Shown: in pieces, positions 1 to 64,000 of the stretch | Numbering within the stretch: position 1 is the first letter of the stretch | How the letters are laid out: every line of letters starts with the position of its first letter | Assembly: GCA_023379805.1 (NCBI GenBank) | Contig: JAMCPI010000013.1 | Coordinates: forward strand, 62,001-126,000 | Origin: Nitrososphaerota archaeon | Lineage (GTDB): Archaea > Thermoproteota > Nitrososphaeria > Nitrososphaerales > JACPRH01 | Length of the DNA: 64,000 nucleotides | Reading direction: 5' to 3' | Translations under genes and position numbers: made by a program | Notes under the pieces: generated by a model | The model's database searches: none | Told to the model about the DNA's origin: nothing | What the model saw: the letters and a program-made list of their open reading frames with translations, nothing else

Positions 1-70
1 TTACTCGTGCTTTGTAGTCTCAACGTCTCCGCCGTCCACTTAATATATCTTCTCAATACTCCATGAGATA

Positions 71-93
71 AATAGTGATCACTATTATATATC
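71..93 (+). promoter_or_regulatory. 16-bp palindrome abutting a TATA-like box
   Basis: Positions 71-86 form a perfect 16-bp palindrome (AATAGTGATCACTATT). It runs directly into a TATA-like stretch (TTATATATCT, about 84-93) that lies about 40-50 bp upstream of the GTG of the broken alkD-like gene. A palindrome overlapping the TBP site would suit a repressor operator. That role is inferred; only the symmetry is seen. Confidence 0.35.
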
Positions 94-133
94 TGCTAGT
101 CTCAACGGAGTTATCCTATCTTATCCCAGAAAT

Positions 134-760
134 GTGGAAGGGATGGGCAGATTCGGGATCAACACCAACAACACCTACAGGGTATCAGTTCCGGATCTGA
201 GAAAAATAGCCAAGGAGATAGGCAAAGACCATCTGCTCGCACAGCAGCTTTGGGATTCGCAGATACATGAGGCGCGGATACTCGCTGGCATGGTTGATGA
301 GCCCAAGATGGTGACTGAGGCGCAGATGGAGAGATGGGTGAAGAATTTTGATTCATGGGATGTTTGCGACCAGTGCTGCAGCAATCTTTTCGACAAGACT
401 AGGTTTGCCCATCAAAAGGCCGTTTAGTGGAGCTGCCGCAGAAATGAAGAGTTCGTGAAGAGGGCAGGTTTCGTATTGATGGCGTGTCTGGCGGTCCATG
501 ACAAGAAAACCGGGGACAGTGAGTTCCTGAAGTTCCTGCCGATAATAAAGAGCAGGGCAGTTGACGAAAGAAACTTCGTGAAGAAGGCGGTTAACTGGGC
601 TCTGAGGCAGATTGGAAAAAGAAGCGTAGGCCTGAACGAGGCTGCGATTAAAACTGCGAAAGAGATGCAGGCGATGGATTCCAAGGCTGCAAAATGGGTT
701 GCGTCAGACGCGCTCAGGGAACTATCAAGCAAAAAAGTCCGGAGAAAGATAAGTGGTTAA
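134..760 (+). pseudogene. DNA alkylation repair (AlkD-like) gene with in-frame amber stop
   Basis: The translation matches the AlkD/COG4912 HEAT-like-repeat family of DNA glycosylases, which excise alkylated bases. Recognisable pieces are RFGINTNNTYRVSVPDLRKI, the WVKNFDSWDVCDQCC segment with the conserved WD..D, and the ERNFVKKAVNWALRQIGK block. Both halves are in one frame but are separated by a single TAG at 425-427. Translation would otherwise continue as WSCRRNEEFVKRAGF, as expected for the family, so no base is gained or lost. The N-terminus also looks short: homologues usually have about 20-25 residues before VEGM.RFGI, and the codons upstream of the GTG at 134 do not resemble them. 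A decayed gene is most likely. Alternatives are readthrough, pyrrolysine insertion or a sequencing error. TAG ends ordinary genes elsewhere in this window, so general reassignment is unlikely. Confidence 0.75.
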
Positions 761-795
761 AGGGGCAACGCAAAGGAAGAAGATGAGGCTGTACA

Positions 796-933
796 ATGCT
801 TGACAAACGAGACCTGTTCGAATTCCAAGCCGTAGGCGGAGAGCTGAAGAGAAACATCACGCTGGTCGAAGCCTGAGGGGTTCGTGGCGAGGATAGGCAC
901 TTGGCTGAGGTTTGCTTGGCCATGGTTGATTGA
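796..933 (+). pseudogene. possible decayed short ORF with in-frame TGA
   Basis: An ATG at 796 opens 26 codons up to TGA at 874. The same frame then continues 18 more codons to a second TGA at 931, just before the promoter of the next gene. The peptide looks protein-like on both sides of the first stop (MLDKRDLFEFQAVGGELKRN, then GVRGEDRHLAEVCLAMVD). I do not recognise a family. It may be a gene remnant next to the broken alkD-like gene, or chance. Confidence 0.2.
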
Positions 934-945
934 GCCGTCTCTCAA

Positions 946-955
946 ACTATTTAAG
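946..955 (+). promoter_or_regulatory. TATA-like box of the HTH-MNT/HEPN operon
   Basis: ACTATTTAAG lies about 30 bp before the ATG at 981, the spacing expected for a leaderless archaeal transcript. This favours 981 over the longer open frame beginning at 930. Confidence 0.5.
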
Positions 956-980
956 CCTCAAAATTCATACATATGAACAT

Positions 981-1523
981 ATGTTCACCCTGATGAATCT
1001 TGTTGTGACGCCCCACCTGAAGGTAGTCACCCAGATGTGCGAAGACCCGATGAAAGAGTATTACCAGAGGGAGCTTGCAAGAGCAAGCAAGGTAAGCGTA
1101 GGGCTGACCAACCAGCTTCTGAGAGAACTAGCCCAGTTGCAGTTTGTGACGCAGGAGAAGCGGGGCAAGATGAACTTCTACCGGCTTAACCTGAAGAATC
1201 CGGTCGTGAGGCAGTTCAAGGTGCTCCTCAACGTAGACAGTCTCTACGGACTGGTCAAGACCATCTCCAAAGATTCGCGAAAGGTAATCCTGTTCGGAAG
1301 CGCTTCCCAGGGCACGGATGTCAAAGAGAGCGACATCGATCTTTTTGTTCTCGCATCGGATAAGAGGCAGGTCAGAAAGGAGATGAGCCAGTTCAACAGA
1401 AGCAGCGAGCGGAAGATTGTGCCGATAATAGTGGACGCCAACGAATCCGTGAAGCTCAAGCGGGACGATTCTGCTCTGTATGAGAACATCGAAAGGGGGG
1501 TAGTGCTATGGGAAGCGGAATAA
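981..1523 (+). CDS. HTH-fused minimal nucleotidyltransferase (MNT antitoxin)
   Basis: This roughly 180-residue protein has an N-terminal winged-helix-like half (about residues 10-75, with SVGLTNQLLRELAQLQFVTQ as likely helix-turn-helix). The C-terminal half is a minimal nucleotidyltransferase with the GS-x10-DxD signature GSASQGTDVKESDID and a third acidic strand (IVPIIVD). MNT proteins paired with HEPN toxins act as antitoxins, in characterised cases by adding nucleotides to the HEPN partner. The fused HTH suggests it also represses its own operon (inference). The ATG at 981 is preferred because a TATA-like box sits about 30 bp upstream. Its 3' end overlaps the HEPN gene by 16 nt, indicating translational coupling. 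Confidence 0.82.
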   Translation: MFTLMNLVVTPHLKVVTQMCEDPMKEYYQRELARASKVSVGLTNQLLRELAQLQFVTQEKRGKMNFYRLNLKNPVVRQFKVLLNVDSLYGLVKTISKDSRKVILFGSASQGTDVKESDIDLFVLASDKRQVRKEMSQFNRSSERKIVPIIVDANESVKLKRDDSALYENIERGVVLWEAE

Positions 1524-1945
1524 GCTCGGAGCTCCAGCAGCTGCTTGCAGAGAGAAAGATATTCAGGGCAAGAATCGACCGAAAGATGGTCGTGAAAGAG
1601 GTTGAAGCTGCTGAAACCGATCTCGTGGACGCCCAAGAATCACTGGAACTGAAGAAATTCAAATGGGCAACGATACAAGCCTACTACTCCATGTTCCACA
1701 GCACCCGAGCCCTCCTGTACAGCCGCGGCTACAGGGAAAAAAGCCACTACGCACTTCTCGTCGCCATCCGGGATCTCTTCAAGAACGAGTTGGGAGGCCG
1801 TCTCATCAGCAGTTTCGAGGAAGGGATGACCCTGAGACAGGAAGCGGACTACGGACTCAACTTCTCAGAGGAAGGGGCAGCTGAAACAGCAGAGGGTGCA
1901 GAAGACCTTCTGAAGAAAGCAAAGGAAATCCTAAAAATCAGTTAG
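1508..1945 (+). CDS. HEPN-domain toxin
   Basis: This 145-residue all-helical protein has the HEPN ribonuclease signature: R73-x6-H80 in the loop SRGYREKSH, preceded by the typical helix AYYSMFHSTRALLY. HEPN toxins cleave RNA, and the partner MNT upstream neutralises them. The ATG at 1508 lies inside the MNT reading frame, giving a 16-nt overlap. Order (MNT then HEPN), size and intact catalytic residues all fit a functional type VII-like toxin-antitoxin pair. The target RNA cannot be read from sequence. Confidence 0.85.
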   Translation: MGSGISSELQQLLAERKIFRARIDRKMVVKEVEAAETDLVDAQESLELKKFKWATIQAYYSMFHSTRALLYSRGYREKSHYALLVAIRDLFKNELGGRLISSFEEGMTLRQEADYGLNFSEEGAAETAEGAEDLLKKAKEILKIS

Positions 1946-2011
1946 GCTCATGCCCATCACCAATCAAGCATTTGATTATGCATAAATGAAAGCGATGAAC
2001 AGTTGAGGGGT

Positions 2012-2551
2012 ATGGCTAGAAGCGAGATTTACATTTCAGTAGATATAGAGGCGTCAGGCCCTATTCCCGGCGAGTACAGCATGCTTTCCCTTGGCGCCTG
2101 TGTTGTTGGAGACGTGTCCAAGACCTTCTACAGGGAGTTCAAGCCCATCACTGACAAGTATACTCCTGAGGCGATTGAGGTCAGCGGTTTTTCGCTGGAG
2201 AAATTGAGGGAAACAGGCGTCGAACATGCAGTGGCAATGCTTGACTTTGAGAACTGGATAACACATGTTTCCGGAGATAACAAGCCAATCTTCGTTGGCT
2301 TCAACGCAACTTTCGACTGGATGTTTGTCGCCTACTACTTCCACCGATTTATCGGGCGTAATCCCTTCAGAATAAGCGGGCTGGACATCAAGGCATACTA
2401 CATGGGGAAGTTCGGAACAAGCTGGGGCGACACTGCGAAGAGCAGGATGGACAAGAAGTTTCTCTCCGGCAAGAAACATACGCACAACGCATTAGACGAT
2501 GCAGTAGAGCAGGCAGAAATCTTCAGGAAAATATTAGAATACATGCAATGA
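2012..2551 (+). CDS. DEDDh-type 3'-5' exonuclease (RNase T/DnaQ-like)
   Basis: The roughly 179-residue protein shows the exonuclease motifs in order. ExoI is DIEASGP near the N-terminus, ExoII is GFNATFDWMF in the middle, and ExoIII is HNALDDAVEQA near the C-terminus, with His five residues before the last Asp as in the DEDDh class. It probably trims single-stranded DNA or RNA 3' ends. It is a free-standing domain with no polymerase attached. A TATA-like stretch around 1976-1987 places transcription start at about 2012, so the ATG at 2012 is preferred to the TTG three codons upstream. It is downstream of the HEPN gene but has its own promoter. Confidence 0.85.
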   Translation: MARSEIYISVDIEASGPIPGEYSMLSLGACVVGDVSKTFYREFKPITDKYTPEAIEVSGFSLEKLRETGVEHAVAMLDFENWITHVSGDNKPIFVGFNATFDWMFVAYYFHRFIGRNPFRISGLDIKAYYMGKFGTSWGDTAKSRMDKKFLSGKKHTHNALDDAVEQAEIFRKILEYMQ

Positions 2552-2627
2552 GTTCGTTCGAGAAAACACGACATCCAAGCTTATATACTGCATTTTAATG
2601 AAGCGCGGCTACGGTAGATGTAGTTAA

Positions 2628-3083
2628 TTGAAAGTCGATGAGATTGACGCTAAATTATTGACGGCTCTTACTGAAGACGCCAGTATCTCTGTGCCTAAGC
2701 TGAGCAAGAAGATTAAGGTTAACCCCTCTGTCTGCTACAGCAGAATAAAACGACTTGTCCGTAGGGGCTTGATCAAAAAGTTCACAATAGTTGCGAACGA
2801 GGAACTTCTCGGACACAATGTCACAGCATTAGTAGGATTGAACATAGATGTGAAGAAGCGTGAGGATATTCTCGAAAGCATTGCCTCATTAGCAGAGATT
2901 AGAGAGATCGAGGAAGTCACCGGACGCTTCGACATAATGGTAACAGTCAAGGCACGCGAACTGGACGATTTGCACAATATCGTGACCAAGAAGATAGGCA
3001 ATATCGACGGAATAATCAGAAGCGAGACATTCATCGAACTTAAGGCTCAGCAGAAAGCACCTGCATTCGAAGCGCAGGCATAG
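2628..3083 (+). CDS. Lrp/AsnC-family transcriptional regulator
   Basis: The 151-residue protein has an N-terminal helix-turn-helix (about residues 5-50, with NPSVCYSRIKRLVRRGLIKK). The C-terminal RAM/AsnC ligand-binding and oligomerisation domain includes VTGRFDIMVTVKARELDDLH. Such proteins sense amino acids or related metabolites and form dimers to octamers. Start is TTG at 2628. A TATA-like box at 2580-2589 supports a short leader. It stands alone, so its regulon cannot be inferred from neighbours. Confidence 0.9.
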   Translation: MKVDEIDAKLLTALTEDASISVPKLSKKIKVNPSVCYSRIKRLVRRGLIKKFTIVANEELLGHNVTALVGLNIDVKKREDILESIASLAEIREIEEVTGRFDIMVTVKARELDDLHNIVTKKIGNIDGIIRSETFIELKAQQKAPAFEAQA

Positions 3084-3167
3084 TTAGATCAGCAAAATAC
3101 AGGCTGAAAGCGTACGTGAACACGCCTTAATGAATGATGAGAAAAAAAGAAGGCGGGTTTTTTGAAT

Positions 3168-3308
3168 TTACGCGCCGATTTTGAAGACTTTCGTTCCGCA
3201 GACCGGACAGGTTCCTTTCATGGCCGGTCTTCCGTTCTTCATGGTGATTTTCTGCGGGTTCTTGATATCTCTCTTAGTTCGGCATTTGACGCAATATGCT
3301 TGAACCAT
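3168..3308 (-). CDS. small zinc-ribbon protein (DUF5679-like)
   Basis: Reading the minus strand from the ATG at 3308 gives a complete 46-residue protein beginning MVQAYCVKCRTKRDIKNPQ and ending TCPVCGTKVFKIGA. Two CxxC pairs (CVKC and CPVC) form a zinc ribbon. The central phrase KITMKNGRPAMKG is the hallmark of the small archaeal DUF5679 family. Function is unknown, and nucleic-acid binding is the usual guess for such ribbons. The gene is easily missed because of its length. Confidence 0.85.
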   Translation of the reverse strand: MVQAYCVKCRTKRDIKNPQKITMKNGRPAMKGTCPVCGTKVFKIGA

Positions 3309-3401
3309 TCAGAGCACGCCTAAGCATCTCACTGCCCGATATATACGCACTAGCAATGGAGCAGCCATCAATATCCTGTTAACTGGATTGGTAAGGCAAA
3401 T

Positions 3402-3420
3402 CTATTAATACTTATGTAAC
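3402..3420 (+). promoter_or_regulatory. TATA-like promoter of the AbiE operon
   Basis: CTATTAATACTTATGTAAC lies 23-41 bp before the abiEi ATG at 3443, the distance expected for a leaderless or near-leaderless start. AbiEi-type antitoxins usually autoregulate, so an operator may overlap here, but I see no clear inverted repeat. Confidence 0.4.
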
Positions 3421-3442
3421 AATACTCTCTTTAGGCGAGAGG

Positions 3443-4258
3443 ATGTCTACGCAAACATTAAAACTGGGGGCGAACGAGCTCAAACTGCTCTTCACACTGG
3501 AGGAGGAGGGCAGGAGCGTTTTCTCAATCAGCGATGCAAAGAGGATACTGAAGACGTCTGAAGCCTCGGTGTGGAATGTCATCTACCGCTTGAAGAGAAA
3601 GGGAAGGATTGAGGAGATTGAGAAAGGAAAGTATCTGCTGATACCTGCCCGAGCCGGCATAAAAGGTGCTTGGTCTGAAGTCCCGTTACTGCTTGCGCCG
3701 CATCTAATAGACACGTACTATATCGGCTTCTGGACTGCGCTCAACTACTGGGGGATGACCGAGCAGGTTCCGCGCACAGTATTTGTCGTGACAGTAAAAA
3801 GAAGGAGGAACGTGGAGTACGGCTCTACAAGATTCGAATTCATCACGCTGTCTAAAAAGAGGTTCTTCGGGTTTGTGGAGGAGAAGATTGCTGATGGAAG
3901 GTTCAACATCTCCTCGCCTGAGAAGACCATCTTGGACTGCCTGCTTTACCCAAAGTACTGCGGCGGGCTTGATGAGGCGGTGAAAGGCTTATGGAATGCG
4001 AGGGAGAAACTGGACTTTGCCAAGATGCTGGATTATTCGAAGCGGCTGGGAGTCAGCTCAGTCACAAGGCGGCTAGGCTACATCTTGGAAATTCTCGGGA
4101 TCGAGGATGAAACCCGGGACAAGATAGCTTCGAAGAGATTCAAAGGGTTCATGTGGCTTGACCCGCTTGGGCCGAAGAAAGTTCTCGGATACTCAAAGAA
4201 GTATGGGCTGATTGTAAACCGGACAAATGATGAGCTGACCAACTGGAGAGGATACTGA
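3443..4258 (+). CDS. AbiEi-like antitoxin/transcriptional regulator
   Basis: The 271-residue protein has an N-terminal winged helix (about 10-65, with SISDAKRILKTSEASVWNVI and GKYLLIP). The larger C-terminal region follows the AbiEi pattern, including YYIGFWTALNYWGMTEQVP and the SPEKTILDCLLYPKY segment. In type IV AbiE systems this protein represses the operon and counteracts the nucleotidyltransferase toxin. Its stop codon at 4256-4258 is immediately followed by the toxin start, so the two are one operon. Confidence 0.85.
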   Translation: MSTQTLKLGANELKLLFTLEEEGRSVFSISDAKRILKTSEASVWNVIYRLKRKGRIEEIEKGKYLLIPARAGIKGAWSEVPLLLAPHLIDTYYIGFWTALNYWGMTEQVPRTVFVVTVKRRRNVEYGSTRFEFITLSKKRFFGFVEEKIADGRFNISSPEKTILDCLLYPKYCGGLDEAVKGLWNAREKLDFAKMLDYSKRLGVSSVTRRLGYILEILGIEDETRDKIASKRFKGFMWLDPLGPKKVLGYSKKYGLIVNRTNDELTNWRGY

Positions 4259-4261
4259 TTG

Positions 4262-5044
4262 ATGGATAAGGATGAGTTGAGGAGGCTGGCGAAGCAGACA
4301 GGGTTTGATCTGGCGGCTCTTGAAAAGGATTATGCGCTTACATGGCTTCTGGGCGGCATCTACTCAAAGGAATCAGGGCTCAGGGACCTGCTGGTTTTCA
4401 AGGGAGGCACGGCGATAAGGAAGGTGTACTTTCCGGAGTGGAGGCTCTCTGAAGACCTGGACTTCACAGTTGTGCAGAAAATAGGGCCGGGGATGATGAA
4501 GCAGGAGTTTGAGCGGGTCTTCCAGCTGCTAAAGGCGAGCGGCATAACATACTTGTTCAGCTCTTTCAACCATCGTGGGTTCGCGGTCTTTGCAGAGGTC
4601 AAGTTTCTTGGGCCGCTTGGATTCAGGAACAGGATTACGCTGGACATTTCATTGAAGGAAAAGATGATCGAACAGCCTGCGCGCATCGCTGTCAAGCCGG
4701 AATACAGGGACATACCGGAATTCGGAATACAAGTCTACTCTATGAACGAGATTCTGGTCGAGAAGATTCGCAGCATCTTCCAGGGAGGAAAGGCGAGAGA
4801 TTACTACGATGTGTGGAGGTTGTTGCAGGAGGACAAGTTCGATGCCGGCAGGATCAAGGCGCTGCTGATTAAAAAATGCGAGATTACCGGAGTTGAGTTC
4901 AGGCCCGAATCGATATTCGACGAGACAAGGCTTTCAGAAGCAAGAAAGTTTTGGGTCATCGGGCTGGAAAGGCTTACGAAGAATCTTCCCGATTTTGAAA
5001 TGGTGATATCTGAACTGAAAGACAGGCTGAGCTTTCTGAAATAG
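4262..5044 (+). CDS. AbiEii-like nucleotidyltransferase toxin
   Basis: This roughly 260-residue protein carries the AbiEii/AbiGii nucleotidyltransferase core: FKGGTAIRK (the GG-x substrate loop), then RLSEDLDF with the two catalytic Asp residues. The later KARDYYDVWRLL segment is typical of the family. Such toxins transfer nucleotides, in known members to tRNA or similar targets, and cause growth arrest. Start could be TTG 4259 or ATG 4262; ATG is preferred. The gene abuts abiEi with no gap. Motifs are intact, so it is probably active. Confidence 0.87.
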   Translation: MDKDELRRLAKQTGFDLAALEKDYALTWLLGGIYSKESGLRDLLVFKGGTAIRKVYFPEWRLSEDLDFTVVQKIGPGMMKQEFERVFQLLKASGITYLFSSFNHRGFAVFAEVKFLGPLGFRNRITLDISLKEKMIEQPARIAVKPEYRDIPEFGIQVYSMNEILVEKIRSIFQGGKARDYYDVWRLLQEDKFDAGRIKALLIKKCEITGVEFRPESIFDETRLSEARKFWVIGLERLTKNLPDFEMVISELKDRLSFLK

Positions 5045-5128
5045 CAATCGTCATCGAAACGACCATTATCGAAGTTCACTTTTGGGACAAGTGTATCTTT
5101 AACTTCTCACATTACAGTTTATCTTCCG

Positions 5129-5473
5129 ATGACCAAACCCAATCAGACAATGCTGCTCAAGTATCTGGGCGCAAGCCCTACGCTACGTATCATAGACTTT
5201 TTCCTAGACAACCCGCTGTCAGATTACTCAAAGAACGAGATTGTGAAGAACCTAGCAATGGGGAGGGTGACATTCTTCAAGTACTGGCGGGAGCTGGAGA
5301 GTTCAGGCGCTGTGAAGGTTACGAGGCAGGTAGGGCGCGCCACGATGTATCATCTGGACAGGGAGAACAAGGTGGTGGAGCAGCTGATAAAGCTGGACAT
5401 GGCGCTCGCAAGAAAGACTATGGAAAAGGCTGTAGAAGGGCACAAAAAGCCGGTTGCGGTGAAATCGAATTAG
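5129..5473 (+). CDS. winged-helix DNA-binding protein
   Basis: The 114-residue protein opens with a winged-helix domain (about 15-75: TLRIIDFFLDNPLSDYSK, NEIVKNLAMGRVTFFKYW, then the wing GRATMYHLD) and ends with a basic helical tail. It resembles small archaeal MarR/ArsR-like regulators often found near toxin-antitoxin loci. It follows abiEii by 85 bp on the same strand but has an AT-rich spacer that could be its own promoter. It may regulate the AbiE operon or be independent; the sequence does not decide. Confidence 0.75.
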   Translation: MTKPNQTMLLKYLGASPTLRIIDFFLDNPLSDYSKNEIVKNLAMGRVTFFKYWRELESSGAVKVTRQVGRATMYHLDRENKVVEQLIKLDMALARKTMEKAVEGHKKPVAVKSN

Positions 5474-5502
5474 TCATTCGGACTTTACGCCCGGTTATTA
5501 TA

Positions 5503-5716
5503 TCACGGCGCTCTTCCAAGTAGCATGTCAAGTATGCTGATAGTAGTTTGTTTTGGCACTGACTGTGTCGTGGTTATAGCTTGAAGTGTAGTTGTTGACG
5601 TAGTTATTGTTTGTACTTGAGTATTGGTTACAGTTTGAACGCTAACCGTTGATGTTGTTATTGTCTGGATTTGATTAGTGGTTACGGTGACTGTTTGCTG
5701 CCATGTAGCAACGGCA
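5503..5716 (-). pseudogene. out-of-frame Thr-rich tail of the surface protein
   Basis: On the minus strand another frame stays open from the end of the upstream gene down to TGA at 5503-5505. It encodes a low-complexity, Thr/Gln/Val-rich tract (TVTTNQIQTITTSTVSVQ and similar units) in the same style as the stalk in the main protein. Removing one base near 5732-5737 (CCAAAC on the plus strand) joins the frames as LGLGSKTVGVYSASAVATW, which reads naturally. So this is the true C-terminus of a 265-residue protein, or was until recently. Confidence 0.55.
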
Positions 5717-6301
5717 CTAGCGCTGTATACACCAAACGGTCTTGCTTCCTAGACCGAGTATTCCGTTATGCGGGTTAAAGACAACTATGTAGTAGGTGTC
5801 TCCTGCCGAAGCATGGAATCCAAGAGTTCCGCTCGCAACATTTGTCTGTGTAGCAACCGGGTTGGCATTACCGCCGTTCTGGTACACGTTGAATTGATCT
5901 GAATTAAAAGCATAGACGCTAACGGTATCGGACGCGCTCCAAGTTATCGCAACATCACTTCCGCCGGGTATTTGGCCGTAGCCGTAAACATACTTGTTTG
6001 GTTGCAGCGTATAGGAGTTCAAATTAAGCAAATTTTGGTTCTGGTTTTGTATCTTCTGAACCGGGACAGTTGCGGTAATCACACGAACATCAGGCCGCAT
6101 AATTGTCTGAGTGGATACTACAGTCGTGGTTGTTACGTGGATAGATGGCACTGTGTTTGTCTGAGTAGTTACAGTTGACTCTACCGCTGTGTAGGCGTAA
6201 GGGACTATAGGAACCAATAGAACTATGATAAGGGCAAAAACAGCAACAACCCCGAGCATCGCAACTTTGCTTCCAGCTTTTTTAGCTTGTGCGTTACTCA
6301 A
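5717..6301 (-). CDS. membrane-anchored Thr-rich surface protein, probably frameshifted
   Basis: Residues about 13-36 form one hydrophobic segment after a basic N-terminus (NAQAKKAGSKVAML), so the protein is anchored with its bulk outside. A Thr/Val-rich stalk follows (about 38-75), then a compact domain with YGYGQIPGGSDVAITW and GDTYYIVVFNPHNG, reminiscent of small beta-sandwich domains of extracellular archaeal proteins. I do not recognise a named family. Start is TTG at 6301, with a TATA-like CTTTAAATAAAGG (minus strand, 6325-6337) giving a leaderless transcript. The frame ends abruptly at TAG just after SKTVW, while a Thr-rich continuation is open in another frame. Confidence 0.7.
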   Translation of the reverse strand: MSNAQAKKAGSKVAMLGVVAVFALIIVLLVPIVPYAYTAVESTVTTQTNTVPSIHVTTTTVVSTQTIMRPDVRVITATVPVQKIQNQNQNLLNLNSYTLQPNKYVYGYGQIPGGSDVAITWSASDTVSVYAFNSDQFNVYQNGGNANPVATQTNVASGTLGFHASAGDTYYIVVFNPHNGILGLGSKTVWCIQR

Positions 6302-6490
6302 TTCAGCAGATGGATATAGTTAGCCTTTATTTAAAGATATATTTACATTGTATATGCGTTTTTGATGAAATCTTGTGCTCACCGGCAGGTGCCGGCTGTT
6401 GAAGCAGCGGTAGATAAAAATCGAAATGACCTTTCAAAGTTGCTTTGTTTCTCGCGTTGGTTTTCTTTTCTTCTCCACAGCAGACCGCAT

Positions 6491-7381
6491 CTATATCGTG
6501 TAATCTTCTCCGGTGAGGGCGTTTATCTTAATTGTTTTTTGTTGTCCTTTTGCTTCCGCTACAATCTCGTAGTAAGGCACGTATATCAGCTCCAACTTAT
6601 TGGTGCTTACTTCCCGTTCAATCAGTCTGCAGGGACTGATGTCCGGGTCCTGAATTAGTGTTTTCTTAACTTCACCTATCACATGCTCCTTCGTAAACGT
6701 GATCGCTGCGCTCTTTTTTGCAACATCTTTCGACACCGGGTTGAAGGCAGAAACCTTCTCAATAGCTTCAAACATTTTCTTGTCCTGTCCACCGATGCTA
6801 GCATTGAAGCAGGTGCGCAAATGGTTCGCGTCCGCGGCGAGTTCCTCGGCCTCGGCTATCGTTAATTCGGCTTTGCGCCCGAACTCCATATCTCTGCTTC
6901 CCAGAGCTTTTTGCAACCCCGCTTTCATGACGCCCTGCAGTGGCGCTAGCGGAATTTTAGCCGGTCCAAATCCAAGCCCTCCAGATGCACCAACCTCGGA
7001 GATAATGTCGCTGAGTCGCTTGCGCTGGCCTCTGATCTGCTGAACCTTCCCATGTATCTTCACCTCTTCAACATCCTCTTGGACGTTTACGTTATACTGT
7101 GTTTTCCGAACGTATCTGAAGGCGTAGGTACCGTAGATCCGCCAGTATGGGATGTATCTCAGATCCTTACGCATTATTTTCACATCCTCAGGCCTAGGGG
7201 CACCCATCGTCAGAAAACCCACCTTTATTGCTGAGAAGTGTTTCACAACGCGTTCCTTAACCGTGTCAATGTTCTTTTCATTAATCTCCAAGTTCAAAGG
7301 TGCCTGTAAAACCTGTTCAGGCACATCCGTATTGTCGATTAGTTCCGCATCTGGTCCCTCTAGAGACCATCCGTTATCCAT
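6491..7381 (-). CDS. conserved archaeal protein of unknown function
   Basis: The 296-residue soluble-looking protein has no signal peptide. Regions that look conserved are PYWRIYGTYAFRYVRKTQYN (about 76-95), a Gly-rich stretch GASGGLGFGPAKIPLAPLQG (about 131-150), and the C-terminal YVPYYEIVAEAKGQQKTIKI followed by NALTGEDYTI. The last part resembles an ending in which a peptide is matched to a beta-hairpin with a conserved LTG. I do not recognise a characterised family. ATG at 7381 has a TATA-like ACTTATAGA about 28 bp upstream on the minus strand, so it is monocistronic and probably leaderless. Confidence 0.7.
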   Translation of the reverse strand: MDNGWSLEGPDAELIDNTDVPEQVLQAPLNLEINEKNIDTVKERVVKHFSAIKVGFLTMGAPRPEDVKIMRKDLRYIPYWRIYGTYAFRYVRKTQYNVNVQEDVEEVKIHGKVQQIRGQRKRLSDIISEVGASGGLGFGPAKIPLAPLQGVMKAGLQKALGSRDMEFGRKAELTIAEAEELAADANHLRTCFNASIGGQDKKMFEAIEKVSAFNPVSKDVAKKSAAITFTKEHVIGEVKKTLIQDPDISPCRLIEREVSTNKLELIYVPYYEIVAEAKGQQKTIKINALTGEDYTI

Positions 7382-7502
7382 AGAAAACCCTTCGAGGGCT
7401 CCTCATCTATAAGTTTATCATTAAAATGCAAAATTGTAACGGATTTTCCTCCCAAGGAAACAAATCGTGGGCATTCTGTCCCGCAGAGTAGATGCGGATT
7501 AT

Positions 7503-8438
7503 TCAAAAAGCAAGAACTGTCCCGGCCGCTAATGAAGCTTGGAGAAGAAAGTGCAGTGGAACCATGCGCTTATGCTGGCTGCGAACCATCTGCGGACTAG
7601 AATACCCTTTCAGGAGCGGGGCGAGAAGCTGAATTGATCTTGCAGCGAGAAGCGCAAACATCACCAGAGTCACTCGACTCAGCCCCACCGCAGGAAGCAC
7701 AGCAAGCGACGAAAGCAGAGGCACAACCGAGACCGCTAAAGCTAACTTAACCGTATTCTTCTGACCAATAATTATCGGTATAGTCCTTCGCCCCTGCGCC
7801 TTGTCACCGACATAATCCGCCAAATCGTTTATCGGAGAGGTTACGAACAGGAAAATGAGGAAAAGCAGGGCTGCGTATATTACCGAGCCGTTGAGGCTGT
7901 TTGCTGTGGCTGCACCTCCATAGAGGCTGGCTAATATTCCTCCTGCACCTATGGCAAGGGTCTTGACTAGGAAGCGGTCCTTGAAATTGAAGGGTTTTAC
8001 AGAATAGGTTATCCCCAGCAGAAGTTCAGCCACGGTGATGATGAAAGTAACAAGCCCCAGCCAGTACCCTATGGCCATTCCTGCAAAGTTCAGGAGCAGA
8101 ACCAGAAGTAATGCGTCTGTTTTGGTCACTGATTGAAGGGCCAGCGGCCTGTTTGGCGCATTTATCGCATCTACCTCCAGGTCAGTCAGGTCGTTGAACA
8201 CGTATATCGCGAGAAACATCAGAAAGGTCGTTAAAGCAGACAGGAAAGTAACTATCAGATCAGGCTTTCCGCCAGCTGATAATGCTACGGCAACACAGGT
8301 CGCCCAAGTATAGACCGAAGCTCTCATGAACCTGGATTTAGCAAGACGGAACATTCTCCCCAAGCGCGAACTTTTATTGTTTCTATTGCTGCTACAACAA
8401 CTATCATTATTACCAACCAAGTCGAGACTCGACCCCAC
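7503..8438 (-). CDS. UbiA-family prenyltransferase
   Basis: This polytopic membrane protein has both Asp-rich motifs of the UbiA superfamily: NDLTDLEVDAINAPNRPL in the first half and NDLADYVGDKAQGRRTIP in the second. These bind the Mg-diphosphate of a prenyl donor. Seven to nine hydrophobic helices are visible. In archaea such enzymes make digeranylgeranylglyceryl phosphate for membrane lipids or prenylate quinones and haems; the sequence alone does not separate these. The GTG at 8438 gives 311 residues with an untypical polar, Cys/Asn-rich leader. The Met at 8354 (MFRLAKSRFMRASVY) would start right at the first family helix and may be the real start. It is divergent from the next gene. Confidence 0.85.
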   Translation of the reverse strand: MGSSLDLVGNNDSCCSSNRNNKSSRLGRMFRLAKSRFMRASVYTWATCVAVALSAGGKPDLIVTFLSALTTFLMFLAIYVFNDLTDLEVDAINAPNRPLALQSVTKTDALLLVLLLNFAGMAIGYWLGLVTFIITVAELLLGITYSVKPFNFKDRFLVKTLAIGAGGILASLYGGAATANSLNGSVIYAALLFLIFLFVTSPINDLADYVGDKAQGRRTIPIIIGQKNTVKLALAVSVVPLLSSLAVLPAVGLSRVTLVMFALLAARSIQLLAPLLKGYSSPQMVRSQHKRMVPLHFLLQASLAAGTVLAF

Positions 8439-8498
8439 ATATCACCAATATTCGGTAACTTATGATCGGTTTTACAAGAAAAGGTAATAAAAGTATTA

Positions 8499-8512
8499 AT
8501 GTATAAATATAG
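8499..8512 (+). promoter_or_regulatory. TATA-like promoter of the HTH regulator gene
   Basis: ATGTATAAATATAG is a near-consensus archaeal TATA box centred about 27 bp before the ATG at 8533, predicting a leaderless transcript. It lies in the divergent spacer shared with the UbiA gene, a natural site for autoregulation. Confidence 0.6.
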
Positions 8513-8532
8513 GGCAATTCCTTGTCTTGCCA

Positions 8533-9465
8533 ATGACTAATACCGCGAATAACACAAAGCCGAAACTCGAAAGTGTGTTAGCGGCTTTAGCGGATGAACA
8601 TTCGCTCAAGCTCTTCAAGCAAGCGTCCACCGAATTAATCGGGGGCCGGGGCGCTCCTGAAAAAGTGGGTCTAACCAAGAAACAGTTCTACACTAGGCTC
8701 CACAGGCTGATCGATCTAGGTTTGGTGGAACGAAGCGGACTGTCTTACAGGCAAACGACGCTCGGGTCAATGGTGAACAATCTCCAGGTAAAGCCTCTGG
8801 AAGAGAGCTTGGCCGAGTACTGGAATTTTCTGGCGATAGATGAGATTAAAAAATCTGAGGCGATTCCAAGACAGGAACAGGAGAAAATTACGCGGTCGAT
8901 CCTTGGCAAAACTGCCCTGAAAAAGTACTATGATAAGGATATGGGTCAATCACCAGTAATCAGGATAATCTACACTTACGGAGAGCTGGTTGACAGCGTT
9001 CTCAAACTCATCCAGTCAGCCAAGAACGATATCTTTCTCGCCTCAAGATACTACGATCCTAATGTGAGCCTCCTGCTCATGAAAAAGTTCACAGAAGGCG
9101 TCGCCCTCCATCTGCTGGACGACAATCCAAGCGGAACAACACTAGTCTCACGACTACACGCCGCTATGAACGACCCTTCAACCAAATCAGTCGCAAAAGC
9201 CATCCTAGAATCACCCAAAGTCAGGATAGGCCGCTGCGCCCTGGAGTACAGCTTCATGGTGGTGGACGGGGAACATTGCCAAGTTGAGACTGTCAACCAG
9301 TCAAATCCCGGAGAATTCAATTTCGCAGTAGAGATCAACGACCAACAAATCAGCCTGAGAATGGTCGAAATCTTCGAGAAAATAATGGCTTCAGAAAAAA
9401 CAACAAGAGACACCACGGCGCCTCTCAAAATAAGCAAGAATGCAGTTACATCTCTGGAAAAATAG
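8533..9465 (+). CDS. HTH regulator with C-terminal sensor-like domain
   Basis: The 310-residue protein starts with a winged helix (about 15-75: LAALADEHSLKLFKQAS and LTKKQFYTRLHRLIDLGLVE). A linker follows, then a C-terminal domain (about 140-285) resembling the phospholipase D-like, TrmB-type effector region of archaeal regulators: SAKNDIFLASRYYDPNVSLL and LEYSFMVVDGEHCQVETVN. I see no HKD catalytic motif, so the domain probably binds ligand. ATG 8533 is preferred over TTG 8527 because of the TATA spacing. Its head-to-head arrangement with the UbiA gene suggests control of that gene (inference). Confidence 0.7.
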   Translation: MTNTANNTKPKLESVLAALADEHSLKLFKQASTELIGGRGAPEKVGLTKKQFYTRLHRLIDLGLVERSGLSYRQTTLGSMVNNLQVKPLEESLAEYWNFLAIDEIKKSEAIPRQEQEKITRSILGKTALKKYYDKDMGQSPVIRIIYTYGELVDSVLKLIQSAKNDIFLASRYYDPNVSLLLMKKFTEGVALHLLDDNPSGTTLVSRLHAAMNDPSTKSVAKAILESPKVRIGRCALEYSFMVVDGEHCQVETVNQSNPGEFNFAVEINDQQISLRMVEIFEKIMASEKTTRDTTAPLKISKNAVTSLEK

Positions 9466-9785
9466 CAGTCAATACGACAGGCATCTCTGAGTAGAAGGCA
9501 GCAATTATAGTCGTTCGTCTAACCTTTGTCCTGAGTAAGTAAATGACTCGGAATCAACAAGTTGTTTATTACCAAATCAACCTCCTGTTGTTGCAAGACA
9601 ACTCTGCCTTGTACCTTACTCAAAGGTTGTTGTTAACAAGTCAAAAGTTGACAGATTAACTATAATCATCTCTTGCGCTCTCCCACAACAAACTCGCACG
9701 ACTCCCCATCAGCCACGCACCTAGTCTCGAATACCTCAGGTGCATGCATAACAATATATTTCGTCTATAGTTGTCACAATTCGAG
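9466..9785. repeat. gene-free spacer with long inverted repeat
   Basis: No convincing gene is present in these 320 bp. AACCTTTG-TCC-TGAGTAAG at 9521-9539 is matched in reverse by CTTACTCAAAGGTT at 9615-9628, about 75 bp away. Between and after them are several short CAACAAGTTGTT, CTCCTGTTGTTG and GTTGTTAACAAG elements, which are also mutually complementary. It could be a regulatory or mobile-element end region. A TATA-like ACAATATATT at 9751-9760 precedes the next gene. Confidence 0.4.
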
Positions 9786-10997
9786 ATGGGCGTATATTTC
9801 ATAGGCGGAAAATTACCGCCAGGAATGGGGCTTACAGTGCCGTTATTTGGTCAAGCTCAGTTAAGAGAACTAACATCTGAAGAGAAATCATTAAACGAGT
9901 TAATTCAGCAACTGTCCACATTTACCAATAGTGATAAGTGGTGGTTTTGGAGAAGGATTGGAGGAAAAGAAGCTCTAAAGAATTTTCGTCTTAATTTGGA
10001 TCAAAAACATGTAGAAATATTTCTCGACGCTTTCAAAAAAGTATTTGATAATAATTGGTGGAACGCTAATTGCAAGAGCCTAAAGGGTTCTGTAGCGCCT
10101 GATCCTTTATCTGTATTCGGCGGACAGGTGCCTATCCTGAGCATACTGCGTTTAGGCGAGTGCATCCATAGCCTCGGGGGACCGGCATATCTTCCAAGAG
10201 ATATGATTAAGCGACTTAGGAACAGAAAGTCATTTAAGTCTGTTGCCACAGAACTGGAAATTGCCTCCTGTTTCGTTCAATCTGGTTTCGCTCTAGAAAT
10301 GTATCCAAATATGTCGTCAGGAACAAGACCTGAAGGGAAGCTATCTGAGGAGGGAAATAATATCTATTATGAGGTAACAGAGCAACACTGGTCAGGTTAT
10401 GATTTAGAACGTTTTAGATATCAATCACGAATAATCGACTTGTTGTCAGATAAGATTGGCCCCGTAAACGGTTCAATAACACTCAGATCAGGTCAGGAAC
10501 GACTTAGTGAGAAAGTAACTGATTTGTTGGAAATATTGAGCAGTCATTTCATTCTGAAAGGTTCTGACTCGTTGCCATTTAAGTTCACGAATGACGACTT
10601 TGATACAGTCTTGTGGAAGGCAGATCCGAACGGAGGCTGGGTAGGCATCAACGGGTTCGAACTCAGCAGTGAGACGGTTGTGAAAAACTGGGTCAATCAT
10701 CTGTTCAAAAAAACTAAACAGCTCCCCAAAGGAGAGAGTAGTGTAGTGATCGGTAGCCCGCTATTCCTTTGGGGGCAAGATGAGGTCAAGTCTGGATATG
10801 AAAGAATAGACGAAGAACTCAGAATAGGAAAACATAGCAGGTTGTCCGGAATCATACTCTGTGCAAAACATATTGAGAACAGTGGATTCATCAAACACGT
10901 GCCCTCAGTTATAATCAATGCCAATGCTAAGGTCGATAATCATGAGATTATAGAAAAGATGGCTAATGCATTATTCAGGTTTCCAGAGTGGCATTGA
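9786..10997 (+). CDS. hypothetical protein, possible PD-(D/E)xK nuclease fold
   Basis: This roughly 403-residue soluble protein has AT-richer codons than its neighbours. Its middle (about 150-210) reads SFKSVATELEIASCF, then QSGFALEMYPN, TRPEGK and IYYEVTEQ. That is the order seen in restriction-endonuclease-like folds (helical Glu, GF-x-hydrophobic-P, acidic turn, E-x-K/T on a strand). Here the usual Asp is Glu and the final Lys is not obvious, so catalytic competence is uncertain. The rest matches nothing I know. TATA spacing favours ATG 9786 over TTG 9771. Composition and flanks suggest laterally acquired accessory DNA, perhaps a defence gene (inference). Confidence 0.6.
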   Translation: MGVYFIGGKLPPGMGLTVPLFGQAQLRELTSEEKSLNELIQQLSTFTNSDKWWFWRRIGGKEALKNFRLNLDQKHVEIFLDAFKKVFDNNWWNANCKSLKGSVAPDPLSVFGGQVPILSILRLGECIHSLGGPAYLPRDMIKRLRNRKSFKSVATELEIASCFVQSGFALEMYPNMSSGTRPEGKLSEEGNNIYYEVTEQHWSGYDLERFRYQSRIIDLLSDKIGPVNGSITLRSGQERLSEKVTDLLEILSSHFILKGSDSLPFKFTNDDFDTVLWKADPNGGWVGINGFELSSETVVKNWVNHLFKKTKQLPKGESSVVIGSPLFLWGQDEVKSGYERIDEELRIGKHSRLSGIILCAKHIENSGFIKHVPSVIINANAKVDNHEIIEKMANALFRFPEWH

Positions 10998-11043
10998 ATG
11001 GAATCTTTTCGGTCAATTTTTATCATAGTGATTACTGTTCTGT

Positions 11044-11106
11044 AAGCCGTTCGGCTTCGCTCATTCTTGATTTTCCCCTCGCGGGGTCGATTCTCTAAAT
11101 CAAGAT
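11044..11106 (+). repeat. cluster of hairpins upstream of a mini-operon
   Basis: Three nested or adjacent palindromes occur: AAGCC-GTTC-GGCTT at 11044-11057, CCCC-TCGC-GGGG at 11075-11086, and an outer pair TCTTGATTT (11066-11074) with AAATCAAGA (11098-11106) that encloses the second hairpin. As RNA or extruded DNA this would be a stable structure. It lies 50-110 bp upstream of the ATG at 11154. It could be a recombination site, a terminator for the preceding gene or a regulatory leader. Confidence 0.4.
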
Positions 11107-11153
11107 GGCTCGCCTCACAAAAATTGGAATTAGCAAAACAAGGAGGTGAAAAA

Positions 11154-11426
11154 ATGGTCGAGTTCGAAACACTTGAAGAGAAGGAGGTTGCGCTGGCGAG
11201 AGGCTGCCTGCGCGTAGCAGTGGAGAAGGCAGTCTCGGAGAGAGGTGAGACAGAATTCCTGTGGATAAGGAAGGTAGCCCCTAAACTACAGATATTCACA
11301 GCCCCAAGCGATATTGAGAAACAGCAGCAAGCCGTTGAAGCAGAGATCAAGTCATTACCACCGGAGGCTTTAGCACAGGTTCTACGGTTTGTTAGAGCCG
11401 CTAAGGAAGCCAACAGGCGGTTGTGA
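11154..11426 (+). CDS. small accessory protein with strong ribosome-binding site
   Basis: A 90-residue, charged, helical protein (MVEFETLEEKEVALARGC through RFVRAAKEANRRL) of unrecognised family. A perfect AGGAGGTG lies 6 nt before the ATG at 11154. This is unusual here, where most genes are leaderless or weakly preceded, and it decides the start over the longer open frame from 11067. The stop TGA overlaps the GTG start of the next mini-gene (GTGA). Strong Shine-Dalgarno use and the mini-gene partner suggest a mobile or viral origin (inference). Confidence 0.6.
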   Translation: MVEFETLEEKEVALARGCLRVAVEKAVSERGETEFLWIRKVAPKLQIFTAPSDIEKQQQAVEAEIKSLPPEALAQVLRFVRAAKEANRRL

Positions 11427-11518
11427 CCGCAGAAGAAGCGGAGAAACTGATTAACGCAGGACACACCTTCATCGGTGTGCTTCCCACAGGCAAAGCCGTC
11501 CTAGAACGGCGAAACTAA
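11423..11518 (+). CDS. 31-residue mini-protein coupled to the upstream gene
   Basis: GTG at 11423 overlaps the previous stop as GTGA and opens a 31-residue frame: VTAEEAEKLINAGHTFIGVL followed by PTGKAVLERRN. The pattern of a helix, then aG-x-x-F-hydrophobic-x-LP-x-GK and a basic end, recurs in small or C-terminal pieces of mobile-element proteins in archaea. That link is from memory and not tested. Coupling and sensible composition argue that it is translated. Confidence 0.45.
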   Translation: MTAEEAEKLINAGHTFIGVLPTGKAVLERRN

Positions 11519-11541
11519 GAAACATATTTTCCCAAAAAGAC

Positions 11542-11549
11542 CTTATATC
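11542..11549 (+). promoter_or_regulatory. TATA-like box of the DUF1893 gene
   Basis: CTTATATC is centred about 29 bp before the ATG at 11575, predicting a leaderless transcript independent of the mini-operon upstream. Confidence 0.5.
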
Positions 11550-11574
11550 TGCTAATACTCATCCCTCTCAGGCA

Positions 11575-12030
11575 ATGCACGACCTCGAAACCGCTGAAGC
11601 AACACTGACCGCCGACAACCTCTCAATAGTCTTCGTAAAAGACGGGCAAATCATCTTCAGCAGCGGCAAAAACGGATTGAAACCCCTCGTTGACGCTATC
11701 CAGATACACCGGAAACTACTAGAAGGTTCCTCGATGGCAGATAAAGTGATAGGGCGAGCCGCAGCTCTTCTCGCCATCCACGCCAAAGTAAAGTCGGTTT
11801 ATGCCTTCACAATCGCTTCAGGAGCGACTCGACTCCTCGACCAACACGCTATCCCATACAGATATGGAAGCATAGTTGAACGGATACTGAACCGTGACGG
11901 CACCGACACCTGCCCCTTCGAAAAAACAGTTCACGACACAAATAACCCGGAAGAAGCACTACATCAGATAATAAAAACCATAAACCGACTCTCCGCAACG
12001 AGCGGCCAAGGCGGAACCCGTCCACATTAA
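11575..12030 (+). CDS. DUF1893 domain protein
   Basis: The 151-residue protein fits DUF1893: LSIVFVKDGQIIFSSGKNGL near residue 17, then the MADKVIGRAAALLAIHAKV helix and the ending CPFEKTVHDTNNPEEALHQI. The family adopts a cytidine deaminase-like fold of unknown substrate. DKVIGRAAA and the TCPFE Cys are the visible conserved positions. It is probably a cytoplasmic enzyme or binding protein. Confidence 0.8.
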   Translation: MHDLETAEATLTADNLSIVFVKDGQIIFSSGKNGLKPLVDAIQIHRKLLEGSSMADKVIGRAAALLAIHAKVKSVYAFTIASGATRLLDQHAIPYRYGSIVERILNRDGTDTCPFEKTVHDTNNPEEALHQIIKTINRLSATSGQGGTRPH

Positions 12031-12390
12031 CGCTAAGAGTGCGTAAAACCACTTCATGAGTTCGCTCGCACCGAACGAAGGAGTTTAAAAGACGACTAAA
12101 TATTTTTCTTTGTCTAGCCCTGCCCACTCAGCTGAAGTTTGACATTGTAGTGTTGGGTGCAGTTTTAAGAAGTTGTGGTAGATTGTATCTCTCTGTTATT
12201 GTTGTCTGAAAATTTTTCTGGGGTTTTGTTTTGTTGTGTCTAGTTTCGTTAAAAGTGGGGTGTAGCGGTTTTTATCCGGCGAACACTTTAATTCTTTGGG
12301 GACGGTAAATATTTAAAGAGAGGGGTTTAGCACCCCTGATTACGTGTGAGGCTGTTCCTGTTTTAAACAGATACAGAGGCTAATGTTGCT
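12031..12390 (+). promoter_or_regulatory. 360-bp spacer with the ribosomal/rpoD operon promoter
   Basis: No convincing gene is seen. A clear TATA-like AAATATTTAAAG at 12307-12318 predicts initiation near 12340-12345 and a leader of about 50 nt before the TTG of rpoD. AGGGG-TTTAGCA-CCCCT at 12321-12337 is a palindrome between TATA and the predicted start. It would act as DNA (operator-like) rather than as an RNA hairpin. The remainder is T-rich and featureless. Confidence 0.5.
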
Positions 12391-13038
12391 TTGAAAATAG
12401 AAGTATTAGAGAAAAGTGATGAGCGAATAAAGGTTCACCTAGGTGGTGTTAGCCGTGCTTATGCTAACGCTATCCGTAGGATTGCTTTGAGCGAGGTGCC
12501 CTGTATGGCTGTTGATGACGTTGTGATTTTGGAGAACTCCTCCGTGATGTACGATGAGCTCCTAGCTCACCGACTGGGGCTTATCCCTTTGAAAACCGAT
12601 CTCTCGCAGTACGTTCTGCCGGAGAACTGTGACTGCAACAACCCACTCGGATGTCCCAAGTGCAGAGTCCTGCTCGTCCTAGACGCAGAAGCAAAGGACT
12701 CGGTGAAAGAAGTTACTTCAGGCGACATCAGATCCGAAGACGGAACCACAGTCCCAATTAGCCCAAGTATCCCTATTGTGAAGCTGGCTCCGAGTCAGAA
12801 AGTCAAGGTGGAGGCTTATGCCCGCCTCGGCAGAGGAAAAGAGCATGCGAAGTGGAGACCAGCCGCAATCTCAATCCTAACAACCCCCAATGAAGTGGAC
12901 ACTGAAGATGACTACATCTTGGAGATAGAGTCAGTCGGCTCTTTGCCGGCGAGCGAAATATTTGTAAAGGCTGTCGAAATCCTCAATGAGAAGCTAGAGT
13001 CATTTACTGAGAAAGCTAGGAGCTTGAGCAACAAATGA
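12391..13038 (+). CDS. rpoD: RNA polymerase subunit D (Rpo3)
   Basis: This 215-residue homologue of eukaryotic Rpb3 and the bacterial alpha subunit forms the assembly platform of RNA polymerase with L, N and P subunits. The N-terminal dimerisation part includes SRAYANAIRRIALSEVPCMA. The insert domain carries C80-x-C82-x5-C88-x2-C91 (CDCNNPLGCPKC), a zinc-type loop. The ferredoxin-like Fe-S domain of some archaeal D subunits is absent, which fits the short length. Start is TTG 12391. It heads a superoperon and overlaps eL18 by 4 nt (ATGA). Confidence 0.95.
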   Translation: MKIEVLEKSDERIKVHLGGVSRAYANAIRRIALSEVPCMAVDDVVILENSSVMYDELLAHRLGLIPLKTDLSQYVLPENCDCNNPLGCPKCRVLLVLDAEAKDSVKEVTSGDIRSEDGTTVPISPSIPIVKLAPSQKVKVEAYARLGRGKEHAKWRPAAISILTTPNEVDTEDDYILEIESVGSLPASEIFVKAVEILNEKLESFTEKARSLSNK

Positions 13039-13394
13039 GTAAGATAGGAAATCCGGTGCTTGACAGCACAGTAGCAGCGTTGAAACGGGCGTCAAAGTCG
13101 TCAGGAGCCGCTGTGTGGCTTGACGCATCCAGATATCTCTCTGGATCACGATCACAAAAACCCACCGTCAACGTAGGTAAGATAGATCGCGTATCTGGGA
13201 AAGACAGCGCAGTCCTGATCCCAGGTAAAGTTCTAGGTAGCGGAGCGTTGTCTCACCCAGTCGTAGTGGGTGCGTACTCCTACACCGCTACTGCTCGCAA
13301 AAAGATTGTTGAGGCGGGCGGCGAAGCTTTAACTATCCCCAAATTTCTGGAACGGTTCCCCTCTGGAGCGGGTGTAACATTAATTGGCGGTTGA
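13035..13394 (+). CDS. rpl18e: large ribosomal subunit protein eL18
   Basis: The 119-residue protein has the eL18 pattern: NPVLDSTVAALKRASKSSGA at the N-terminus, then RVSGKDSAVLIPGKVLGSGA and the ending EAGGEALTIPKFLERFPSGA. It is an RNA-binding component of the 50S subunit. It starts at ATG 13035 overlapping the rpoD stop and overlaps uL13 by 11 nt, so the three are tightly coupled. Confidence 0.93.
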   Translation: MSKIGNPVLDSTVAALKRASKSSGAAVWLDASRYLSGSRSQKPTVNVGKIDRVSGKDSAVLIPGKVLGSGALSHPVVVGAYSYTATARKKIVEAGGEALTIPKFLERFPSGAGVTLIGG

Positions 13395-13860
13395 AACAGC
13401 AGTTAAGGCAAAGGCAAAGCCGGAAGCCCCCATCGTGGTAGATGCAGCTAACCTGATAGTGGGCAGAATGGCTTCGAAGGTTGCGAAACTCCTTCTCGAC
13501 GGGCACCGTGTAATTATCGTGAACTCTGAGAAGGCGTTGGTTTCAGGCAGCAGAATAAACATCGTTACGACACAGTTGAAGCGGCTTGAAATCGCCAGTG
13601 TCGTTAACCCTGAGTACAACCCCCACCACCACAGAGAGCCTAACAAGATGCTTCACCGAATGATCAGAGGAATGATCCCGCGGAAAAAACCGCATGGGAT
13701 AGCTGCGATGAAACGGCTGCGAGCCTACATCGGTACACCGGAGTCCTACAAGTCGGTGGAGAAAACAGTGTTTGAAGAAGCTAAGGCTACGAAACCACTT
13801 CCAATGTATATGACAATGGGTGAAGTAGCAACAGCAATAGGATGGAAGCAAGGAAAGTAG
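13384..13860 (+). CDS. rpl13: large ribosomal subunit protein uL13
   Basis: The 158-residue protein matches uL13: DAANLIVGRMASKVAKLLL, NSEKALVSGSR, HHREPNKMLHRMIRGMIPRK, and RLRAYIGTPESYK. It binds 23S rRNA early in assembly. TTG 13384 gives an Ala/Lys-rich N-terminal extension of about 17 residues before the core. It overlaps eL18, and a 52-bp spacer precedes uS9. Confidence 0.93.
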   Translation: MAVETAVKAKAKPEAPIVVDAANLIVGRMASKVAKLLLDGHRVIIVNSEKALVSGSRINIVTTQLKRLEIASVVNPEYNPHHHREPNKMLHRMIRGMIPRKKPHGIAAMKRLRAYIGTPESYKSVEKTVFEEAKATKPLPMYMTMGEVATAIGWKQGK

Positions 13861-13912
13861 GTAAACAAAGAGAGATAGAGGTTAGTTAGTAGTAATAGGT
13901 GAATGAATAGAT

Positions 13913-14320
13913 ATGACCACTCGTAAAATAAAGCTCTTCTCAGGTGCAAGGAAGCATGCTAAGGCCACTGCTACAATATCTAACGGCACAGGTCGAGTCA
14001 CAGTCAACAACGTACCTGTTGAGATAATTGAGCCTAGGGTGAGCAGAGAACGCATACTCGTTCCGTTGGAGCTCGCAGGCACTCTGCGTGACAAAGTCGA
14101 TATTGCAGTTGATGTTCAAGGAGGCGGCTTCATGGGTCAGGCTGAGGCTGCTGCAGTCTCAATCTCCCGTGCACTCGTCGGCTGGACAAAGAACGATGAA
14201 CTCAAGGGCGTCATCACACAGTACGATAAACACCTCCTGTCAGGTGACGCGAGGCAGAAGGAGCCGAAGAAGTTCGGCGGCCCCGGTGCAAGAAGGCGCA
14301 AACAAAAGTCATATCGTTAA
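13913..14320 (+). CDS. rps9: small ribosomal subunit protein uS9
   Basis: The 135-residue protein shows the uS9 features. These are an early SGARKHAKATATISNGTGRV segment, the QGGGFMGQAEAAAVSISRAL core and the basic C-terminal tail ending RRRKQKSYR, which reaches the P-site tRNA. It is the last of the rpoD-eL18-uL13-uS9 run. In many archaea rpoN follows directly; here about 3.8 kb of other genes intervene. Confidence 0.95.
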   Translation: MTTRKIKLFSGARKHAKATATISNGTGRVTVNNVPVEIIEPRVSRERILVPLELAGTLRDKVDIAVDVQGGGFMGQAEAAAVSISRALVGWTKNDELKGVITQYDKHLLSGDARQKEPKKFGGPGARRRKQKSYR

Positions 14321-14424
14321 ACACAAAAAGCTATTGAGGAGCCTCAGATCAAGGTTATCCTAAATAGTTAAGAAAGAGTGTCCAGTAGCAACGGTTAAAA
14401 TAAGGGCTTGAGAGTCGTCTATAA

Positions 14425-15573
14425 ATGGTAAGCCTCATAACGCCGCAACAGATATCGGAGGTCTTAACCAGATACGACTCTGACGCAATCACCGTCGGCA
14501 CACTGGGGAGCCACTCCGCCCTAGATATCTGCAAAGGCGCTAAGGACGAAGGGTTACGCACAGTCACGATATGCAAGAAAGGCCGTGAAGAAACCTATGA
14601 CCGCTACTACCGAGTCAGAAAATCCTTCGGTAGAGTATGCGGCGTCGTAGACGAGACAATCCTGCTGAACAAGTTCAACGAGATACTAACCCCGGCCATC
14701 CAGAGCCGGCTCACTTCAATGAACACCATTTTCGTGCCTCACCGCTCCTTCACAGTTTACGTGCCTTACGACGGCATCGAAGGCTCCTTCCAAATACCTA
14801 TCTTCGGCTCCAGAAGCCTCCTCAGAGCTGAGGAGCGGGATGCTGAGCGAAACCAGCACTACCTATTAGAGAAAGCCGGGATCAGGACACCTCGAATGTT
14901 CAAGAGATACACCGACATTGACCGGCTTGTTGTTGTTAAGGTAGCTGAGGCTGAGAGAAGCTACGAGCGGGCCTTCTTCTACGCTTCCACTCCTAAGCAG
15001 TTCGAGGAGCGGTCGACCGAGCTTATCCGCAGCGGGCTTATTACTCAGAAGGCGTTGGATAAGGCGCGGATCGAGGAGTTCGTTGTTGGTGCGCAATACA
15101 ATTTCAACTACTTCTACTCACCGCTTCTAGGTGAGCTTGAGCTTCTAGGAACCGACGCTAGGCGTCAAACAAATCTTGACGGGCTGCTTCGGCTACCTGC
15201 TGATGAGCAGCTGAAGATCCTCGACTCTGTTGAGGTGAGGAATATTGAAGTGGGTCACTTCGCCGCGACCCTCCGTGAATCTCTGTTGGAGAAGGTCTTC
15301 CAGATCGGGGAGCGTTTCGTCGAGACCACAAAGACTGAGTATCCGCCCGGCATAATAGGTCCTTTTGCTCTTCAAGGAGCGGTTGTTCCAGGGCCTCCTG
15401 AGGAGGATATAGTGATTTTCGATGTCAGCCTCAGAGTTCCGGGTTCACCCGGCACCAAGGCGACTCACTACAGCGAGTGTCTATGGGGTAACCCTGTGAG
15501 CACTGGGCGCCGTATCGCGATGGAGATCCGAGCTGCTGTTGAGGATAACCGGTTGGAGGAGATAGTCACCTAA
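14425..15573 (+). CDS. PurP-like ATP-grasp paralogue with degenerate ATP loop
   Basis: The 382-residue protein follows the PurP layout. The N-terminal DUF1246-type part has GTLGSHSALDICKGAKDEGL and PHRSFTVYVPYD. The ATP-grasp half has IFGSRSLLRAEERDAERNQH and ends with FDVSLRVPGSPGTKATHYSE. PurP makes formyl-AICAR from AICAR, formate and ATP. Here the glycine-rich ATP loop, which reads GAKGGKGFF in the downstream paralogue, is replaced by a charged stretch (EAERSYERAFFYAS). This copy may therefore be catalytically altered, or a partner subunit. Start is ATG 14425, and its stop overlaps the next ATG (TAATG). Confidence 0.8.
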   Translation: MVSLITPQQISEVLTRYDSDAITVGTLGSHSALDICKGAKDEGLRTVTICKKGREETYDRYYRVRKSFGRVCGVVDETILLNKFNEILTPAIQSRLTSMNTIFVPHRSFTVYVPYDGIEGSFQIPIFGSRSLLRAEERDAERNQHYLLEKAGIRTPRMFKRYTDIDRLVVVKVAEAERSYERAFFYASTPKQFEERSTELIRSGLITQKALDKARIEEFVVGAQYNFNYFYSPLLGELELLGTDARRQTNLDGLLRLPADEQLKILDSVEVRNIEVGHFAATLRESLLEKVFQIGERFVETTKTEYPPGIIGPFALQGAVVPGPPEEDIVIFDVSLRVPGSPGTKATHYSECLWGNPVSTGRRIAMEIRAAVEDNRLEEIVT

Positions 15574-16676
15574 TGATTTCGCAGCATGATATCAAGGCGG
15601 TTCTGGATCAGTACGATACAGAGAAGATAGCGATAAGCACCATCTGCTCCCACACTGCTCTCCAGATTTTCCACGGAGCGCGGCAGGAAGGCTTCCGGAC
15701 AATCGGCATCTGCATGAAGGATAGGCTTCCTCTCTACAACTCTTTCCCGCTGGCGAAGGCTGATGAGCTAATCGTTGTTGACAATTACAGTGATGTTCTA
15801 ACCCCTGAGTTTCAGGAGAGGCTGAGGGAAAACAACGCTATCCTTATTCCACACGGCTCCTTCGTTGAGTACATCGGGCCTGAACATATTTCGGAGGAGT
15901 TTGCGGTGCCGATGTTCGGTAACCGACGCTCACTGGAGTGGGAGAGTGACAGAGGGCTTCAGCGGCGATGGATTAAGGCGGCAGGATTAATTGTGCCTCG
16001 ACGCTACAAGGATCCTTCCGAAATCGACAGCAAAGTCTTCGTGAAGTTCCCCGGCGCTAAGGGTGGAAAAGGCTTCTTCACAGTCAATTCAGAGAGAGAG
16101 TTTTACATTCAGGTGAAGCAGCGTGTGAAGCAGGGCATCATCAAGGCAAGCGATGTTCCACGCATAGGAATTCAAGAGTTTCTGCTCGGCGTCAGATATT
16201 ACCCGCACTACTTCTACACCCTGTTTGAAGAGGCAGGTGCACCAGCCGGGTCAGGCAGAGTTCAGATACTCGGTATAGATAGGCGCATCGAGCCTATTGA
16301 TGAGGCGTACAGGGGGTTGCCGGATGTGCCTCCTGAGTTCTTCGATTACACTGTGACAGGCAATCAGCCTGTGGTGGTGAGGGAGAGTTTGCTTCCCGAA
16401 ATCCTGCAGTTCGGAGTAGGCACCGTTGACGCCTCCATAAAGCTGTTTCCACCCGGTATAGTAGGCTCATTCTGTCTTGAAACAATTTACCATCCAAGCC
16501 GAGGCTTCGTCGTCTTCGAAATATCCGCGAGAATTGTGGCTGGCACCAACGTCTACGCAGGCGGCTCCCAATACTCACAGTTCACATACGATGAGCCTAT
16601 GTCTATGGGTCGAAGAATAGCCCGAGAAATCCGGCACGCGATAGCTGCAGACCGCCTCGCTGACATAATCTATTGA
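15573..16676 (+). CDS. purP: PurP, formate-dependent AICAR formyltransferase (ligase)
   Basis: The 367-residue protein is a canonical archaeal PurP: STICSHTALQIFHGARQEGF, PHGSFVEYIG, MFGNRRSLEWESDRG, an intact ATP-grasp loop KFPGAKGGKGFF, and FEISARIVAGTNVY near the end. It catalyses the ninth step of de novo purine synthesis (AICAR + formate + ATP to formyl-AICAR), replacing the folate-dependent PurH reaction. It overlaps its paralogue by 1 nt, so the two are surely co-translated and may form a hetero-oligomer (inference). Confidence 0.9.
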   Translation: MISQHDIKAVLDQYDTEKIAISTICSHTALQIFHGARQEGFRTIGICMKDRLPLYNSFPLAKADELIVVDNYSDVLTPEFQERLRENNAILIPHGSFVEYIGPEHISEEFAVPMFGNRRSLEWESDRGLQRRWIKAAGLIVPRRYKDPSEIDSKVFVKFPGAKGGKGFFTVNSEREFYIQVKQRVKQGIIKASDVPRIGIQEFLLGVRYYPHYFYTLFEEAGAPAGSGRVQILGIDRRIEPIDEAYRGLPDVPPEFFDYTVTGNQPVVVRESLLPEILQFGVGTVDASIKLFPPGIVGSFCLETIYHPSRGFVVFEISARIVAGTNVYAGGSQYSQFTYDEPMSMGRRIAREIRHAIAADRLADIIY

Positions 16677-16863
16677 GCATCCATCTGATTCTAAGGCTTC
16701 TCTTTCTTCTCTCGCTTAGCGGGATACTGCTGCGTTACTTGTAATGGCTCAATTCTATTACCTTTCTTCTATAGACGACATTTTCAAAAAAATGGAGTAT
16801 AGGCGAGTAGAGTCGCCACTCAAGCTTACCTGTCATTCTTGAAGATAGGTGGCCTGACGATTC

Positions 16864-17328
16864 TTACTCTTTCTTCAATTCAGCAGCGAGTCTTCTCGCA
16901 TACTCTTTTGCCCGCTCGATTTCGCCTTCTTTAAGCGGACCCTTCATGTCAAACACAACTGCTTTCAGAACTGGTAGCAGTTGGTTCATCTTCTTGTCTC
17001 TGAGATTTGCAGCGATTTTTTCAGCTGCGCTTCCTTGGTTCTTCTCAATGTTCTCAGGATTCTCGGTGTCGAAGGCTGCGAAAGGCTTGTTCGCCCATTC
17101 CTCACTCTTCACTTTGCCTAGAAAACCTCTGATTGCAAAGCTCATTGTGCCAAATCGGGTTGGCGAACCGAGAACCAGAAAATTGTGTTCTTTTGCGCTT
17201 ATCGTCTTTACCTTCTTCACATGCAAGGCGTCAACGTCTATTCCGTATTCTCTCAGCGTTTCTGAGATGGTTTGCGCGATTGTCTTCGTGTTCCCGTAGG
17301 AGGTGTCAAAAACAACTATGCCTTTTAT
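16864..17328 (-). CDS. flavodoxin-like protein, start codon unclear
   Basis: The minus strand encodes a complete flavodoxin fold of about 154 residues. It has the FMN phosphate loop VVFDTSYGNTKTIAQTI at the N-terminus, then LVLGSPTRFGTMSFAIRGFL and KPFAAFDTEN. It likely carries electrons or acts as a flavodoxin-family quinone reductase. The domain continues upstream of the first canonical start at 17226, as far as about 17328 (codons EIKGIVVFDTSYGN). No ATG, GTG or TTG lies in that frame before a stop. An overlapping frame ends there with RRVLK and TAA at 17327-17325. A one-base frameshift, an ATA start or a sequence error would explain this. Confidence 0.75.
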   Translation of the reverse strand: MKGIVVFDTSYGNTKTIAQTISETLREYGIDVDALHVKKVKTISAKEHNFLVLGSPTRFGTMSFAIRGFLGKVKSEEWANKPFAAFDTENPENIEKNQGSAAEKIAANLRDKKMNQLLPVLKAVVFDMKGPLKEGEIERAKEYARRLAAELKKE

Positions 17329-17519
17329 TTCAAAACCCTCCTGTTGAAGATTGGGTCTTTTCTCTCCTTTAAGTCTTCTTCTAAGAAATCATCAACATCC
17401 TTGTCTGTAATATTATTTCTTCGCTCAAAGGGCTGCTACTTAATTTAAACATGGTGTACCTCAAGTATGTCAAAAAGAGTTACTGCATCGAAAATAATGC
17501 AACAGATTCCTTGGCGGAT

Positions 17520-17530
17520 AGGTTTATGTG
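17520..17530 (+). promoter_or_regulatory. TATA-like box before the DsrE-like gene
   Basis: AGGTTTATGTG lies about 37-47 bp before the TTG at 17567. It suggests that the DsrE-like gene and the downstream rpoN/uS2 block can be transcribed separately from the rpoD operon. Confidence 0.35.
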
Positions 17531-17566
17531 GGTATGTTCAATCATCTTTCTAGGTGATGCATTGAA

Positions 17567-17983
17567 TTGTCTCAGCTTGAGATTGAGAAGATCGCGATGG
17601 TCGTGAACAGTGGTGAGTATGACCGAGTTAACTATGCGCTTTCGATTGCAAAGATTGCGCTCGCTCTGGGGATGGAGGTGCACGCCATCTTCACCTACGG
17701 TGGTTTGGCGCGGCTGATTAAGGGCCGCGCAGATGAGCTCGGCAATATCCCTGACGCCTTGGTTCGTCAACAGGTTGAACTCAACTTAGCTAAGGGAAGG
17801 ATGAGTAAGATATCTGACGATTTAAAGGAGGCTAAGAAGCTTGGGTTAAACATCTACGCATGTGTGCATGCAATGGGTGTATTGAACGTGTCTAGAGATG
17901 AGCTTGTAGATGAGGTGGATCAGGTGATGGGCCTAGCATCATTTCTTGACATCGCCCGTGGCGCCCAGACATACTACATCTAA
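17567..17983 (+). CDS. DsrE-family protein
   Basis: The 138-residue protein has a DsrE/DsrF-like alpha/beta fold: KIAMVVNSGEYDRVNYALSI, then GMEVHAIFTYGGLARLIKG, and the late LNIYACVHAMGVLNVSRDEL segment with a Cys at the position often used in sulfur relay. The end, DIARGAQTYYI, is typical. Family members move sulfane sulfur or act as small regulators. Here the partner is unknown. It starts at TTG 17567 and lies between flavodoxin (opposite strand) and rpoN. Confidence 0.75.
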   Translation: MSQLEIEKIAMVVNSGEYDRVNYALSIAKIALALGMEVHAIFTYGGLARLIKGRADELGNIPDALVRQQVELNLAKGRMSKISDDLKEAKKLGLNIYACVHAMGVLNVSRDELVDEVDQVMGLASFLDIARGAQTYYI

Positions 17984-18127
17984 ACAACCGATGCGTTCGT
18001 TTTTCAATAATTGATGCAGCAACCGTGTAGGATACGCTCGGGTTAATCGGTGTTTACAATTGATTCTTCAGCAAACTTTTAATGGCTAGTTTATCCGAGG
18101 CCTAAAGTGAAAGGTTAGATTCACTGA

Positions 18128-18364
18128 ATGTTAAAGCCTATTCGATGTTTCACCTGCGGCTCACTCGTAGGTGACAAGTATGATATCTTTGCGGAGCGCG
18201 TCAAGGCTGGAGGCGACCCTGGTCAGGTATTGGACAGCCTAGGTTTGAAGCGGTACTGCTGCAGACGAATGCTTCTCGCGAACGTCGACATTATCGACCA
18301 GACTCTGCCATACTATGAGTTTCTCGCTCAGAGGCACGCAGAGTTCGCGTCGGATACAATGTAG
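18128..18364 (+). CDS. rpoN: RNA polymerase subunit N (Rpo10)
   Basis: The 78-residue zinc-bundle subunit has the invariant N-terminal [12 protein letters not shown] and the [10 protein letters not shown] double-Cys motif, giving CX2C...CC zinc binding. It anchors subunits D and L in the polymerase core and corresponds to Rpb10. ATG 18128 is preceded by MLKPIR as usual. It is followed by uS2, restoring the conserved archaeal order after the inserted genes. Confidence 0.95.
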
Positions 18365-18454
18365 GTTAAGACGGAGCGGCTTAAAGGTTTAAAATAATGC
18401 TCTGTTCGGAGACAGGCGCGTCAAGGAGTAAGCGAAACGGAACGGTGTTAATGT

Positions 18455-19123
18455 TTGGCAGAAGAAACTGATGAAAGTATTCAGGAAACAGGCGGCTTAT
18501 CTGAGGAGACTCAGCGAACCACCCAGATTACCGAAAAGGCACTTCTCTCAACCGGGATTCGCGTCGGAACCCAGGTTAAGACGAAGTCAATGACCCCCTT
18601 CATTCAACGGACACGTTCAGACGGTCTTCACGTAATCGATGTAGGGAAAACTCTCTCCAGAATCGAGACTGCTGGCCGCTTCCTTGCACGGTTCGAATCT
18701 AGCCGCGTAGTAGTTTACTCCGCCCGAGAATACGCTCGAAATCCTGTTGAGAAGTTCTGCGAGCTTACCGGTGCAGTTCACTTAACCGGTCGATTTATGC
18801 CTGGAACCTTCACCAACCCTCTCTACCCAGATCACATCGATCCTGAGGTGCTTGTGGTGACTGATCCTGCTATGGACAGCCAAGCTGTCGATGAAGCCCT
18901 GAAGATAGGCATACCTGTAGTAGCTTTATGCGATACAGATAACGTGACTTCAAACGTGGACTTCGTCATACCCGCGAACAACCGTGGTCGAAGAGCCTTA
19001 GCTGCAGTATTCTGGCTGCTAGCCAGATCAATACTCATCCACCAAGGATCTCTCACAGCTGAGCAGCCTATGAAGTACTCAATAGAGGACTTCGAGACTA
19101 AGCTAATCGAAGAAAAGGTCTAG
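18455..19123 (+). CDS. rps2: small ribosomal subunit protein uS2
   Basis: The 222-residue protein matches archaeal uS2: KALLSTGIRVGTQVKTKSM, GLHVIDVGKTLSRIETAGRF, FMPGTFTNPLYPD, and the C-terminal DFVIPANNRGRRALAAVFWL. It sits on the 30S head-body junction. The start at TTG 18455 gives an acidic N-terminal tail (AEETDESIQETGG). The operon continues with MEMO. Confidence 0.95.
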   Translation: MAEETDESIQETGGLSEETQRTTQITEKALLSTGIRVGTQVKTKSMTPFIQRTRSDGLHVIDVGKTLSRIETAGRFLARFESSRVVVYSAREYARNPVEKFCELTGAVHLTGRFMPGTFTNPLYPDHIDPEVLVVTDPAMDSQAVDEALKIGIPVVALCDTDNVTSNVDFVIPANNRGRRALAAVFWLLARSILIHQGSLTAEQPMKYSIEDFETKLIEEKV

Positions 19124-19188
19124 CCTACATAACAGTAAGGTACGCTTAAAGACAGGGTTTTCCATCAACCTCTTGGTGGTACTGCCGA

Positions 19189-20028
19189 ATGAAGATACGG
19201 CGACCTGCCGCTGCCGGTCAATTTTACCCTTTATCCATGACCGATTTACACGATGCTCTAGAAGGCTGTTTTAAGCATCCTTTAGGCCCAGGTAGTCTCC
19301 CGCCTTCACCCGAGCGGATGGATTACTTCGGCGCAGTTGTTCCTCACGCAGGCTACACCTACTCCGGTCCAATCGCGGCTCACGCCTACTACGCTCTTTC
19401 AGGTATGCGCAAGCCTGATTTGGTAGTGATTCTCGGGCCGAATCACTGGGGCATCGGAAGTTCAGTCTCAGTTTATCCGGAAGGTGCTTGGGATACTCCG
19501 TTGGGCAGAGTTGAGATTGACTCATCGGCCGCGAAGTATCTGGCTGAAGTTTCCAATATTGCGGATCTCGACGCTTCAGCGCATAAGCGGGATCACTGCA
19601 TAGAGGTTCAGCTACCTTTCCTGCAGTACATCTATGGGAGAGACTTCAAGATTCTCCCAATTATTCTGGTTCTTCAAGATTTCACTACAGCAACGGAGCT
19701 TGGGCGCGCGTTAGCGTCGCTGACGAAGCGGCAGTCCACCCTGCTTATTGCTTCATCTGACTTTACGCATTATGAGCTGCACAGGGATGCTTTGGATAAG
19801 GATTCAAGGCTGATTGACACGATACTTTCGCTTGACATTCCGAAGTTCTACCGGATTCTTGAGCAGCTTAACATATCGGCCTGCGGCTACGGTGCGATCG
19901 CTGCAGTTATGGCTGCTACGAAGGAGCTGGGTGCTACTGATGGGCGTCTCTTAAAATACGGGACAAGCGGTGACATAACGGGGGATTACTCCTCCGTAGT
20001 AGGATACTCCTCCATAGTCTTCGAGTAA
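19189..20028 (+). CDS. MEMO1-family protein (AmmeMemoRadiSam B)
   Basis: The 279-residue protein belongs to the MEMO family: VVPHAGYTYSGPIAAHAYY, ILGPNHWGIG, and the late TSGDITGDYSSVVGYSS. The fold is related to extradiol dioxygenases, with His residues (HAGYTYSG, GPNHWG, ASSDFTHY) around a metal pocket. The archaeal role is unknown. Its place between uS2 and mevalonate kinase is conserved in many archaea, and in those genomes it co-occurs with isoprenoid genes. Start is ATG 19189. Confidence 0.92.
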   Translation: MKIRRPAAAGQFYPLSMTDLHDALEGCFKHPLGPGSLPPSPERMDYFGAVVPHAGYTYSGPIAAHAYYALSGMRKPDLVVILGPNHWGIGSSVSVYPEGAWDTPLGRVEIDSSAAKYLAEVSNIADLDASAHKRDHCIEVQLPFLQYIYGRDFKILPIILVLQDFTTATELGRALASLTKRQSTLLIASSDFTHYELHRDALDKDSRLIDTILSLDIPKFYRILEQLNISACGYGAIAAVMAATKELGATDGRLLKYGTSGDITGDYSSVVGYSSIVFE

Positions 20029-20056
20029 GTGTGAGTGGGTAAGTAGACCGATAGAT

Positions 20057-21010
20057 ATGACGACCTTCACAGCGACGGCTCCGGGAAAAATCATTATAGC
20101 GGGTGAGCACTTCGTTGTTCACGGCTCCTACGCTTTGGCTGCAGCGATAGATAGAGGCTCAACTGTTCAGGCATCGCCTTCAAACCACCCCGTGATTGTG
20201 TCTAAGAGTCTGGGTCTCGTAGCGGATCTGGAAGGAAAAGTCCCGGATAGACTGAGGCCCCTTGCAAAAACTCTGGGCGTCACTTTGAAGTGGTTGAACG
20301 AGTCTCGCGGGGTTAAATGTGAGCTTGAGAGCAACATCCCGATATCTGCTGGATTAGGCTCATCAGCAGCCGGGTCAGTCGCCCTCGTGGCCGCAGCCTC
20401 AGCTGCACTCGGTCATCAGTTGAAGCTCAATGAAATCTTTGATTTGGCAATGGTCTCTGAGAGGATAATACACGGCAACCCCTCAGGTATAGATCCGGCT
20501 GTAGCTACATATGGCGGCGTGATGCTGTTTAGCAAAGGGGCTCCGCATAAACCCGTGCAGCTCAAAACGCCTGCGGACTTTATCATCGGCTTCAGCGGTG
20601 TAGATCGCAGCACCTCTAAGATGATTCACCGCTTCTCCGAGTCTCAAGCCTCTCATCCCTCAACCTTCAGGGCGCTGGTCAGATCAACATCGGTATTCGC
20701 TGAGAACGCGGCTAAAGCGTTGAGTGAAGGCGATCTAAACAGCCTCGCCGCTATATTGAACTTCAACCACATGATTCTCTCATCACTAGGCGTCTCGTCT
20801 CCCACTCTGGACAATCTGGTCGAGGCAGCTCTAGATGCAGGGTGCCTCGGAGCCAAGCTGACCGGCGGCGGAGGCGGAGGATGCATAATAGCTCTTCCAA
20901 CATCTGACAACCTCGATGCAGCTCTCACACAGTTGAGGCGCTCAGCCGCAGATGCTTGGATATCCCGAATACCACAGTCAGGAGTCAAGGTCTGGAAATC
21001 AGGTGATTAA
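20057..21010 (+). CDS. mvk: mevalonate kinase
   Basis: The 317-residue GHMP kinase phosphorylates mevalonate with ATP. The N-terminus has APGKIIIAGEHFVVHGSYAL. Motif 2 is PISAGLGSSAAGSVALVAA, the substrate segment is GNPSGIDPAVATYGG, and motif 3 is AKLTGGGGGGCII. It is the first of four consecutive isoprenoid genes. It ends in GGTGATTAA, overlapping a possible GTG start of the next gene. Confidence 0.95.
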   Translation: MTTFTATAPGKIIIAGEHFVVHGSYALAAAIDRGSTVQASPSNHPVIVSKSLGLVADLEGKVPDRLRPLAKTLGVTLKWLNESRGVKCELESNIPISAGLGSSAAGSVALVAAASAALGHQLKLNEIFDLAMVSERIIHGNPSGIDPAVATYGGVMLFSKGAPHKPVQLKTPADFIIGFSGVDRSTSKMIHRFSESQASHPSTFRALVRSTSVFAENAAKALSEGDLNSLAAILNFNHMILSSLGVSSPTLDNLVEAALDAGCLGAKLTGGGGGGCIIALPTSDNLDAALTQLRRSAADAWISRIPQSGVKVWKSGD

Positions 21011-21011
21011 A

Positions 21012-21836
21012 TTGAGGGGTCGAAAGAAGTCCTCAGAACCTCGGATAGTATTGGTGAAGCTGGGTGGAAGCGTCATTACGGACAAGACGCGGCCCTTCAC
21101 AGAGCGAATGGATGTGATAAAGCGGCTTGCAGGCGAAATTCACTCAGCGAGGAGCGAGTTGGGTCTCCGGCTGATTGTTGGGCATGGCGGCGGTTCGTAT
21201 CCGCATACGCCTGCGGCTAAGTTCCGTGTTAAGGAGGGCAGGGTTGCCGGTTCGTCTCCTCGCGGTGTGGCTTTAGTTCAGAATGCTGCAGCTCGTCTGA
21301 ATAGGCTGGTGGTGGCGGCTCTTATCGAGGCGGGTGAGGACGCAGTTTCTGTGCAGCCGTCCGCTTCGGTTTTAGCGGACTCTTCGAGCATAGTTTCGTG
21401 GGATACTGGGGCCTTGGAGGCGATGCTTGAAGCAGGTTTGCTTCCAGTTGTTCATGGTGATGTGGTGATGGATGCGACGCAGGGTTGGAGCATAGCTTCC
21501 ACAGAGGATCTTTTCCTGTATTTGGCTGCTCATCTACCGGTTGAACGTGTGGTGATAGGCTCTGATGTGGATGGTGTTCTCGATCGAGCGGGCAGCGGAG
21601 CTAAGTTCGACGTTATCACTCCAAAGGATTTGAAGCGGATATCTGGTTCTCTTCAAGGCGCCGGGACTGTTGACGTTACCGGTGGAATGCGCAGCAAAGT
21701 TGAATCTCTGCTTAGGCTTGCTGAGGAGCGCGGTGTTGAAAGCGTGATTCTGAACGCGGCTAAACCTGGGCTGCTTGAAGCCGCGCTTCGAGGCAAAACC
21801 GGGATAGGCACAGAGATCCGTATTTCTAACAGGTAA
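21012..21836 (+). CDS. ipk: isopentenyl phosphate kinase
   Basis: This amino-acid-kinase-fold enzyme phosphorylates isopentenyl phosphate to IPP, the last step of the archaeal alternative mevalonate route. Seen are VLVKLGGSVITDK (ATP and phosphate loop), IVGHGGGSYPHTPAAKF with the IPK-specific His, PVVHGDVVMD, and VVIGSDVDGVLD. The open frame runs upstream into mvk. Realistic starts are GTG 21003 (overlapping the mvk stop) or TTG 21012; I chose 21012. The pathway here would need a phosphomevalonate dehydratase/decarboxylase route encoded elsewhere. Confidence 0.92.
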   Translation: MRGRKKSSEPRIVLVKLGGSVITDKTRPFTERMDVIKRLAGEIHSARSELGLRLIVGHGGGSYPHTPAAKFRVKEGRVAGSSPRGVALVQNAAARLNRLVVAALIEAGEDAVSVQPSASVLADSSSIVSWDTGALEAMLEAGLLPVVHGDVVMDATQGWSIASTEDLFLYLAAHLPVERVVIGSDVDGVLDRAGSGAKFDVITPKDLKRISGSLQGAGTVDVTGGMRSKVESLLRLAEERGVESVILNAAKPGLLEAALRGKTGIGTEIRISNR

Positions 21837-21889
21837 ACGGTGAAAGTGTTAAAAGCGGCGTTGTGCAAGGGTACCTCTGGTGTTAGTTT

Positions 21890-22978
21890 TTGCCGAAAAA
21901 GACCTCGCAAATTGAAGATCGGAAGCTTGAAGGCATTCAGATTACGCTTAAAGAGGATGTGCAGGCTCGCGACGCCACCACCCTGCTGGAAGATGTAACA
22001 CTCATCAACAACTCACTACCCGAGCTAAACCTAGAAGACATTAACACAGAAACCACCTTTCTAAACCACAAACTCTCAGCCCCCCTCATCATCGAAGCCA
22101 TGACCGGCGGCACCAAAGAAGCAGGGAAAATCAACGGCAACCTAGCGGCCGCAGCTGAAACGTTAGACATCGGGATGGGTGTAGGAAGCCAGCGGGCTGC
22201 TCTCGACTCAGAAGCGGCTGCTGAAACATACATAATCGCGAGGAAGAACGCTCCAAACGCCTTTCTCATCGCGAACATCGGAGGCGCACAGCTCCAAGAC
22301 CTGAAGAAAGAGGAGATCCGGCGGCTCATCGACATGATTAAGGCTGATGCGCTCGCAATCCACTTGAACCCGCTTCAGGAGCTGGTTCAGCCTGAAGGTG
22401 AACCTAGGTTCCGAGGCGTCTGGGATCGCATCAGCCAAATTTCGCGCGAGATTGGTGTTCCAGTTATTGTGAAGGAAGTTGGCTGCGGTATATCGCGTGA
22501 GGTGGCTACGAAGCTTGAGATTGCGGGTGTCTCGGCGGTTGATGTTGCTGGTGTCGGCGGAACCAGCTGGGCTGCTGTTGAGCATTTCAGGGCGTTGAAG
22601 CGGAATCTAAGCGAAAAGGCTCAGCTTGGCGAACTCTTCTGGGACTGGGGTATCCCGACCGCCGCCTCAATTATCGAAGTGAAAATGGCTGTAAGGCTGC
22701 CTATAATCGCTTCAGGCGGTGTTAGAACCGGTCTGGATATGGCTAAATGCATCGCTCTAGGTGCCAGCGTCACAGGTATGGCTCAACCTGTTCTCGCAGC
22801 GGCTATGAAATCAGATAAGGAGGTAGCAGAGCTTCTTCAAAGATATGTGGATCAGCTGAGGGCTACTATGCTGATAACTGGTGCACGAGACATCCGGGCG
22901 CTTGGCAACGTCAGGTATCTTATCTCGGGCCGGCTCTCCGACTGGAGAAAGATGTCGCTAGAAGAAATTCGATACTGA
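21890..22978 (+). CDS. fni: type 2 isopentenyl-diphosphate delta-isomerase
   Basis: The 362-residue FMN-dependent isomerase interconverts IPP and DMAPP. Diagnostic segments are APLIIEAMTGGTKEAG, GVGSQRAAL, AIHLNPLQELVQPEGE, VIVKEVGCGIS, VAGVGGTSWAAVE, and the FMN phosphate site IASGGVRTGLDMAK. It starts at TTG 21890. Between ipk and the prenyl synthase, it provides the allylic primer for chain elongation. Confidence 0.95.
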   Translation: MPKKTSQIEDRKLEGIQITLKEDVQARDATTLLEDVTLINNSLPELNLEDINTETTFLNHKLSAPLIIEAMTGGTKEAGKINGNLAAAAETLDIGMGVGSQRAALDSEAAAETYIIARKNAPNAFLIANIGGAQLQDLKKEEIRRLIDMIKADALAIHLNPLQELVQPEGEPRFRGVWDRISQISREIGVPVIVKEVGCGISREVATKLEIAGVSAVDVAGVGGTSWAAVEHFRALKRNLSEKAQLGELFWDWGIPTAASIIEVKMAVRLPIIASGGVRTGLDMAKCIALGASVTGMAQPVLAAAMKSDKEVAELLQRYVDQLRATMLITGARDIRALGNVRYLISGRLSDWRKMSLEEIRY

Positions 22979-23007
22979 TAAAAACGTGGTACTTTGAGAG
23001 AGACCTG

Positions 23008-24045
23008 TTGGACGTCTCGTCTCTGACGCAGCGGTTGAAGACGAACAAGGATGCTGTAGACCGGTTCATCCTCGATTTTCTGCCGCAGCGCTCTAATGTC
23101 AAGGAAATACAGATGCTGTTCGATATGATGCGGGATTACCCGTCTCGTCCAAGCAAAGGTCTACGCTCCTCCCTCTGCATCCTCACCTGTGAAGCTTTGG
23201 GTGGAGACTTGGATAAGGCGCTTAGAACCGCGGCTGCACTGGAGATTTTCCAGAACTGGATACTGATTCACGACGACATCGAAGATTACTCTGAGCTGAG
23301 GCGAGGTGAACCTGTTCTCAACCGGAAGTACGGCATCCCGCTGGCCATCAATACAGGGGATGCGCTCCATGCCAAGATGTGGGAGCTCTTGGTGCAGAAC
23401 CAGAAGACCTTGGGCCAAGCTAAGACGATGAGCATTATCGACGAGTTTCTGAGAATGATCAACGAAACAACCGAGGGTCAGACAATCGAGTTAGCTTGGG
23501 TTGAGCAAAACAGGTGGGATCTCGATGAGGCCGACTACTTCCTCCTATGCAACAAGAAAACCTCATGGTACACCTGCATCACCCCCTGCCGGCTAGGCGC
23601 CACGATCGCTGGAGCATCATCCAAGAAGCAGGATACCTTCGTCCCCTTCGGATCACGCCTCGGCATCGCTTTCCAGATACAGGACGACATATTGAACTTG
23701 AAAGGAGACGAGCAGAAATACGGTAAAGAGTGCGGCGGAGACATCCTAGAGGGGAAGAGAAGCCTCATACTGATCCACCTCCTCAACAAAGCTAACTCAA
23801 TAGATCGAAGAAAGGTGCTCTCAATTATGAGCAAGAACCGATGCGACAGAACCTCCTCAGACGTCGAAGAAATCCTCAAACTGATGGACAAGTATGGCTC
23901 AATCAAATACGCGAAGACAACGGCCGAAACATACGCGGCAGAAGCGAAGAAACTGTTCAACCAAATCTTTCAAGACGCATCATCCTCAGAGTCCCGCAGA
24001 CTCCTTGAGGACTTGATCGACTTTATGATATGCCGCGACTGGTAG
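23008..24045 (+). CDS. polyprenyl (geranylgeranyl/farnesyl) diphosphate synthase
   Basis: The 345-residue trans-prenyltransferase elongates DMAPP with IPP units. The first Asp-rich motif is DDIEDYSELRRG with the upstream PSKGLRSSL basic patch. The second is FQIQDDILNLKGD, where the fifth position is Asn instead of the usual Asp (DDxxN). The likely product is geranylgeranyl diphosphate for archaeal lipids. Chain length is not readable with confidence, although FQNWILIHDD has bulky residues upstream of the first motif. It starts at TTG 23008, 29 bp after fni. Confidence 0.92.
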   Translation: MDVSSLTQRLKTNKDAVDRFILDFLPQRSNVKEIQMLFDMMRDYPSRPSKGLRSSLCILTCEALGGDLDKALRTAAALEIFQNWILIHDDIEDYSELRRGEPVLNRKYGIPLAINTGDALHAKMWELLVQNQKTLGQAKTMSIIDEFLRMINETTEGQTIELAWVEQNRWDLDEADYFLLCNKKTSWYTCITPCRLGATIAGASSKKQDTFVPFGSRLGIAFQIQDDILNLKGDEQKYGKECGGDILEGKRSLILIHLLNKANSIDRRKVLSIMSKNRCDRTSSDVEEILKLMDKYGSIKYAKTTAETYAAEAKKLFNQIFQDASSSESRRLLEDLIDFMICRDW

Positions 24046-24123
24046 CATTAGAATTGACGATCCTGATGCGACTCCTTCAACTCTTTAATAGCCGCTATTT
24101 TCGTATCCTTTTGGCTTACTACT

Positions 24124-25860
24124 TTGACAGACGCTGCAGTTGAAAACCTGATTCGGAAGCATGCGCTAGCAAACGCCTATCGTCACGACGGGAAGGCTGA
24201 TCTCGGCGCAGTGGTCAGCAAGATTATCGCGGAGCAGCCTGATCTACGATCAAAAATAAGGGAGGTAATGCCTGCAGCGAAGGCGGTTGTTCAAGAGGTT
24301 AACCGCTTGTCTCCTGCTGAGCAGCAGCATCAAATCGAGGAGCAGTTCCCAGATATTTTAGAGGTGCAGGAGAAGCGGGTGGAGGAGCGGCGTCTTCCTG
24401 CTCTCCCAAACGCTCAGGAAGGCAAGGTGGTCACCCGGTTTCCGCCTGAGCCTAACGGCTATCCGCATATTGGTCATGCGAAGGCGGCTGTTATCGATGA
24501 GACCTATGCGAGAATGTATAATGGTCGTCTCATTCTCCGTTTCGATGACACGAATCCTGCGAAGGAGCAGCTGGACTACTACAAAGCTATCCGGAACGGT
24601 TTGGACTGGCTGGGTGTTAAGCCTGATCTGGTGAAGAACTCCTCAGATGACATGGAGCGTTTCTACGGTTACGCTGAGCAGATGATGCGCGGCGGGCACG
24701 CTTATGTCTGCACCTGTCAACCTGATGTCGTGAAGCAGAACCGTTCCGAGGGGAAGGAGTGCGCCTGCCGAAGCCTATCACCTGACGAGAATCTTCGGCG
24801 GTGGCGTCGAATGCTTGACGCTCAAGGATACAAGATGAACGAAGCGTTTCTCCGAGTGAAAGGCGATATGCAGAGTCTCAACACTGCTCTACGGGATCCG
24901 ACGCTGTTTCGAATAATCGAGGCTGCGCACCCGTTGAAGGGCAAGAAGTACCGGGTGTGGCCCACCTACGACTTTGCTGGGCCTATTGAGGATAGTGTTG
25001 ACGGGGTTACTCATGCGCTTCGAACCAAGGAGTATGAGCTTAGAGACGACCTTTACTTCCTCATCCTCAAAACTCTTGGTCTACGGCTACCTGAGCTTAT
25101 AGAGTTCTCTAGGCTTGAGCTAAGAGGTACCACTGTTTCGAAACGTAAGCTGCAGCCTTTGATTCGTGACGGTTTGGTTGAGGGTTGGGATGATCCTCGT
25201 CTACCCACTTTAACCGCTCTGCGGCGCAGAGGCTTTCTCCCGGAGGCTGTGCGCGAGTTTGTGCTGAGTCTCGGTGTCAGCAAGGCTGAGTCGGAGCCTG
25301 ATTGGGCTCTTCTTGAAAGCGTTAACCGAAAGATGCTTGACCCGATTGTTCGCAGATACTTCTTCGTACCGGATCCTGTACATCTTGAAGTAGCCGGTGC
25401 CCCTGAGGTGAAGGCTATCCTGAAGCTTCACCCTGAAAAGGACTTCGGGGAACGAGTAATCGAAACCCGAGGCGCATTCTTCATCCCACGAGAGGACGCT
25501 GAGAAACTGAAGCAAGGAGACTCACTCAGGCTTCTAGGTCTCTACAACGTAGATATCGAACAATCTCTATCCGTATCAAAGAAAGGAGCGGTACTGAAGG
25601 GTCGGTATGCGGGTGAAGATTTGAGGGAGGGCCCGCCTAAGATTCAATGGGTGTCCGCCGATAGTTACAGGGAGTTCACAGTCTGGATTACACTGCCGCT
25701 TATTGTGAATGAGGAGTTCAACAAGGAGAGCCTGAAGATTGTGAAAGGCTTCGCTGAAGCAGCCTGCGGCGACCTGAAGCCGGATGATAAGGTGCAGTTC
25801 ATACGGTTCGGCTTCTGCCGCATCGACTCACCCGGACTGGCAATCCTGACCCATAGATAG
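24124..25860 (+). CDS. gltX: glutamyl-tRNA synthetase, archaeal type
   Basis: The 578-residue class I synthetase has a class signature PNGYPHIGHAKAAVIDE (HIGH), RFDDTNPAKE, a KMSKR-like VSKRKLQ, and the archaeal/eukaryotic (GlnRS-like) beta-barrel anticodon domain at the end. The zinc-like Cys cluster (VCTCQPD, ECACR) is present. It charges tRNA-Glu and probably tRNA-Gln for later amidation. It starts at TTG 24124. Its location after the isoprenoid genes is common in archaea. Confidence 0.94.
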   Translation: MTDAAVENLIRKHALANAYRHDGKADLGAVVSKIIAEQPDLRSKIREVMPAAKAVVQEVNRLSPAEQQHQIEEQFPDILEVQEKRVEERRLPALPNAQEGKVVTRFPPEPNGYPHIGHAKAAVIDETYARMYNGRLILRFDDTNPAKEQLDYYKAIRNGLDWLGVKPDLVKNSSDDMERFYGYAEQMMRGGHAYVCTCQPDVVKQNRSEGKECACRSLSPDENLRRWRRMLDAQGYKMNEAFLRVKGDMQSLNTALRDPTLFRIIEAAHPLKGKKYRVWPTYDFAGPIEDSVDGVTHALRTKEYELRDDLYFLILKTLGLRLPELIEFSRLELRGTTVSKRKLQPLIRDGLVEGWDDPRLPTLTALRRRGFLPEAVREFVLSLGVSKAESEPDWALLESVNRKMLDPIVRRYFFVPDPVHLEVAGAPEVKAILKLHPEKDFGERVIETRGAFFIPREDAEKLKQGDSLRLLGLYNVDIEQSLSVSKKGAVLKGRYAGEDLREGPPKIQWVSADSYREFTVWITLPLIVNEEFNKESLKIVKGFAEAACGDLKPDDKVQFIRFGFCRIDSPGLAILTHR

Positions 25861-25900
25861 ATGGAATGACTGAACAACTGGGTGCGGTGAGGTTTTCACG

Positions 25901-27196
25901 GTGAAGCGGCTCTTATCCCAAGCTGATGAGATTAGGCGTCGAATACTAGGTAAGAGCTGGCTGGAGGGCTTTGTAACCCCTGATTACGAGGAGTACGGTA
26001 TCTCGAACATCCCGGCGACGCTCTCCAGAATCTTCAATGTTGCTCCTGAACACGGTCATCCTCTCCAAGCTGAAGCGGCGGAACCACTATACGAAAGTGG
26101 ACGTCGAGTAGTCCTGCTTCTAATCGACTCGCTCGGCTACCGAGTTCTCCTGAAGATGCTGGGTGCAAAAAGCTCTGCTCTCCGCAGGTTGCCGCGTGAA
26201 TCGCTTCTTCTTCCATTAACCTCCACCTTTCCATCCACGACACCGACTGCGCTGACCTCGCTGAACACAGGGTTAACTCCTCAGCAGCACGCCATAGCCG
26301 GTTACTCGCTCTACCTGAAGCAGTTCGGCTTAGTGGCTAACATGGTTAACCTCAGCCCAGCAGTGGAAAATAGGCGTGACATGCTGCTTGATCTCGGTTT
26401 GGATCCGGCTAAATTCATGAGTGGGCGAACAATCTACGAGGCGTTAACTGAGGCTGGTTATCCGTCTCATGTAGTTACTCGCTGGTTCTTCCGCAACACC
26501 GCGTTCACCAGCATAGTTCACCGAGGTGCAAAGATCGAGCCTTACGTCGACACTCCGGATCTGTTCATCACCGTGAGGCGGCTTCTTGAAGCGAAGCCCG
26601 GTGAAGAGCAGTACATCTTCGCATACTGGGATACCCTCGATGTTGCTTCGCATGTGTACGGGCCGTTCTCAGAGGAGGCTGAGGCGGAGATGCGTAGCCT
26701 CCTATACTCTTTGAAGAATGAGCTCCTAGATCGGTTAAGTCGCGCAGCAGCTGAAGATACACTTCTACTGATCACCAGTGATCACGGCGGCCACACGCTG
26801 CTGGGGGATCGGACAATTAACGCCTCAGATCAACCTGATCTGCTCAAGCATCTCCAGATCCCGCCCACCGGAAGCTCACGGGCACCGTACCTGTACCCGA
26901 AGCCCGGCCACGTAGATCCGGTTCGCAGCTACTTCACCGATGCCTTCAGGAACAACTTCACTCTTCTTGAATCTGAGGAGGGGCTGAAGAGAGGATTATT
27001 CGGGCTCGGTGAGGTTGCTGAGGAGATGCGTGATAGAATTGGGGATCTAATTGCTTTCCCACATGAAGGCTACTCTCTCTTCTATTCGTACAAGAAGCAT
27101 AAGGAGGAAGCGCTGCTGAAAGGAGGGCATGGTGGCCTCTCCGAGGATGAAATGCTTGTTCCTCTGCTGGCCGTTCAGTTGAAGCGCGCTGTATAG
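25901..27196 (+). CDS. type I phosphodiesterase / alkaline phosphatase superfamily enzyme
   Basis: The 431-residue protein has the alkaline phosphatase-superfamily metal sites in order: LLLIDSLGY (first Asp), STFPSTTPTALTSLNTGLTP with the nucleophilic Thr, YWDTLDVASHVYGP, ITSDHGGH, and a late GGHGGLSEDEM. Family members hydrolyse phosphodiesters or nucleotide pyrophosphates. No signal peptide is visible, so it should be cytoplasmic. It starts at GTG 25901, 40 bp after gltX. The substrate is not predictable. Confidence 0.85.
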   Translation: MKRLLSQADEIRRRILGKSWLEGFVTPDYEEYGISNIPATLSRIFNVAPEHGHPLQAEAAEPLYESGRRVVLLLIDSLGYRVLLKMLGAKSSALRRLPRESLLLPLTSTFPSTTPTALTSLNTGLTPQQHAIAGYSLYLKQFGLVANMVNLSPAVENRRDMLLDLGLDPAKFMSGRTIYEALTEAGYPSHVVTRWFFRNTAFTSIVHRGAKIEPYVDTPDLFITVRRLLEAKPGEEQYIFAYWDTLDVASHVYGPFSEEAEAEMRSLLYSLKNELLDRLSRAAAEDTLLLITSDHGGHTLLGDRTINASDQPDLLKHLQIPPTGSSRAPYLYPKPGHVDPVRSYFTDAFRNNFTLLESEEGLKRGLFGLGEVAEEMRDRIGDLIAFPHEGYSLFYSYKKHKEEALLKGGHGGLSEDEMLVPLLAVQLKRAV

Positions 27197-27337
27197 ATGG
27201 TTCATCGGCCGGTTCCTGGCCTGTGCAAATGTATCCTCAGGTAGATGGTTTTGCAGCTCCAAACACTTAAAATAATATCAACAAATTATTCACAGAAATG
27301 CGGATATTGATAACTATATACACATAATAGATAAGGC

Positions 27338-27346
27338 TTATATCAT
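27338..27346 (+). promoter_or_regulatory. TATA-like box of the quinoprotein gene
   Basis: CTTATATCA is centred about 30 bp before the ATG at 27373. With the downstream terminator it defines a monocistronic leaderless transcription unit. Confidence 0.55.
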
Positions 27347-27372
27347 ATGTCCTGTTCAGCAGCCTGAAAATA

Positions 27373-29487
27373 ATGTTACCCACTAAATCAAAGGTAACTA
27401 TACTGTCATTACTCGTAATACTGTCGTTCAGTACAATCGTCCCGGCGCTCGCATACGCAGCGCCTCTTGCCAACAACGGCAAGGACTGGGAGTACGTGAA
27501 CGGTAACAGCTGGGGTTGGAACTATAGCCCGCAGACACAGATCAACAAAGACACTGTGAAGAACCTTGAAGTGAAATGGGTCTTCCCTGTTGGAAGCAAG
27601 ACACTTGCACCAGCAGCAATACAAACACTAGCTCTAACAGAGGGTGCGCAAACACCACCAATCGTCAAGAACGGTGTAGTATACATCACAACCAACTTCC
27701 TCAAGACCTACGCAGTCGATGCAAAGACCGGTAAGCAGGTCTGGACATATGACTACACATTCGATCCTAAAGCAACCGAAAGCAGACTACCATGGACCTT
27801 CGGTATGCTAGGCTCACACCTGCACGGCTTCAGGTACTGGGAAGGCGGAAATGTGCTTCTACTCAACGGAATGGCCTGCGATCTCTATGCAATAGATGCG
27901 AAGACCGGCAAAGAAGCATTCCGTGTCGAAGACCTCTGTAAAGATGTCCCGGGGAACCTCTACAAGTACAGACCAACACCTACAGACACAGCTTCAGTCG
28001 GAACCTATGAGAAGGGCAAGCAGATCATCACAGTCGTGCCGGGTATGATGCACTCTACAACTTGGTATGGAGACGCACGTCACGTCACCCTCGGCATCGA
28101 TATGAACACCAAACAAATAGTGTGGAGAGTCTTCAGCTTCCCGCCGCAAGACAAGCCTACTAAAGACTGGGCGCTGCAAGAATGTGACATCGGATACTTC
28201 GAATCTCTTTCATGCAAGGACGTAGCAGCTAAGAACCAAGCAGGACTCGAATGGGACTGGGCAATGCCCGGTGAAAAACCAAGCCCCTACGGCGGAGTCA
28301 CAGCTAACTGGGGACAACAAATAGTTGACGAAGACACAGGCATCCTATACACCAACACAGGCAACCAAGGACCATACACAAACCTCTCATTAACACCCGG
28401 ACCAAGACTCTACGGAAGCACCCTAATGGCAATTGACCTAAACGCAGGCAAGCGCATTTGGTGGATGCAACCATTCCCGCATGATCCGTATGACTACGAC
28501 TGCAACTGGGGAGGCATACTAGCCGAAGTCAAGGGTCTAGGCAAGGTCTACATGAAAGGCTGCAAAGAAGGTTATCTCAACATCCTTGACGCAAAGACAG
28601 GCAAACCGATACAGAGAATAGATGTTATCGCGGATCAAATAAAACTCGGCCAAATAACTCAAGCAGCTGCTAAGGAACCGTATCAAGGCGGTGTAAGGTA
28701 CCACCTAACGGATCCAACTAGCGCATACGACATGAGAGAGTGGGGATGGCCTGACAACGGAAAGTACTCTAATCCGAACACTCTTCTCTATCCTACATAC
28801 CTCAACGGCCTCTTCGCCACAGACATGTCTTATGATCCTGACAAGCAAGCGGTGATACACTATGCTAACGCAATGATGTCGACCATAAGAACACTTCCAA
28901 TCGTACCAAATGGTAACGATCTAGCAGGATTTGCCGCAACTGGCCCCGCAAATACCACCATCATCAACAGAGATGTAGCCACCGGTAAGATCAATTGGAG
29001 CTACTTCCATGGGACAAGTGCACAACGAGCAGCCTTAGTTGTAACTGGAGGAATGATCTTCACAGGCTTCACAGACGGCTTAGTCAGATTCCTCGACAAA
29101 GACACTGGAAAACTACTCAATACTGTTAACGTCGGTACAGGTGTAGTAGTGGCCCCAACAATAGGTGCAGACTCAGACGGAAACTCCAAGATCTTCATAA
29201 TCGCAGGTTCAACAACCATCGTAGGTCCATACGCTGCCGGACAATTCGGCAACATCGGACCAATGGTCCCTGGAACACTAGTTGCCCTAGGTCTAGCTGA
29301 CAAGCCTGCAGCAGGCTCAACAAGCGTCGTAACTACCGCAACAACCTCGACAGTCACAAGCACAAGCACCGCAGTAAGCACGGTCGAAGTCACATCAGGA
29401 CTACCATCAGAAGTCACCTACGCTGCAATCGGAGTAGCCGTAATCGCAATCGTCGGCGCAGCATTCCTAGTAATGAGAAAGAAGTAG
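27373..29487 (+). CDS. secreted membrane-anchored PQQ-type quinoprotein dehydrogenase
   Basis: The 704-residue protein starts with a signal peptide (about 1-30). Beta-propeller repeats of the pyrroloquinoline-quinone alcohol dehydrogenase type follow (YAVDAKTGKQVW, YAIDAKTGKEAF, MAIDLNAGKRIWW, INRDVATGKINW). The segment PHDPYDYDCNWGG corresponds to the catalytic PHDPWDYD region of this family. At the C-terminus are a Thr/Ser stalk (about 648-672) and one transmembrane helix, then RKK, so the enzyme sits on the outer face. The vicinal Cys-Cys of methanol dehydrogenases is not seen and no haem motif is fused. The substrate, and whether PQQ is the cofactor, are inferred only. It is monocistronic. 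Confidence 0.85.
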   Translation: MLPTKSKVTILSLLVILSFSTIVPALAYAAPLANNGKDWEYVNGNSWGWNYSPQTQINKDTVKNLEVKWVFPVGSKTLAPAAIQTLALTEGAQTPPIVKNGVVYITTNFLKTYAVDAKTGKQVWTYDYTFDPKATESRLPWTFGMLGSHLHGFRYWEGGNVLLLNGMACDLYAIDAKTGKEAFRVEDLCKDVPGNLYKYRPTPTDTASVGTYEKGKQIITVVPGMMHSTTWYGDARHVTLGIDMNTKQIVWRVFSFPPQDKPTKDWALQECDIGYFESLSCKDVAAKNQAGLEWDWAMPGEKPSPYGGVTANWGQQIVDEDTGILYTNTGNQGPYTNLSLTPGPRLYGSTLMAIDLNAGKRIWWMQPFPHDPYDYDCNWGGILAEVKGLGKVYMKGCKEGYLNILDAKTGKPIQRIDVIADQIKLGQITQAAAKEPYQGGVRYHLTDPTSAYDMREWGWPDNGKYSNPNTLLYPTYLNGLFATDMSYDPDKQAVIHYANAMMSTIRTLPIVPNGNDLAGFAATGPANTTIINRDVATGKINWSYFHGTSAQRAALVVTGGMIFTGFTDGLVRFLDKDTGKLLNTVNVGTGVVVAPTIGADSDGNSKIFIIAGSTTIVGPYAAGQFGNIGPMVPGTLVALGLADKPAAGSTSVVTTATTSTVTSTSTAVSTVEVTSGLPSEVTYAAIGVAVIAIVGAAFLVMRKK

Positions 29488-29489
29488 AA

Positions 29490-29530
29490 GGCGATCTCCT
29501 CCGGAGATCGCCTCTACCCTTATTTTTGTT
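29490..29530 (+). terminator. strong hairpin terminator after the quinoprotein gene
   Basis: GGCGATCTCC-TCC-GGAGATCGCC at 29490-29512 is a perfect 10-bp stem, followed by a pyrimidine-rich run containing TTATTTTTG. It begins 2 bp after the stop codon. This is the clearest bacterial-style terminator in the window. Confidence 0.75.
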
Positions 29531-29634
29531 AAAAACGATGTAGCGGTAGCTATGATGGTCATTGTGGTAATCACCGAAGCGGTTGTGATGATGAGGTGAT
29601 GCGGGTAAACTGGTGCGTGTGGTGTTCGAAAAAA

Positions 29635-29730
29635 GGTTTAATTAGTTCGGATTTACGGGAAGCCGAAGGGCGATAGTTAGATGAACCCACAGATAATAGA
29701 AGCCCAATACAATGTAGAGGCTGTTGTTTA
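29635..29730 (+). promoter_or_regulatory. promoter and leader of the eL8 operon
   Basis: The TATA-like GGTTTAATTA at 29635-29644 predicts a start near 29668 and a leader of about 60 nt, longer than for most genes here. The leader contains GGG-CGATAGTTAGATGAA-CCC (29668-29687), with GA and TGA steps closed by a GC stem. A kink-turn bound by L7Ae for autoregulation is known in archaea, so this is a candidate, unproven. Confidence 0.35.
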
Positions 29731-30102
29731 ATGGCAAAACCATATTTCGTGAAGTTTGAGACACCTAAGGAGTTAGCTGAGGCTGGCTACGAGGCTCTTA
29801 GGCAGGCTCGCCAGACCGGTAAGATCCGGAAAGGCACTAATGAGACCACTAAGGCTATTGAGCGGAGTCAGGCGAAGCTCGTTATCATAGCTGAGGATGT
29901 TGAGCCCCCAGAGGTGGTGGCACATCTTCCTTTGCTCTGTGATGAGCGAAAAGTTCCCTACATCTTTGTTCCCACAAAGGCTCAGATGGGCCCTGCGTTA
30001 GGGATTGATGTTGGAACAGCGGCCGCCTGTATAGTTGAGCCGGGTGAGGCGCAGGGACTGGTCGACCAGATCGTCAACGCCTTGCAGAAACTCAAGTCTT
30101 AG
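29731..30102 (+). CDS. rpl7ae: ribosomal protein eL8 (L7Ae)
   Basis: The 123-residue kink-turn-binding protein serves in the 50S subunit and in box C/D, H/ACA and RNase P particles. The RNA-recognition loop [20 protein letters not shown] and the [15 protein letters not shown] segment are canonical. ATG 29731. It begins the conserved block eL8-eS28-eL24-ndk. Confidence 0.95.
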
Positions 30103-30129
30103 GCTCGTTAGGAGAGGTGATTTCTGGAG

Positions 30130-30336
30130 ATGGCTGAGGAGGTCACGACTCCCGCCGAGGTCATTCAGATCGTTGGGAGAACGGGTGTAGCAGGCGAGAT
30201 TACTCAGGTTAGAGTTAAACTCCTCGAAGGCGCTGATAAAGGCCGCATCCTAACTAGGAACGTAAAAGGGCCTATTCAGCTAGGCGATATCCTTATGTTA
30301 AGGGAGACTGAGCGAGAGGCTCGGAAGATCAAGTAG
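30130..30336 (+). CDS. rps28e: small ribosomal subunit protein eS28
   Basis: The 68-residue protein has the eS28 OB-fold pattern: [20 protein letters not shown] and the invariant ending [24 protein letters not shown] lies upstream of the ATG at 30130. It lies 27 bp after eL8 in the same operon. Confidence 0.95.
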
Positions 30337-30372
30337 GTAGATAGGAAACAAAAGGAAGGTGTGTGACCAGTA

Positions 30373-30564
30373 ATGCTCAGTGTAAAGAAATGTTTCTTCT
30401 GCGGCGGCGACATCATCCCTGCCCACGGGCTCGCATACATCCGGAACGACGGTGCAGTCCTAAACTTCTGCTCCTCGAAATGCCGGAAGAACGCGCTTAA
30501 GCTAAAACGGGACCCAAGAAAATACAAGTGGACCGAGAAGTTCCAAGCAACAGGCAAACGGTAG
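30373..30564 (+). CDS. rpl24e: large ribosomal subunit protein eL24
   Basis: The 63-residue zinc-ribbon ribosomal protein has CFFCGGDIIPAHG and FCSSKCRKNALKLKRDPRKY, giving the CX2C...CX3C zinc site. ATG 30373. A gap of 8 bp separates it from ndk. Confidence 0.95.
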   Translation: MLSVKKCFFCGGDIIPAHGLAYIRNDGAVLNFCSSKCRKNALKLKRDPRKYKWTEKFQATGKR

Positions 30565-30572
30565 ATCCCTAG

Positions 30573-30983
30573 ATGGTTGAGCAGCAGACACTCATCGTCA
30601 TCAAGCCTGATGGAGTGCAGCGAAAGCTCGTCGGAGCAGTAATCTCGCGCTTCGAGAACCGCGGCTTCACTATCCAAAAGATGAGAATGCTCACCTTCAC
30701 AAAAGCACAGGCGGAAAACTTCTACAGCCCCCACAAAGAGAAACCGTTCTTCCCAGGACTAGTCAAGTTCATCACATCAGGCCCAGTCGTCGCAGTAGTT
30801 CTAGAGGGGCGAGCTGGCGTAGACGCCGTAGCCGTAGTCAGATCAATGATTGGTGCAACAAAATCCTACGAAGCTGCTGCAGGCACCATCAGAGGAGACT
30901 TCTCCCTCGGCTTGGAAGATAACGTTATTCATGCATCAGACTCTGCTGAAAACTTCAAGCGAGAGTCAAAAATCGTATTCTAA
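30573..30983 (+). CDS. ndk: nucleoside diphosphate kinase
   Basis: The 136-residue NDK equilibrates NTP pools by phosphohistidine transfer. IVIKPDGVQRKLVG at the N-terminus and the GTIRGDF segment are typical. The active-site His lies in DNVIHASDSAEN. It is close-packed with eL24, the usual archaeal order. Confidence 0.95.
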   Translation: MVEQQTLIVIKPDGVQRKLVGAVISRFENRGFTIQKMRMLTFTKAQAENFYSPHKEKPFFPGLVKFITSGPVVAVVLEGRAGVDAVAVVRSMIGATKSYEAAAGTIRGDFSLGLEDNVIHASDSAENFKRESKIVF

Positions 30984-31220
30984 AGCCCCAGCTACTACTG
31001 CAGCAGTGTAGAGCAATGTGCAGTAAGCTGAACAGGACATCACCATGATCTCCGATGCAGTTATTGTAGAGAATAGATTGCAGAATTGCTCATATGCGAT
31101 CTAATTATTTCCTGTTGTTTTCTTTACAGTCTATAGACACACTTAATTTTTTTCGTGCCCTCATACAGTTAGATCACTAGCTTTATGCGCCTCTCTGGCC
31201 ATTGATTCAAGTGAAGTTCT
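30984..31220 (+). promoter_or_regulatory. spacer with promoter of the multihaem cytochrome gene
   Basis: No gene is seen. GCTTTATGCGC at 31180-31190 is a TATA-like box about 30-40 bp before the TTG at 31221, so the cytochrome is probably transcribed independently of ndk. An imperfect hairpin (CTACTACTG...CAGTGTAG, about 30990-31010) follows ndk but has no T-run. Confidence 0.35.
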
Positions 31221-32147
31221 TTGCGAGACGCTAGACGTCTGCGGCTACTGGTACCTGTCGCGCTCTCCTCGCTAGCGTTGATACTTGTTTTCCAAGGACT
31301 GGTCCCAGCAGCACTGGGAGACGTGAAGCTGACTGAACACGGAGGATCCTCGAATTGCTATATTTGCCACACTGTGGATAACCCAAGTGACCCTATGTGC
31401 ATGAGATGCCATTACAGTATCTACGGTATAGAGAACAACCCATATGTTCACAGTATAAAGAATAATAATACGTATCAGTCCTGCGTGGGTGAAAATTCGC
31501 ATTGCCACGTAACGAACAGCTATGATGTATATCTGGAACTTAGCAGTAGTGTTCATTCTGGTTTGAGCTGTGGTGGATGCCATGCGCCTGTGCATATCTC
31601 CAAGTATAATGGTGCGGCAGGGGCATGGATGTTTGTTAGCAGGATTAACCAGACTGGTAAGTTTATGAAGCCAAACACACCTGTTAATCTGGTTCAGAAT
31701 ATCTATTTCTTCGACGGCACCAACGACACCACCAAGCTAGGTTATTCTCTGTCAACACTGGGAGAAGGAACAATTCACTGGGCTTGGACGAACATCACTG
31801 GAAGTACCTTAGGCATACCTTCCTCCGCGCGATACATTGTCTGCTTCAACTGCCACTTCTTGACCACGAACCCAGCTGAAGCCGGGCTTGCGAAGCAGAT
31901 CCAGGGAAAAACAATGATCGCGGTACCTGACTTCGCGTTAAAACTGTCACCTCACAGCATCACAGACAAAACATTAAGCCAAGCCTACGTAGAAGCAAAG
32001 ATTAGCAACAGCAACCGCAACAATGGCAGCGACAACGATGATGGGTCTGGCTTGTTTGGTTCTGCCGAGTATATGCAGGGTAGCTTGGGTCTAATTCTGG
32101 GCGCAGGAATTCTTATGGCGCTCGCAGCCACCCGAAGACACATGTAG
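31221..32147 (+). CDS. membrane-anchored multihaem c-type cytochrome
   Basis: The 308-residue protein has an N-terminal signal peptide (about 1-33). Four classical haem c sites follow: CYICH (46-50), CMRCH (60-64), CGGCH (117-121) and CFNCH (208-212). There is a fifth unusual site C88-x6-C95-H96. Additional His residues could be distal ligands (HSIK, VHSG, VHIS, HWAW, SPHS). A Ser/Asn/Asp-rich linker and one C-terminal transmembrane helix (about 284-303) anchor it outside the cell. It could accept electrons from the hydrogenase or quinoprotein (inference). TTG 31221 is the only start giving a signal peptide. It interrupts the usual ndk-infB order and looks acquired. Confidence 0.85.
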   Translation: MRDARRLRLLVPVALSSLALILVFQGLVPAALGDVKLTEHGGSSNCYICHTVDNPSDPMCMRCHYSIYGIENNPYVHSIKNNNTYQSCVGENSHCHVTNSYDVYLELSSSVHSGLSCGGCHAPVHISKYNGAAGAWMFVSRINQTGKFMKPNTPVNLVQNIYFFDGTNDTTKLGYSLSTLGEGTIHWAWTNITGSTLGIPSSARYIVCFNCHFLTTNPAEAGLAKQIQGKTMIAVPDFALKLSPHSITDKTLSQAYVEAKISNSNRNNGSDNDDGSGLFGSAEYMQGSLGLILGAGILMALAATRRHM

Positions 32148-32288
32148 AAAAACGGGTGGCAGCTATCCTGTTGAGAATCAGTTTTTCAGCAAAAAGGCGA
32201 AGATAGTGCAGTAAGTACTCAGCTAAAGGTTTAATCCATATCTTTGGGTACCTTGCTTGTATCACCACCCCTAAAGGAGTAATGCAGT

Positions 32289-34073
32289 ATGAGTGAGGAG
32301 ATTAGGCAGCCGGTTGTCGTAGTACTGGGTCATGTTGATTCGGGGAAGACTTCTCTCTTAGACAAGATTAGGGGTACCGCGGTTCAGGCTCATGAAGCCG
32401 GTGGTATTACGCAACATATTGGCGCTAGTTTCTTCCCGCCTGAGACTTTGAAGGATATCTGCGGCCCGTTGTTGAAGCAGCTCGGAGGCGCAATCTCGGT
32501 TCCCGGTCTGCTGGTCATTGATACTCCTGGGCATGAGGTGTTCACTAATCTGAGGAGCCGCGGCGGCTCTGCGGCTGACATCTCGATTGTTGTGGTGGAT
32601 TCGTCGAAGGGCTTCGAGATCCAGACGAATGAGAGCATCGATATTTTGAAGAGCCGAAAGGTGCCTTTCGTTATTGCGCTCAATAAGATTGACATGATTA
32701 CTGGGTGGCGGAAGGGTCCGAGCATGTTTCTCGGTGAGTCGCTGAAGATGCAGTCTAAACCGGTTCAGGACGAGGTGGATAACCGCGTCTACAGCGTGAT
32801 GGGCTCGCTGTCCCGTCTCGGCTTCGGATCAGAGGTGTTCTACCGTGTCAAGGACTTTACGAAGGAGGTCGCTATTGTCCCGGTTAGCGCAAGAACCGGT
32901 GAAGGCGTCCCGGAGCTAATCATGGTTCTGGTTGGGTTGGCTCAGCAGTATCTGCGTAAACGTCTGGTTGTTACAGGAGACCGCCCACGAGGCATTGTGC
33001 TTGAGGTCAAGGAGGAGCCTGGCCTAGGCACCACCGCGAATGTGATTCTGCTTGACGGCGTCCTTAGCACAGGGGAGCGTATCGTAGTAGGTAAGCGTGA
33101 CGAGGCTATTGTTACACATGTGCGAGCAATATTCATGCCTAAGCCGCTTGACGAGATACGTGATCCTCGTGACCGCTTCACCTCGGTTGAACGTGTCGGC
33201 GCATCAGCCGGTCTCAAACTCATCACTCCCGATTTAGAGGGCACCTTGGCGGGTTCACCGCTCATTGGTCTTCTACCCACCGACAATGTTGACGAGATCA
33301 AGAAGACTGTGTATGAGGAGGTCAGCCGCGCCTTCATCAGGGCGGATCAGACAGGAATAGTGTTAAAGTCAGATACTCTCGGCTCGCTTGAAGCGCTTGT
33401 CGAGATGCTGAGGCGGCGCAGCGTGTTAATCCGAACTGCGGATATCGGGCCGGTGACTAGACGCGACGTTGTTGAGGCTGAAATGGTCGCTGAGAAGGAT
33501 CGGTACCACGGCGTAATCTTGGCCTTTAACGTCAAGGTTCTCCCAGATGCGCAGGAGGAGATAGAGCGGCGCAGCATCAAGGTCTTCGCCAACCCTGTGA
33601 TATACAGCTTAATCGGTGACTATCTTCAATGGGTTGAAGATGAGCGGGAGGCTATTGAGCGGCGTGAGTTCAGCTCGCTAACACCCCCTTGCAGCTTCCG
33701 CATAATGAAAGGCTACGTCTTCAGGCGAAGCGACCCGGCCGTCGTCGGCGTCGAGATCCTGAAGGGCAGGTTGAAACAGAAATCTGATGTGATGGATGAG
33801 GAAGGAAAGACCGTCGGAACTATCAGGCAGATTCAGGAGGAAAGCAAAACTATTGACGAGGCCACTATAGGCGCTCAGGTCGCGGTTTCCATAGATGGGC
33901 CGATGGTCGGCAGACAGATCAATGAAGGAGATAGACTTCTCACAGTTCCTAAAACTGAAGAGGTGAAGCTCCTCCTCGAAAAGTTCGTCTCTAGACTGTC
34001 ACCTGACGAAGCTGAAGTGTTAAACGAGATTACTGATATTAGGCGACGGAAGAATCCGCTCTACGGCTTCTGA
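32289..34073 (+). CDS. infB: translation initiation factor aIF5B
   Basis: The 594-residue GTPase homologue of IF2/eIF5B promotes subunit joining. G1 is GHVDSGKTSLLDKIRG, G2 region GGITQHIGASFFP, G3 DTPGHEVF, and G4 NKIDM. The C-terminal half has the beta-barrel and helical arm, with SFRIMKGYVFRRSDPAVVGV. Length is normal and no intein is present. AAAGGAG lies upstream of ATG 32289. Its 3' end overlaps the convergent folD by 13 bp. Confidence 0.95.
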   Translation: MSEEIRQPVVVVLGHVDSGKTSLLDKIRGTAVQAHEAGGITQHIGASFFPPETLKDICGPLLKQLGGAISVPGLLVIDTPGHEVFTNLRSRGGSAADISIVVVDSSKGFEIQTNESIDILKSRKVPFVIALNKIDMITGWRKGPSMFLGESLKMQSKPVQDEVDNRVYSVMGSLSRLGFGSEVFYRVKDFTKEVAIVPVSARTGEGVPELIMVLVGLAQQYLRKRLVVTGDRPRGIVLEVKEEPGLGTTANVILLDGVLSTGERIVVGKRDEAIVTHVRAIFMPKPLDEIRDPRDRFTSVERVGASAGLKLITPDLEGTLAGSPLIGLLPTDNVDEIKKTVYEEVSRAFIRADQTGIVLKSDTLGSLEALVEMLRRRSVLIRTADIGPVTRRDVVEAEMVAEKDRYHGVILAFNVKVLPDAQEEIERRSIKVFANPVIYSLIGDYLQWVEDEREAIERREFSSLTPPCSFRIMKGYVFRRSDPAVVGVEILKGRLKQKSDVMDEEGKTVGTIRQIQEESKTIDEATIGAQVAVSIDGPMVGRQINEGDRLLTVPKTEEVKLLLEKFVSRLSPDEAEVLNEITDIRRRKNPLYGF

Positions 34074-34972
34074 TTTGCAGTAAGTCTCTTCGCAGCCTCG
34101 ACTGTGTTCTTCAGAAGCATCGTCCTAGTCATTACGCCTGTGGCTCCTGTGTTAGGCGTAATGTATCCTGCCTTATCCTTAACATCATCGAAGTCTACGT
34201 CAAACACGAGTTTCCCTGTTGCCGGGTCTCTTCGGACACCGATGCTGATCACTGCGACGCCCTCCTTCACCATGTCGCTGGTTAATCTGAACGAGTCCTT
34301 CTGGTATAGTTCAGGTGGCCTACCGGATGCGGCTACAATAATGTCTGCCTCCTTTAGTCTCTTGTAGAGATCCTTTGTGTGTCTGTGGGTGCAGGTGGCT
34401 GTTGCATCTCGATCTTGGAGCAGCTTTCTAATCGGCTCTCCAACGAGGGTGCTTCTGCCCACGATGACAGCGTTTTGCCCTGAGATGGGTACGTTGAAGT
34501 GTTCTAGGATTTTCATTGCTCCTTTAGGTGTGCAGGGCAGCAGGCTTTCTTCAAAGGTGTATTCGCCTAGTAAGAGTTTTCCTAGGTTGTAGGGTGTGAG
34601 TCCGTCTGCATCCTTCTTAGGTGAAAGGGTCTCAAACACCTTCTCCTTGTTAACAAAGTCTGGGAAGGGTAGTTGAACGAGAATACCGTGGATATCTGGG
34701 TCGTTGTTTAGGTTTCTGAGCAGGTTGAGAACCTCCTTCTCCCTAGTCTCCTGAGGATAGTCAAACATCTTGTAGACTCTTGATACGAACCCGACTTTGC
34801 CGCAGTCCTTCTCCTTCAAAGACACGTAGGTCTGCGAGACGGGGTCGTCTCCGACTAGAAGCGCTGCCAGACCGGGGGTAACGCCACGCTGCTCCTGAAG
34901 CATCTTAACATCCTGCCTAATTCCGTTCTGAACCTGTTCTGACAGCTCCTTAGCATCCATTACAACAGTCAA
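34061..34972 (-). CDS. folD: FolD, methylene-THF dehydrogenase/cyclohydrolase
   Basis: The 303-residue bifunctional enzyme interconverts methylene-, methenyl- and formyl-tetrahydrofolate with NAD(P). Catalytic Tyr/Lys lie in QTYVSLKEKDCGKVG, followed by GILVQLPFP, DADGLTPYNLG, PCTPKGAMKIL, and the nucleotide loop VIVGRSTLVGEPI. It implies bacterial-type folate one-carbon chemistry in this archaeon, although PurP does not need formyl-folate. It is convergent with infB and has its own promoter region near 34980-35040. Confidence 0.94.
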   Translation of the reverse strand: MTVVMDAKELSEQVQNGIRQDVKMLQEQRGVTPGLAALLVGDDPVSQTYVSLKEKDCGKVGFVSRVYKMFDYPQETREKEVLNLLRNLNNDPDIHGILVQLPFPDFVNKEKVFETLSPKKDADGLTPYNLGKLLLGEYTFEESLLPCTPKGAMKILEHFNVPISGQNAVIVGRSTLVGEPIRKLLQDRDATATCTHRHTKDLYKRLKEADIIVAASGRPPELYQKDSFRLTSDMVKEGVAVISIGVRRDPATGKLVFDVDFDDVKDKAGYITPNTGATGVMTRTMLLKNTVEAAKRLTANQKP

Positions 34973-35096
34973 TTAACAACAATCCTCCACTAGATGTACC
35001 GCCACTTAGAGGCACATCTTCTACATTAAAAATATCGCTCAGAAACGAGAAGACCAGAAAAACTAGGTCTGGATCACATTAGGCTTATTTCGTTCG

Positions 35097-37403
35097 ATGA
35101 GGCTATACTATTCAGAGAGGTTGCGCGCCGATATTACTGTTCGAGGAGTAGTTCAGGGAGTCGGTTTTAGACCGTTTGTGTATCGATGCGCAGCGGAGAA
35201 GAGGTTGAAAGGATTTGTTCGAAACCTCGGTGATGCCACAGTCAATATCGCCATCGACGGAGAAGAGGAGACTATCCAGCAGTTCGTGAAAGATCTTCAA
35301 GACAAAAAGCCGCTGCTCGCAAGTATCCACGACATAGCGATCCGCTACAACGGCGGCGGTGAAACCCTGTTCGAGGGCTTCAGGATTCTCGACAGCGTAA
35401 AGTCGGGGGTAACGTCTGGCTCGGTGATCCCTGCTGATGCGGCGATTTGTGATGAATGTCTCAGTGAGATGAAGGATACCAGTAGTCGGCGGTTCAGCTA
35501 CTTCTTCAACACCTGCACCGACTGCGGCCCCAGGTACACCACTATCCTCGAAACGCCTTACGACAGGGTGAACACAACGATGAAGCAGTTTCAAATGTGT
35601 AAACGATGTGAAAACGAATACGTCGACCCGTTGAACAGGAGGTTCCACGCACAGACAATCGCCTGTCCTGACTGCGGACCAAAGATCCGGTTAACCACAG
35701 CAAAAGGCGAGCCCGTGGAATGCAAAAACCCGATACAGGACGCCGGTAGACTCCTGAACGAGGGATGCATCGTAGCGGTGAAGGGTAACGGCGGCTTCCA
35801 CTTAGCTGCTGCCACAACCTTTTCTGAACCCGTTATTCGGTTGAGACAGGCTAAGCACAGGTCACAGAAGCCGTTCGCAGTTATGGCGCAAAACCTTCAG
35901 GCAGTAAACACTTTCGCTCAGGTATCTGAAGTTGAGGCTGAGCTGCTTACGTCTTACCGGAGACCAATTGTTCTGCTTCGGAAGAGTGCAGGTTACTGTT
36001 TGGCTGAGGAGATTGCGCCCGGCTTGAACAGCATCGGGGTGATGCTTCCTTACAGCGGTCTTCACGTGCTTCTGCTCAACAGCGTTGGTGGGGAGCCTGC
36101 GTTGATTATGACCAGCGGCAACCATTCAGGTGAACCGATCGTCAAGGACGAGACGGAGGCCCTGAAGCATCTAGGCTGCTATGTTGATTACTTCCTCGTT
36201 CACGATCGGGAGATTGCTCAGCGGTGTGATGATTCGGTCGTAAAGATGATGATGAATGGTAAGCCGAGCCTTATTCGGAGATCCAGAGGGTATGCTCCTG
36301 AGCCTCTTCACATCAACCTTGTCGGTCGAGACAAAAACTGTGTTCTAGGGTTAGGTGGAGACCTGAACGTAACAGTCTGCTCCCTCTTAGGTGAGCGGGC
36401 CTATCTGTCCCAGCATATCGGTGATATTGAGGTTGCAGAGATGTTCGGTTTCCTGAAGGAGACTGTGGAGCATCTTGTGAGGCTGACTAAGAGCCCCGTT
36501 CAGATGGTCGCTCACGATCTACACCCCGGGTTTCTAACTACGCGGCTAGCTGCTCAGTTCGAGTTGGAGCGCGAGTGGCGCGCGGTTCCAGTTCAGCATC
36601 ATTACGCGCATGCGGCTTCTATAATGGGTGAGCATGGGTTGAGCGAAATGGTGGGCATCGCTTGCGACGGGGTCGGTTACGGCCTCGACGGGCATGTTTG
36701 GGGTGGCGAGGTTCTTGAGTGTTCTAGAGGCGGCTTTAAGCGGCAGGGTCATCTTCAAGAACATCCTATGGTTGGTGGAGATCTTACTTCCAAGTTTCCG
36801 CTACGGATGGTTGCAGGTATTTTGTCAGGCATGAGTGAGGCAGAGGAATGGCTCCGCTCAAGAGCGAAGTTGTTTCCTCACGGTGAGGAGGAGGTTGAGC
36901 TTGTAATGGCTCAGCTCAAGGAGGGAAGATACGTTGAGACTTCTAGCTGTGGTAGAGTTTTGGACGCGGTTTCAGCGCTGCTGGATGTCTGTTGTGTGAG
37001 AACATACGAGGGTGAACCCGCTATGAAGCTGGAGACGTTAGCCGCTTCGGGTCAGGATGTCCTAAGCTTAACACCTAGGTTTGACGGCGCTGTTCTGAAT
37101 ACTAGGTACCTGCTGGAACAACTTTTTGGCGAGATTCATAGAACATCTAAGGCGGATCTTGCCTGCTCGGCTCAGTCGTACTTGGCTAGGGGATTAGCTG
37201 CTCTTGCTGTGGAAACTGCTCAGAAGCTTGGCTGCAAGACTGTTGGTTTTTCGGGCGGCGTAGCTTACAACGGGCAGATTACTTCTACTATCAGAAGTGC
37301 GGTTGAGTCATCTGGGCTAAGTTTCGTTACTAATGCTGAGGTTCCGCCGGGTGATGGTGGGCTTTCGTTTGGACAGGCTGTGGCGGCTGTTTTGGCCGGC
37401 TGA
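35097..37403 (+). CDS. hypF: HypF carbamoyltransferase, hydrogenase maturation
   Basis: The 768-residue HypF starts cyanide synthesis for the [NiFe] centre by converting carbamoyl phosphate to carbamoyl-adenylate and passing the group to HypE. Domains in order: acylphosphatase (VRGVVQGVGFRPFVYR, about 15-30), two zinc fingers (CDECLSEM...CTDCGPRY, CKRCENEY...CPDCGP), YrdC-like (KGNGGFHLAAATTF), and Kae1-like with PVQHHYAHAAS and GVGYGLDGHVWGGE. All motifs are intact. It is the first gene of the hydrogenase locus. Confidence 0.95.
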   Translation: MRLYYSERLRADITVRGVVQGVGFRPFVYRCAAEKRLKGFVRNLGDATVNIAIDGEEETIQQFVKDLQDKKPLLASIHDIAIRYNGGGETLFEGFRILDSVKSGVTSGSVIPADAAICDECLSEMKDTSSRRFSYFFNTCTDCGPRYTTILETPYDRVNTTMKQFQMCKRCENEYVDPLNRRFHAQTIACPDCGPKIRLTTAKGEPVECKNPIQDAGRLLNEGCIVAVKGNGGFHLAAATTFSEPVIRLRQAKHRSQKPFAVMAQNLQAVNTFAQVSEVEAELLTSYRRPIVLLRKSAGYCLAEEIAPGLNSIGVMLPYSGLHVLLLNSVGGEPALIMTSGNHSGEPIVKDETEALKHLGCYVDYFLVHDREIAQRCDDSVVKMMMNGKPSLIRRSRGYAPEPLHINLVGRDKNCVLGLGGDLNVTVCSLLGERAYLSQHIGDIEVAEMFGFLKETVEHLVRLTKSPVQMVAHDLHPGFLTTRLAAQFELEREWRAVPVQHHYAHAASIMGEHGLSEMVGIACDGVGYGLDGHVWGGEVLECSRGGFKRQGHLQEHPMVGGDLTSKFPLRMVAGILSGMSEAEEWLRSRAKLFPHGEEEVELVMAQLKEGRYVETSSCGRVLDAVSALLDVCCVRTYEGEPAMKLETLAASGQDVLSLTPRFDGAVLNTRYLLEQLFGEIHRTSKADLACSAQSYLARGLAALAVETAQKLGCKTVGFSGGVAYNGQITSTIRSAVESSGLSFVTNAEVPPGDGGLSFGQAVAAVLAG

Positions 37404-37415
37404 GGTCGCTAGGCT

Positions 37416-37895
37416 TTGGGGAAACGTGTTGTGGTTATCGGGGTCGGGAATATTCTGCTCAGAGATGATGGTGTAGGGATTCATGTGGTGAGGGCGCTGG
37501 TCGATGAGGTTGCTATCGATGATAGGTGGGTGTCTGTTTACGAGTGCGGTACTTTGGGTCTGCAGATTTTGGATTACTTGGATGGTGCTGACTGCGTGGT
37601 GATTGTGGATGCGGTTAGGTCGGGTAAGCCGCCGGGTGCTGTTTCAAGGTTCCTTATTGATCAGTCTAGGCTGAAGGATCCTGAGGATTTGCAGAGTATG
37701 CATCAGGTCGACGTGTTGGCTACGTTGAGCTTAGGAAGGGGGATGGTGCGTTTGCCTGATCGAATTGTTGTCGTGGGGGTCGAGCCGAGCGATGTTTCTT
37801 TAGGGCTGGATCTTTCTGACGCGGTTAAGGGCTCTGTGCAAGATGCTGTGCAGCTGGTTTTGGATGAGCTCGGGTTTGCGCAACAAGGCGGATAA
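37416..37895 (+). CDS. hydrogenase maturation endopeptidase (HyaD/HybD type)
   Basis: The 159-residue protease trims the large-subunit C-terminus after nickel insertion. GVGNILLRDDGVGIHVV, the middle VIVDAV Asp and the MHQVD His correspond to the three nickel-sensing ligands of HybD, with Asp in place of the first Glu. It starts at TTG 37416, 12 bp after hypF. The substrate is clearly present: the large subunit keeps a 14-residue extension after its terminal Cys/His motif. Confidence 0.93.
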   Translation: MGKRVVVIGVGNILLRDDGVGIHVVRALVDEVAIDDRWVSVYECGTLGLQILDYLDGADCVVIVDAVRSGKPPGAVSRFLIDQSRLKDPEDLQSMHQVDVLATLSLGRGMVRLPDRIVVVGVEPSDVSLGLDLSDAVKGSVQDAVQLVLDELGFAQQGG

Positions 37896-37941
37896 TGATT
37901 ACAGAAAGAATTTCAAATAATATCGGTATATTAATACATGG

Positions 37942-37950
37942 TTATATATT
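37942..37950 (+). promoter_or_regulatory. TATA-like promoter of the hydrogenase structural operon
   Basis: TTATATATT is centred 26-29 bp before the TTG start(s) at 37972/37975 and lies in an AT-rich spacer unlike the surrounding sequence. It predicts a leaderless transcript for small subunit, large subunit, cytochrome b and the hyp genes, separate from hypF-protease. Confidence 0.6.
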
Positions 37951-37971
37951 GGGAAACACTATATATTATAA

Positions 37972-39141
37972 TTGTTGACAAGAAGACGTGATTTCTTAAA
38001 ATTATGTACTATGATGGGTGTAGGAACAGTACTAAATCTCTACACCGGTGAAATCAGCCAAGTCCTTGCTCAAGCAGCTCAAAAGAAGCACGTTATCTGG
38101 CTTCAAGGCGGATCCGACTCAGGCTGCACCGTTTCAATACTTCAAGCAGCACATCCGGATCTGATAGACGCCATCGTAGACTTCAAGCTGGCCGCAGATC
38201 ACTGGGCAACAGTCATGACTCCGGAGGACGATCCGCGTTACGACCTCGGTTGGTGGAGCGCAGGATACCGATCTGAAGACACATCAAACGTTCCGTTAAT
38301 CAACGCTGTTTTCGGGAATGCTCCTGTTGACGCCCTCATAGTAGAAGGAACAGTCCAGACCGGTACACCGAAGGGAGGTGCACCCGGCCAGTACTGCGTC
38401 TTAACCGAACATGAAGGACAGCCGGTGACGATGTGGGAGGCGGCTCAGAAACTGTACCGGAAAGCAGCTTACACGGTTGCCTACGGTCAATGCTCCTCCT
38501 TCGGCAATATCCCGTCCGCAAAAGGTAACCTCACAGGATCGGTGTCGCTGGTAAACTCGCTGAAGACGGCGAATGTATACGACCCTAAGAAACCGGTCAT
38601 CAGCATCGCAGGCTGCCCCGGTCACCCGGACTGGATGCTTCTAACACTCGCCTCGGTTCTACAGGGCTTCAACCCTGATATCGACGAGATGGGTCGCCCG
38701 AGAGCATTCTTCAACCAGTTTATTCATGATGGCTGCCCGAGGCGAGGCTACTACGATAAAGGAGAGTTCGCTGTTAACTACGACGATCCCCAATGCCTCT
38801 GGAAGCTCGGCTGCCGGGGTCCTATCACCGTCTCGCACTGCGCGATAACCCGTTGGAATAACGGGGTAGGTTTCTGTACACAGCAGGGGCCTATGTGCTG
38901 GGGATGCATGCATCCTAACTTCCCAGATTCACCTGCCGGCGGAGATCCGACGCAGCCTGCTCCGGGTTCATTCTTCAACGAGGTTGAAGCGGCTCCTTCG
39001 CTCCTAGGAGTAAACGTGAACACAGCCGCCCTAGCGTTGGCCGGTGGCGCAGCTATCGGTATCGCTGCGCACGCTTTGAGGCGGAAAGGAGGAAGATCTC
39101 CGCCTGAGGAGCATGAGGCGGTGGAGGTTGAGCATGAATGA
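37972..39141 (+). CDS. [NiFe]-hydrogenase small subunit, Tat-exported, atypical Fe-S ligands
   Basis: The 389-residue electron-transfer subunit has a Tat signal (RRRDFLKLCTMMGVG) and a C-terminal transmembrane helix (about 350-370), so it works on the outer face. Distal cluster ligands are H252, C255, C275, C281. Medial ligands are C290, C309, C312, with an extra C302 near the position normally held by Pro. For the proximal cluster, C52, C174 and C215 are present. The first Cys of the usual C-x-x-C is replaced: the motif reads WLQGGSDSGCTVS, placing D49 there. Both changes point to altered cluster chemistry. It starts at TTG 37972 or 37975 and overlaps the large subunit by 4 nt (ATGA). Confidence 0.92.
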   Translation: MLTRRRDFLKLCTMMGVGTVLNLYTGEISQVLAQAAQKKHVIWLQGGSDSGCTVSILQAAHPDLIDAIVDFKLAADHWATVMTPEDDPRYDLGWWSAGYRSEDTSNVPLINAVFGNAPVDALIVEGTVQTGTPKGGAPGQYCVLTEHEGQPVTMWEAAQKLYRKAAYTVAYGQCSSFGNIPSAKGNLTGSVSLVNSLKTANVYDPKKPVISIAGCPGHPDWMLLTLASVLQGFNPDIDEMGRPRAFFNQFIHDGCPRRGYYDKGEFAVNYDDPQCLWKLGCRGPITVSHCAITRWNNGVGFCTQQGPMCWGCMHPNFPDSPAGGDPTQPAPGSFFNEVEAAPSLLGVNVNTAALALAGGAAIGIAAHALRRKGGRSPPEEHEAVEVEHE

Positions 39142-40760
39142 GCGCCAAGATCGTGATCGATCCAGTTACACGTATCGAGGGGCACTTGAGGATTGAGCTT
39201 GAAGCCGAAGGTAACAGCGTGAAAACTGCGAAGAACACCGCTACATTGTACCGCGGCTTCGAAAATATTGTTCAAGGGAGAGATCCTCGTGACTGCGCCC
39301 CTATTCTCTCAGCAATCTGCGGGGTCTGCCACACCGATCATCATCTGAACTCTGTGCGCGCAGTGGAGAACGCATCTGGTGCATTACAGTACATTAACGG
39401 GTATGCTGATGATAAAACGGATCTTCCTCTGAACGCGGCTCTCAACCGGAATATCATACAGGCCGCTAACACACTTTACTCGCATGCCGCCCATATTCTT
39501 GTTCTTGCCGGTCCGGACTTCAGGCTGTATGGTCTGCTTGAAGCTCTAAGCAAGTCGCTGGTCGTAAACAGCTATGCTGATCTTCTGAAACTGGTTATTC
39601 TTCCAGCTCAACAGTTTATGCATCAGACCATCACCCTTCTAGGCGGCAAGGCTCCTCATCAGAGAGGGGCTATCCCAGGGGGAACCCCGGTTAGACCAGA
39701 TATCTCCGTCATAGCTAGGACGCTGGAGCGTTTTCGTGAGCTAAGAAAAATCACTGATATTGCAGCTCCTGTTATCTGGAACTTTGTCACTTCACGGGCT
39801 CTGGTTCTAGCCGGCCTCGGCGCAGGAACCGGCAACTTCCTCTCACTAGGGATGCAGCCTGATCCAACCACCAGCAGCGGTACCTCGAAGATGCCGTATA
39901 TCTTCAGCCGTGGCGTAATCCTGAACAGCACGCCGCAGAAACTCGGAGCAGTAGAACCCTTCGATCCCAGAAGCATTACTGAGAACGTCGACAAATCATG
40001 GTATGATCAAGCCGGCACTCAGTCGGTGTTCGACGAGGCTCCGCCGAAGCCGGATATGAGCAAGTCTGGAGCGTATAGTTGGGCAAAGTCACCGCTGTAT
40101 AATGGGCAGCCGTGTGAAGTTGGGCCGCTGTCAAGGGTTCTAGCTGCGGGTATCTATCAGAAGCTAGGTGAGGTCATACACGGCATTGTTCCGGAGGTGT
40201 CTGGGTTGCCGTTGAACCCGATGGGCTCAGTCTTTGACAGAACGGTTGCTCGAGCACTTGAGCTGGTGGCGTTAACCGGCTCGGATAACACAACTAAGAA
40301 TCTGGAGGTTTTGGGTAAGCCTCTCAACCTTTCACTTGTAGACGTGTTAACTGCACTTGGCCTAAAAACTGACAAGTACAACGGGTTGGCTGAGAAGTGG
40401 ATCCTGAGCCTAGATCCCGGGAAGCCAGCGTACACAAGGATCGATGTTCCTTCCGTCGGTGAAGGTATCGGGCTGTGGGAGGCTCCTAGAGGCGCTCTGT
40501 TCCACTGGATCCGCATAAAAGGCGGAAAAACAGACAATTATCAAGTCATCGCCCCCACAACATGGAATGTTCATCCCGACGGGCCTCTTGAGAAAGCGCT
40601 TGTAGGCACCCCTATCGACAAGGACGTTAAGGATCCTGCGTTAGGATCTATGTATCTCAGAAAAGTCGCGTGGGTGGTGAGATCATTCGATCTCTGCCTA
40701 GCATGCACGGTTCACACGATAGATGCGTGTGGAAACGAGGCTGTATTGGAGTTTCCTTAA
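39138..40760 (+). CDS. [NiFe]-hydrogenase large (catalytic) subunit
   Basis: The 540-residue subunit holds the Ni-Fe site. The N-terminal nickel motif is C61-G-V-C64 in SAICGVCHTDHH and the C-terminal motif is C520-LA-C523 in SFDLCLACTVH, with DLC rather than the common DPC. IDPVTRIEGHLRIE is the family hallmark. After H526 a 14-residue tail (TIDACGNEAVLEFP) remains for the maturation protease. With a Tat-bearing small subunit and cytochrome b it is a membrane-bound uptake-type (group 1-like) enzyme. I cannot assign the subgroup without a tree. Confidence 0.94.
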   Translation: MSAKIVIDPVTRIEGHLRIELEAEGNSVKTAKNTATLYRGFENIVQGRDPRDCAPILSAICGVCHTDHHLNSVRAVENASGALQYINGYADDKTDLPLNAALNRNIIQAANTLYSHAAHILVLAGPDFRLYGLLEALSKSLVVNSYADLLKLVILPAQQFMHQTITLLGGKAPHQRGAIPGGTPVRPDISVIARTLERFRELRKITDIAAPVIWNFVTSRALVLAGLGAGTGNFLSLGMQPDPTTSSGTSKMPYIFSRGVILNSTPQKLGAVEPFDPRSITENVDKSWYDQAGTQSVFDEAPPKPDMSKSGAYSWAKSPLYNGQPCEVGPLSRVLAAGIYQKLGEVIHGIVPEVSGLPLNPMGSVFDRTVARALELVALTGSDNTTKNLEVLGKPLNLSLVDVLTALGLKTDKYNGLAEKWILSLDPGKPAYTRIDVPSVGEGIGLWEAPRGALFHWIRIKGGKTDNYQVIAPTTWNVHPDGPLEKALVGTPIDKDVKDPALGSMYLRKVAWVVRSFDLCLACTVHTIDACGNEAVLEFP

Positions 40761-40786
40761 CTGACTAATGGAGGGTTCGGATCAAG

Positions 40787-41500
40787 ATGAGTAAACGAAA
40801 AAAAGTAGGCGCGAAAAGAACAGCCGCAGCATCCCATGAGGAGTACGTTGTGGTTGAGAGGCATACACCGTTCTTCAGGTTCTGGCACTGGACAACCTTC
40901 ATCATAGGTTTACTCATTATACTTACCGGATTAGAAATCTACGCGGGTGCACCGTACTGGAATATCTTCGGCAGCTACCATGATGCTAGAGCATTGCATC
41001 TTCTCTTATCGCTCTTCATAGGCTTCTGGGCTCTTCCAATCCTACTGTATTATCTGGCTGCGATCGGGGATCTCCGAAACATTCTCTTGGGAAGAGGTGA
41101 TGTGAAGTGGCAGATGGATAATGTGAAGAATTTCGTTGGTCGCAGCCCAACCTATCCTGAACACTCCACCTATGATGTGCAGGCTCACAGATGGTATCGG
41201 AAGTATAATCCCGGGCAGAAAATACTCTTCCTAGGGGACATTATCGCGCTGATAATAGTTGGTTTAACCGGGCTAACAATGTATTCACCCACCGCCTTCG
41301 CACCGGTAATAACCGTCTTCGACTGGCTCACGCTCGGCGGCATAGCTGGAGTAAGAGCAGTCCACTACCTGCTGCTCTACTATTTCGTGGTCACAACTAT
41401 TGTTCACGCATACTTGGGAATGGTTCCGGCTAACTGGCCGGTTCTGAAATCGATGGTCAGAGGAAAAGCCCGTTTCAAGGTTCATCGCAGCCGAAGCTAG
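40787..41500 (+). CDS. Ni/Fe-hydrogenase cytochrome b subunit
   Basis: The 237-residue dihaem membrane protein has about four to five helices. Candidate haem ligands lie in FRFWHW, ARALHLL, RAVHYLLLY and IVHAYLG. The long middle loop with DVQAHRWYRKYNPGQK is typical of HyaC-like proteins. It takes electrons from the small subunit to membrane quinone. The basic N-terminus (MSKRKKVGAKR) should be cytoplasmic. It lies 26 bp after the large subunit. Confidence 0.9.
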   Translation: MSKRKKVGAKRTAAASHEEYVVVERHTPFFRFWHWTTFIIGLLIILTGLEIYAGAPYWNIFGSYHDARALHLLLSLFIGFWALPILLYYLAAIGDLRNILLGRGDVKWQMDNVKNFVGRSPTYPEHSTYDVQAHRWYRKYNPGQKILFLGDIIALIIVGLTGLTMYSPTAFAPVITVFDWLTLGGIAGVRAVHYLLLYYFVVTTIVHAYLGMVPANWPVLKSMVRGKARFKVHRSRS

Positions 41501-41516
41501 TGGCAGTTGGACAGGT

Positions 41517-41765
41517 ATGTGTCTCGCAATTCCCGGCAGAGTCGTTGAATGTGCGCAGGATCATGCCACAGTAGACTTCGGGGCAGGCACATCGAGACAG
41601 GTGAACATATCATTAGTTGATGTCGAAGTGGGCCAATACGTAATCGTCCACGCCGGCTTCGCTATCCAAGTGCTGGATCAGGCTGACGCTGAGCGATCAC
41701 TGGATCTCTGGCGAACCATTCTGAGCATGGAAGAGGCGGAGACGGAGGCGAAGCGGGAGGCATGA
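41517..41765 (+). CDS. hypC: HypC hydrogenase maturation chaperone
   Basis: The 82-residue HypC has the essential Cys at position 2 (MCLAIPGRVVE) and GQYVIVHAGFAIQVLD. It holds the Fe(CN)2CO unit with HypD and delivers it to the large subunit. It overlaps hypB by 4 nt (ATGA). Confidence 0.95.
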   Translation: MCLAIPGRVVECAQDHATVDFGAGTSRQVNISLVDVEVGQYVIVHAGFAIQVLDQADAERSLDLWRTILSMEEAETEAKREA

Positions 41766-42445
41766 GTGAGCAGAGAAGAAAGATGGTTGAGGCTGAGCCG
41801 ACCGAGATTTATGATGTTGAGCTAGAGGAGGATCTGCTTCAGACTAACCGTGACTTGGCTGAGGAGAACCGGAGGCTGCTAGCAAAATGCGGTGTAGATG
41901 CGATTGACATTATGGGTTGCATCGGCTCCGGGAAAACCACTTTAATTCATCAACTGGTAGGTCGGCTTAAAGATAGGCGGCGCATAGCTGTCTTCAAAGG
42001 CGATCTCACCACCACTATCGACACAGACATAATTGCTAGGCACGGAGTCGAAACTGTCCAGATAAACACTGGGAGGGAGTGTCATCTAGACGCTAATCTT
42101 GTTAGAAAGGCGCTTGCGAAAATCGATCTAGGCGGCATAGATCTTCTGTTTATCGAGAATGTTGGCAACCTGATTTGTCCGACGGATTTCCCGCTTGGTG
42201 CCCAGAAACGGCTGGTCGTGATCAGCGTGACTGAAGGCCCCTACATGGTGGTGAAGCATTCACGTACCTTTCTGGATGCGCACACAGTAGTGATCAACAA
42301 GCTGGATCTAGCTGAGGCGATGAAGGTTGACGCCGATCGGCTTGAAGCGGATGTTAAGCAGGTGAACTGTAACGCAGTGGTGGTGAAGACGATCTGCAGA
42401 GACGGAGTCGGCATCAATAGAGTCATTGAATCACTGGGTGTCTAG
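41762..42445 (+). CDS. hypB: HypB nickel-inserting GTPase
   Basis: The 227-residue GTPase has P-loop GCIGSGKTTLI, metal site region GRECHLDANLV with Cys/His, IENVGNLICP, and NKLDLAE (G4). The N-terminal CxxCGC high-affinity nickel motif of E. coli HypB is missing, as in many archaea. It works with HypA in nickel insertion. ATG 41762. Confidence 0.95.
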   Translation: MSEQRRKMVEAEPTEIYDVELEEDLLQTNRDLAEENRRLLAKCGVDAIDIMGCIGSGKTTLIHQLVGRLKDRRRIAVFKGDLTTTIDTDIIARHGVETVQINTGRECHLDANLVRKALAKIDLGGIDLLFIENVGNLICPTDFPLGAQKRLVVISVTEGPYMVVKHSRTFLDAHTVVINKLDLAEAMKVDADRLEADVKQVNCNAVVVKTICRDGVGINRVIESLGV

Positions 42446-42465
42446 GTAAGGGATAGTGTTCAAGG

Positions 42466-42837
42466 ATGCATGAGTACGCGACTGCCCGTCTGCTTGTTGA
42501 GACCGTTCTTAGAGAGGTTGAGCGGCGAAGCGCTAAATCCGTAACCGAAGTTCACTTGGTCATCGGCAACCTGACCTTTCTCTCGATTGAGCAGCTGCAA
42601 AACTCCTACAGCCTTATTGCGAAGGGTACTCCTGCTGAAGGTTCACACCTCATCGTCACGGAGAAGGAGGGGGTTGTGGAGTGCAGTGGATGCGGCTACC
42701 GTGGCCCGCTCAGCACGTTTAACGGCGCATCGTTTCTTTTCATAGTCCCAAGTCTCTGCTGTCCTCAGTGCGGAGACGCTGCAAAGATAGTTGCTGGGCG
42801 AGACTGCCTGTTGACGAAAATCCGGATGGAGGTTTAG
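42466..42837 (+). CDS. hypA: HypA nickel metallochaperone
   Basis: The 123-residue HypA has the N-terminal nickel-binding MHE and a zinc domain with CSGCG and CPQCG pairs (about 71-106). It partners HypB. ATG 42466 keeps His at position 2 as required. It is part of the same polycistron, 20 bp after hypB. Confidence 0.94.
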   Translation: MHEYATARLLVETVLREVERRSAKSVTEVHLVIGNLTFLSIEQLQNSYSLIAKGTPAEGSHLIVTEKEGVVECSGCGYRGPLSTFNGASFLFIVPSLCCPQCGDAAKIVAGRDCLLTKIRMEV

Positions 42838-42846
42838 CTAACGGAG

Positions 42847-43932
42847 ATGTTCAGGTTCAGAGATAGAGCGACAACCCAGAGAATCGTGAACAGGCTGAAG
42901 GAGATGAAGCTTAACATCCGCGTTATGCATGTCTGCGGAACCCAGCAGGACACCATCGTAAGACACGGACTTGATATTCTACTGAAGGAGTGCGGCGTCG
43001 AGATGCGGCAGGGGCCTGGTTGCCCAATCTGCATCACCCCTCCTGAAGAGTTCGAGGAGGCGGTGACGCTGGCTCGACAGGGCGTTACGGTCGCGGTTTA
43101 CGGTGATGCTTTGAAGGTGCGTGGAGTAACAGGTTCTCTGGCTGATGCTCGAACAGAAGGCTGCGATGTGAGAATTGTGTATAGCATCGAGGATGCGGTT
43201 AAGCTGGCTGAGCGGGTCAGCAACACTGTGGTGTTTATGGCCTTAGGCTTCGAGACCACTGCACCCAGCACCGCATCTATGCTGCTGAGGGGTTTGCCTG
43301 AGAACCTTCTGATTTTGAATTGTCACAGGTATGTTCCACCTGCGCTTCACGCGTTGCTTGAGATGGGTGAAATTGATTTGGACGGGTTGATTGAGCCTGG
43401 GCATGTCTCCACTATAATTGGGGTGAAGCCTTACGAGGAGATTCTGAGGAGGTACGGAGTTCCGCAGATAGTGGCGGGTTTTGAGCCGGTTGACATGCTC
43501 ATGGCGGTCTACCTGCTTGCGCGTCAAATCCAGCGGGGTGAGGCGCGTGTTGAGAATGAGTACAGCCGCACCGTGAAGTATGAGGGGAACCTGAAGGCTA
43601 TTGAGATGATGGATAAAGTGTTTGAACCGTTTGACTCGTCTTGGCGCGGCTTCGGAGTCATTCCGAAATCAGGGATGTCGTTGAAGCAGGAGTTCCAAAG
43701 CCATGATGCGAGACGGATCTACAAACAGGAGTTGAAGACCGCTGTTAAAGGTGAAGCTAAGCCGGCGGGATGCAGATGCGACGAGATCCTGAGAGGAATA
43801 ATCTATCCGCAGGAGTGCCCTTTGTTCAGCAGAGCGTGCACACCTGAAAACCCAGTGGGTCCATGTATGGTCTCGGCGGAAGGCTCATGCAGCATCGGAT
43901 ACAAATACGGCGGAAGATCGTCTAAAGAGTAA
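42847..43932 (+). CDS. hypD: HypD Fe-cyanide assembly scaffold
   Basis: The 361-residue Fe-S protein receives cyanide from HypE and, with HypC, builds Fe(CN)2CO. Conserved parts: MHVCGTQQDTIVRHGL, GPGCPICITP, LGFETTAPSTA, NCHRYVPPAL, EPGHVSTIIG, and the C-terminal cluster Cys residues (GCRCDEIL, QECPLF, RACTP). The usually invariant CGTH reads CGTQ here, so the His next to the active Cys is replaced by Gln. It ends exactly where convergent hypE ends. Confidence 0.94.
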   Translation: MFRFRDRATTQRIVNRLKEMKLNIRVMHVCGTQQDTIVRHGLDILLKECGVEMRQGPGCPICITPPEEFEEAVTLARQGVTVAVYGDALKVRGVTGSLADARTEGCDVRIVYSIEDAVKLAERVSNTVVFMALGFETTAPSTASMLLRGLPENLLILNCHRYVPPALHALLEMGEIDLDGLIEPGHVSTIIGVKPYEEILRRYGVPQIVAGFEPVDMLMAVYLLARQIQRGEARVENEYSRTVKYEGNLKAIEMMDKVFEPFDSSWRGFGVIPKSGMSLKQEFQSHDARRIYKQELKTAVKGEAKPAGCRCDEILRGIIYPQECPLFSRACTPENPVGPCMVSAEGSCSIGYKYGGRSSKE

Positions 43933-44979
43933 TCAGCAGATTCGGGGAACTGGATCACCCGCAGGTGGCGGCAGGATGCGTCTCCCTCCGACCCCTGTCT
44001 CAAGAACAACCTCTTTGAAATCTTCAGTGGCTTCGCCGACGATCTCTGCTTCTCTTCCAGCCTCGGTTTCTCTAAGCCTGTTGAGACACTCTTCAGCCTT
44101 TTCCGCTATTACGCCGATGATGATTTTTCCTTCGTTTCCGATGTCGAGAGGGTCGATGCCGAGCATTTCGCAGGCTGATCTGACACCTTCGTGTATTGGA
44201 ATTCTTTCCTCATGCAGGAGTATTCCGACACGTGATTTTTCGCTCCACTCGTTAATCGCGTTGGAGAGTCCTCCTCGGGTGGGATCTTTCATGCTGACTA
44301 TTCCACCGATTTCAAGAATGCTCGCTATGACTTTGTTCAGTGGTCTGACATCTGAGGTGATGTTGCTGGCGAAGCCGTAGCCTTCGCGGGATGCGAGGAC
44401 TGCAACACCGTGGTCACCGACTGCGCCGGAGAGAATTATCTTGTCACCCGGCTTAAGGTTACTGTCCAGTAGCCATCGGGAGTTGAGTTCGCGATGTCGC
44501 CTGACTTCCTGCAGGTTCTGCTCAAGCAGGCCTGTTCTCCGCCCGACTCCGGAGGTGTTGACGACGAACCTCTCAAGCTTCCCCCTCTCCATAACCTTCG
44601 TGTCACCCGTAACCACGAACACGCCGGCCTCATGACAGGTATCAGTCATGCTCTGCAAGATTCTGTCCAAATCCGATATCTCAAACCCCTCCTCGATGAT
44701 GAAGCCGGCGGCCAAAGCGAAAGGCTCCGCGCCCATCACCGCAATATCGTTAACAGTGCCTGAAATTGAGAGCCTACCAATATCTCCGCCGGGAAAGAAA
44801 AGAGGCTTCACAGTATGAGAATCAGACTTCAAGACAGTGCCATCAACAACAGCGGCGTCATCAAGAGCCTCAAGAGGAACCTCCACACCGCTTCCACCAA
44901 GATACCTCAGAATATGCTGCTTCACCAACCCCTGCATGACGAGGCCACCAGCACCATGAGACACCGAAATCCTGCTCAA
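43933..44979 (-). CDS. hypE: HypE, carbamoyl dehydratase
   Basis: The 348-residue AIR-synthetase-fold protein dehydrates its C-terminal thiocarbamoyl Cys to thiocyanate. The C-terminal PRIC with terminal Cys is present. Upstream are LDDAAVVDGTVLKSDSHTV, GRLSISGTVNDIAVMGAEP and SMKDPTRGGLSNAINEW (nucleotide-binding). It starts at TTG 44979. It lies on the opposite strand to the other hyp genes, with no base between its stop and that of hypD, so it must have its own promoter. Confidence 0.95.
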   Translation of the reverse strand: MSRISVSHGAGGLVMQGLVKQHILRYLGGSGVEVPLEALDDAAVVDGTVLKSDSHTVKPLFFPGGDIGRLSISGTVNDIAVMGAEPFALAAGFIIEEGFEISDLDRILQSMTDTCHEAGVFVVTGDTKVMERGKLERFVVNTSGVGRRTGLLEQNLQEVRRHRELNSRWLLDSNLKPGDKIILSGAVGDHGVAVLASREGYGFASNITSDVRPLNKVIASILEIGGIVSMKDPTRGGLSNAINEWSEKSRVGILLHEERIPIHEGVRSACEMLGIDPLDIGNEGKIIIGVIAEKAEECLNRLRETEAGREAEIVGEATEDFKEVVLETGVGGRRILPPPAGDPVPRIC

Positions 44980-45016
44980 ACACAGTCACAAGACTACTAG
45001 CTACTTTTTACCACAA

Positions 45017-45289
45017 GTGAAGCATAAGCCTTCTCATTTGACAATACTCGCAGCTGCAACAAATAACCGAATAGCGCGAATGAATGGCACACTCAGAGAG
45101 CGTGTTAAAGTTCAGCGAGGATGGAAGAAGATGAGTACGCCACTCGCAGAAGGCCAAAGAATACAGTATAATTTTGTCAAGCCACATATGGCCTTAGAGG
45201 GACAAACACCCGCAGACGTGGCAGGCATAGGTGTGAATGGTAAAGACAAATGGGCTGAGCTTCTAAAGAAAAGTATCCAGAACAGTTAA
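45017..45289 (+). pseudogene. IS transposase 3' remnant (DDE family)
   Basis: The frame encodes the C-terminal part of an archaeal IS6/IS240-like DDE transposase. It reads NNRIARMNGTLRERVKVQRG, then YNFVKPHMALEGQTPADVAG. Family members have NRIERMNGT at this point, Glu being the third catalytic residue; here it is Ala. The first two Asp regions are missing, so this is a dead remnant. It lies just upstream of hypE and before an unrelated membrane protein. Confidence 0.8.
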
Positions 45290-45320
45290 TAATTTGGCGT
45301 AGATGGGTGATTAGAGTGAT

Positions 45321-45914
45321 TTGCCATCTAAGAGAGATGAGGAACATCCATTTTACATATATGAGCACGAACTTCAAAGTAATTTAAGGGAAGAACGAAA
45401 TACACGTCTAGTTACGCTTCACTCTATTCTAATATCAGGCTCGCTTGTGGCAGTTAGTGTTGCACTAGCTAAAGATACTAGTGTTATCGGCAAACTGCTC
45501 ACGTTTGGAATTTCTGCATTTCTAATGGTTGTAGCTCTATTCACCCATGTAACTGTGCTAGACCAAGATTACGCAGCCCGTGAAATAATAAGAGATATTG
45601 AGAGGAATAAACTCCATGTGTATTGGTACGGCTCATTCAAATCAAAAGAAAGGAAACATAAAGAGGAGCGCGCTCTGATTAAGTATCTGGTACCCAAATA
45701 TGAGAAACTCCACCCGGGTCACATATGGATCGCAATGATATTGATGATGCTAGCTATATACAGCGCTGGATTCACTATGTTACTTATTCGGCATTTTTGG
45801 TCGGAAACATTAACATTCTTAGCGTTGACATTTGCCCCGATAGTCACTTTCTTCATATTTTATCTGGTGACGGCATTGCTAGTCATTAAAGAAGCGAAAA
45901 AAGAGGACGGCTGA
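45321..45914 (+). CDS. four-helix membrane protein of unknown function
   Basis: The 197-residue protein has an acidic/basic N-terminus and two close hydrophobic helices (about 32-52 and 55-76). A cytoplasmic basic loop (YWYGSFKSKERKHKEERALI) and two more helices (about 134-155 and 162-185) follow, and the tail is KEAKKEDG. The 2+2 arrangement with a central soluble loop recalls SLATT/DUF-type accessory membrane proteins, but I cannot assign a family. TTG 45321. Codons are AT-richer than the following ribosomal gene, and it lies next to an IS remnant, so it is likely accessory. Confidence 0.6.
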   Translation: MPSKRDEEHPFYIYEHELQSNLREERNTRLVTLHSILISGSLVAVSVALAKDTSVIGKLLTFGISAFLMVVALFTHVTVLDQDYAAREIIRDIERNKLHVYWYGSFKSKERKHKEERALIKYLVPKYEKLHPGHIWIAMILMMLAIYSAGFTMLLIRHFWSETLTFLALTFAPIVTFFIFYLVTALLVIKEAKKEDG

Positions 45915-46000
45915 ATTTATCACCCGAAGATGTAGCAGCACCCTCGCGGTGGGCTAAATATTTAATAGATGAATGGGTGGCAGAGTGCGGTTGATTTCCA

Positions 46001-46456
46001 GTGGCCAAGTCTAAGCTGATAGTTGCTGATCCCGGAACAGGCAAGTCTACTATGTATGAGTTGAGTGATGATCAATTCAGAGCTTTTCGAGGATTGAAGA
46101 TAGGTAGTGAGATTGAGGGATCAACGGTTGGCGTAGAGGGCAAGATCAAGATTACAGGTGGAAGCGACAGCGCTGGCTTTCCGATGCGGCAGGATGTTCA
46201 GGGTGGCGTCAAGAAATATGCGCTCTTAACGAGAGGAATTGGCTTCAAAAGTAAAGAGGAGGGTAAGAAGAAGCGCAAGATGGTCAGAGGAAACACAATC
46301 ACTGAGGACATCTATCAAATCAACTCCGTCTTGGTCGGTGCGCAGAAGAAGAAGGAGCCCGCTAAGAAGGCTGAGGAGACGAAGGCTGAAGCAGCAGCAC
46401 CTGCTGAGAAGCCCGCTAAGACGCCCAGTAAAGAAGCCGCCGAGAAGAAGAGCTAG
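46001..46456 (+). CDS. rps6e: small ribosomal subunit protein eS6
   Basis: The 151-residue protein starts at GTG 46001 and has the eS6 core: LIVADPGTGKSTMYEL, LKIGSEIEG, ITGGSDSAGFPMRQDV and KKRKMVRGNTITEDIYQIN. A Lys/Ala/Glu-rich tail (about 122-151, AEETKAEAAAPAEKPAK) is extra. It opens the eS6-aIF2-gamma-PIN-Rpo7 block, conserved in archaea. Confidence 0.94.
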   Translation: MAKSKLIVADPGTGKSTMYELSDDQFRAFRGLKIGSEIEGSTVGVEGKIKITGGSDSAGFPMRQDVQGGVKKYALLTRGIGFKSKEEGKKKRKMVRGNTITEDIYQINSVLVGAQKKKEPAKKAEETKAEAAAPAEKPAKTPSKEAAEKKS

Positions 46457-46543
46457 CTAACCCGCCTGCTAGCCAGCAAAAAAGCGTTTTTTCGCTTCTG
46501 CTCCCGTAATATTAAATACCCCTGAATTCCGTGTGAATTCTAT

Positions 46544-47803
46544 ATGGCGTCAAGAGCGGAGACTCAATCTTTGAAACGCGTTATACCGCGGCAGCCAGAG
46601 GTCAACATCGGCACTGTTGGTCACGTAGACCACGGTAAGACGACGCTTGTGAAAGGCATCACCGGCATCTGGACCTCTGAGCATAGTGAAGAGCTCCGAC
46701 GAGGCATCACAATTAAGGTGGGTTACGCGGACGCGGCTTTTTACCGCTGCGTCGGGTGTCCTCCCCCTACCTGTTACACAGCCACCGACACCTGCCCTAA
46801 ATGCGGTGAGAAGGCTGAGCTTCTCAGAGTAGTCAGCTTCGTAGACACCCCCGGCCACGAGAGTCTAATGGCGATTATGCTTTCAGGCGCCGCCGTCATG
46901 AACGGCGCTATCCTCACCATCGCGGCTAACGAGCCTGTTCCACAGCCTCAGACTAGGGAACATCTGCTTGCGCTGCAGATGCTCGGCATGAAGCATATAG
47001 TTATCGCTCAGAACAAGCTGGATCTGGTCGATGACCGCGGTGCTGAGCGGAACTATCAGGAGATCAAACGGTTCGTTAAAGGAACTGTAGCTGAGGATGC
47101 TCCGATTATCCCGGTTTCCGGTCAGCATAAACTCAACATTGACGCGTTAATAGGCGCTATTCAAGAGTATATTCCTACGCCGAAGCGGCATCCTGAAGCG
47201 AAGCCGTTGATGCAGACCCTCCGCTCCTTCGATGTTAACCGTCCCGGGATGCTCATCCCTGAGCTCAGAGGCGGTGTCGTGGGGGGCACCCTGACGCAGG
47301 GCGAGTTCAAGGTGGGTGACGAAGTTGAGATTGTGCCGGGGCTTGCTGATGAGAAGAGCGGCAAATACTCACCGATACGCACCGAAATCATCAGCATAGG
47401 AACAAGCGCAGGTCTAGTTGACAAGGTTGGCCCAGGCGGTCTTGTTGCACTGGGCACTAAACTCGATCCTGCTTTAACCCGCGCAGATGCTCTTCTCGGC
47501 TCAGTTATCGGGCTGCCTGATGAGCTTCCGCCGGTTCACACAGTTGCTGCACTTGAAACTCAGCTCTTCAAGACGGCTGTAGGTGCACCTGATATGGTGA
47601 AGGTTGAGCCTATCAGGCCCGGTGAAGCATTAAGGCTTAACGTGGGAACCGGAGTTACGCTCGGTCCAGTTAAATCGGTTAAAGGGACTCGTATCGAGGT
47701 GGAGCTTAAGCGCCCTGTCTGCGCTGCGCAGGGAAGCAGAGTAGCGTTAACGCGGCGAATCGGTGACAGATGGCGATTAATCGGCTCAGGAACCATCCTC
47801 TAA
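46544..47803 (+). CDS. eif2g: translation initiation factor aIF2 gamma
   Basis: The 419-residue GTPase carries initiator tRNA to the ribosome. G1 GHVDHGKTTLVKGITG, an inserted zinc knuckle (CVGCPPPTCY...CPKCG), G3 DTPGHESLM, and G4 NKLDLV. Domains II and III follow with PGMLIPELRGGVVGGTL and the ending RIGDRWRLIGSGTI. ATG 46544. The PIN gene follows after 17 bp. Confidence 0.96.
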   Translation: MASRAETQSLKRVIPRQPEVNIGTVGHVDHGKTTLVKGITGIWTSEHSEELRRGITIKVGYADAAFYRCVGCPPPTCYTATDTCPKCGEKAELLRVVSFVDTPGHESLMAIMLSGAAVMNGAILTIAANEPVPQPQTREHLLALQMLGMKHIVIAQNKLDLVDDRGAERNYQEIKRFVKGTVAEDAPIIPVSGQHKLNIDALIGAIQEYIPTPKRHPEAKPLMQTLRSFDVNRPGMLIPELRGGVVGGTLTQGEFKVGDEVEIVPGLADEKSGKYSPIRTEIISIGTSAGLVDKVGPGGLVALGTKLDPALTRADALLGSVIGLPDELPPVHTVAALETQLFKTAVGAPDMVKVEPIRPGEALRLNVGTGVTLGPVKSVKGTRIEVELKRPVCAAQGSRVALTRRIGDRWRLIGSGTIL

Positions 47804-47820
47804 CAACAACGTAGCAGCGA

Positions 47821-48237
47821 TTGAAAGTTCTAGCAGTAAGTAGTCGAACTGGAATGGCGGTTGATCTTCTTCTCGACTCAAGCTTCCTGATCTTTCTAGT
47901 AGAAACGCCGTCAGGTGGCTTCGCCGAGGTTGAAGACAAGCTTGGAAAAGTTGGACCAGTAGTTCTCACCTCGGTTGTTGAAGAGCTGCGCAGAATCGCC
48001 GATCGAGCAGCAGCTAAACGAGCCAAAGCTGCTGCCCGGGCTCTTGATTACGCGTCAGGTTTGAGGATAGTTCACTATAGTGGTTCTGGTGGTGTGGATG
48101 ATCAGATTCTTCAGTACGCGAAGTCGAGTGGGGCGGCTGTGGCGACCTTGGACGCTGAGCTGCGGCGTAGGTTAAGGGCTGCAGGGGTTGTTGTTGTGAC
48201 TTTGAGCGGTAACCGTTTAGTGGCTGAAGGCCGGTAA
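47821..48237 (+). CDS. PIN-domain ribonuclease-like protein
   Basis: The 138-residue PIN domain has acidic residues at the expected places: LLLDSSFLIFL, TSVVEELRRIAD, GVDDQILQYA and VATLDAEL. Between aIF2-gamma and rpo7 this is a conserved archaeal gene related to the Fcf1/Utp24 branch that processes pre-rRNA. It is therefore more likely a housekeeping nuclease than a toxin (inference from context). TTG 47821 is the nominal start. Confidence 0.85.
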   Translation: MKVLAVSSRTGMAVDLLLDSSFLIFLVETPSGGFAEVEDKLGKVGPVVLTSVVEELRRIADRAAAKRAKAAARALDYASGLRIVHYSGSGGVDDQILQYAKSSGAAVATLDAELRRRLRAAGVVVVTLSGNRLVAEGR

Positions 48238-48319
48238 GCGACAATGCTGACGATATGCTTTTAGAACAAAAGGTTCTTAACTATACATATAAAGACCCCC
48301 CTTTATAGAGGCTGTTTGC

Positions 48320-48985
48320 ATGTTTCAGATAGCTAGTATGAGTGATGTTATTCGGGTTTCCCCGGAGAAGTTTGGAAGCCCCTTGAGAGATGTTGCTCTT
48401 GAAGTTTTGAAGTCAAAGTATGAGAGCACTATCAGCCCCGAGATGGGTTACATTATCCTGATTACAGACGTGGGTGTCGAGAAGGTCGGCAAAATTATTC
48501 CGGGCGACGGTGCTAGGTACCATAAGGTTGACTTCACCGCCCTGTCCTTCTACCCTATGCTTCAGGAGATCGTTGAAGGCGAGGTTGTTGAAATCACCGA
48601 TTTCGGCGCCTTCGTCAGACTCGGCCCGGCTGATGCGCTGCTACACCTTTCACAGATCACCGATGATTATTTGACAAGCGACGTGAAGCAGGGTATTATC
48701 CTCGCAAGCCAAACTAAACGCACCTTGAAGGTGGGTTCAAAGGTCAGAGTCAGAATCACAGCTATAAGCCTAGGCCGCGGAGTATCAATGGGCAAAATCG
48801 GAGTTACCTGCAGACAACCCTTCCTAGGCGCCTTAGAGTGGATTGAGGAGGATATCGCCAAAACTAGGAAAGGCGGCGCTCCACCGGGAAAACAACCTAA
48901 AGAAACTAAGGAGCCTGAAAAGCCATCTAAAGAAGCGAAGGAACACACGGAACATAAAGGACACAAGGAACACCCGTCAAAATAA
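48320..48985 (+). CDS. rpoE: RNA polymerase subunit E' (Rpo7)
   Basis: The 221-residue homologue of Rpb7 has the N-terminal tip domain (DVIRVSPEKFGSPLRDVALE) and an S1/OB RNA-binding domain (VVEITDFGAFVRLGPADALLH through GVSMGKIGVTCRQP). It forms the polymerase stalk with Rpo4. A Lys/Glu-rich tail (about 188-221) is an extension. ATG 48320. Spt4 follows directly. Confidence 0.94.
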   Translation: MFQIASMSDVIRVSPEKFGSPLRDVALEVLKSKYESTISPEMGYIILITDVGVEKVGKIIPGDGARYHKVDFTALSFYPMLQEIVEGEVVEITDFGAFVRLGPADALLHLSQITDDYLTSDVKQGIILASQTKRTLKVGSKVRVRITAISLGRGVSMGKIGVTCRQPFLGALEWIEEDIAKTRKGGAPPGKQPKETKEPEKPSKEAKEHTEHKGHKEHPSK

Positions 48986-49012
48986 GTATGTAGGTAGGTC
49001 TGTGAAGAAAAA

Positions 49013-49201
49013 ATGCCTAGAGAATACGCCTGTAGAAAATGTAAAAGCCTCACCAGCGGAAAGGTCTGCCCTATCTGCGGATCCACTAATCTAAGCGCTG
49101 AATGGAGCGGGCTCGTCGTAATCCTAGACCCCGAGAAATCGGATATAGCACGATCACTCACCATTACAAAGCCCGGACGATACGCACTCAGAGTCAGTTA
49201 A
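49013..49201 (+). CDS. spt4: transcription elongation factor Spt4 (RpoE'')
   Basis: The 62-residue zinc protein has YACRKCKSLT and KVCPICGSTNLSAEWSGLVV, giving two CxxC pairs. It partners Spt5 as the archaeal elongation clamp. ATG 49013, 27 bp after rpo7. Confidence 0.93.
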   Translation: MPREYACRKCKSLTSGKVCPICGSTNLSAEWSGLVVILDPEKSDIARSLTITKPGRYALRVS

Positions 49202-49288
49202 CTAACTGACTGAATAAACACCATACTCTCGGCTCACTTGCCTATCCTGTAAAACAAAACTAGTGTTTCTTCGGTAACGCTGAAATAG

Positions 49289-49834
49289 ATGCGGGCATCC
49301 GGCATTATCGATCGCTTGCCTAGCTACATTCTTCCAGCTGATCTTAGAAGGCGGTTGAAGCGTCCGCTCGGTCATCTTATTCGAAGTCAAGATGTAACTC
49401 GGGAAAAGCTCTTACCTGATATTCAATCCGGCTTACTCACTGTTACAGTCGGCGACGCAACTACTGAGAAGCTTCTTTCACTCGGCTTCACACCGGATGT
49501 CGAGATAGTTGATAGTCGAGAGATGCGGAGAGATCGAGATCCACCGGCTTCAAAGTATCGCGGAATAATACGGGCTTCTAATCCAGCTGGCTGCCTAACT
49601 GATGAGGCGCTTCAAGCCGTCTCTGAGGCGTTGAGGTCGGAGAAGCCTGTTCGCATCTGGGTTAAAGGGGAAGAGGATCTGATGGCGCTGCCTGTTCTAG
49701 CATTATATCCTAACGGTACAACGGTCTTGTACGGTCAGCCTAAACAGGGCTTAGTTGTGCTACGTATAGATGAGGATATTCGGGGGGTTGCGCGCTCGCT
49801 TCTCAGTAAAATGGGTGTCCCTTCACTCGACTAG
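49289..49834 (+). CDS. GTP-dependent dephospho-CoA kinase (DUF359)
   Basis: The 181-residue protein matches the archaeal DUF359 kinase completing coenzyme A synthesis. Seen are LTVTVGDATTEKLLSLGFTP, EIVDSREMRRDRDP, RASNPAGCLTDEAL, VKGEEDLMALPVLALYPNGT and VLYGQPKQGLVV. It is usually located, as here, between spt4 and eS24. ATG 49289. Confidence 0.92.
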   Translation: MRASGIIDRLPSYILPADLRRRLKRPLGHLIRSQDVTREKLLPDIQSGLLTVTVGDATTEKLLSLGFTPDVEIVDSREMRRDRDPPASKYRGIIRASNPAGCLTDEALQAVSEALRSEKPVRIWVKGEEDLMALPVLALYPNGTTVLYGQPKQGLVVLRIDEDIRGVARSLLSKMGVPSLD

Positions 49835-50011
49835 ATTGGGAACACTTGCGTTGTTTGTTACATGCTCTGCCAACCCATATCGGCTCTTACATGAATTAGT
49901 ATATCATTCATAAATCCTGTACTCTGCTTGACGATAATCTAAGACATATAGGCGGCGTTGCTTGCCATCATCTTTTTATGAATCTATCGAGTAATGCATC
50001 GGGATAATCAA

Positions 50012-50401
50012 ATGTCTGAGCATAATATCTTCATCTGGAATGAACTCGTAACTACAGATCAGGAAGTATGTGGCAAATTTTACAGTCAGCTTTTTGGTTG
50101 GGAGCGGAAAGAGGTAGATGCTGGTCCTCAGTTGGGGCGGTATACGATTTTCCAGCGCAACGGCAAGGATGTTGCTGGCATGATGAACCCCGCTATAGAA
50201 CACACTCAGAAGCTAGGAACCCGCTGGTACGCGTACGTATCAGTAGATAACATTGACACATACATCACGCGTGCTAAAGAATTAGGTGGTGCGCTCATCG
50301 CTGGTCCGGATGACATCCCAGAAGTTGGTCGAGTATGCCTCATAGCCGATCCTAAGAAAGCGCTCATTCTCTTAATGCAACCCGCAACAGCCCCAAAATA
50401 G
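50012..50401 (+). CDS. VOC-fold (glyoxalase/bleomycin resistance-like) protein
   Basis: The roughly 129-residue protein has two beta-alpha-beta-beta-beta units. The first begins HNIFIWNELVTTDQEVCGKF and continues YSQLFGWERKEVD; the second is WYAYVSVDNIDTYITRAKEL with GGALIAGPDDIPEVGR. It resembles the predicted enzymes of the VOC superfamily close to Actinobacterial 27-kDa antigen types. The TATA-like stretch at about 49973-49981 favours ATG 50012 over 49994. It interrupts the usual DUF359-eS24 adjacency, suggesting later insertion. Substrate unknown. Confidence 0.85.
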   Translation: MSEHNIFIWNELVTTDQEVCGKFYSQLFGWERKEVDAGPQLGRYTIFQRNGKDVAGMMNPAIEHTQKLGTRWYAYVSVDNIDTYITRAKELGGALIAGPDDIPEVGRVCLIADPKKALILLMQPATAPK

Positions 50402-50515
50402 AAAGGTTACCATCAGCTGGTATAAGTGACGTTTCACCGGTGCAAAGGAGTTAACGGAATCCTGATTGGGTAATGTATTAATATCTGCGTTCTTTCGGGG
50501 TTTCAGCGATATAAA

Positions 50516-50899
50516 GTGGACATTGAGGTTACTAGCGATATCGAGAATAAGCTGCTTGGAAGACGTGAGGTTGAATGCGTCTTTAGAGGCACCTCGGGCG
50601 CTCTCTCTCGGAGCGATGCTGCTCAAGCTGTTTCTAAGCAGATGAAGGCTTCAGATAAGAAGGTCTACACCGTTCTGCTAAAAGGTGCGTACGGAACTAG
50701 GGATCTTAAGGGTGTGTTTTACATCTACAGTGATGATGAAGCTGCAAAGAAGGATCTCCAGACATATGTGTTGAAACGAAACGGCGTAGTCACAGAACCA
50801 GCTGCCGCTGAGGCTGCACCTGCAGCTGAGAAAGCTGCGGAGAAGCCTGCAGAAAAGCCTAAAGAGGCTGCGGAAGCCCCTAAGAAGGAGCAGAAATAA
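50516..50899 (+). CDS. rps24e: small ribosomal subunit protein eS24
   Basis: The 127-residue protein starts at GTG 50516. The core has DIENKLLGRREVECVFRG, SRSDAAQAVSKQMKA and GAYGTRDLKGVFYIYSDDEA. An Ala/Glu/Lys-rich tail (about 98-127) is of the same style as those of eS6 and Rpo7 here. It is 2 bp from eS31. Confidence 0.94.
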   Translation: MDIEVTSDIENKLLGRREVECVFRGTSGALSRSDAAQAVSKQMKASDKKVYTVLLKGAYGTRDLKGVFYIYSDDEAAKKDLQTYVLKRNGVVTEPAAAEAAPAAEKAAEKPAEKPKEAAEAPKKEQK

Positions 50900-50901
50900 C
50901 C

Positions 50902-51099
50902 ATGTCTGAAGCAGCAGCTTCTAAGAAGAAGGATAAGCCAAGCCCACAGGTCTGGAAGTTCTACCAGATCGAAGGCGGAAGCCTGAAGCGATTGAAGAAG
51001 GAGTGCCCACGCTGCGGCCGAGGCGTCTTCTTAGCTGAGCACAGAGACCGCTTCACCTGCGGCAAATGCAACTACACTACCTTCAAGCAGCACGCATAG
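50902..51099 (+). CDS. rps27ae: small ribosomal subunit protein eS31
   Basis: The 65-residue zinc ribbon protein (CPRCGRGVFLAEHRDRFTCG with KCNYT) lacks ubiquitin fusion, as in archaea. An AAGGAGC site precedes ATG 50902. It ends the ribosomal run. In many archaea kae1-bud32 follows, and here it does not. Confidence 0.94.
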   Translation: MSEAAASKKKDKPSPQVWKFYQIEGGSLKRLKKECPRCGRGVFLAEHRDRFTCGKCNYTTFKQHA

Positions 51100-51309
51100 C
51101 AAAAGGTTGATGCCTGCCCGCTCGGCACGGCTTCTACTACCGGTTTATGCGGTCTGCAACTAAAGTATATTTTCCGGTGCGCTTCTTTCTGATTCAGTTA
51201 TTTAGTCAGGACTCTGAGTTAAAATAATTAACTAAGGGTTTAGGCGTCACTTCTTAAAATTATGGGAATGATTATTAGCTCGTTATGTGATAATTACATT
51301 GACGAGAGC

Positions 51310-51465
51310 ATGGATCTACTAACATTGATAGTAGTTGTGGTCTTGGTGCTCTGGGTACTTGGAGTAATAGGAGGCGCCACACTCGGCGGATTAATACACA
51401 TATTGCTGGTCATCGCGGTCATAGTCATACTAATCCGACTCATCCAAGGACGCAGTATAGTATAG
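51310..51465 (+). CDS. small membrane protein (Lmo0937/DUF5670-like)
   Basis: A 51-residue, two-helix hydrophobic protein: LLTLIVVVVLVLWVLGVIGG, then TLGGLIHILLVIAVIVILIR and a short basic tail. WVLGVIGG-x-TLGGLIH-x-LLVIA is the signature of the Lmo0937-type family, widespread in bacteria. The ATG at 51310 matches the family start; the frame opens earlier at 51262. A bacterial origin is likely (inference). Function unknown. Confidence 0.75.
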   Translation: MDLLTLIVVVVLVLWVLGVIGGATLGGLIHILLVIAVIVILIRLIQGRSIV

Positions 51466-51618
51466 TATAACCGCACGAGCGGAAGGACACCAATCTGATA
51501 GAAAGAACCAACAAATCAAGGTGATGCGAGAAAGATAGCGAGGTCCATATCCGGAGACCCCCTGCTTTTTTCTCCACCGGTTAAGCTTGTTGTCTTCTAT
51601 CTGTGTCCTTTTTTGCTG

Positions 51619-53286
51619 TTAGGTTGCTGCAGCGTTTTTCCTAATCTCTTGTCTAACGGCCCGTACAACGTTAGGTGCGAGGATGGGTTGGAATGGCGCT
51701 AGATACTTGAGCTTCAAGGCCTCTGTAATGGCCTCTTTCTTACCGTGTTTCAGGTAGCCGTTCAGAAACTCTTTCACTAGAATCCGGACTGCTCCCTCGT
51801 CAACAGTGAACTTTGATGAATAATAGATGAACTCCGCGATATCCCAGCCGCAGTCGTTACCGCAGGCTGCCTGCTCCAAGTCGACAAGATAGATTTTCCC
51901 GTCTGAAAATATGGTGTTGCTCGGCTTGGTGTCTCCGAGGGTGTAGCCTTCCTGATGCACTCTGCCAAGAGCTTCACCGTAAAGCCGAACTGCATTCATA
52001 GCCTGCTCGTCTCCGCTCAACGCCTTGGGAAGCAGCTGCCCCACATCAGAGCCTTCAATGAACTCGGTTACAAGAAGCCTCTGGTCAAGCGCCACAGCCA
52101 GTACGTTCGGTGTCTTGAACCCTAATCCTCTCAACCGCCTCAAAGCGGAGTACTCTCTCTGCAACCTAGAGGTCTGACCCATATCAAACCGCTTCGAAAG
52201 CAGTGCCCACATGTTCAGCACCACCCATTTGAAGGCCTTCGCATCAGCGAAGTTCTTGACAGCAAACTTCACCGTTTTACCCCGGTCGTTCACACAGTAG
52301 ACCTTGGTGACCGAGTACACCTCCCCCATACCGTTCTTACTCACCTCTCCGCCCCGCTCAATACCCATGTGCTCAATCAGTTTGCCGAACCAGTCATCCT
52401 CATCAGTGATCAGCAGCCCCTCCTGAAGCCGCCACAGCCTCCTCGGATGCCTGATTACATCAGGAACCTCAAACCCTTTTCTTGACCGAGATATCTTTGA
52501 GCTCACTTCACGCCTAACTGTGCTTAGCCCCACTCTCCCAGCGTAGCCGTGAACCGCGTACTGAGCCAAGCTTCTCCTAGTGTACGTCGCCATCTCGGTG
52601 AGTCTGGTGACCCAGTGCTTCGGTTCGTAATCCTTAATCTGCACCTTACCCCCGTTGAGCGTGATTAGTCCCTCGTCAGCAATCTCCTTCAAAACTTCGA
52701 GGAAACCTTGGCTGGAAGCCTTCGTGTTTCTACGGCCGTGCTCCTGACCATATGTTTTGGAGTAGCTGTAAAGTGCTGGTGGGTAAATCGCGGCTCGCTT
52801 CTTGAGCTTGTCAAACAGGAAGTATTCAACTGGAATTATGATTTCTTGAGCGAACTGTCCAATAGATGCTTCAATCTCCTCCAACGTCTCCAGCACGACC
52901 CTACGCTTGATCAGTATCTCGGCTTCGTGAAAGATGTCTCCTCCAGTAATGGGAACATAGACGTTGAGGAGTCGGCCTGCCACAAACTCCCCGAGCGACG
53001 CCTTATCCGCATCCATTAGCAGCGCTTCTCGGTCGACTACGAGAGCTGATGCGTCCACTTCGCCGTTGATGTATCGATACTTCACTCTGGGGCTGTAATC
53101 TTCAAGGATTACGATAAGATCGTAGTCGCTGTCCTTTGTCGCGTAACCCGCTACTTGTGAGCCGTAGACGGCGACTCCGACTATTTTTCTTCCTTCAGAG
53201 ACTTCGTTAGCTATCTTGATGAGAGATGCCTTCTCCGCCTCAGTTAGCTCTCCGGCTTCTTCTTTATCTGGCATTTGCTGAAGCAC
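51619..53286 (-). CDS. nucleotidyltransferase-kinase fusion protein
   Basis: The 555-residue protein has an N-terminal nucleotidyltransferase (about 30-110) with YGSQVAGYATKDSDYDLIVI, containing GS and the D-S-D-Y-D acidic pair. A middle helical region (about 150-280) is unassigned. The C-terminal Bud32/RIO-like kinase (about 310-510) has a Gly-rich GMGEVYSVTKVYCV, FAVKNF (ATP Lys), catalytic LGDTKPSN and IYLVDLEQA (DFG equivalent DLE). It might modify a tRNA or protein, but that is speculation. It overlaps the HExxH gene upstream by 23 nt and lies where kae1-bud32 is often found in archaea. Confidence 0.8.
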   Translation of the reverse strand: MLQQMPDKEEAGELTEAEKASLIKIANEVSEGRKIVGVAVYGSQVAGYATKDSDYDLIVILEDYSPRVKYRYINGEVDASALVVDREALLMDADKASLGEFVAGRLLNVYVPITGGDIFHEAEILIKRRVVLETLEEIEASIGQFAQEIIIPVEYFLFDKLKKRAAIYPPALYSYSKTYGQEHGRRNTKASSQGFLEVLKEIADEGLITLNGGKVQIKDYEPKHWVTRLTEMATYTRRSLAQYAVHGYAGRVGLSTVRREVSSKISRSRKGFEVPDVIRHPRRLWRLQEGLLITDEDDWFGKLIEHMGIERGGEVSKNGMGEVYSVTKVYCVNDRGKTVKFAVKNFADAKAFKWVVLNMWALLSKRFDMGQTSRLQREYSALRRLRGLGFKTPNVLAVALDQRLLVTEFIEGSDVGQLLPKALSGDEQAMNAVRLYGEALGRVHQEGYTLGDTKPSNTIFSDGKIYLVDLEQAACGNDCGWDIAEFIYYSSKFTVDEGAVRILVKEFLNGYLKHGKKEAITEALKLKYLAPFQPILAPNVVRAVRQEIRKNAAAT

Positions 53287-53965
53287 TGATCTTTTCTAGT
53301 TCCTTCAGCTTACCTTTCAGGAGAGGATCGAAATTGGTCCTCAGGATTGATGCAACCGGGATTCTCACAACATTGGCGTCCGGCGGAATCTTGAAAACAG
53401 GATATCCTTTCTCAATCCACTTCTTCACAGTATTCTGATTCAACTTATCGTCAACTAAACCGTCCCCAAACTTCTTCTCAATCAGCTTGACCAACCCTTT
53501 ATCTTTGTAAAGCCACTTCGGATTATATAGCCGCTCGTAATCCGCGTAAAGCGACTCATGAAGCGTGCCTGCCGCCTCATCTGAGAGCAGGTCGAAGGAG
53601 GTGAATTTGCGAACCAGCTCCACGTAATGCATAAACTCATGCGCTAAAACTGCCTCGATAGTTCCTTTCAAACCGAAGGCGACAAGCGGTGCCGACAACT
53701 GAACAACAATCTGGACTCCAGCAGCCGGTTCATCTACCGGTATGACGCGAGCGTAAAGGGCTCCGACCTGCTCCGCTTCAACACCGCTCGTGGCCACAAG
53801 AAGCGTAGGCTCCACGTAATACGGTGGATAAGTTAGTCCAGAAGCCTCTTCGACTCTTGAGACACCCGCTTTCACGTATTTTATGCGGCTCTTGATCTTC
53901 TTCGCCATACTCTTAGGCAGGGCGGCAGCCGTCTCAGGATTATCCAACATAATGAGAGGATTCAA
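53264..53965 (-). CDS. HExxH zinc metallopeptidase-like protein
   Basis: The 233-residue soluble protein contains IEAVLAHEFMHYVELVRKF, a zincin HExxH helix. A downstream acidic helix (DEAAGTLHESLYADYERLY) could supply the third ligand. No signal peptide or membrane helix is visible, so it acts in the cytoplasm. Family otherwise unrecognised. It is translated before the nucleotidyltransferase-kinase, with a 23-nt overlap, so the two are co-expressed. ATG or similar start at 53965. Confidence 0.75.
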   Translation of the reverse strand: MNPLIMLDNPETAAALPKSMAKKIKSRIKYVKAGVSRVEEASGLTYPPYYVEPTLLVATSGVEAEQVGALYARVIPVDEPAAGVQIVVQLSAPLVAFGLKGTIEAVLAHEFMHYVELVRKFTSFDLLSDEAAGTLHESLYADYERLYNPKWLYKDKGLVKLIEKKFGDGLVDDKLNQNTVKKWIEKGYPVFKIPPDANVVRIPVASILRTNFDPLLKGKLKELEKISASANAR

Positions 53966-54109
53966 GGCGCCTACATCCCGCCTATCTGTAGGTACTTCTG
54001 TAAAAGAATTTTCCTATACATGTCGTGGTTCTGTTAACTCTGTAGGCCCGCGCTGATTTTATGGGTCTGTTAATGTTGCTAATTGGTCAACTTTTTGCGG
54101 CATCGAAGA

Positions 54110-54119
54110 CTATAAATAA
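54110..54119 (+). promoter_or_regulatory. TATA-like box of an AT-rich two-gene module
   Basis: CTATAAATAA is centred about 28 bp before the ATG at 54142, giving a leaderless transcript for the two following genes. Confidence 0.55.
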
Positions 54120-54141
54120 CTGTTAAGAAACTGGGTAAGTT

Positions 54142-54864
54142 ATGTTTTCTTCAGGCGATATAATCGATTTCACATACAATATCTATTTTGATAAAGAGAC
54201 GCTTGAAAAGCAGACATTAGAAGAAATAGTAAGTGACTTAAATCTAGGAAGCTTCAGAACAAAGAACTTCAACAGTCTAACTACTTTCTTTGGAAAACTG
54301 ACCACATATATTCCAATTATTGAATTTAAGAACAAGGAAGATCATACTAAGTTATCAGTATTTCAAAATAAAATTCAGTTCAAAATTGCTTCTCCAAGTA
54401 ATATAATTCAAATCACTAGTGAAAACGACGCGTCTGAAAAAGGGATGGAGAAATTGTTATCCAAAGATTCCCTTAACGGGATATCTAAAGACGTAAGCTT
54501 GGTGTTAGGTGTTTTCCTAGGGGTAATGCATAACGAGCGTAGAAACCTCAAATCAAGAGTAATGCTTCGGCTGAAGAAGAAGGCTACACCGTTCAATTTC
54601 AACCAATTATTTATCGAAGGTGAGAGAAACTCAATTTCTAAAGGTCTGGAAAACATGCAAGTGGACGGCTTACAGTTAACATACAAGGAGAAGATTTTTG
54701 ATAGTGAAGCGTCTTCATACTTGAGATTTTTCTACGGTGAGACTGATGCTATAGCGGAGCTCAATACTAAAATGGAGAACGGAATGGTTGTGGACTTCGG
54801 AGAAATAATAGATAATAGGCTCGCACACATCAACAATATGGCTAAGACATTACGGAAGGATTAG
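54142..54864 (+). CDS. accessory protein of unknown function
   Basis: The 240-residue protein is rich in Lys, Asn, Ile and Phe, clearly AT-richer than its neighbours. No signal peptide is seen. It alternates strands and helices: TTFFGKLTTYIPIIEFKN, LGVFLGVMHNERRNLKSRVM, DGLQLTYKEKIF and a last helix FGEIIDNRLAHINNMAKTL. I recognise no family. It is followed after 2 bp by a helical/winged-helix protein, so the two form one operon, probably acquired. A defence or stress role is a guess from context only. Confidence 0.6.
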   Translation: MFSSGDIIDFTYNIYFDKETLEKQTLEEIVSDLNLGSFRTKNFNSLTTFFGKLTTYIPIIEFKNKEDHTKLSVFQNKIQFKIASPSNIIQITSENDASEKGMEKLLSKDSLNGISKDVSLVLGVFLGVMHNERRNLKSRVMLRLKKKATPFNFNQLFIEGERNSISKGLENMQVDGLQLTYKEKIFDSEASSYLRFFYGETDAIAELNTKMENGMVVDFGEIIDNRLAHINNMAKTLRKD

Positions 54865-54866
54865 AT

Positions 54867-55352
54867 ATGTCAGAATATAATTTCGATGAAAACACGCTTA
54901 GAGATGAGAATGTCATTAGACATATTCTTGAAAGACTCCCAGATGACGTAAAACAGAGCATTTTAAGTGAACTCGGCACTAAGCCCAAAGCCGTTGAGGC
55001 TACATACATAAAATTCAGCAGTAAAGATATTCCCCCAGTTCAGCAGGATATAGCGGGTAGAATTGAAGCACTAGAAAAAGTAGTAAAGGAGTCAAAACTT
55101 TCTGAACTACCTAAGGTAATTGAACTGCTAAACAAATTAGCAAGTTGTTCGCTTCTAAATACTGAGGAGACGATCGTGGCGCAAGTTTCTCCAGAGGAAG
55201 CGGTTAGCAGAATAAAGGAGTACATAAGAACGCATCCAAAATGTACTACCAGCGATATTATTGATGACTTGGCGATAGACCCCGATATTGTTATCGAAGC
55301 CCTATCACGTCTTGAGCAATCTGACGAGGTAGAGGGAAAAGTGGTTGAGTGA
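54867..55352 (+). CDS. accessory protein with C-terminal winged helix
   Basis: The 161-residue protein has an N-terminal helical stretch (ENVIRHILERLPDDVKQSIL) and a middle coiled coil (about 66-95, IAGRIEALEKVVKESKLSEL). The C-terminal winged-helix segment (about 108-158) has SRIKEYIRTHPKCTTSDIID and IVIEALSRLEQSDEVEGKV. It may regulate or bridge the partner encoded 2 bp upstream. Family not recognised. AT-rich. Confidence 0.6.
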   Translation: MSEYNFDENTLRDENVIRHILERLPDDVKQSILSELGTKPKAVEATYIKFSSKDIPPVQQDIAGRIEALEKVVKESKLSELPKVIELLNKLASCSLLNTEETIVAQVSPEEAVSRIKEYIRTHPKCTTSDIIDDLAIDPDIVIEALSRLEQSDEVEGKVVE

Positions 55353-55500
55353 AAATAGCCGAGCCATTAAGTTCTCAGCCGCAGTAATTTATGCTAGAAA
55401 AATCACGATATGTAAGGTCATGAAATATACTGCTGACCATAGAAGAATGAGCGCCAAAGCTGACACAGGTACACTAATAATACAGAAAGAATGGACGCTT
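55353..55500. other. gene-free AT-rich spacer
   Basis: I see no convincing coding signal here between the two-gene module and the decayed IS accessory gene. The sequence is AT-rich with scattered stops in all frames. Confidence 0.5.
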
Positions 55501-55878
55501 AAGTGAAGCGATTACTGCAGTAACCTAGAATAATCTGAATTACTCTAGGTCTTTGAAATTGGTTAGGTTGCGGTTGTTTTTTCTTTATCTTAGCTTCCCA
55601 ATCAGCTTGAGTGATAACGCCCTTCTCACTCAAAACTTCAGCTAGTGATGTAAGCATAGTGTCTAGCATCTCACCGTTTCCTCTAACTCCTTAATCCTGC
55701 TACTACTGCTTTTCTTTGACATCTCTCTTTACACCTTTATCCATGTAGCCTTTCTCTGAGAGATAGGCGATTACTATGCTTCGTATAATATCTGAAGCTC
55801 CTTACCCATCTTTCCTTTGAGGTCTTTCTCGATTATCTCCCACACGCCACTAGGTAGGGAGACTAAAGCACGCTTCAA
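55501..55878 (-). pseudogene. decayed IS-associated small protein
   Basis: On the minus strand, TTG 55878 begins KRALVSLPSGVWEIIEKDL with KGKMG, then is frameshifted. A second frame continues SDIIRSIVIAYLSEKGYMDK and ends in TAG. A third frame continues GEMLDTMLTSLAEVLSEKGV then ITQADWEAKIKKK. The pieces in order match small archaeal proteins associated with insertion sequences (SLPSGVWEIIEKDLKGK and IAYLSEKGY recur in them). At least two frameshifts make it dead. It starts 2 bp after the transposase remnant stop. Confidence 0.65.
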
Positions 55879-55879
55879 C

Positions 55880-56434
55880 CTAAGCCTGCACCTCCACCAC
55901 CACAGCGCCGTTTGCTTTAGCCTTACTGTTTGCTAGTGTCTCATTCTTTGTGGCTAGCTGTATGAGGTCTTTCCAGCCGTGCTGTAAGTCTAGGTTTAGA
56001 CCCGCAGCTTGAGCTGGTGTTTTCCCCTTTAGCGCTGAGTGCGGTCTTAGGAAGTTATAATTAACAACCATGCCGTCAAGTATTGCTTTACCTGTATCAA
56101 CGTGTTTTAGCCCTCTCATTGGTTTGAGTCTATCCTTCATTGTTCCGTGTAGGCGCTCTACAATGTTGTTTGTTTCTCTTGCACGGATACCCACGCGCTT
56201 AACCAGCTCGACTTTACCCACCTTCTTAGGATCACATTCAAAGGCTAGCTCAAAGGCCATATCGTATGAGTTTGAGCCGTCAACAAATATGGCGCTGGGT
56301 CGTATGGCGCTGTTATCTCGCATCTTCTTGAATTGCTGGTAGGTGTCCGATATGGTTCTGCTTTCTGATATGTGAGATGCTACTAGGAAGCGTGTTTCCT
56401 CATCGATTGCTTCCCAGAACCCATGTCGTCAGCG
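55880..56434 (-). pseudogene. IS transposase remnant (DDE family), 5'-truncated
   Basis: The minus strand reads HGFWEAIDEETRFLVASHIS, then FVDGSNSYDMAFE, NNIVERLHGTMKDRLKPMRG and YNFLRPHSALKGKTPAQAAG. It is an archaeal DDE (IS6/IS240-like) transposase retaining the D, D and E neighbourhoods. The frame is closed by TGA just upstream of HGFW, so the N-terminus is gone. An ATG-initiated piece of 147 codons runs from 56323. It abuts the 3' end of the phosphoesterase gene, marking the edge of an inserted segment. It is related to, but distinct from, the remnant at 45 kb. Confidence 0.8.
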
Positions 56435-56444
56435 TGTCAGTTTA

Positions 56445-57287
56445 TCAATCAATCTCTGACAGTTGGAGATCCTTCTTTCGACCAAGATACGTGTGGTCTA
56501 GGAGATATATTTCCGCCTGCTCCATATCCACGACTCCCGGTTGAAGAAAAGGGCTGATGTATCTCTCCTTCGAGGTGCGATTGATTTCCATCCCGCCAAG
56601 CATCGGGTTGAATGCTGGAACAACAATAATAGTTGGATCACCGACCTCAAAACCGAACCGCTCTTGGAACGCTGATTGAGAATCGCCCTGATATTTGATG
56701 CCGCTTGAACGTAGAAATTCGGTGGCTATCTTCTCAGGATTCCAGTGCGCAACCACCCAGATAGGCTCAGCCGCCCTCATTCCGCTGGCCTCCCTGAACT
56801 CAACTGAGAAGTGGTTGTGACCCATCACCACGAGACTCGCGGACAACCCTGCTGGAGTAGGCCAGGTGTGGCCGTGGGTGACGAGAACCTTCTCTCGGCT
56901 TCGAGTGACTGCTCCTCGCGGGCTGTGCAGCACCACCTCTCTAGGTAGCAGGTGTCTGAGGCCGCCATCATGGTTTCCCGGCACCACCTCGATAGGTATG
57001 CCTAGCGTCAGCAGCTTCTCGAAGAACTCCGGGACATCCATCCACTCATGAGGAAGCAGCTTCGCTGTCCCATGCTTGATGTCACCGGAAACCATTACCC
57101 TGTCCGGATGGTTCTTGTAGATTATCTGCTCCAGCTTCTCGTAAAGTCTCGGTGCAAGCGACGGGATCTTGACGCCCTTATCCGCCCAGGTTCTCTCGTA
57201 ACCGATGTGGAGGTCTGAGACTACGAGAATCTTCTCAGAGTCAACTTGAAGCATTAACGCAGGCTCGTTATCAATAAATCGAAACAT
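56445..57287 (-). CDS. metallophosphoesterase
   Basis: The 280-residue calcineurin-like phosphoesterase has VVSDLHIGYERTWADKG (D-x-H), MVSGDIKHG (GD), VVPGNHDGGLRH (GNHD), VTHGHTWP and VMGHNHFS (GHxH), the full dimetal site. It resembles the archaeal MJ0037-type enzymes. The substrate is unknown, possibly DNA or nucleotides. Its 3' end touches an IS remnant but the reading frame ends normally (LQLSEID). Confidence 0.88.
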   Translation of the reverse strand: MFRFIDNEPALMLQVDSEKILVVSDLHIGYERTWADKGVKIPSLAPRLYEKLEQIIYKNHPDRVMVSGDIKHGTAKLLPHEWMDVPEFFEKLLTLGIPIEVVPGNHDGGLRHLLPREVVLHSPRGAVTRSREKVLVTHGHTWPTPAGLSASLVVMGHNHFSVEFREASGMRAAEPIWVVAHWNPEKIATEFLRSSGIKYQGDSQSAFQERFGFEVGDPTIIVVPAFNPMLGGMEINRTSKERYISPFLQPGVVDMEQAEIYLLDHTYLGRKKDLQLSEID

Positions 57288-57326
57288 AGAGGCTCCGGTC
57301 AGAAGTTGTGCTTGCCTGCATTTACT

Positions 57327-58010
57327 CTACTCTATGAGCGGGAATATTTCGCCGGTAATGTACGTCATCAAGTCCGAGGGTTCAACCCGGCTGAAGACTG
57401 TGACCACCGAATCCCTTGTTACTCCTACTACGTAACCGTATTTTCTAGCCTTCAATACGGTATACCAGATTTTCCCATGGTTCAGATAGTCGTTGTAGAG
57501 CGAAGTGTCTCCGAGCGCTGAGCCGTAGAGCGATAACTTCTCAATATTCGGGATATCGACATCGTCGAAGAAGATTACTTTGGTGTCCTCAAAATTATCT
57601 TCATGGAACTTCTTAAGCACATCAGCCGGTATCCTTGCCTCCACAATCCTGCCTGCGATGATGAACAGCGTCTTGCTGAGCTCGTTCGCGATGTTGTTCG
57701 CCCGCTCCTTCTTCTCCATGACAGTCAGAAAGATTCTGTCACCAAACTTGGTGAAGATGAAGGGCGCCTCAAGAGTCTTAGGCACCGACACCATCTTGTC
57801 ATGATGCGGCAGAAAAATGACCTTATCTGTAGCAAAGACCCCTTCAAGCGAGTTTGTTCTCAGCATCAAATCCTTCACCTCGGTAAGCAGCGGAATCTTA
57901 TGCTCCTCCTGCTCATACATCTCCTCAACCCTGTAATCTCTAAGCTTCATCGCCAGAGTCTCTAAATCAGTCTCCTCCCTAACGACGAATATCTTCGCAG
58001 CTAACACCAT
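57327..58010 (-). CDS. conserved archaeal protein of unknown function
   Basis: The 227-residue soluble protein has an N-terminal alpha/beta part (AAKIFVVREETDLETLAMKL). A central region has TKFGDRIFLTVMEKKERANN and a helix NIANELSKTLFIIAGRIVEA. The C-terminus has DDVDIPNIEKLSLYGSAL, YNDYLNHGKIWYTVLKARKY and GYVVGVTRDSVVTVFSRV. No catalytic motif is evident. It is in line with the phosphoesterase downstream (about 40 bp apart) and may be co-transcribed. Confidence 0.7.
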   Translation of the reverse strand: MVLAAKIFVVREETDLETLAMKLRDYRVEEMYEQEEHKIPLLTEVKDLMLRTNSLEGVFATDKVIFLPHHDKMVSVPKTLEAPFIFTKFGDRIFLTVMEKKERANNIANELSKTLFIIAGRIVEARIPADVLKKFHEDNFEDTKVIFFDDVDIPNIEKLSLYGSALGDTSLYNDYLNHGKIWYTVLKARKYGYVVGVTRDSVVTVFSRVEPSDLMTYITGEIFPLIE

Positions 58011-58116
58011 CTACTACTGTAGCACCCTGTCTTAAGATCGGTAGCCGAATGACTTATGCATTTTCTGCTTCGTTGAACCGACTAGATTGATCTACTGATG
58101 CTTAGCATCTAGTTAA

Positions 58117-58755
58117 CTAATCCAGTGGTCTTCGCTGTTGTTCGGATTCCAGCTGGGTTGCCTTAGGTATTTCCTTTGGGATTGAAATGTCATCGATCAT
58201 GTCGAGGTATCGGGAGAGGATTCGGCTTCGTGAGTCCGCTAAATCCAGCATATCTGACTCGTAGATGCCGTGGACTACTAGGCAGGTCTCCTTCTGGTAG
58301 AGCCCTATGTCGATCACCTTGTGTCCTTCGCTGACGATAGCGTGCCTCATGCTCTCCAGCAGCTTCTCGTTGTAGTGTCCTCCCTTATTCGTGACATACG
58401 CTACAACCTCGTCGATAATCTGGTCTCCGTAGATGAGCGTAGGGTTGTTGAAGAGCAGAAAGTTAGGTATCTTCATTATTCGCCCAGTCTGAACGCTAGG
58501 CAGCCGCTCTCCGTCACCAACCTCCTTCAACGTAGTTCGGAGCCAACCGATCTTCTCAATATCTCCCTTGATGACCGGTGAAGTAAGCACCTTTACTCTT
58601 GTGCCTGGCTTTATCTGTCTCACACGCTTGAAAATTATGCCGGCCATGAAACTCGCCATGTAATCCTTGAAGGCGAGAGAGAAACCCATAGCACCAAGCA
58701 GGGTTGCGAAAACACTTAACATAAGTGTAAATTGAAGCGCATCCTCTCCAGCCAA
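58117..58755 (-). CDS. MscS-like mechanosensitive channel protein
   Basis: The 212-residue protein starts with one or two hydrophobic helices (LMLSVFATLLGAMGFSLAF). The pore-lining helix and gate region follow (KDYMASFMAGIIFKRVRQIK), then the MscS beta-domain PGTRVKVLTSPVIKGDIEKI and MKIPNFLLFNNP, and an alpha/beta C-terminus. It is shorter than canonical MscS, with fewer transmembrane helices before the pore. It releases solutes under osmotic stress. Confidence 0.8.
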   Translation of the reverse strand: MAGEDALQFTLMLSVFATLLGAMGFSLAFKDYMASFMAGIIFKRVRQIKPGTRVKVLTSPVIKGDIEKIGWLRTTLKEVGDGERLPSVQTGRIMKIPNFLLFNNPTLIYGDQIIDEVVAYVTNKGGHYNEKLLESMRHAIVSEGHKVIDIGLYQKETCLVVHGIYESDMLDLADSRSRILSRYLDMIDDISIPKEIPKATQLESEQQRRPLD

Positions 58756-58805
58756 CTAATATCCCTCCACCCTTTTCCCTCTCTTCTGCACTCTTGATTA
58801 GTTAT

Positions 58806-58928
58806 TTACTCGCAAGGTTGTTTCTGAATAGGCGGGTCTACTTCTTTTGCTAAAATACCTAAGAATAATGTTCCAACATCCAGTACCGATGCGCAGATTA
58901 TCTTCATGTTCAGCCCTCCATCATTCAT
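58806..58928 (-). CDS. possible 40-residue small protein
   Basis: The minus strand has an uninterrupted ATG-initiated frame MNDGGLNMKIICASVLDVGT then LFLGILAKEVDPPIQKQPCE, with a hydrophobic middle. It lies in the otherwise empty spacer between the methyltransferase and MscS genes. I know no homologue, and chance is a real alternative. Confidence 0.2.
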   Translation of the reverse strand: MNDGGLNMKIICASVLDVGTLFLGILAKEVDPPIQKQPCE

Positions 58929-59005
58929 CTACCAGCTCCTAGACATTCGCAAAATAAGATTTTCCTTCCTCTAAAGTACAGACACACATGCGCTCAAGCT
59001 GCAGC

Positions 59006-59650
59006 CTAGTAGATGAAAGGTATCAGCCTCTTAGTTCTACCCATGTATTTTCTGTATTCGTCACCGAACTCCGCGGTGAGCATCTCCTCCTCCGGCTTGA
59101 TGCGTTCCAAAACTAGGAGCAGCGATAGAAACGCCAATGCTAATCCCAAAACACTGCTCAGCGAGAAGCCGATACCGAACATAACTAACACTTCACCTAA
59201 GTAGCCGGGGTGGCGAACATGCCTGTACGGCCCAGTTGTCACAAGACGATGCCCGGGCTGAATACCCAGATACGAGGTGTACAGTTTCCCAAGCGTCCTC
59301 ATAGCCGCCGCCAGAACAACAATCCCTAAAGCAAACAGAGTCAAACCCACCCAAGACGCAGCGCTATCTCTAGGAATCGGCCCAGTAAAGTTCGCGTACT
59401 CCCACGGTACCGCGATCACAAGCATCGGTATGACGATGGCGCCGGAAAGATACACTACTCGCTGCTTCTTATCGTAACTGGAGGCTTCTCCTCTGCGCCG
59501 ACCAGCCTTCACCAACCAATACGTTATCCACAAAACCATGTATCCTGCCCCTATGGGCTTGAGCAGAAAGGCTGGTCCTCCCCCCGCCAACACTGTTATG
59601 ATGCTGGTGATCGAGGCGAAGAGTAATCGTCCAATAACAACGCTACGCAA
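59006..59650 (-). CDS. ICMT/PEMT-like membrane methyltransferase
   Basis: The 214-residue polytopic membrane protein has four to five helices and the C-terminal signature GPYRHVRHPGYLGEVLVMFG plus RIKPEEEMLTAEFGDEYRKY. This is the SAM-binding end of isoprenylcysteine carboxyl methyltransferase-related enzymes. It could methylate a lipid or prenylated acceptor; the substrate is not evident. It starts at TTG 59650. Confidence 0.85.
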   Translation of the reverse strand: MRSVVIGRLLFASITSIITVLAGGGPAFLLKPIGAGYMVLWITYWLVKAGRRRGEASSYDKKQRVVYLSGAIVIPMLVIAVPWEYANFTGPIPRDSAASWVGLTLFALGIVVLAAAMRTLGKLYTSYLGIQPGHRLVTTGPYRHVRHPGYLGEVLVMFGIGFSLSSVLGLALAFLSLLLVLERIKPEEEMLTAEFGDEYRKYMGRTKRLIPFIY

Positions 59651-59907
59651 GTCTCATTCGCCCCCACACCGACTGGCCGTAATTGGATGGGCCGCCTTGT
59701 AAAGTTGTTCGTTTAACGCCGGTTGAGACAGGTTCTTTTCAGTTAGCGTTCTTCATTCCCGGCATCATAAATCTGCAGGAGAAACAATGACTGGCTGGCT
59801 GGCTCAAGTTAACTAGGTTTCAGGGCGTCTCAGTGAAAACACCTATCAGAAGCAAAGTGAAGCGGAGCGTTCCATCTGTATCCCACCTGAGTAAGCACCA
59901 GAAACGA

Positions 59908-59922
59908 GTGTCTACTAGACAC
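59908..59922 (-). terminator. perfect hairpin after a small minus-strand gene
   Basis: GTGTCTA-C-TAGACAC is a 7-bp perfect stem directly after the stop of the 87-residue gene (minus strand). There is no T-run, so it may be a terminator or a protein site. Confidence 0.35.
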
Positions 59923-59923
59923 A

Positions 59924-60187
59924 TTAAGTGAATTCGACCATCTGGTTGGGCTCCAGATGGATGCCGTACTTTTCAATGAGACGTTTCGCATACCTATTGT
60001 AGCGGTTGACACTATCAACCTGGGAGTCAATGCGGACAGCTTGATCCCAGAGGCGCCACAGATACACCCACTCCTCAGCGGAGACCTTCACCATGACCTT
60101 GAGCTTCTCAGGCTCCGGGCCGTGGATTCCTACCAGTCTCAGGGTTGGTCGCCCTCCTTGTATTTCGGACTCAGTCTTGGTCTCCAC
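59924..60187 (-). CDS. small hypothetical protein
   Basis: An 87-residue charged helical protein including LKVMVKVSAEEWVYLWRLWD and RYNRYAKRLIEKYGIHLEPN. No family recognised; the style fits plasmid or virus-derived small proteins. It is divergent from the AbrB-like gene at 60284, sharing a roughly 100-bp promoter region. Confidence 0.5.
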   Translation of the reverse strand: METKTESEIQGGRPTLRLVGIHGPEPEKLKVMVKVSAEEWVYLWRLWDQAVRIDSQVDSVNRYNRYAKRLIEKYGIHLEPNQMVEFT

Positions 60188-60283
60188 GGCTCAGATCACT
60201 CACCTGTATTGCCAGTAGGGGTATTTATTATTTGGTGTAGCAATTAAACGACGCAATTAAGGGGGCGAATAGGGTTATACAAT

Positions 60284-60571
60284 TTGATACCTATACCGGC
60301 GTCAGTCAGGCAGGGATACAGAATAACCAAGCGGGCCATCGGAAGCATCATATCGAGAAAGAACCAGGCAGGCGGAAAGACCTACCGTAGAATCTGGATC
60401 TACGTACCGGCGAAGATCTCAGAGGACACAGCCTTCCCCTTCAAACCCGGAGACCCATGCCAGATAGAGATTGACTTAGAGAAGCGGCAGCTCACAGTCA
60501 CCCAGATATCAGAAGACGAGGCTCAGAAGCAAGGATGGGCCAAAAGACCCAGATCTCACTCACCTGAGTGA
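60284..60571 (+). CDS. AbrB/SpoVT-like DNA-binding protein
   Basis: A 95-residue protein with a swapped-hairpin-like centre: GGKTYRRIWIYVPAKISEDT then FPFKPGDPCQIEIDLEKRQL. It fits the hydrophobic-x-IP-x-x-hydrophobic...GD-x-hydrophobic pattern of AbrB-type transcription factors and antitoxins. It starts at TTG 60284. Divergent position relative to the 87-residue gene suggests it may regulate that spacer. Confidence 0.6.
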   Translation: MIPIPASVRQGYRITKRAIGSIISRKNQAGGKTYRRIWIYVPAKISEDTAFPFKPGDPCQIEIDLEKRQLTVTQISEDEAQKQGWAKRPRSHSPE

Positions 60572-60611
60572 AGCAAAGTTATGCACCTGCACTAGTTATG
60601 GTGACTGGCGG

Positions 60612-60995
60612 GTGCAAAAGATGGATGAAGAGTTTGAGCTGGAAAGACTTGAGCTGATGTATGAAGAGGAAGGCATCAAAAGTCGAGAAGAAGAGATCCG
60701 GCAAGCTGGGACAAAGTGGCTCACCGTAATGTTAGGTCTGTTTGCTGCTGGTCCTTATCTTCAGGCTCAGTATGAACACAACATCTTTCTTTCGATTACC
60801 GTTCTTGGTCTCATAATTCTGTTTATATCTTTGATGTTCCTCAAGATTGGTCCCGAACAGAGTAGTATCAGTGCCGAAAGAAAGCTATTACAGGATAGGA
60901 AAAAGGGTATGATAGAAAAAGAGAGAGCCAAACAAAAGGCCAAGGGGAACGGAACGGGCAAGGGGAAACCCGAAGAAACAGGTAAGTCGTTGTGA
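60612..60995 (+). CDS. small two-helix membrane protein with charged ends
   Basis: The 127-residue protein (GTG 60612; ATG 60621 also possible) has an acidic N-terminal coiled coil (EEFELERLELMYEEEGIK) and two hydrophobic helices (about 34-50 and 58-78). The tail is highly basic (KGMIEKERAKQKAKGNGTGK). Family unknown. It follows the AbrB-like gene by 40 bp and has a terminator right after its stop. Confidence 0.55.
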   Translation: MQKMDEEFELERLELMYEEEGIKSREEEIRQAGTKWLTVMLGLFAAGPYLQAQYEHNIFLSITVLGLIILFISLMFLKIGPEQSSISAERKLLQDRKKGMIEKERAKQKAKGNGTGKGKPEETGKSL

Positions 60996-61018
60996 TTCAA
61001 AAATTTTGAATCTTTTTT
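60994..61018 (+). terminator. hairpin terminator with T-run
   Basis: GATTCAAAA-A-TTTTGAATC at 60994-61012 is a perfect 9-bp stem that begins at the stop codon and is followed by six T residues. It closes the two-gene unit upstream. Confidence 0.65.
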
Positions 61019-61140
61019 AGCCAGCAAGCCGCTTGTACAGGCGTGCGTCTTTTGAACGCCGGAACCGCCATAACTGTTAAACCGGTTTCCGCCTTCAACA
61101 GATAACTGATAAACACATACATGAGATGTGGGTGAATCTG

Positions 61141-61794
61141 ATGGCTCAAGTGGACAACATGGTTTTTCGCGACCGGGTTGACGCGGGTAAAAGGCTGGCT
61201 GACAAGCTTTCGAGGTATCAGTCTAAGGATGTGGTGGTGCTTGCTATTCCGAGGGGCGGTGTTGTCGTAGGTTTCGAGGTGGCTGGTGACTTGGGTGCTC
61301 CGTTAAGCGTGATTATTCCTAGGAAGATGGGTGCACCAGGGAACCCTGAGCTGGCTATCGGTGCTGTTACCGAGGAGGGTGACACCTACATCGACTCCAC
61401 TATTGTCAGGTCTCTCGGAGTGACTCAGTCGTATATCGATGAAGTGAAGCAGCAAGAAGTTGAGGAGATTAAGCGTCGAATGAAAACGTACCTTGGTGAC
61501 CGGCCGCGACCTGAGCTGAAAGGAAAAATCGTCATCTTGGTTGACGATGGGATTGCGACCGGCGCTACAATGAAGGCTGCTATCCGAACTGTGAGGCGTC
61601 ATGATCCGGCTGAGTTGGTCGTTGCGGTTCCGGTGGCTCCTCCTGAAACGGCTGAGAGCTTGAAGGAGCTAGCTGACTCCGTGGTTTGTCTTGAGACGCC
61701 GTCCTTCTTCTACGCAATAGGGCAGTTCTACCAAGAGTTCGATCAGGTAGGTGACACCGAGGTTATTCGACTCCTGCGGCTAGCGAACCCGTGA
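61141..61794 (+). CDS. phosphoribosyltransferase (COG1926 type)
   Basis: The roughly 217-residue type I PRTase-fold protein has RVDAGKRLADKL, VLAIPRGGVVVGFEVAGDL, PRKMGAPGNPELAIGAV, and the PRPP loop VILVDDGIATGATMKAA. COG1926 members are predicted PRTases of unknown acceptor, often fused or linked to dienelactone hydrolase-like domains in bacteria. Here it is free-standing. ATG 61141 is preferred because GGTG precedes it; ATG 61126 is also in frame. Confidence 0.87.
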   Translation: MAQVDNMVFRDRVDAGKRLADKLSRYQSKDVVVLAIPRGGVVVGFEVAGDLGAPLSVIIPRKMGAPGNPELAIGAVTEEGDTYIDSTIVRSLGVTQSYIDEVKQQEVEEIKRRMKTYLGDRPRPELKGKIVILVDDGIATGATMKAAIRTVRRHDPAELVVAVPVAPPETAESLKELADSVVCLETPSFFYAIGQFYQEFDQVGDTEVIRLLRLANP

Positions 61795-61921
61795 ACTTGC
61801 TTACCTCACACTTTTTTCTGTTCCGCGCTACTCCATTTGATTTTTAAAGCAGATGAATCCGCATAATGGTACTTTGTCTGTAAGCAAGAGAGTTCCAAGC
61901 ACGAAGACTGCTCATCGAAGA

Positions 61922-63907
61922 ATGGTTACATCGGTATCAGAGATTATTCTAGAAAATTTTATGTCGTATGAATACGCACGTATCCCGTTTAAACAGGGCC
62001 TGAACATCATCTGCGGACCCAACGGCGCAGGGAAATCCTCTATTCTGCTAGCGGTTTCAGTGGCTCTGGGACAGGTGTACACGGAGCGCTCCCGCAAGCT
62101 CAGCGATCTTATCAGGCGCGGCAAAGACACTGCTAGAGTCAGCCTAATCTTCGATAACAGGCCGGTGGATGGTAAACGCCCTATTCCTTTCAGCCGCTCA
62201 GACACCTTCATGCTTTCCAGATACTTGAAGCGGGACGGCTCCTACTGGTATGAAGCTGATTATCGTGAAGTGAGTAAGAGCGAGGTTACCCGTCTCTTCG
62301 GCCGCGCAGGCATCAACCCAGACAACATGCTGATCATTATGCATCAGGGAATGGTGGAGGGCTTCAGCGTCACCACTCCGCAGGAGAAGCTAAAGATGGT
62401 GGAGGAGGCTGTTGGCTTCCGGGAATATCGTGAAAAGGTTCTGTCCTCTCAGAAGAAGCTTGAGGAGTTGGTCAGCGAAGAAGGCTCACTCGTCCAGATA
62501 CTCGAAGACGCGGGCAAAACCGCTGAGTACTGGAAGGATCTCTACGACAAATACCTGTTGAAGAAGAGTCTCATCGAAAAGCGGCAGCATCTGGAGCGAG
62601 AGCTCATCTGGGCTAACGCGGTGAAGCTTGAGAACAACATCAGAAGTCTGGAACAGAAACTTTTGAACCGTGAGTCACTGCTCAACGATACACAGAAAAA
62701 AATTGAGGAGACAGGTGAAGCAGCTTCAAAGAGCCGCAGCAACCTCGACGGCGCGCAAACCGGGTTGAGGAAACTATACTTCAGTCTGGTGAAGCTAGAG
62801 AAGCAGGCGGCTACATTTGAAAGCGGCAAGAAGATCGTAGGGGAGATTCACCCGCATCTAAACGAGGCGATCAGGCTGCTGCAGGATGTTCCACTCAACT
62901 CCGACGGAACAGCTACTGGAAAGAAGCTTCAGGAGCGTATTGAAGATTTGCGCTTCTTCGTCCAGAACCAGTATACGCAGATGGAGGAGCAGCGGCGGCT
63001 CATCAGCGACCTGAACGAAGAGGTTAACGCGATACAGGAAGAGATAGGCAAGGCTGAGAAGGATGTTGACAAAATCACCAACCGCTACATAGATCTCAAG
63101 GTTGAAGAGGCAGTGTTGCAGTTTAAGCGAAGGAACTTGCAGCAGGAGATTAACGAGCTTAACCGAAGCCTCAAAGCCGCTAAAGAGGAGCTAGCAGCAT
63201 TCTCACCCCGAATGGAGGAGGCGCAGCCCCGCATCGCCACCGAGCGTACACCCGCCGAGGTCTCTGAAGAAATCAGGATCAACGCCGCACACCTCCGAAC
63301 CGTAGAAGGCGTACCCGAGGAGGCGGAGCGGATGTACACCGACTACACCACCACCTACGGCGAGCTGAAGGAGAAGCTCCAGACACTGTCAACCAACAAA
63401 GAGATTGCTTTGAAAGAGGTTGAGGAGCGCAAGAAACTGTGGAGAGAATCGATACAGCGCCTCCTAGCCGAAGTCAACCCGCTATACCAAGACGTAATCT
63501 CAAAAATCGGAGGTACAGGAGTCGTGAAAATCTCGGACCTCGAAGACGTTGAAGCCGCAGGGCTGGATCTCTGGATCGGCTTCCGCGGAGCATCCCCCGC
63601 GATACTGGATGCGTACACTCAGAGCGGCGGAGAACGAAGCGTCGCAATCATAGCGTTCCTGCTCTCACTTCAAAGCAGCGTGGTCTCACCCTTCCGAGCC
63701 GTAGACGAGTTCGACGTACACATGGATCCAAGAAACCGTGAAGCAATCTTCAGAATGATCTTCCAGTACGTGAAGGAGGCTCCTTTAACCCAGTACCTGG
63801 TAATCACACCAAGCCAGCTCACCGTAACAGATCCTACCGCACACATGATTTTCGTGCAAAACGTCCGAGGCCACAGCGAAGTCAAGGAGGTGCTGAACCG
63901 TAGCTAA
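61922..63907 (+). CDS. short Smc5/6-like (SMC/Rad50-type) ATPase
   Basis: This is an ABC-type chromosome or DNA-repair ATPase of about 660 residues. The N-terminal head has LENFMSYEYARIPF and Walker A GPNGAGKSSILLAV, with Q-loop MHQGMVEGFSV. About 350 residues of coiled coil follow (LEQKLLNRESLLNDTQKKIE, ELNRSLKAAKEELAAF). The C-terminal head has signature YTQSGGERSVAIIAF and Walker B FRAVDEFDVHMDPRN, close to the Smc5/6 form. No hinge domain or Rad50 CxxC hook is visible, and the coil is much shorter than in true SMCs. TATA-like ATTTTTAAAGC near 61841-61850 places transcription start after the first frame ATG-like codon at 61853, so ATG 61922 is preferred. Confidence 0.82.
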   Translation: MVTSVSEIILENFMSYEYARIPFKQGLNIICGPNGAGKSSILLAVSVALGQVYTERSRKLSDLIRRGKDTARVSLIFDNRPVDGKRPIPFSRSDTFMLSRYLKRDGSYWYEADYREVSKSEVTRLFGRAGINPDNMLIIMHQGMVEGFSVTTPQEKLKMVEEAVGFREYREKVLSSQKKLEELVSEEGSLVQILEDAGKTAEYWKDLYDKYLLKKSLIEKRQHLERELIWANAVKLENNIRSLEQKLLNRESLLNDTQKKIEETGEAASKSRSNLDGAQTGLRKLYFSLVKLEKQAATFESGKKIVGEIHPHLNEAIRLLQDVPLNSDGTATGKKLQERIEDLRFFVQNQYTQMEEQRRLISDLNEEVNAIQEEIGKAEKDVDKITNRYIDLKVEEAVLQFKRRNLQQEINELNRSLKAAKEELAAFSPRMEEAQPRIATERTPAEVSEEIRINAAHLRTVEGVPEEAERMYTDYTTTYGELKEKLQTLSTNKEIALKEVEERKKLWRESIQRLLAEVNPLYQDVISKIGGTGVVKISDLEDVEAAGLDLWIGFRGASPAILDAYTQSGGERSVAIIAFLLSLQSSVVSPFRAVDEFDVHMDPRNREAIFRMIFQYVKEAPLTQYLVITPSQLTVTDPTAHMIFVQNVRGHSEVKEVLNRS

Positions 63908-64000
63908 AACAGCAGCAAAGGCCAGCAGCAGTAGCAAAGCCGCCGTCTCCCACGAAGATCTTCTCCGCATCATAGATCTGTGCCAAGTCGTTGAAACACG
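63897..64000 (+). other. open frame running off the right edge, no canonical start
   Basis: After the Smc-like gene, one frame stays open to the end of the window: KTAAKASSSSKAAVSHED then LLRIIDLCQVVET. The second part is protein-like and may be the N-terminus of a downstream partner. No ATG, GTG or TTG occurs in this frame after the TGA at 63894, so either a rare start is used or the frame is chance. Confidence 0.3.

Follow-up and report, generated by a model that had tools for sequence, protein, structure and literature searches.

A nucleotidyltransferase-kinase fusion as a candidate lipid-activating enzyme in archaea that lack CarS

Background

A gene pair in a Nitrososphaerota genome raises the question of what a protein made of a nucleotidyltransferase (NTase) and a Bud32/RIO-like kinase might do next to a HExxH protein. 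The pair lies in the window, by which we mean the whole stretch of 64,000 nucleotides analysed here. A preliminary description drawn from its sequence placed the pair where many archaea encode Kae1-Bud32, and considered it a possible signalling or quality-control module with transferase, kinase and protease activities. We refer to the fusion as NTK and to the HExxH protein, which is zincin-like, as ZNC. The answer that we favour concerns CDP-archaeol, the precursor of phospholipid head groups, whose synthase in Thaumarchaeota has been a gap since CarS was identified in 2014. According to one review CarS is not identifiable in Thaumarchaeota (PMC4244643), and a later one covers CarS in detail with no mention of Tam41 (PMC9385802).

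The gene pair and its neighbourhood

NTK (555 amino acids) is encoded on the reverse strand at positions 51619-53286 of the window, from a GTG start, and ZNC (233 amino acids, TTG start) is its operon partner, upstream on the same strand at 53264-53965. The ORF coordinates and Pfam domains bear out the 555-residue fusion of the preliminary description, and both motifs that it had picked out in NTK, GDTKPSN and VDLEQA, are found. The 23-nt overlap that it reported between the two genes is also present, but hinges on the GTG start of NTK, as an in-frame ATG four codons downstream would reduce it to 11 nt. The surrounding genes are those of the Rpb7-Spt4-DUF359-eS24-eS31 cluster, and the ribosomal genes eS24 and eS31 (S27ae; 50516-51099, forward strand) are convergent with NTK in most Nitrososphaeria loci. 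Upstream of ZNC, the window carries a DDE transposase fragment (IS481/IS3/IS6-like, 55880-56323) and, between this fragment and ZNC, an uncharacterised two-gene insert (54142-55352); in a 93%-identical relative (L074) both are missing and the order is directly metallophosphatase-ZNC-NTK.

The designation of this site as the kae1-bud32 place holds for its position, opposite S24e-S27ae, and does not hold as a replacement: Kae1 and a true Bud32 are intact and encoded side by side on another contig (C14), each above its curated cut-off. Displacement of KEOPS by NTK is therefore ruled out.

Domain composition of NTK

NTK has no family of its own in Pfam or NCBIfam, and our literature search found no description of an NTase-RIO/Bud32 fusion. 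Its Pfam domains, all over the gathering cut-off, are an NTase (PF01909/PF18765) at residues 23-77 and RIO1 (PF01163) at 375-473, and its AlphaFold (AF2) model has a mean pLDDT of 88. Among the fold matches listed, the NTase closest to the predicted structure is Tam41, a CTP:phosphatidate cytidylyltransferase and mitochondrial lipid enzyme. Residues 8-256 of the predicted model align with 7ecd, the structure with CTP-Mg of a Tam41 from a Firmicutes bacterium, over 211 residues (Z = 14.1, 3.5 A), and in a Foldseek search Tam41 was the best-ranked NTase of the list (E = 5.5e-6).

The NTase core, as delimited by the Pfam matches, conservation and this fold match, comprises residues 12-115 (52942-53253, reverse strand, as are all coordinates within NTK and ZNC) with GS at 42-43, DxD at 54 and 56 and VAGR at 102-105. 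The catalytic stretch GS...SDYD (residues 42-56) lies at 53119-53163; besides D54 and D56, no third carboxylate could be assigned with certainty. Gly104-Arg105 of the VAGR motif (52972-52977) resembles the xxGR of Tam41 (YLAGR, YVPGR). A middle, helical and winged-helix-like part follows (residues 116-217; 52636-52941), with R164, Y168-P169, Y173-S174-Y175 and N187. Next comes a basic helical stretch of low pLDDT (residues 227-270; 52477-52608), in a region (222-275) with a net charge of +8; by analogy with Tam41 (PMC7018664) it is a candidate membrane-contact helix.

The kinase half (residues 294-551; 51634-52407) carries the full set of catalytic Lys, Glu, Asp, Asn and Asp of the RIO/Bud32-like superfamily, namely K344, E378, D452, N457 and D469, the last within D469-L-E-Q. 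Residues 279-531 of the model match human PRPK and archaeal Bud32 at Z of about 18, and the next fold matches are small-molecule kinases (PsiK, LxmK, MTR kinase, APH; Z 14-16). NTK thus resembles Bud32/PRPK and the RIO kinases in predicted fold and in its RIO1 match, but differs from Bud32 in that it scores 55-58 bits with TIGR03724, below the cut-off of 125, has DLEQ instead of DFG and is without linkage to Kae1.

Comparison with Tam41 and CarS

Tam41 consists of an NTase and a winged helix with CTP bound between them, and ends in a basic amphipathic helix (PMC7018664). NTK shares with Tam41/TAMM41 (PF09139; the mitochondrial and bacterial CDP-diacylglycerol synthase) the succession of an NTase and a winged-helix-like domain over some 210 residues, and the YGS and (F/Y)xxGR motifs; the basic stretch after the catalytic part may correspond to the basic helix of Tam41. 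For this motif comparison we used the Tam41 sequences of the PDB, a human TAMM41 sequence serving only as bait to fetch them. NTK differs in having a canonical DxD, a middle domain longer by about 45 helical residues and a fused kinase, and in being archaeal. A search of 21 genomes with the PF09139 HMM, at an E-value limit of 1, matched no NTK, the family is missing from a Pfam scan of 49 NTK members, and the hhalign alignment of NTK with Tam41 is weak and confined to the NTase core. For this reason the best reading of the predicted structure is that NTK works like Tam41, with no claim that it is a member of that family. A search of plasmid records for Tam41 found none. The net charge of the basic stretch is higher in NTKs with an intact NTase site (6.65 against 4.27), a comparison that is uncorrected for relatedness and in which the best hydrophobic moment is not higher.

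CarS (PF01864), the archaeal CDP-archaeol synthase, would share with NTK the reaction proposed below and has a complementary phylogenetic distribution. It is, however, an unrelated integral membrane enzyme, whereas NTK is a soluble Pol-beta-type NTase that the PF01864 HMM does not match. A toxin-antitoxin or defence role for NTK was rejected, as the MntA and HalB matches fall far below the cut-off and the near-universal conserved location favours housekeeping.

Fates of the two halves of NTK

The two halves of NTK have had different histories. The NTase site (GS, DxD and GR) is intact in all ZNC-linked loci and widely decayed elsewhere in the phylum, including most CarS-containing lineages, and many lineages with a decayed NTase site retain the kinase. 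S174, Y175, N187, H246 and A249 of the middle domain decay along with the NTase motifs, and D92, E133 and P169 persist. Because the middle-domain residues decay together with the NTase motifs, the sequences suggest a single active site built from the NTase and the middle domain, as in Tam41.

Most lineages retain K344, E378, D452, N457 and D469 of the kinase, and some have another residue at position 457. Within the ZNC-linked clade the exceptions are D452N in Nitrososphaera (L095, L097) and in two genomes of family f7 (G024, G055), whose kinase is without the catalytic Asp; in these two the replacement could be a step toward loss. In f14/g29 (L149, L150) the kinase is lost and a 278-aa NTase-only protein remains beside ZNC. 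Where CarS is missing and NTK present, then, the kinase may be lost or carry D452N, and the NTase is kept.

NTase state and CarS across the phylum

The genome of the window has no CarS, and no CarS match over the cut-off was found in any of the 61 genomes of the relatives set (our genome and 60 relatives). CdsA (PF01148) is missing from 59 of these; of the two matches, one (G022) probably stems from contamination, its contig carrying bacterial-type genes, and the other (G055) is weak and DolK-like. A bacterial-type CdsA was therefore rejected. Across the phylum, CarS is missing from 104 of 398 genomes.

We sorted 129 NTKs of this phylum sample into those with an intact NTase site (GS, DxD and GR present) and those with a decayed one, setting aside six that have no N-terminal half, and transcribed the presence of CarS by hand from the phylum listing. 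CarS is absent from 22 of the 23 genomes with an intact site (the exception being G072) and present in 97 of the 100 with a decayed site; the other three are G066, G200 and G424, one of them only 76% complete. As relatedness inflates the strength of this association (P = 4e-20 by Fisher's test), Pagel models were fitted on the tree of the kinase half, and the dependent model was favoured over the independent one (2dlnL = 31.8, 4 df, P = 2e-6). Some backbone supports of this tree are low, and the exact number of changes is uncertain. Intact NTase without CarS occurs in Nitrososphaerales, f24 with f37, f25/g50, f46 and f29, next to lineages with decayed NTase and CarS. The pattern recurs within family f25, where genus g50 has an intact NTase and no CarS and the other genera mostly a decayed NTase with CarS. 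In f34 and f62, which have CarS, VAGR is kept and D56N is the only visible damage. Such a reciprocal pattern is typical of two enzymes that do the same job and of which one is kept, and the tracking of CarS by NTase decay points to membrane-lipid activation rather than signalling.

The anticorrelation could also be indirect: an enzyme common to these lineages, other than NTK, would make CDP-archaeol and would have rendered CarS dispensable, the job of NTK being unrelated. Family f9, probably Nitrosopumilaceae, and the NTK-less part of f7 speak for this, as searches of these genomes for NTK, a homologue of its NTase half, CarS and CdsA found none of the four. At least one further enzyme must therefore exist, and it could serve NTK-bearing lineages too. 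This explanation must, however, also account for why NTase decay goes with CarS in several lineages independently of one another, and even inside a single family, and we consider it unlikely. A DolK/CTP-transferase-like membrane protein encoded in an f7 genome (G055; L208:1447-2088) is a possible CDP-archaeol synthase of NTK-less ammonia oxidisers.

A proposed role in lipid activation

The reading that we prefer, as a serious possibility that stops short of being probable, is that the NTase half acts as a lipid cytidylyltransferase, like Tam41, in place of CarS, that NTK is bifunctional with its Bud32-like kinase, and that ZNC is a separable operon partner. It builds on the domain make-up, the conservation of residues and operon, the reciprocal decay of NTase and CarS and the absence of CarS and CdsA in the order, together with the Tam41- and Bud32-like folds of the predicted model. 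Put forward somewhat more tentatively, the NTase half would supply many archaea without CarS with their missing CDP-archaeol synthase. It would be a soluble Tam41-type lipid cytidylyltransferase of Pol-beta fold and, through its fusion to a lipid kinase, a single protein would produce archaetidic acid as well as CDP-archaeol. NTK and CarS would have coexisted in an ancestor, and its descendants would have lost one or the other.

In the proposed mechanism, CTP would bind between the NTase and the middle domain, D54 and D56 would hold the metal ions that activate CMP transfer, and CMP would be passed, at the membrane, to the phosphate of an acceptor, most likely DGGGP (unsaturated archaetidic acid), yielding CDP-archaeol. 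The kinase half probably phosphorylates a lipid alcohol, in salvage, or regulates the transferase. Salvage of lipid alcohols would account for the fusion, for survival of the kinase where CarS does the second step and for lineages that manage without the kinase when the phosphate comes from the de novo route. ZNC may be a soluble, zincin-like protein that is transcribed together with NTK and whose role is separable, possibly lying in the turnover of membrane-enzyme proteins. We infer the specificity for CTP and lipid, the substrate of the kinase and the role of ZNC from these comparisons. The main weaknesses of the lipid reading are f9 and the part of f7 that lack both NTK and CarS, and the failure of the Tam41 family HMM to match NTK. 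It also counts against this reading that G072 has both an intact NTK and CarS, that the kinase is nearest to Bud32 and not to a known lipid kinase, and that some partners of NTK look RNA-related; the role of ZNC is not explained by it.

ZNC and its linkage to NTK

ZNC carries the motif AHEFMHY, in which the HExxH residues H109, E110 and H113 are invariant (42 of 42). The zinc-binding HEFMH (residues 109-113) lies at 53627-53641, and E137, conserved in Nitrososphaerales, is a candidate third ligand. ZNC has no match in Pfam or NCBIfam; almost every leading fold match of its model is a metallopeptidase (Z of about 7.3), with Foldseek E-values above 0.1. It has HExxH in common with SprT/Spartan and the minigluzincins (selecase, abylysin), whose zincin-like fold its model may share (Z of about 7), but no sequence match to them, and its helical C-terminal part is larger. 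ImmA/IrrE is not among the fold matches, which proves nothing.

In the relatives set, NTK is found in 50 and ZNC in 58 of the 61 genomes. The arrangement of the two genes is not due to chance, because all 49 genomes with both have ZNC followed by NTK, adjacent and on the same strand; the genes overlap in 39 of 46 named-locus pairs. The coupling asserted in the preliminary description is thus a conserved one, and the pair is neither an annotated Pfam or NCBIfam family nor unlinked in relatives that carry both genes. Among named genomes it occurs in Nitrososphaerales, Conexivisphaerales and Geothermarchaeota, in the last of these after Rpb7-Spt4-DUF359 on the same strand. The linkage does not extend to most NTKs outside this clade, which are without ZNC: ZNC is found in 95 of the 398 phylum genomes, a minority of lineages, and Terraquivivens and several Bathyarchaeota have NTK and no adjacent ZNC. 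Conversely, f9 has kept ZNC, after SRP54-Pus10, with NTK missing, and nearly all ZNC-bearing genomes of f20 are without NTK. ZNC and NTK are therefore linked in one large clade but separable. In two NTK-less f20 loci (L153, L154) ZNC lies between an M42-type aminopeptidase and an adenosylhomocysteinase (annotated in L153), a setting that suggests a peptide-degradation context.

These distributions bear on the idea with which the locus was first described. In a protein-directed regulatory module, kinase and NTase would both act on one protein, which could be ZNC itself or a target of ZNC, and this protein would be modified by them and cleaved by ZNC; the strict adjacency and frequent overlap of the genes, the intact NTase of every ZNC-linked NTK and the Bud32/RIO-like kinase half all agree with this. 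Intact NTKs without ZNC in Terraquivivens-like genomes, f24, f29, f37 and f46, and the NTK-less ZNC of f9 and f20, do not, and the CarS pattern is not predicted. We think such a module improbable, and as a general signalling module of three activities the idea finds no support, given the confinement of ZNC to a minority of lineages, its occurrence without NTK in f9 and an NTase decay that tracks CarS.

Other neighbours of NTK

Outside the ZNC pair, NTK has other same-strand, mostly overlapping neighbours. An RNase J-like beta-CASP gene follows NTK, mostly with a decayed NTase, on the same strand and often overlapping it, at about nine loci (L158, L162, L166, L168-L171, L186, L187). At two, the gene for an MJ1316-domain protein (RNA cyclic end recognition) overlaps a kinase-type NTK at its start (L160:7346-7606; L183:7480-8154, the latter just under the Pfam cut-off). 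At three (L178, L196, L197) NTK, a methyltransferase and Elp3 appear to form an operon; the genes are annotated in L178, where a DUF1922 zinc ribbon is also present, and their arrangement is repeated in the other two. In a further group (L107, L108, L110, L113, L119, L201 and related loci) the flanks of NTK hold a TldD/PmbA peptidase and two other NTase-like proteins whose genes converge and overlap.

The first three of these arrangements, with neighbours seen outside Nitrososphaeria, would fit an RNA-linked enzyme, with NTase and kinase directed at the ends of RNA or at a factor involved in translation or tRNA; so would Pus10 and SRP54 upstream in Nitrososphaera and f9 and weak RlaP matches in 4 of 49 members. 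Such partners, however, accompany NTKs whose NTase site is mostly decayed, the neighbours vary by lineage and lie in translation-gene-rich regions, and the reciprocal CarS pattern is left without explanation; there is, in our estimate, little chance that this is the role of NTK.

Two further settings weakly back the lipid reading. At L184 the operon that a kinase-type NTK overlaps encodes a CDP-alcohol phosphatidyltransferase resembling archaetidylinositol-phosphate synthase and a protein resembling CDP-inositol cytidylyltransferase, and a GGPP synthase is encoded 3-10 kb from NTK in several lineages. A kinase and cytidylyltransferase for another phosphate, giving a CDP-activated head group (e.g. 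a CDP-polyol) in place of CDP-archaeol, is the least likely of the alternatives, since it would not make CarS dispensable and the NTase and kinase are lost independently, even though the fusion order fits ROH -> ROP -> CDP-OR, small-molecule kinases are among the fold matches and the L184 operon concerns CDP-inositol.

In several Nitrososphaerales (L082:497-1474; L086, L096, L126-L128, L131) a UbiA-family prenyltransferase, closest to MenA and more weakly similar to DGGGP synthase, is encoded 1.4-3.7 kb from NTK. An orthologue of DGGGP synthase has been reported missing in Thaumarchaeota (PMC6431249), and this paralogue deserves a look.

Implications

The locus now reads less as a signalling module than as the gene of a candidate lipid-activating enzyme, and a long-standing gap becomes directly testable. 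The candidate is named and can be expressed, its catalytic residues are predicted, a version without the kinase exists in nature, and what the hypothesis predicts phylogenetically is clear. If the lipid reading is true, Tam41-like lipid activation occurs in Archaea, which would bear on the lipid divide and on the origin of the mitochondrial enzyme.
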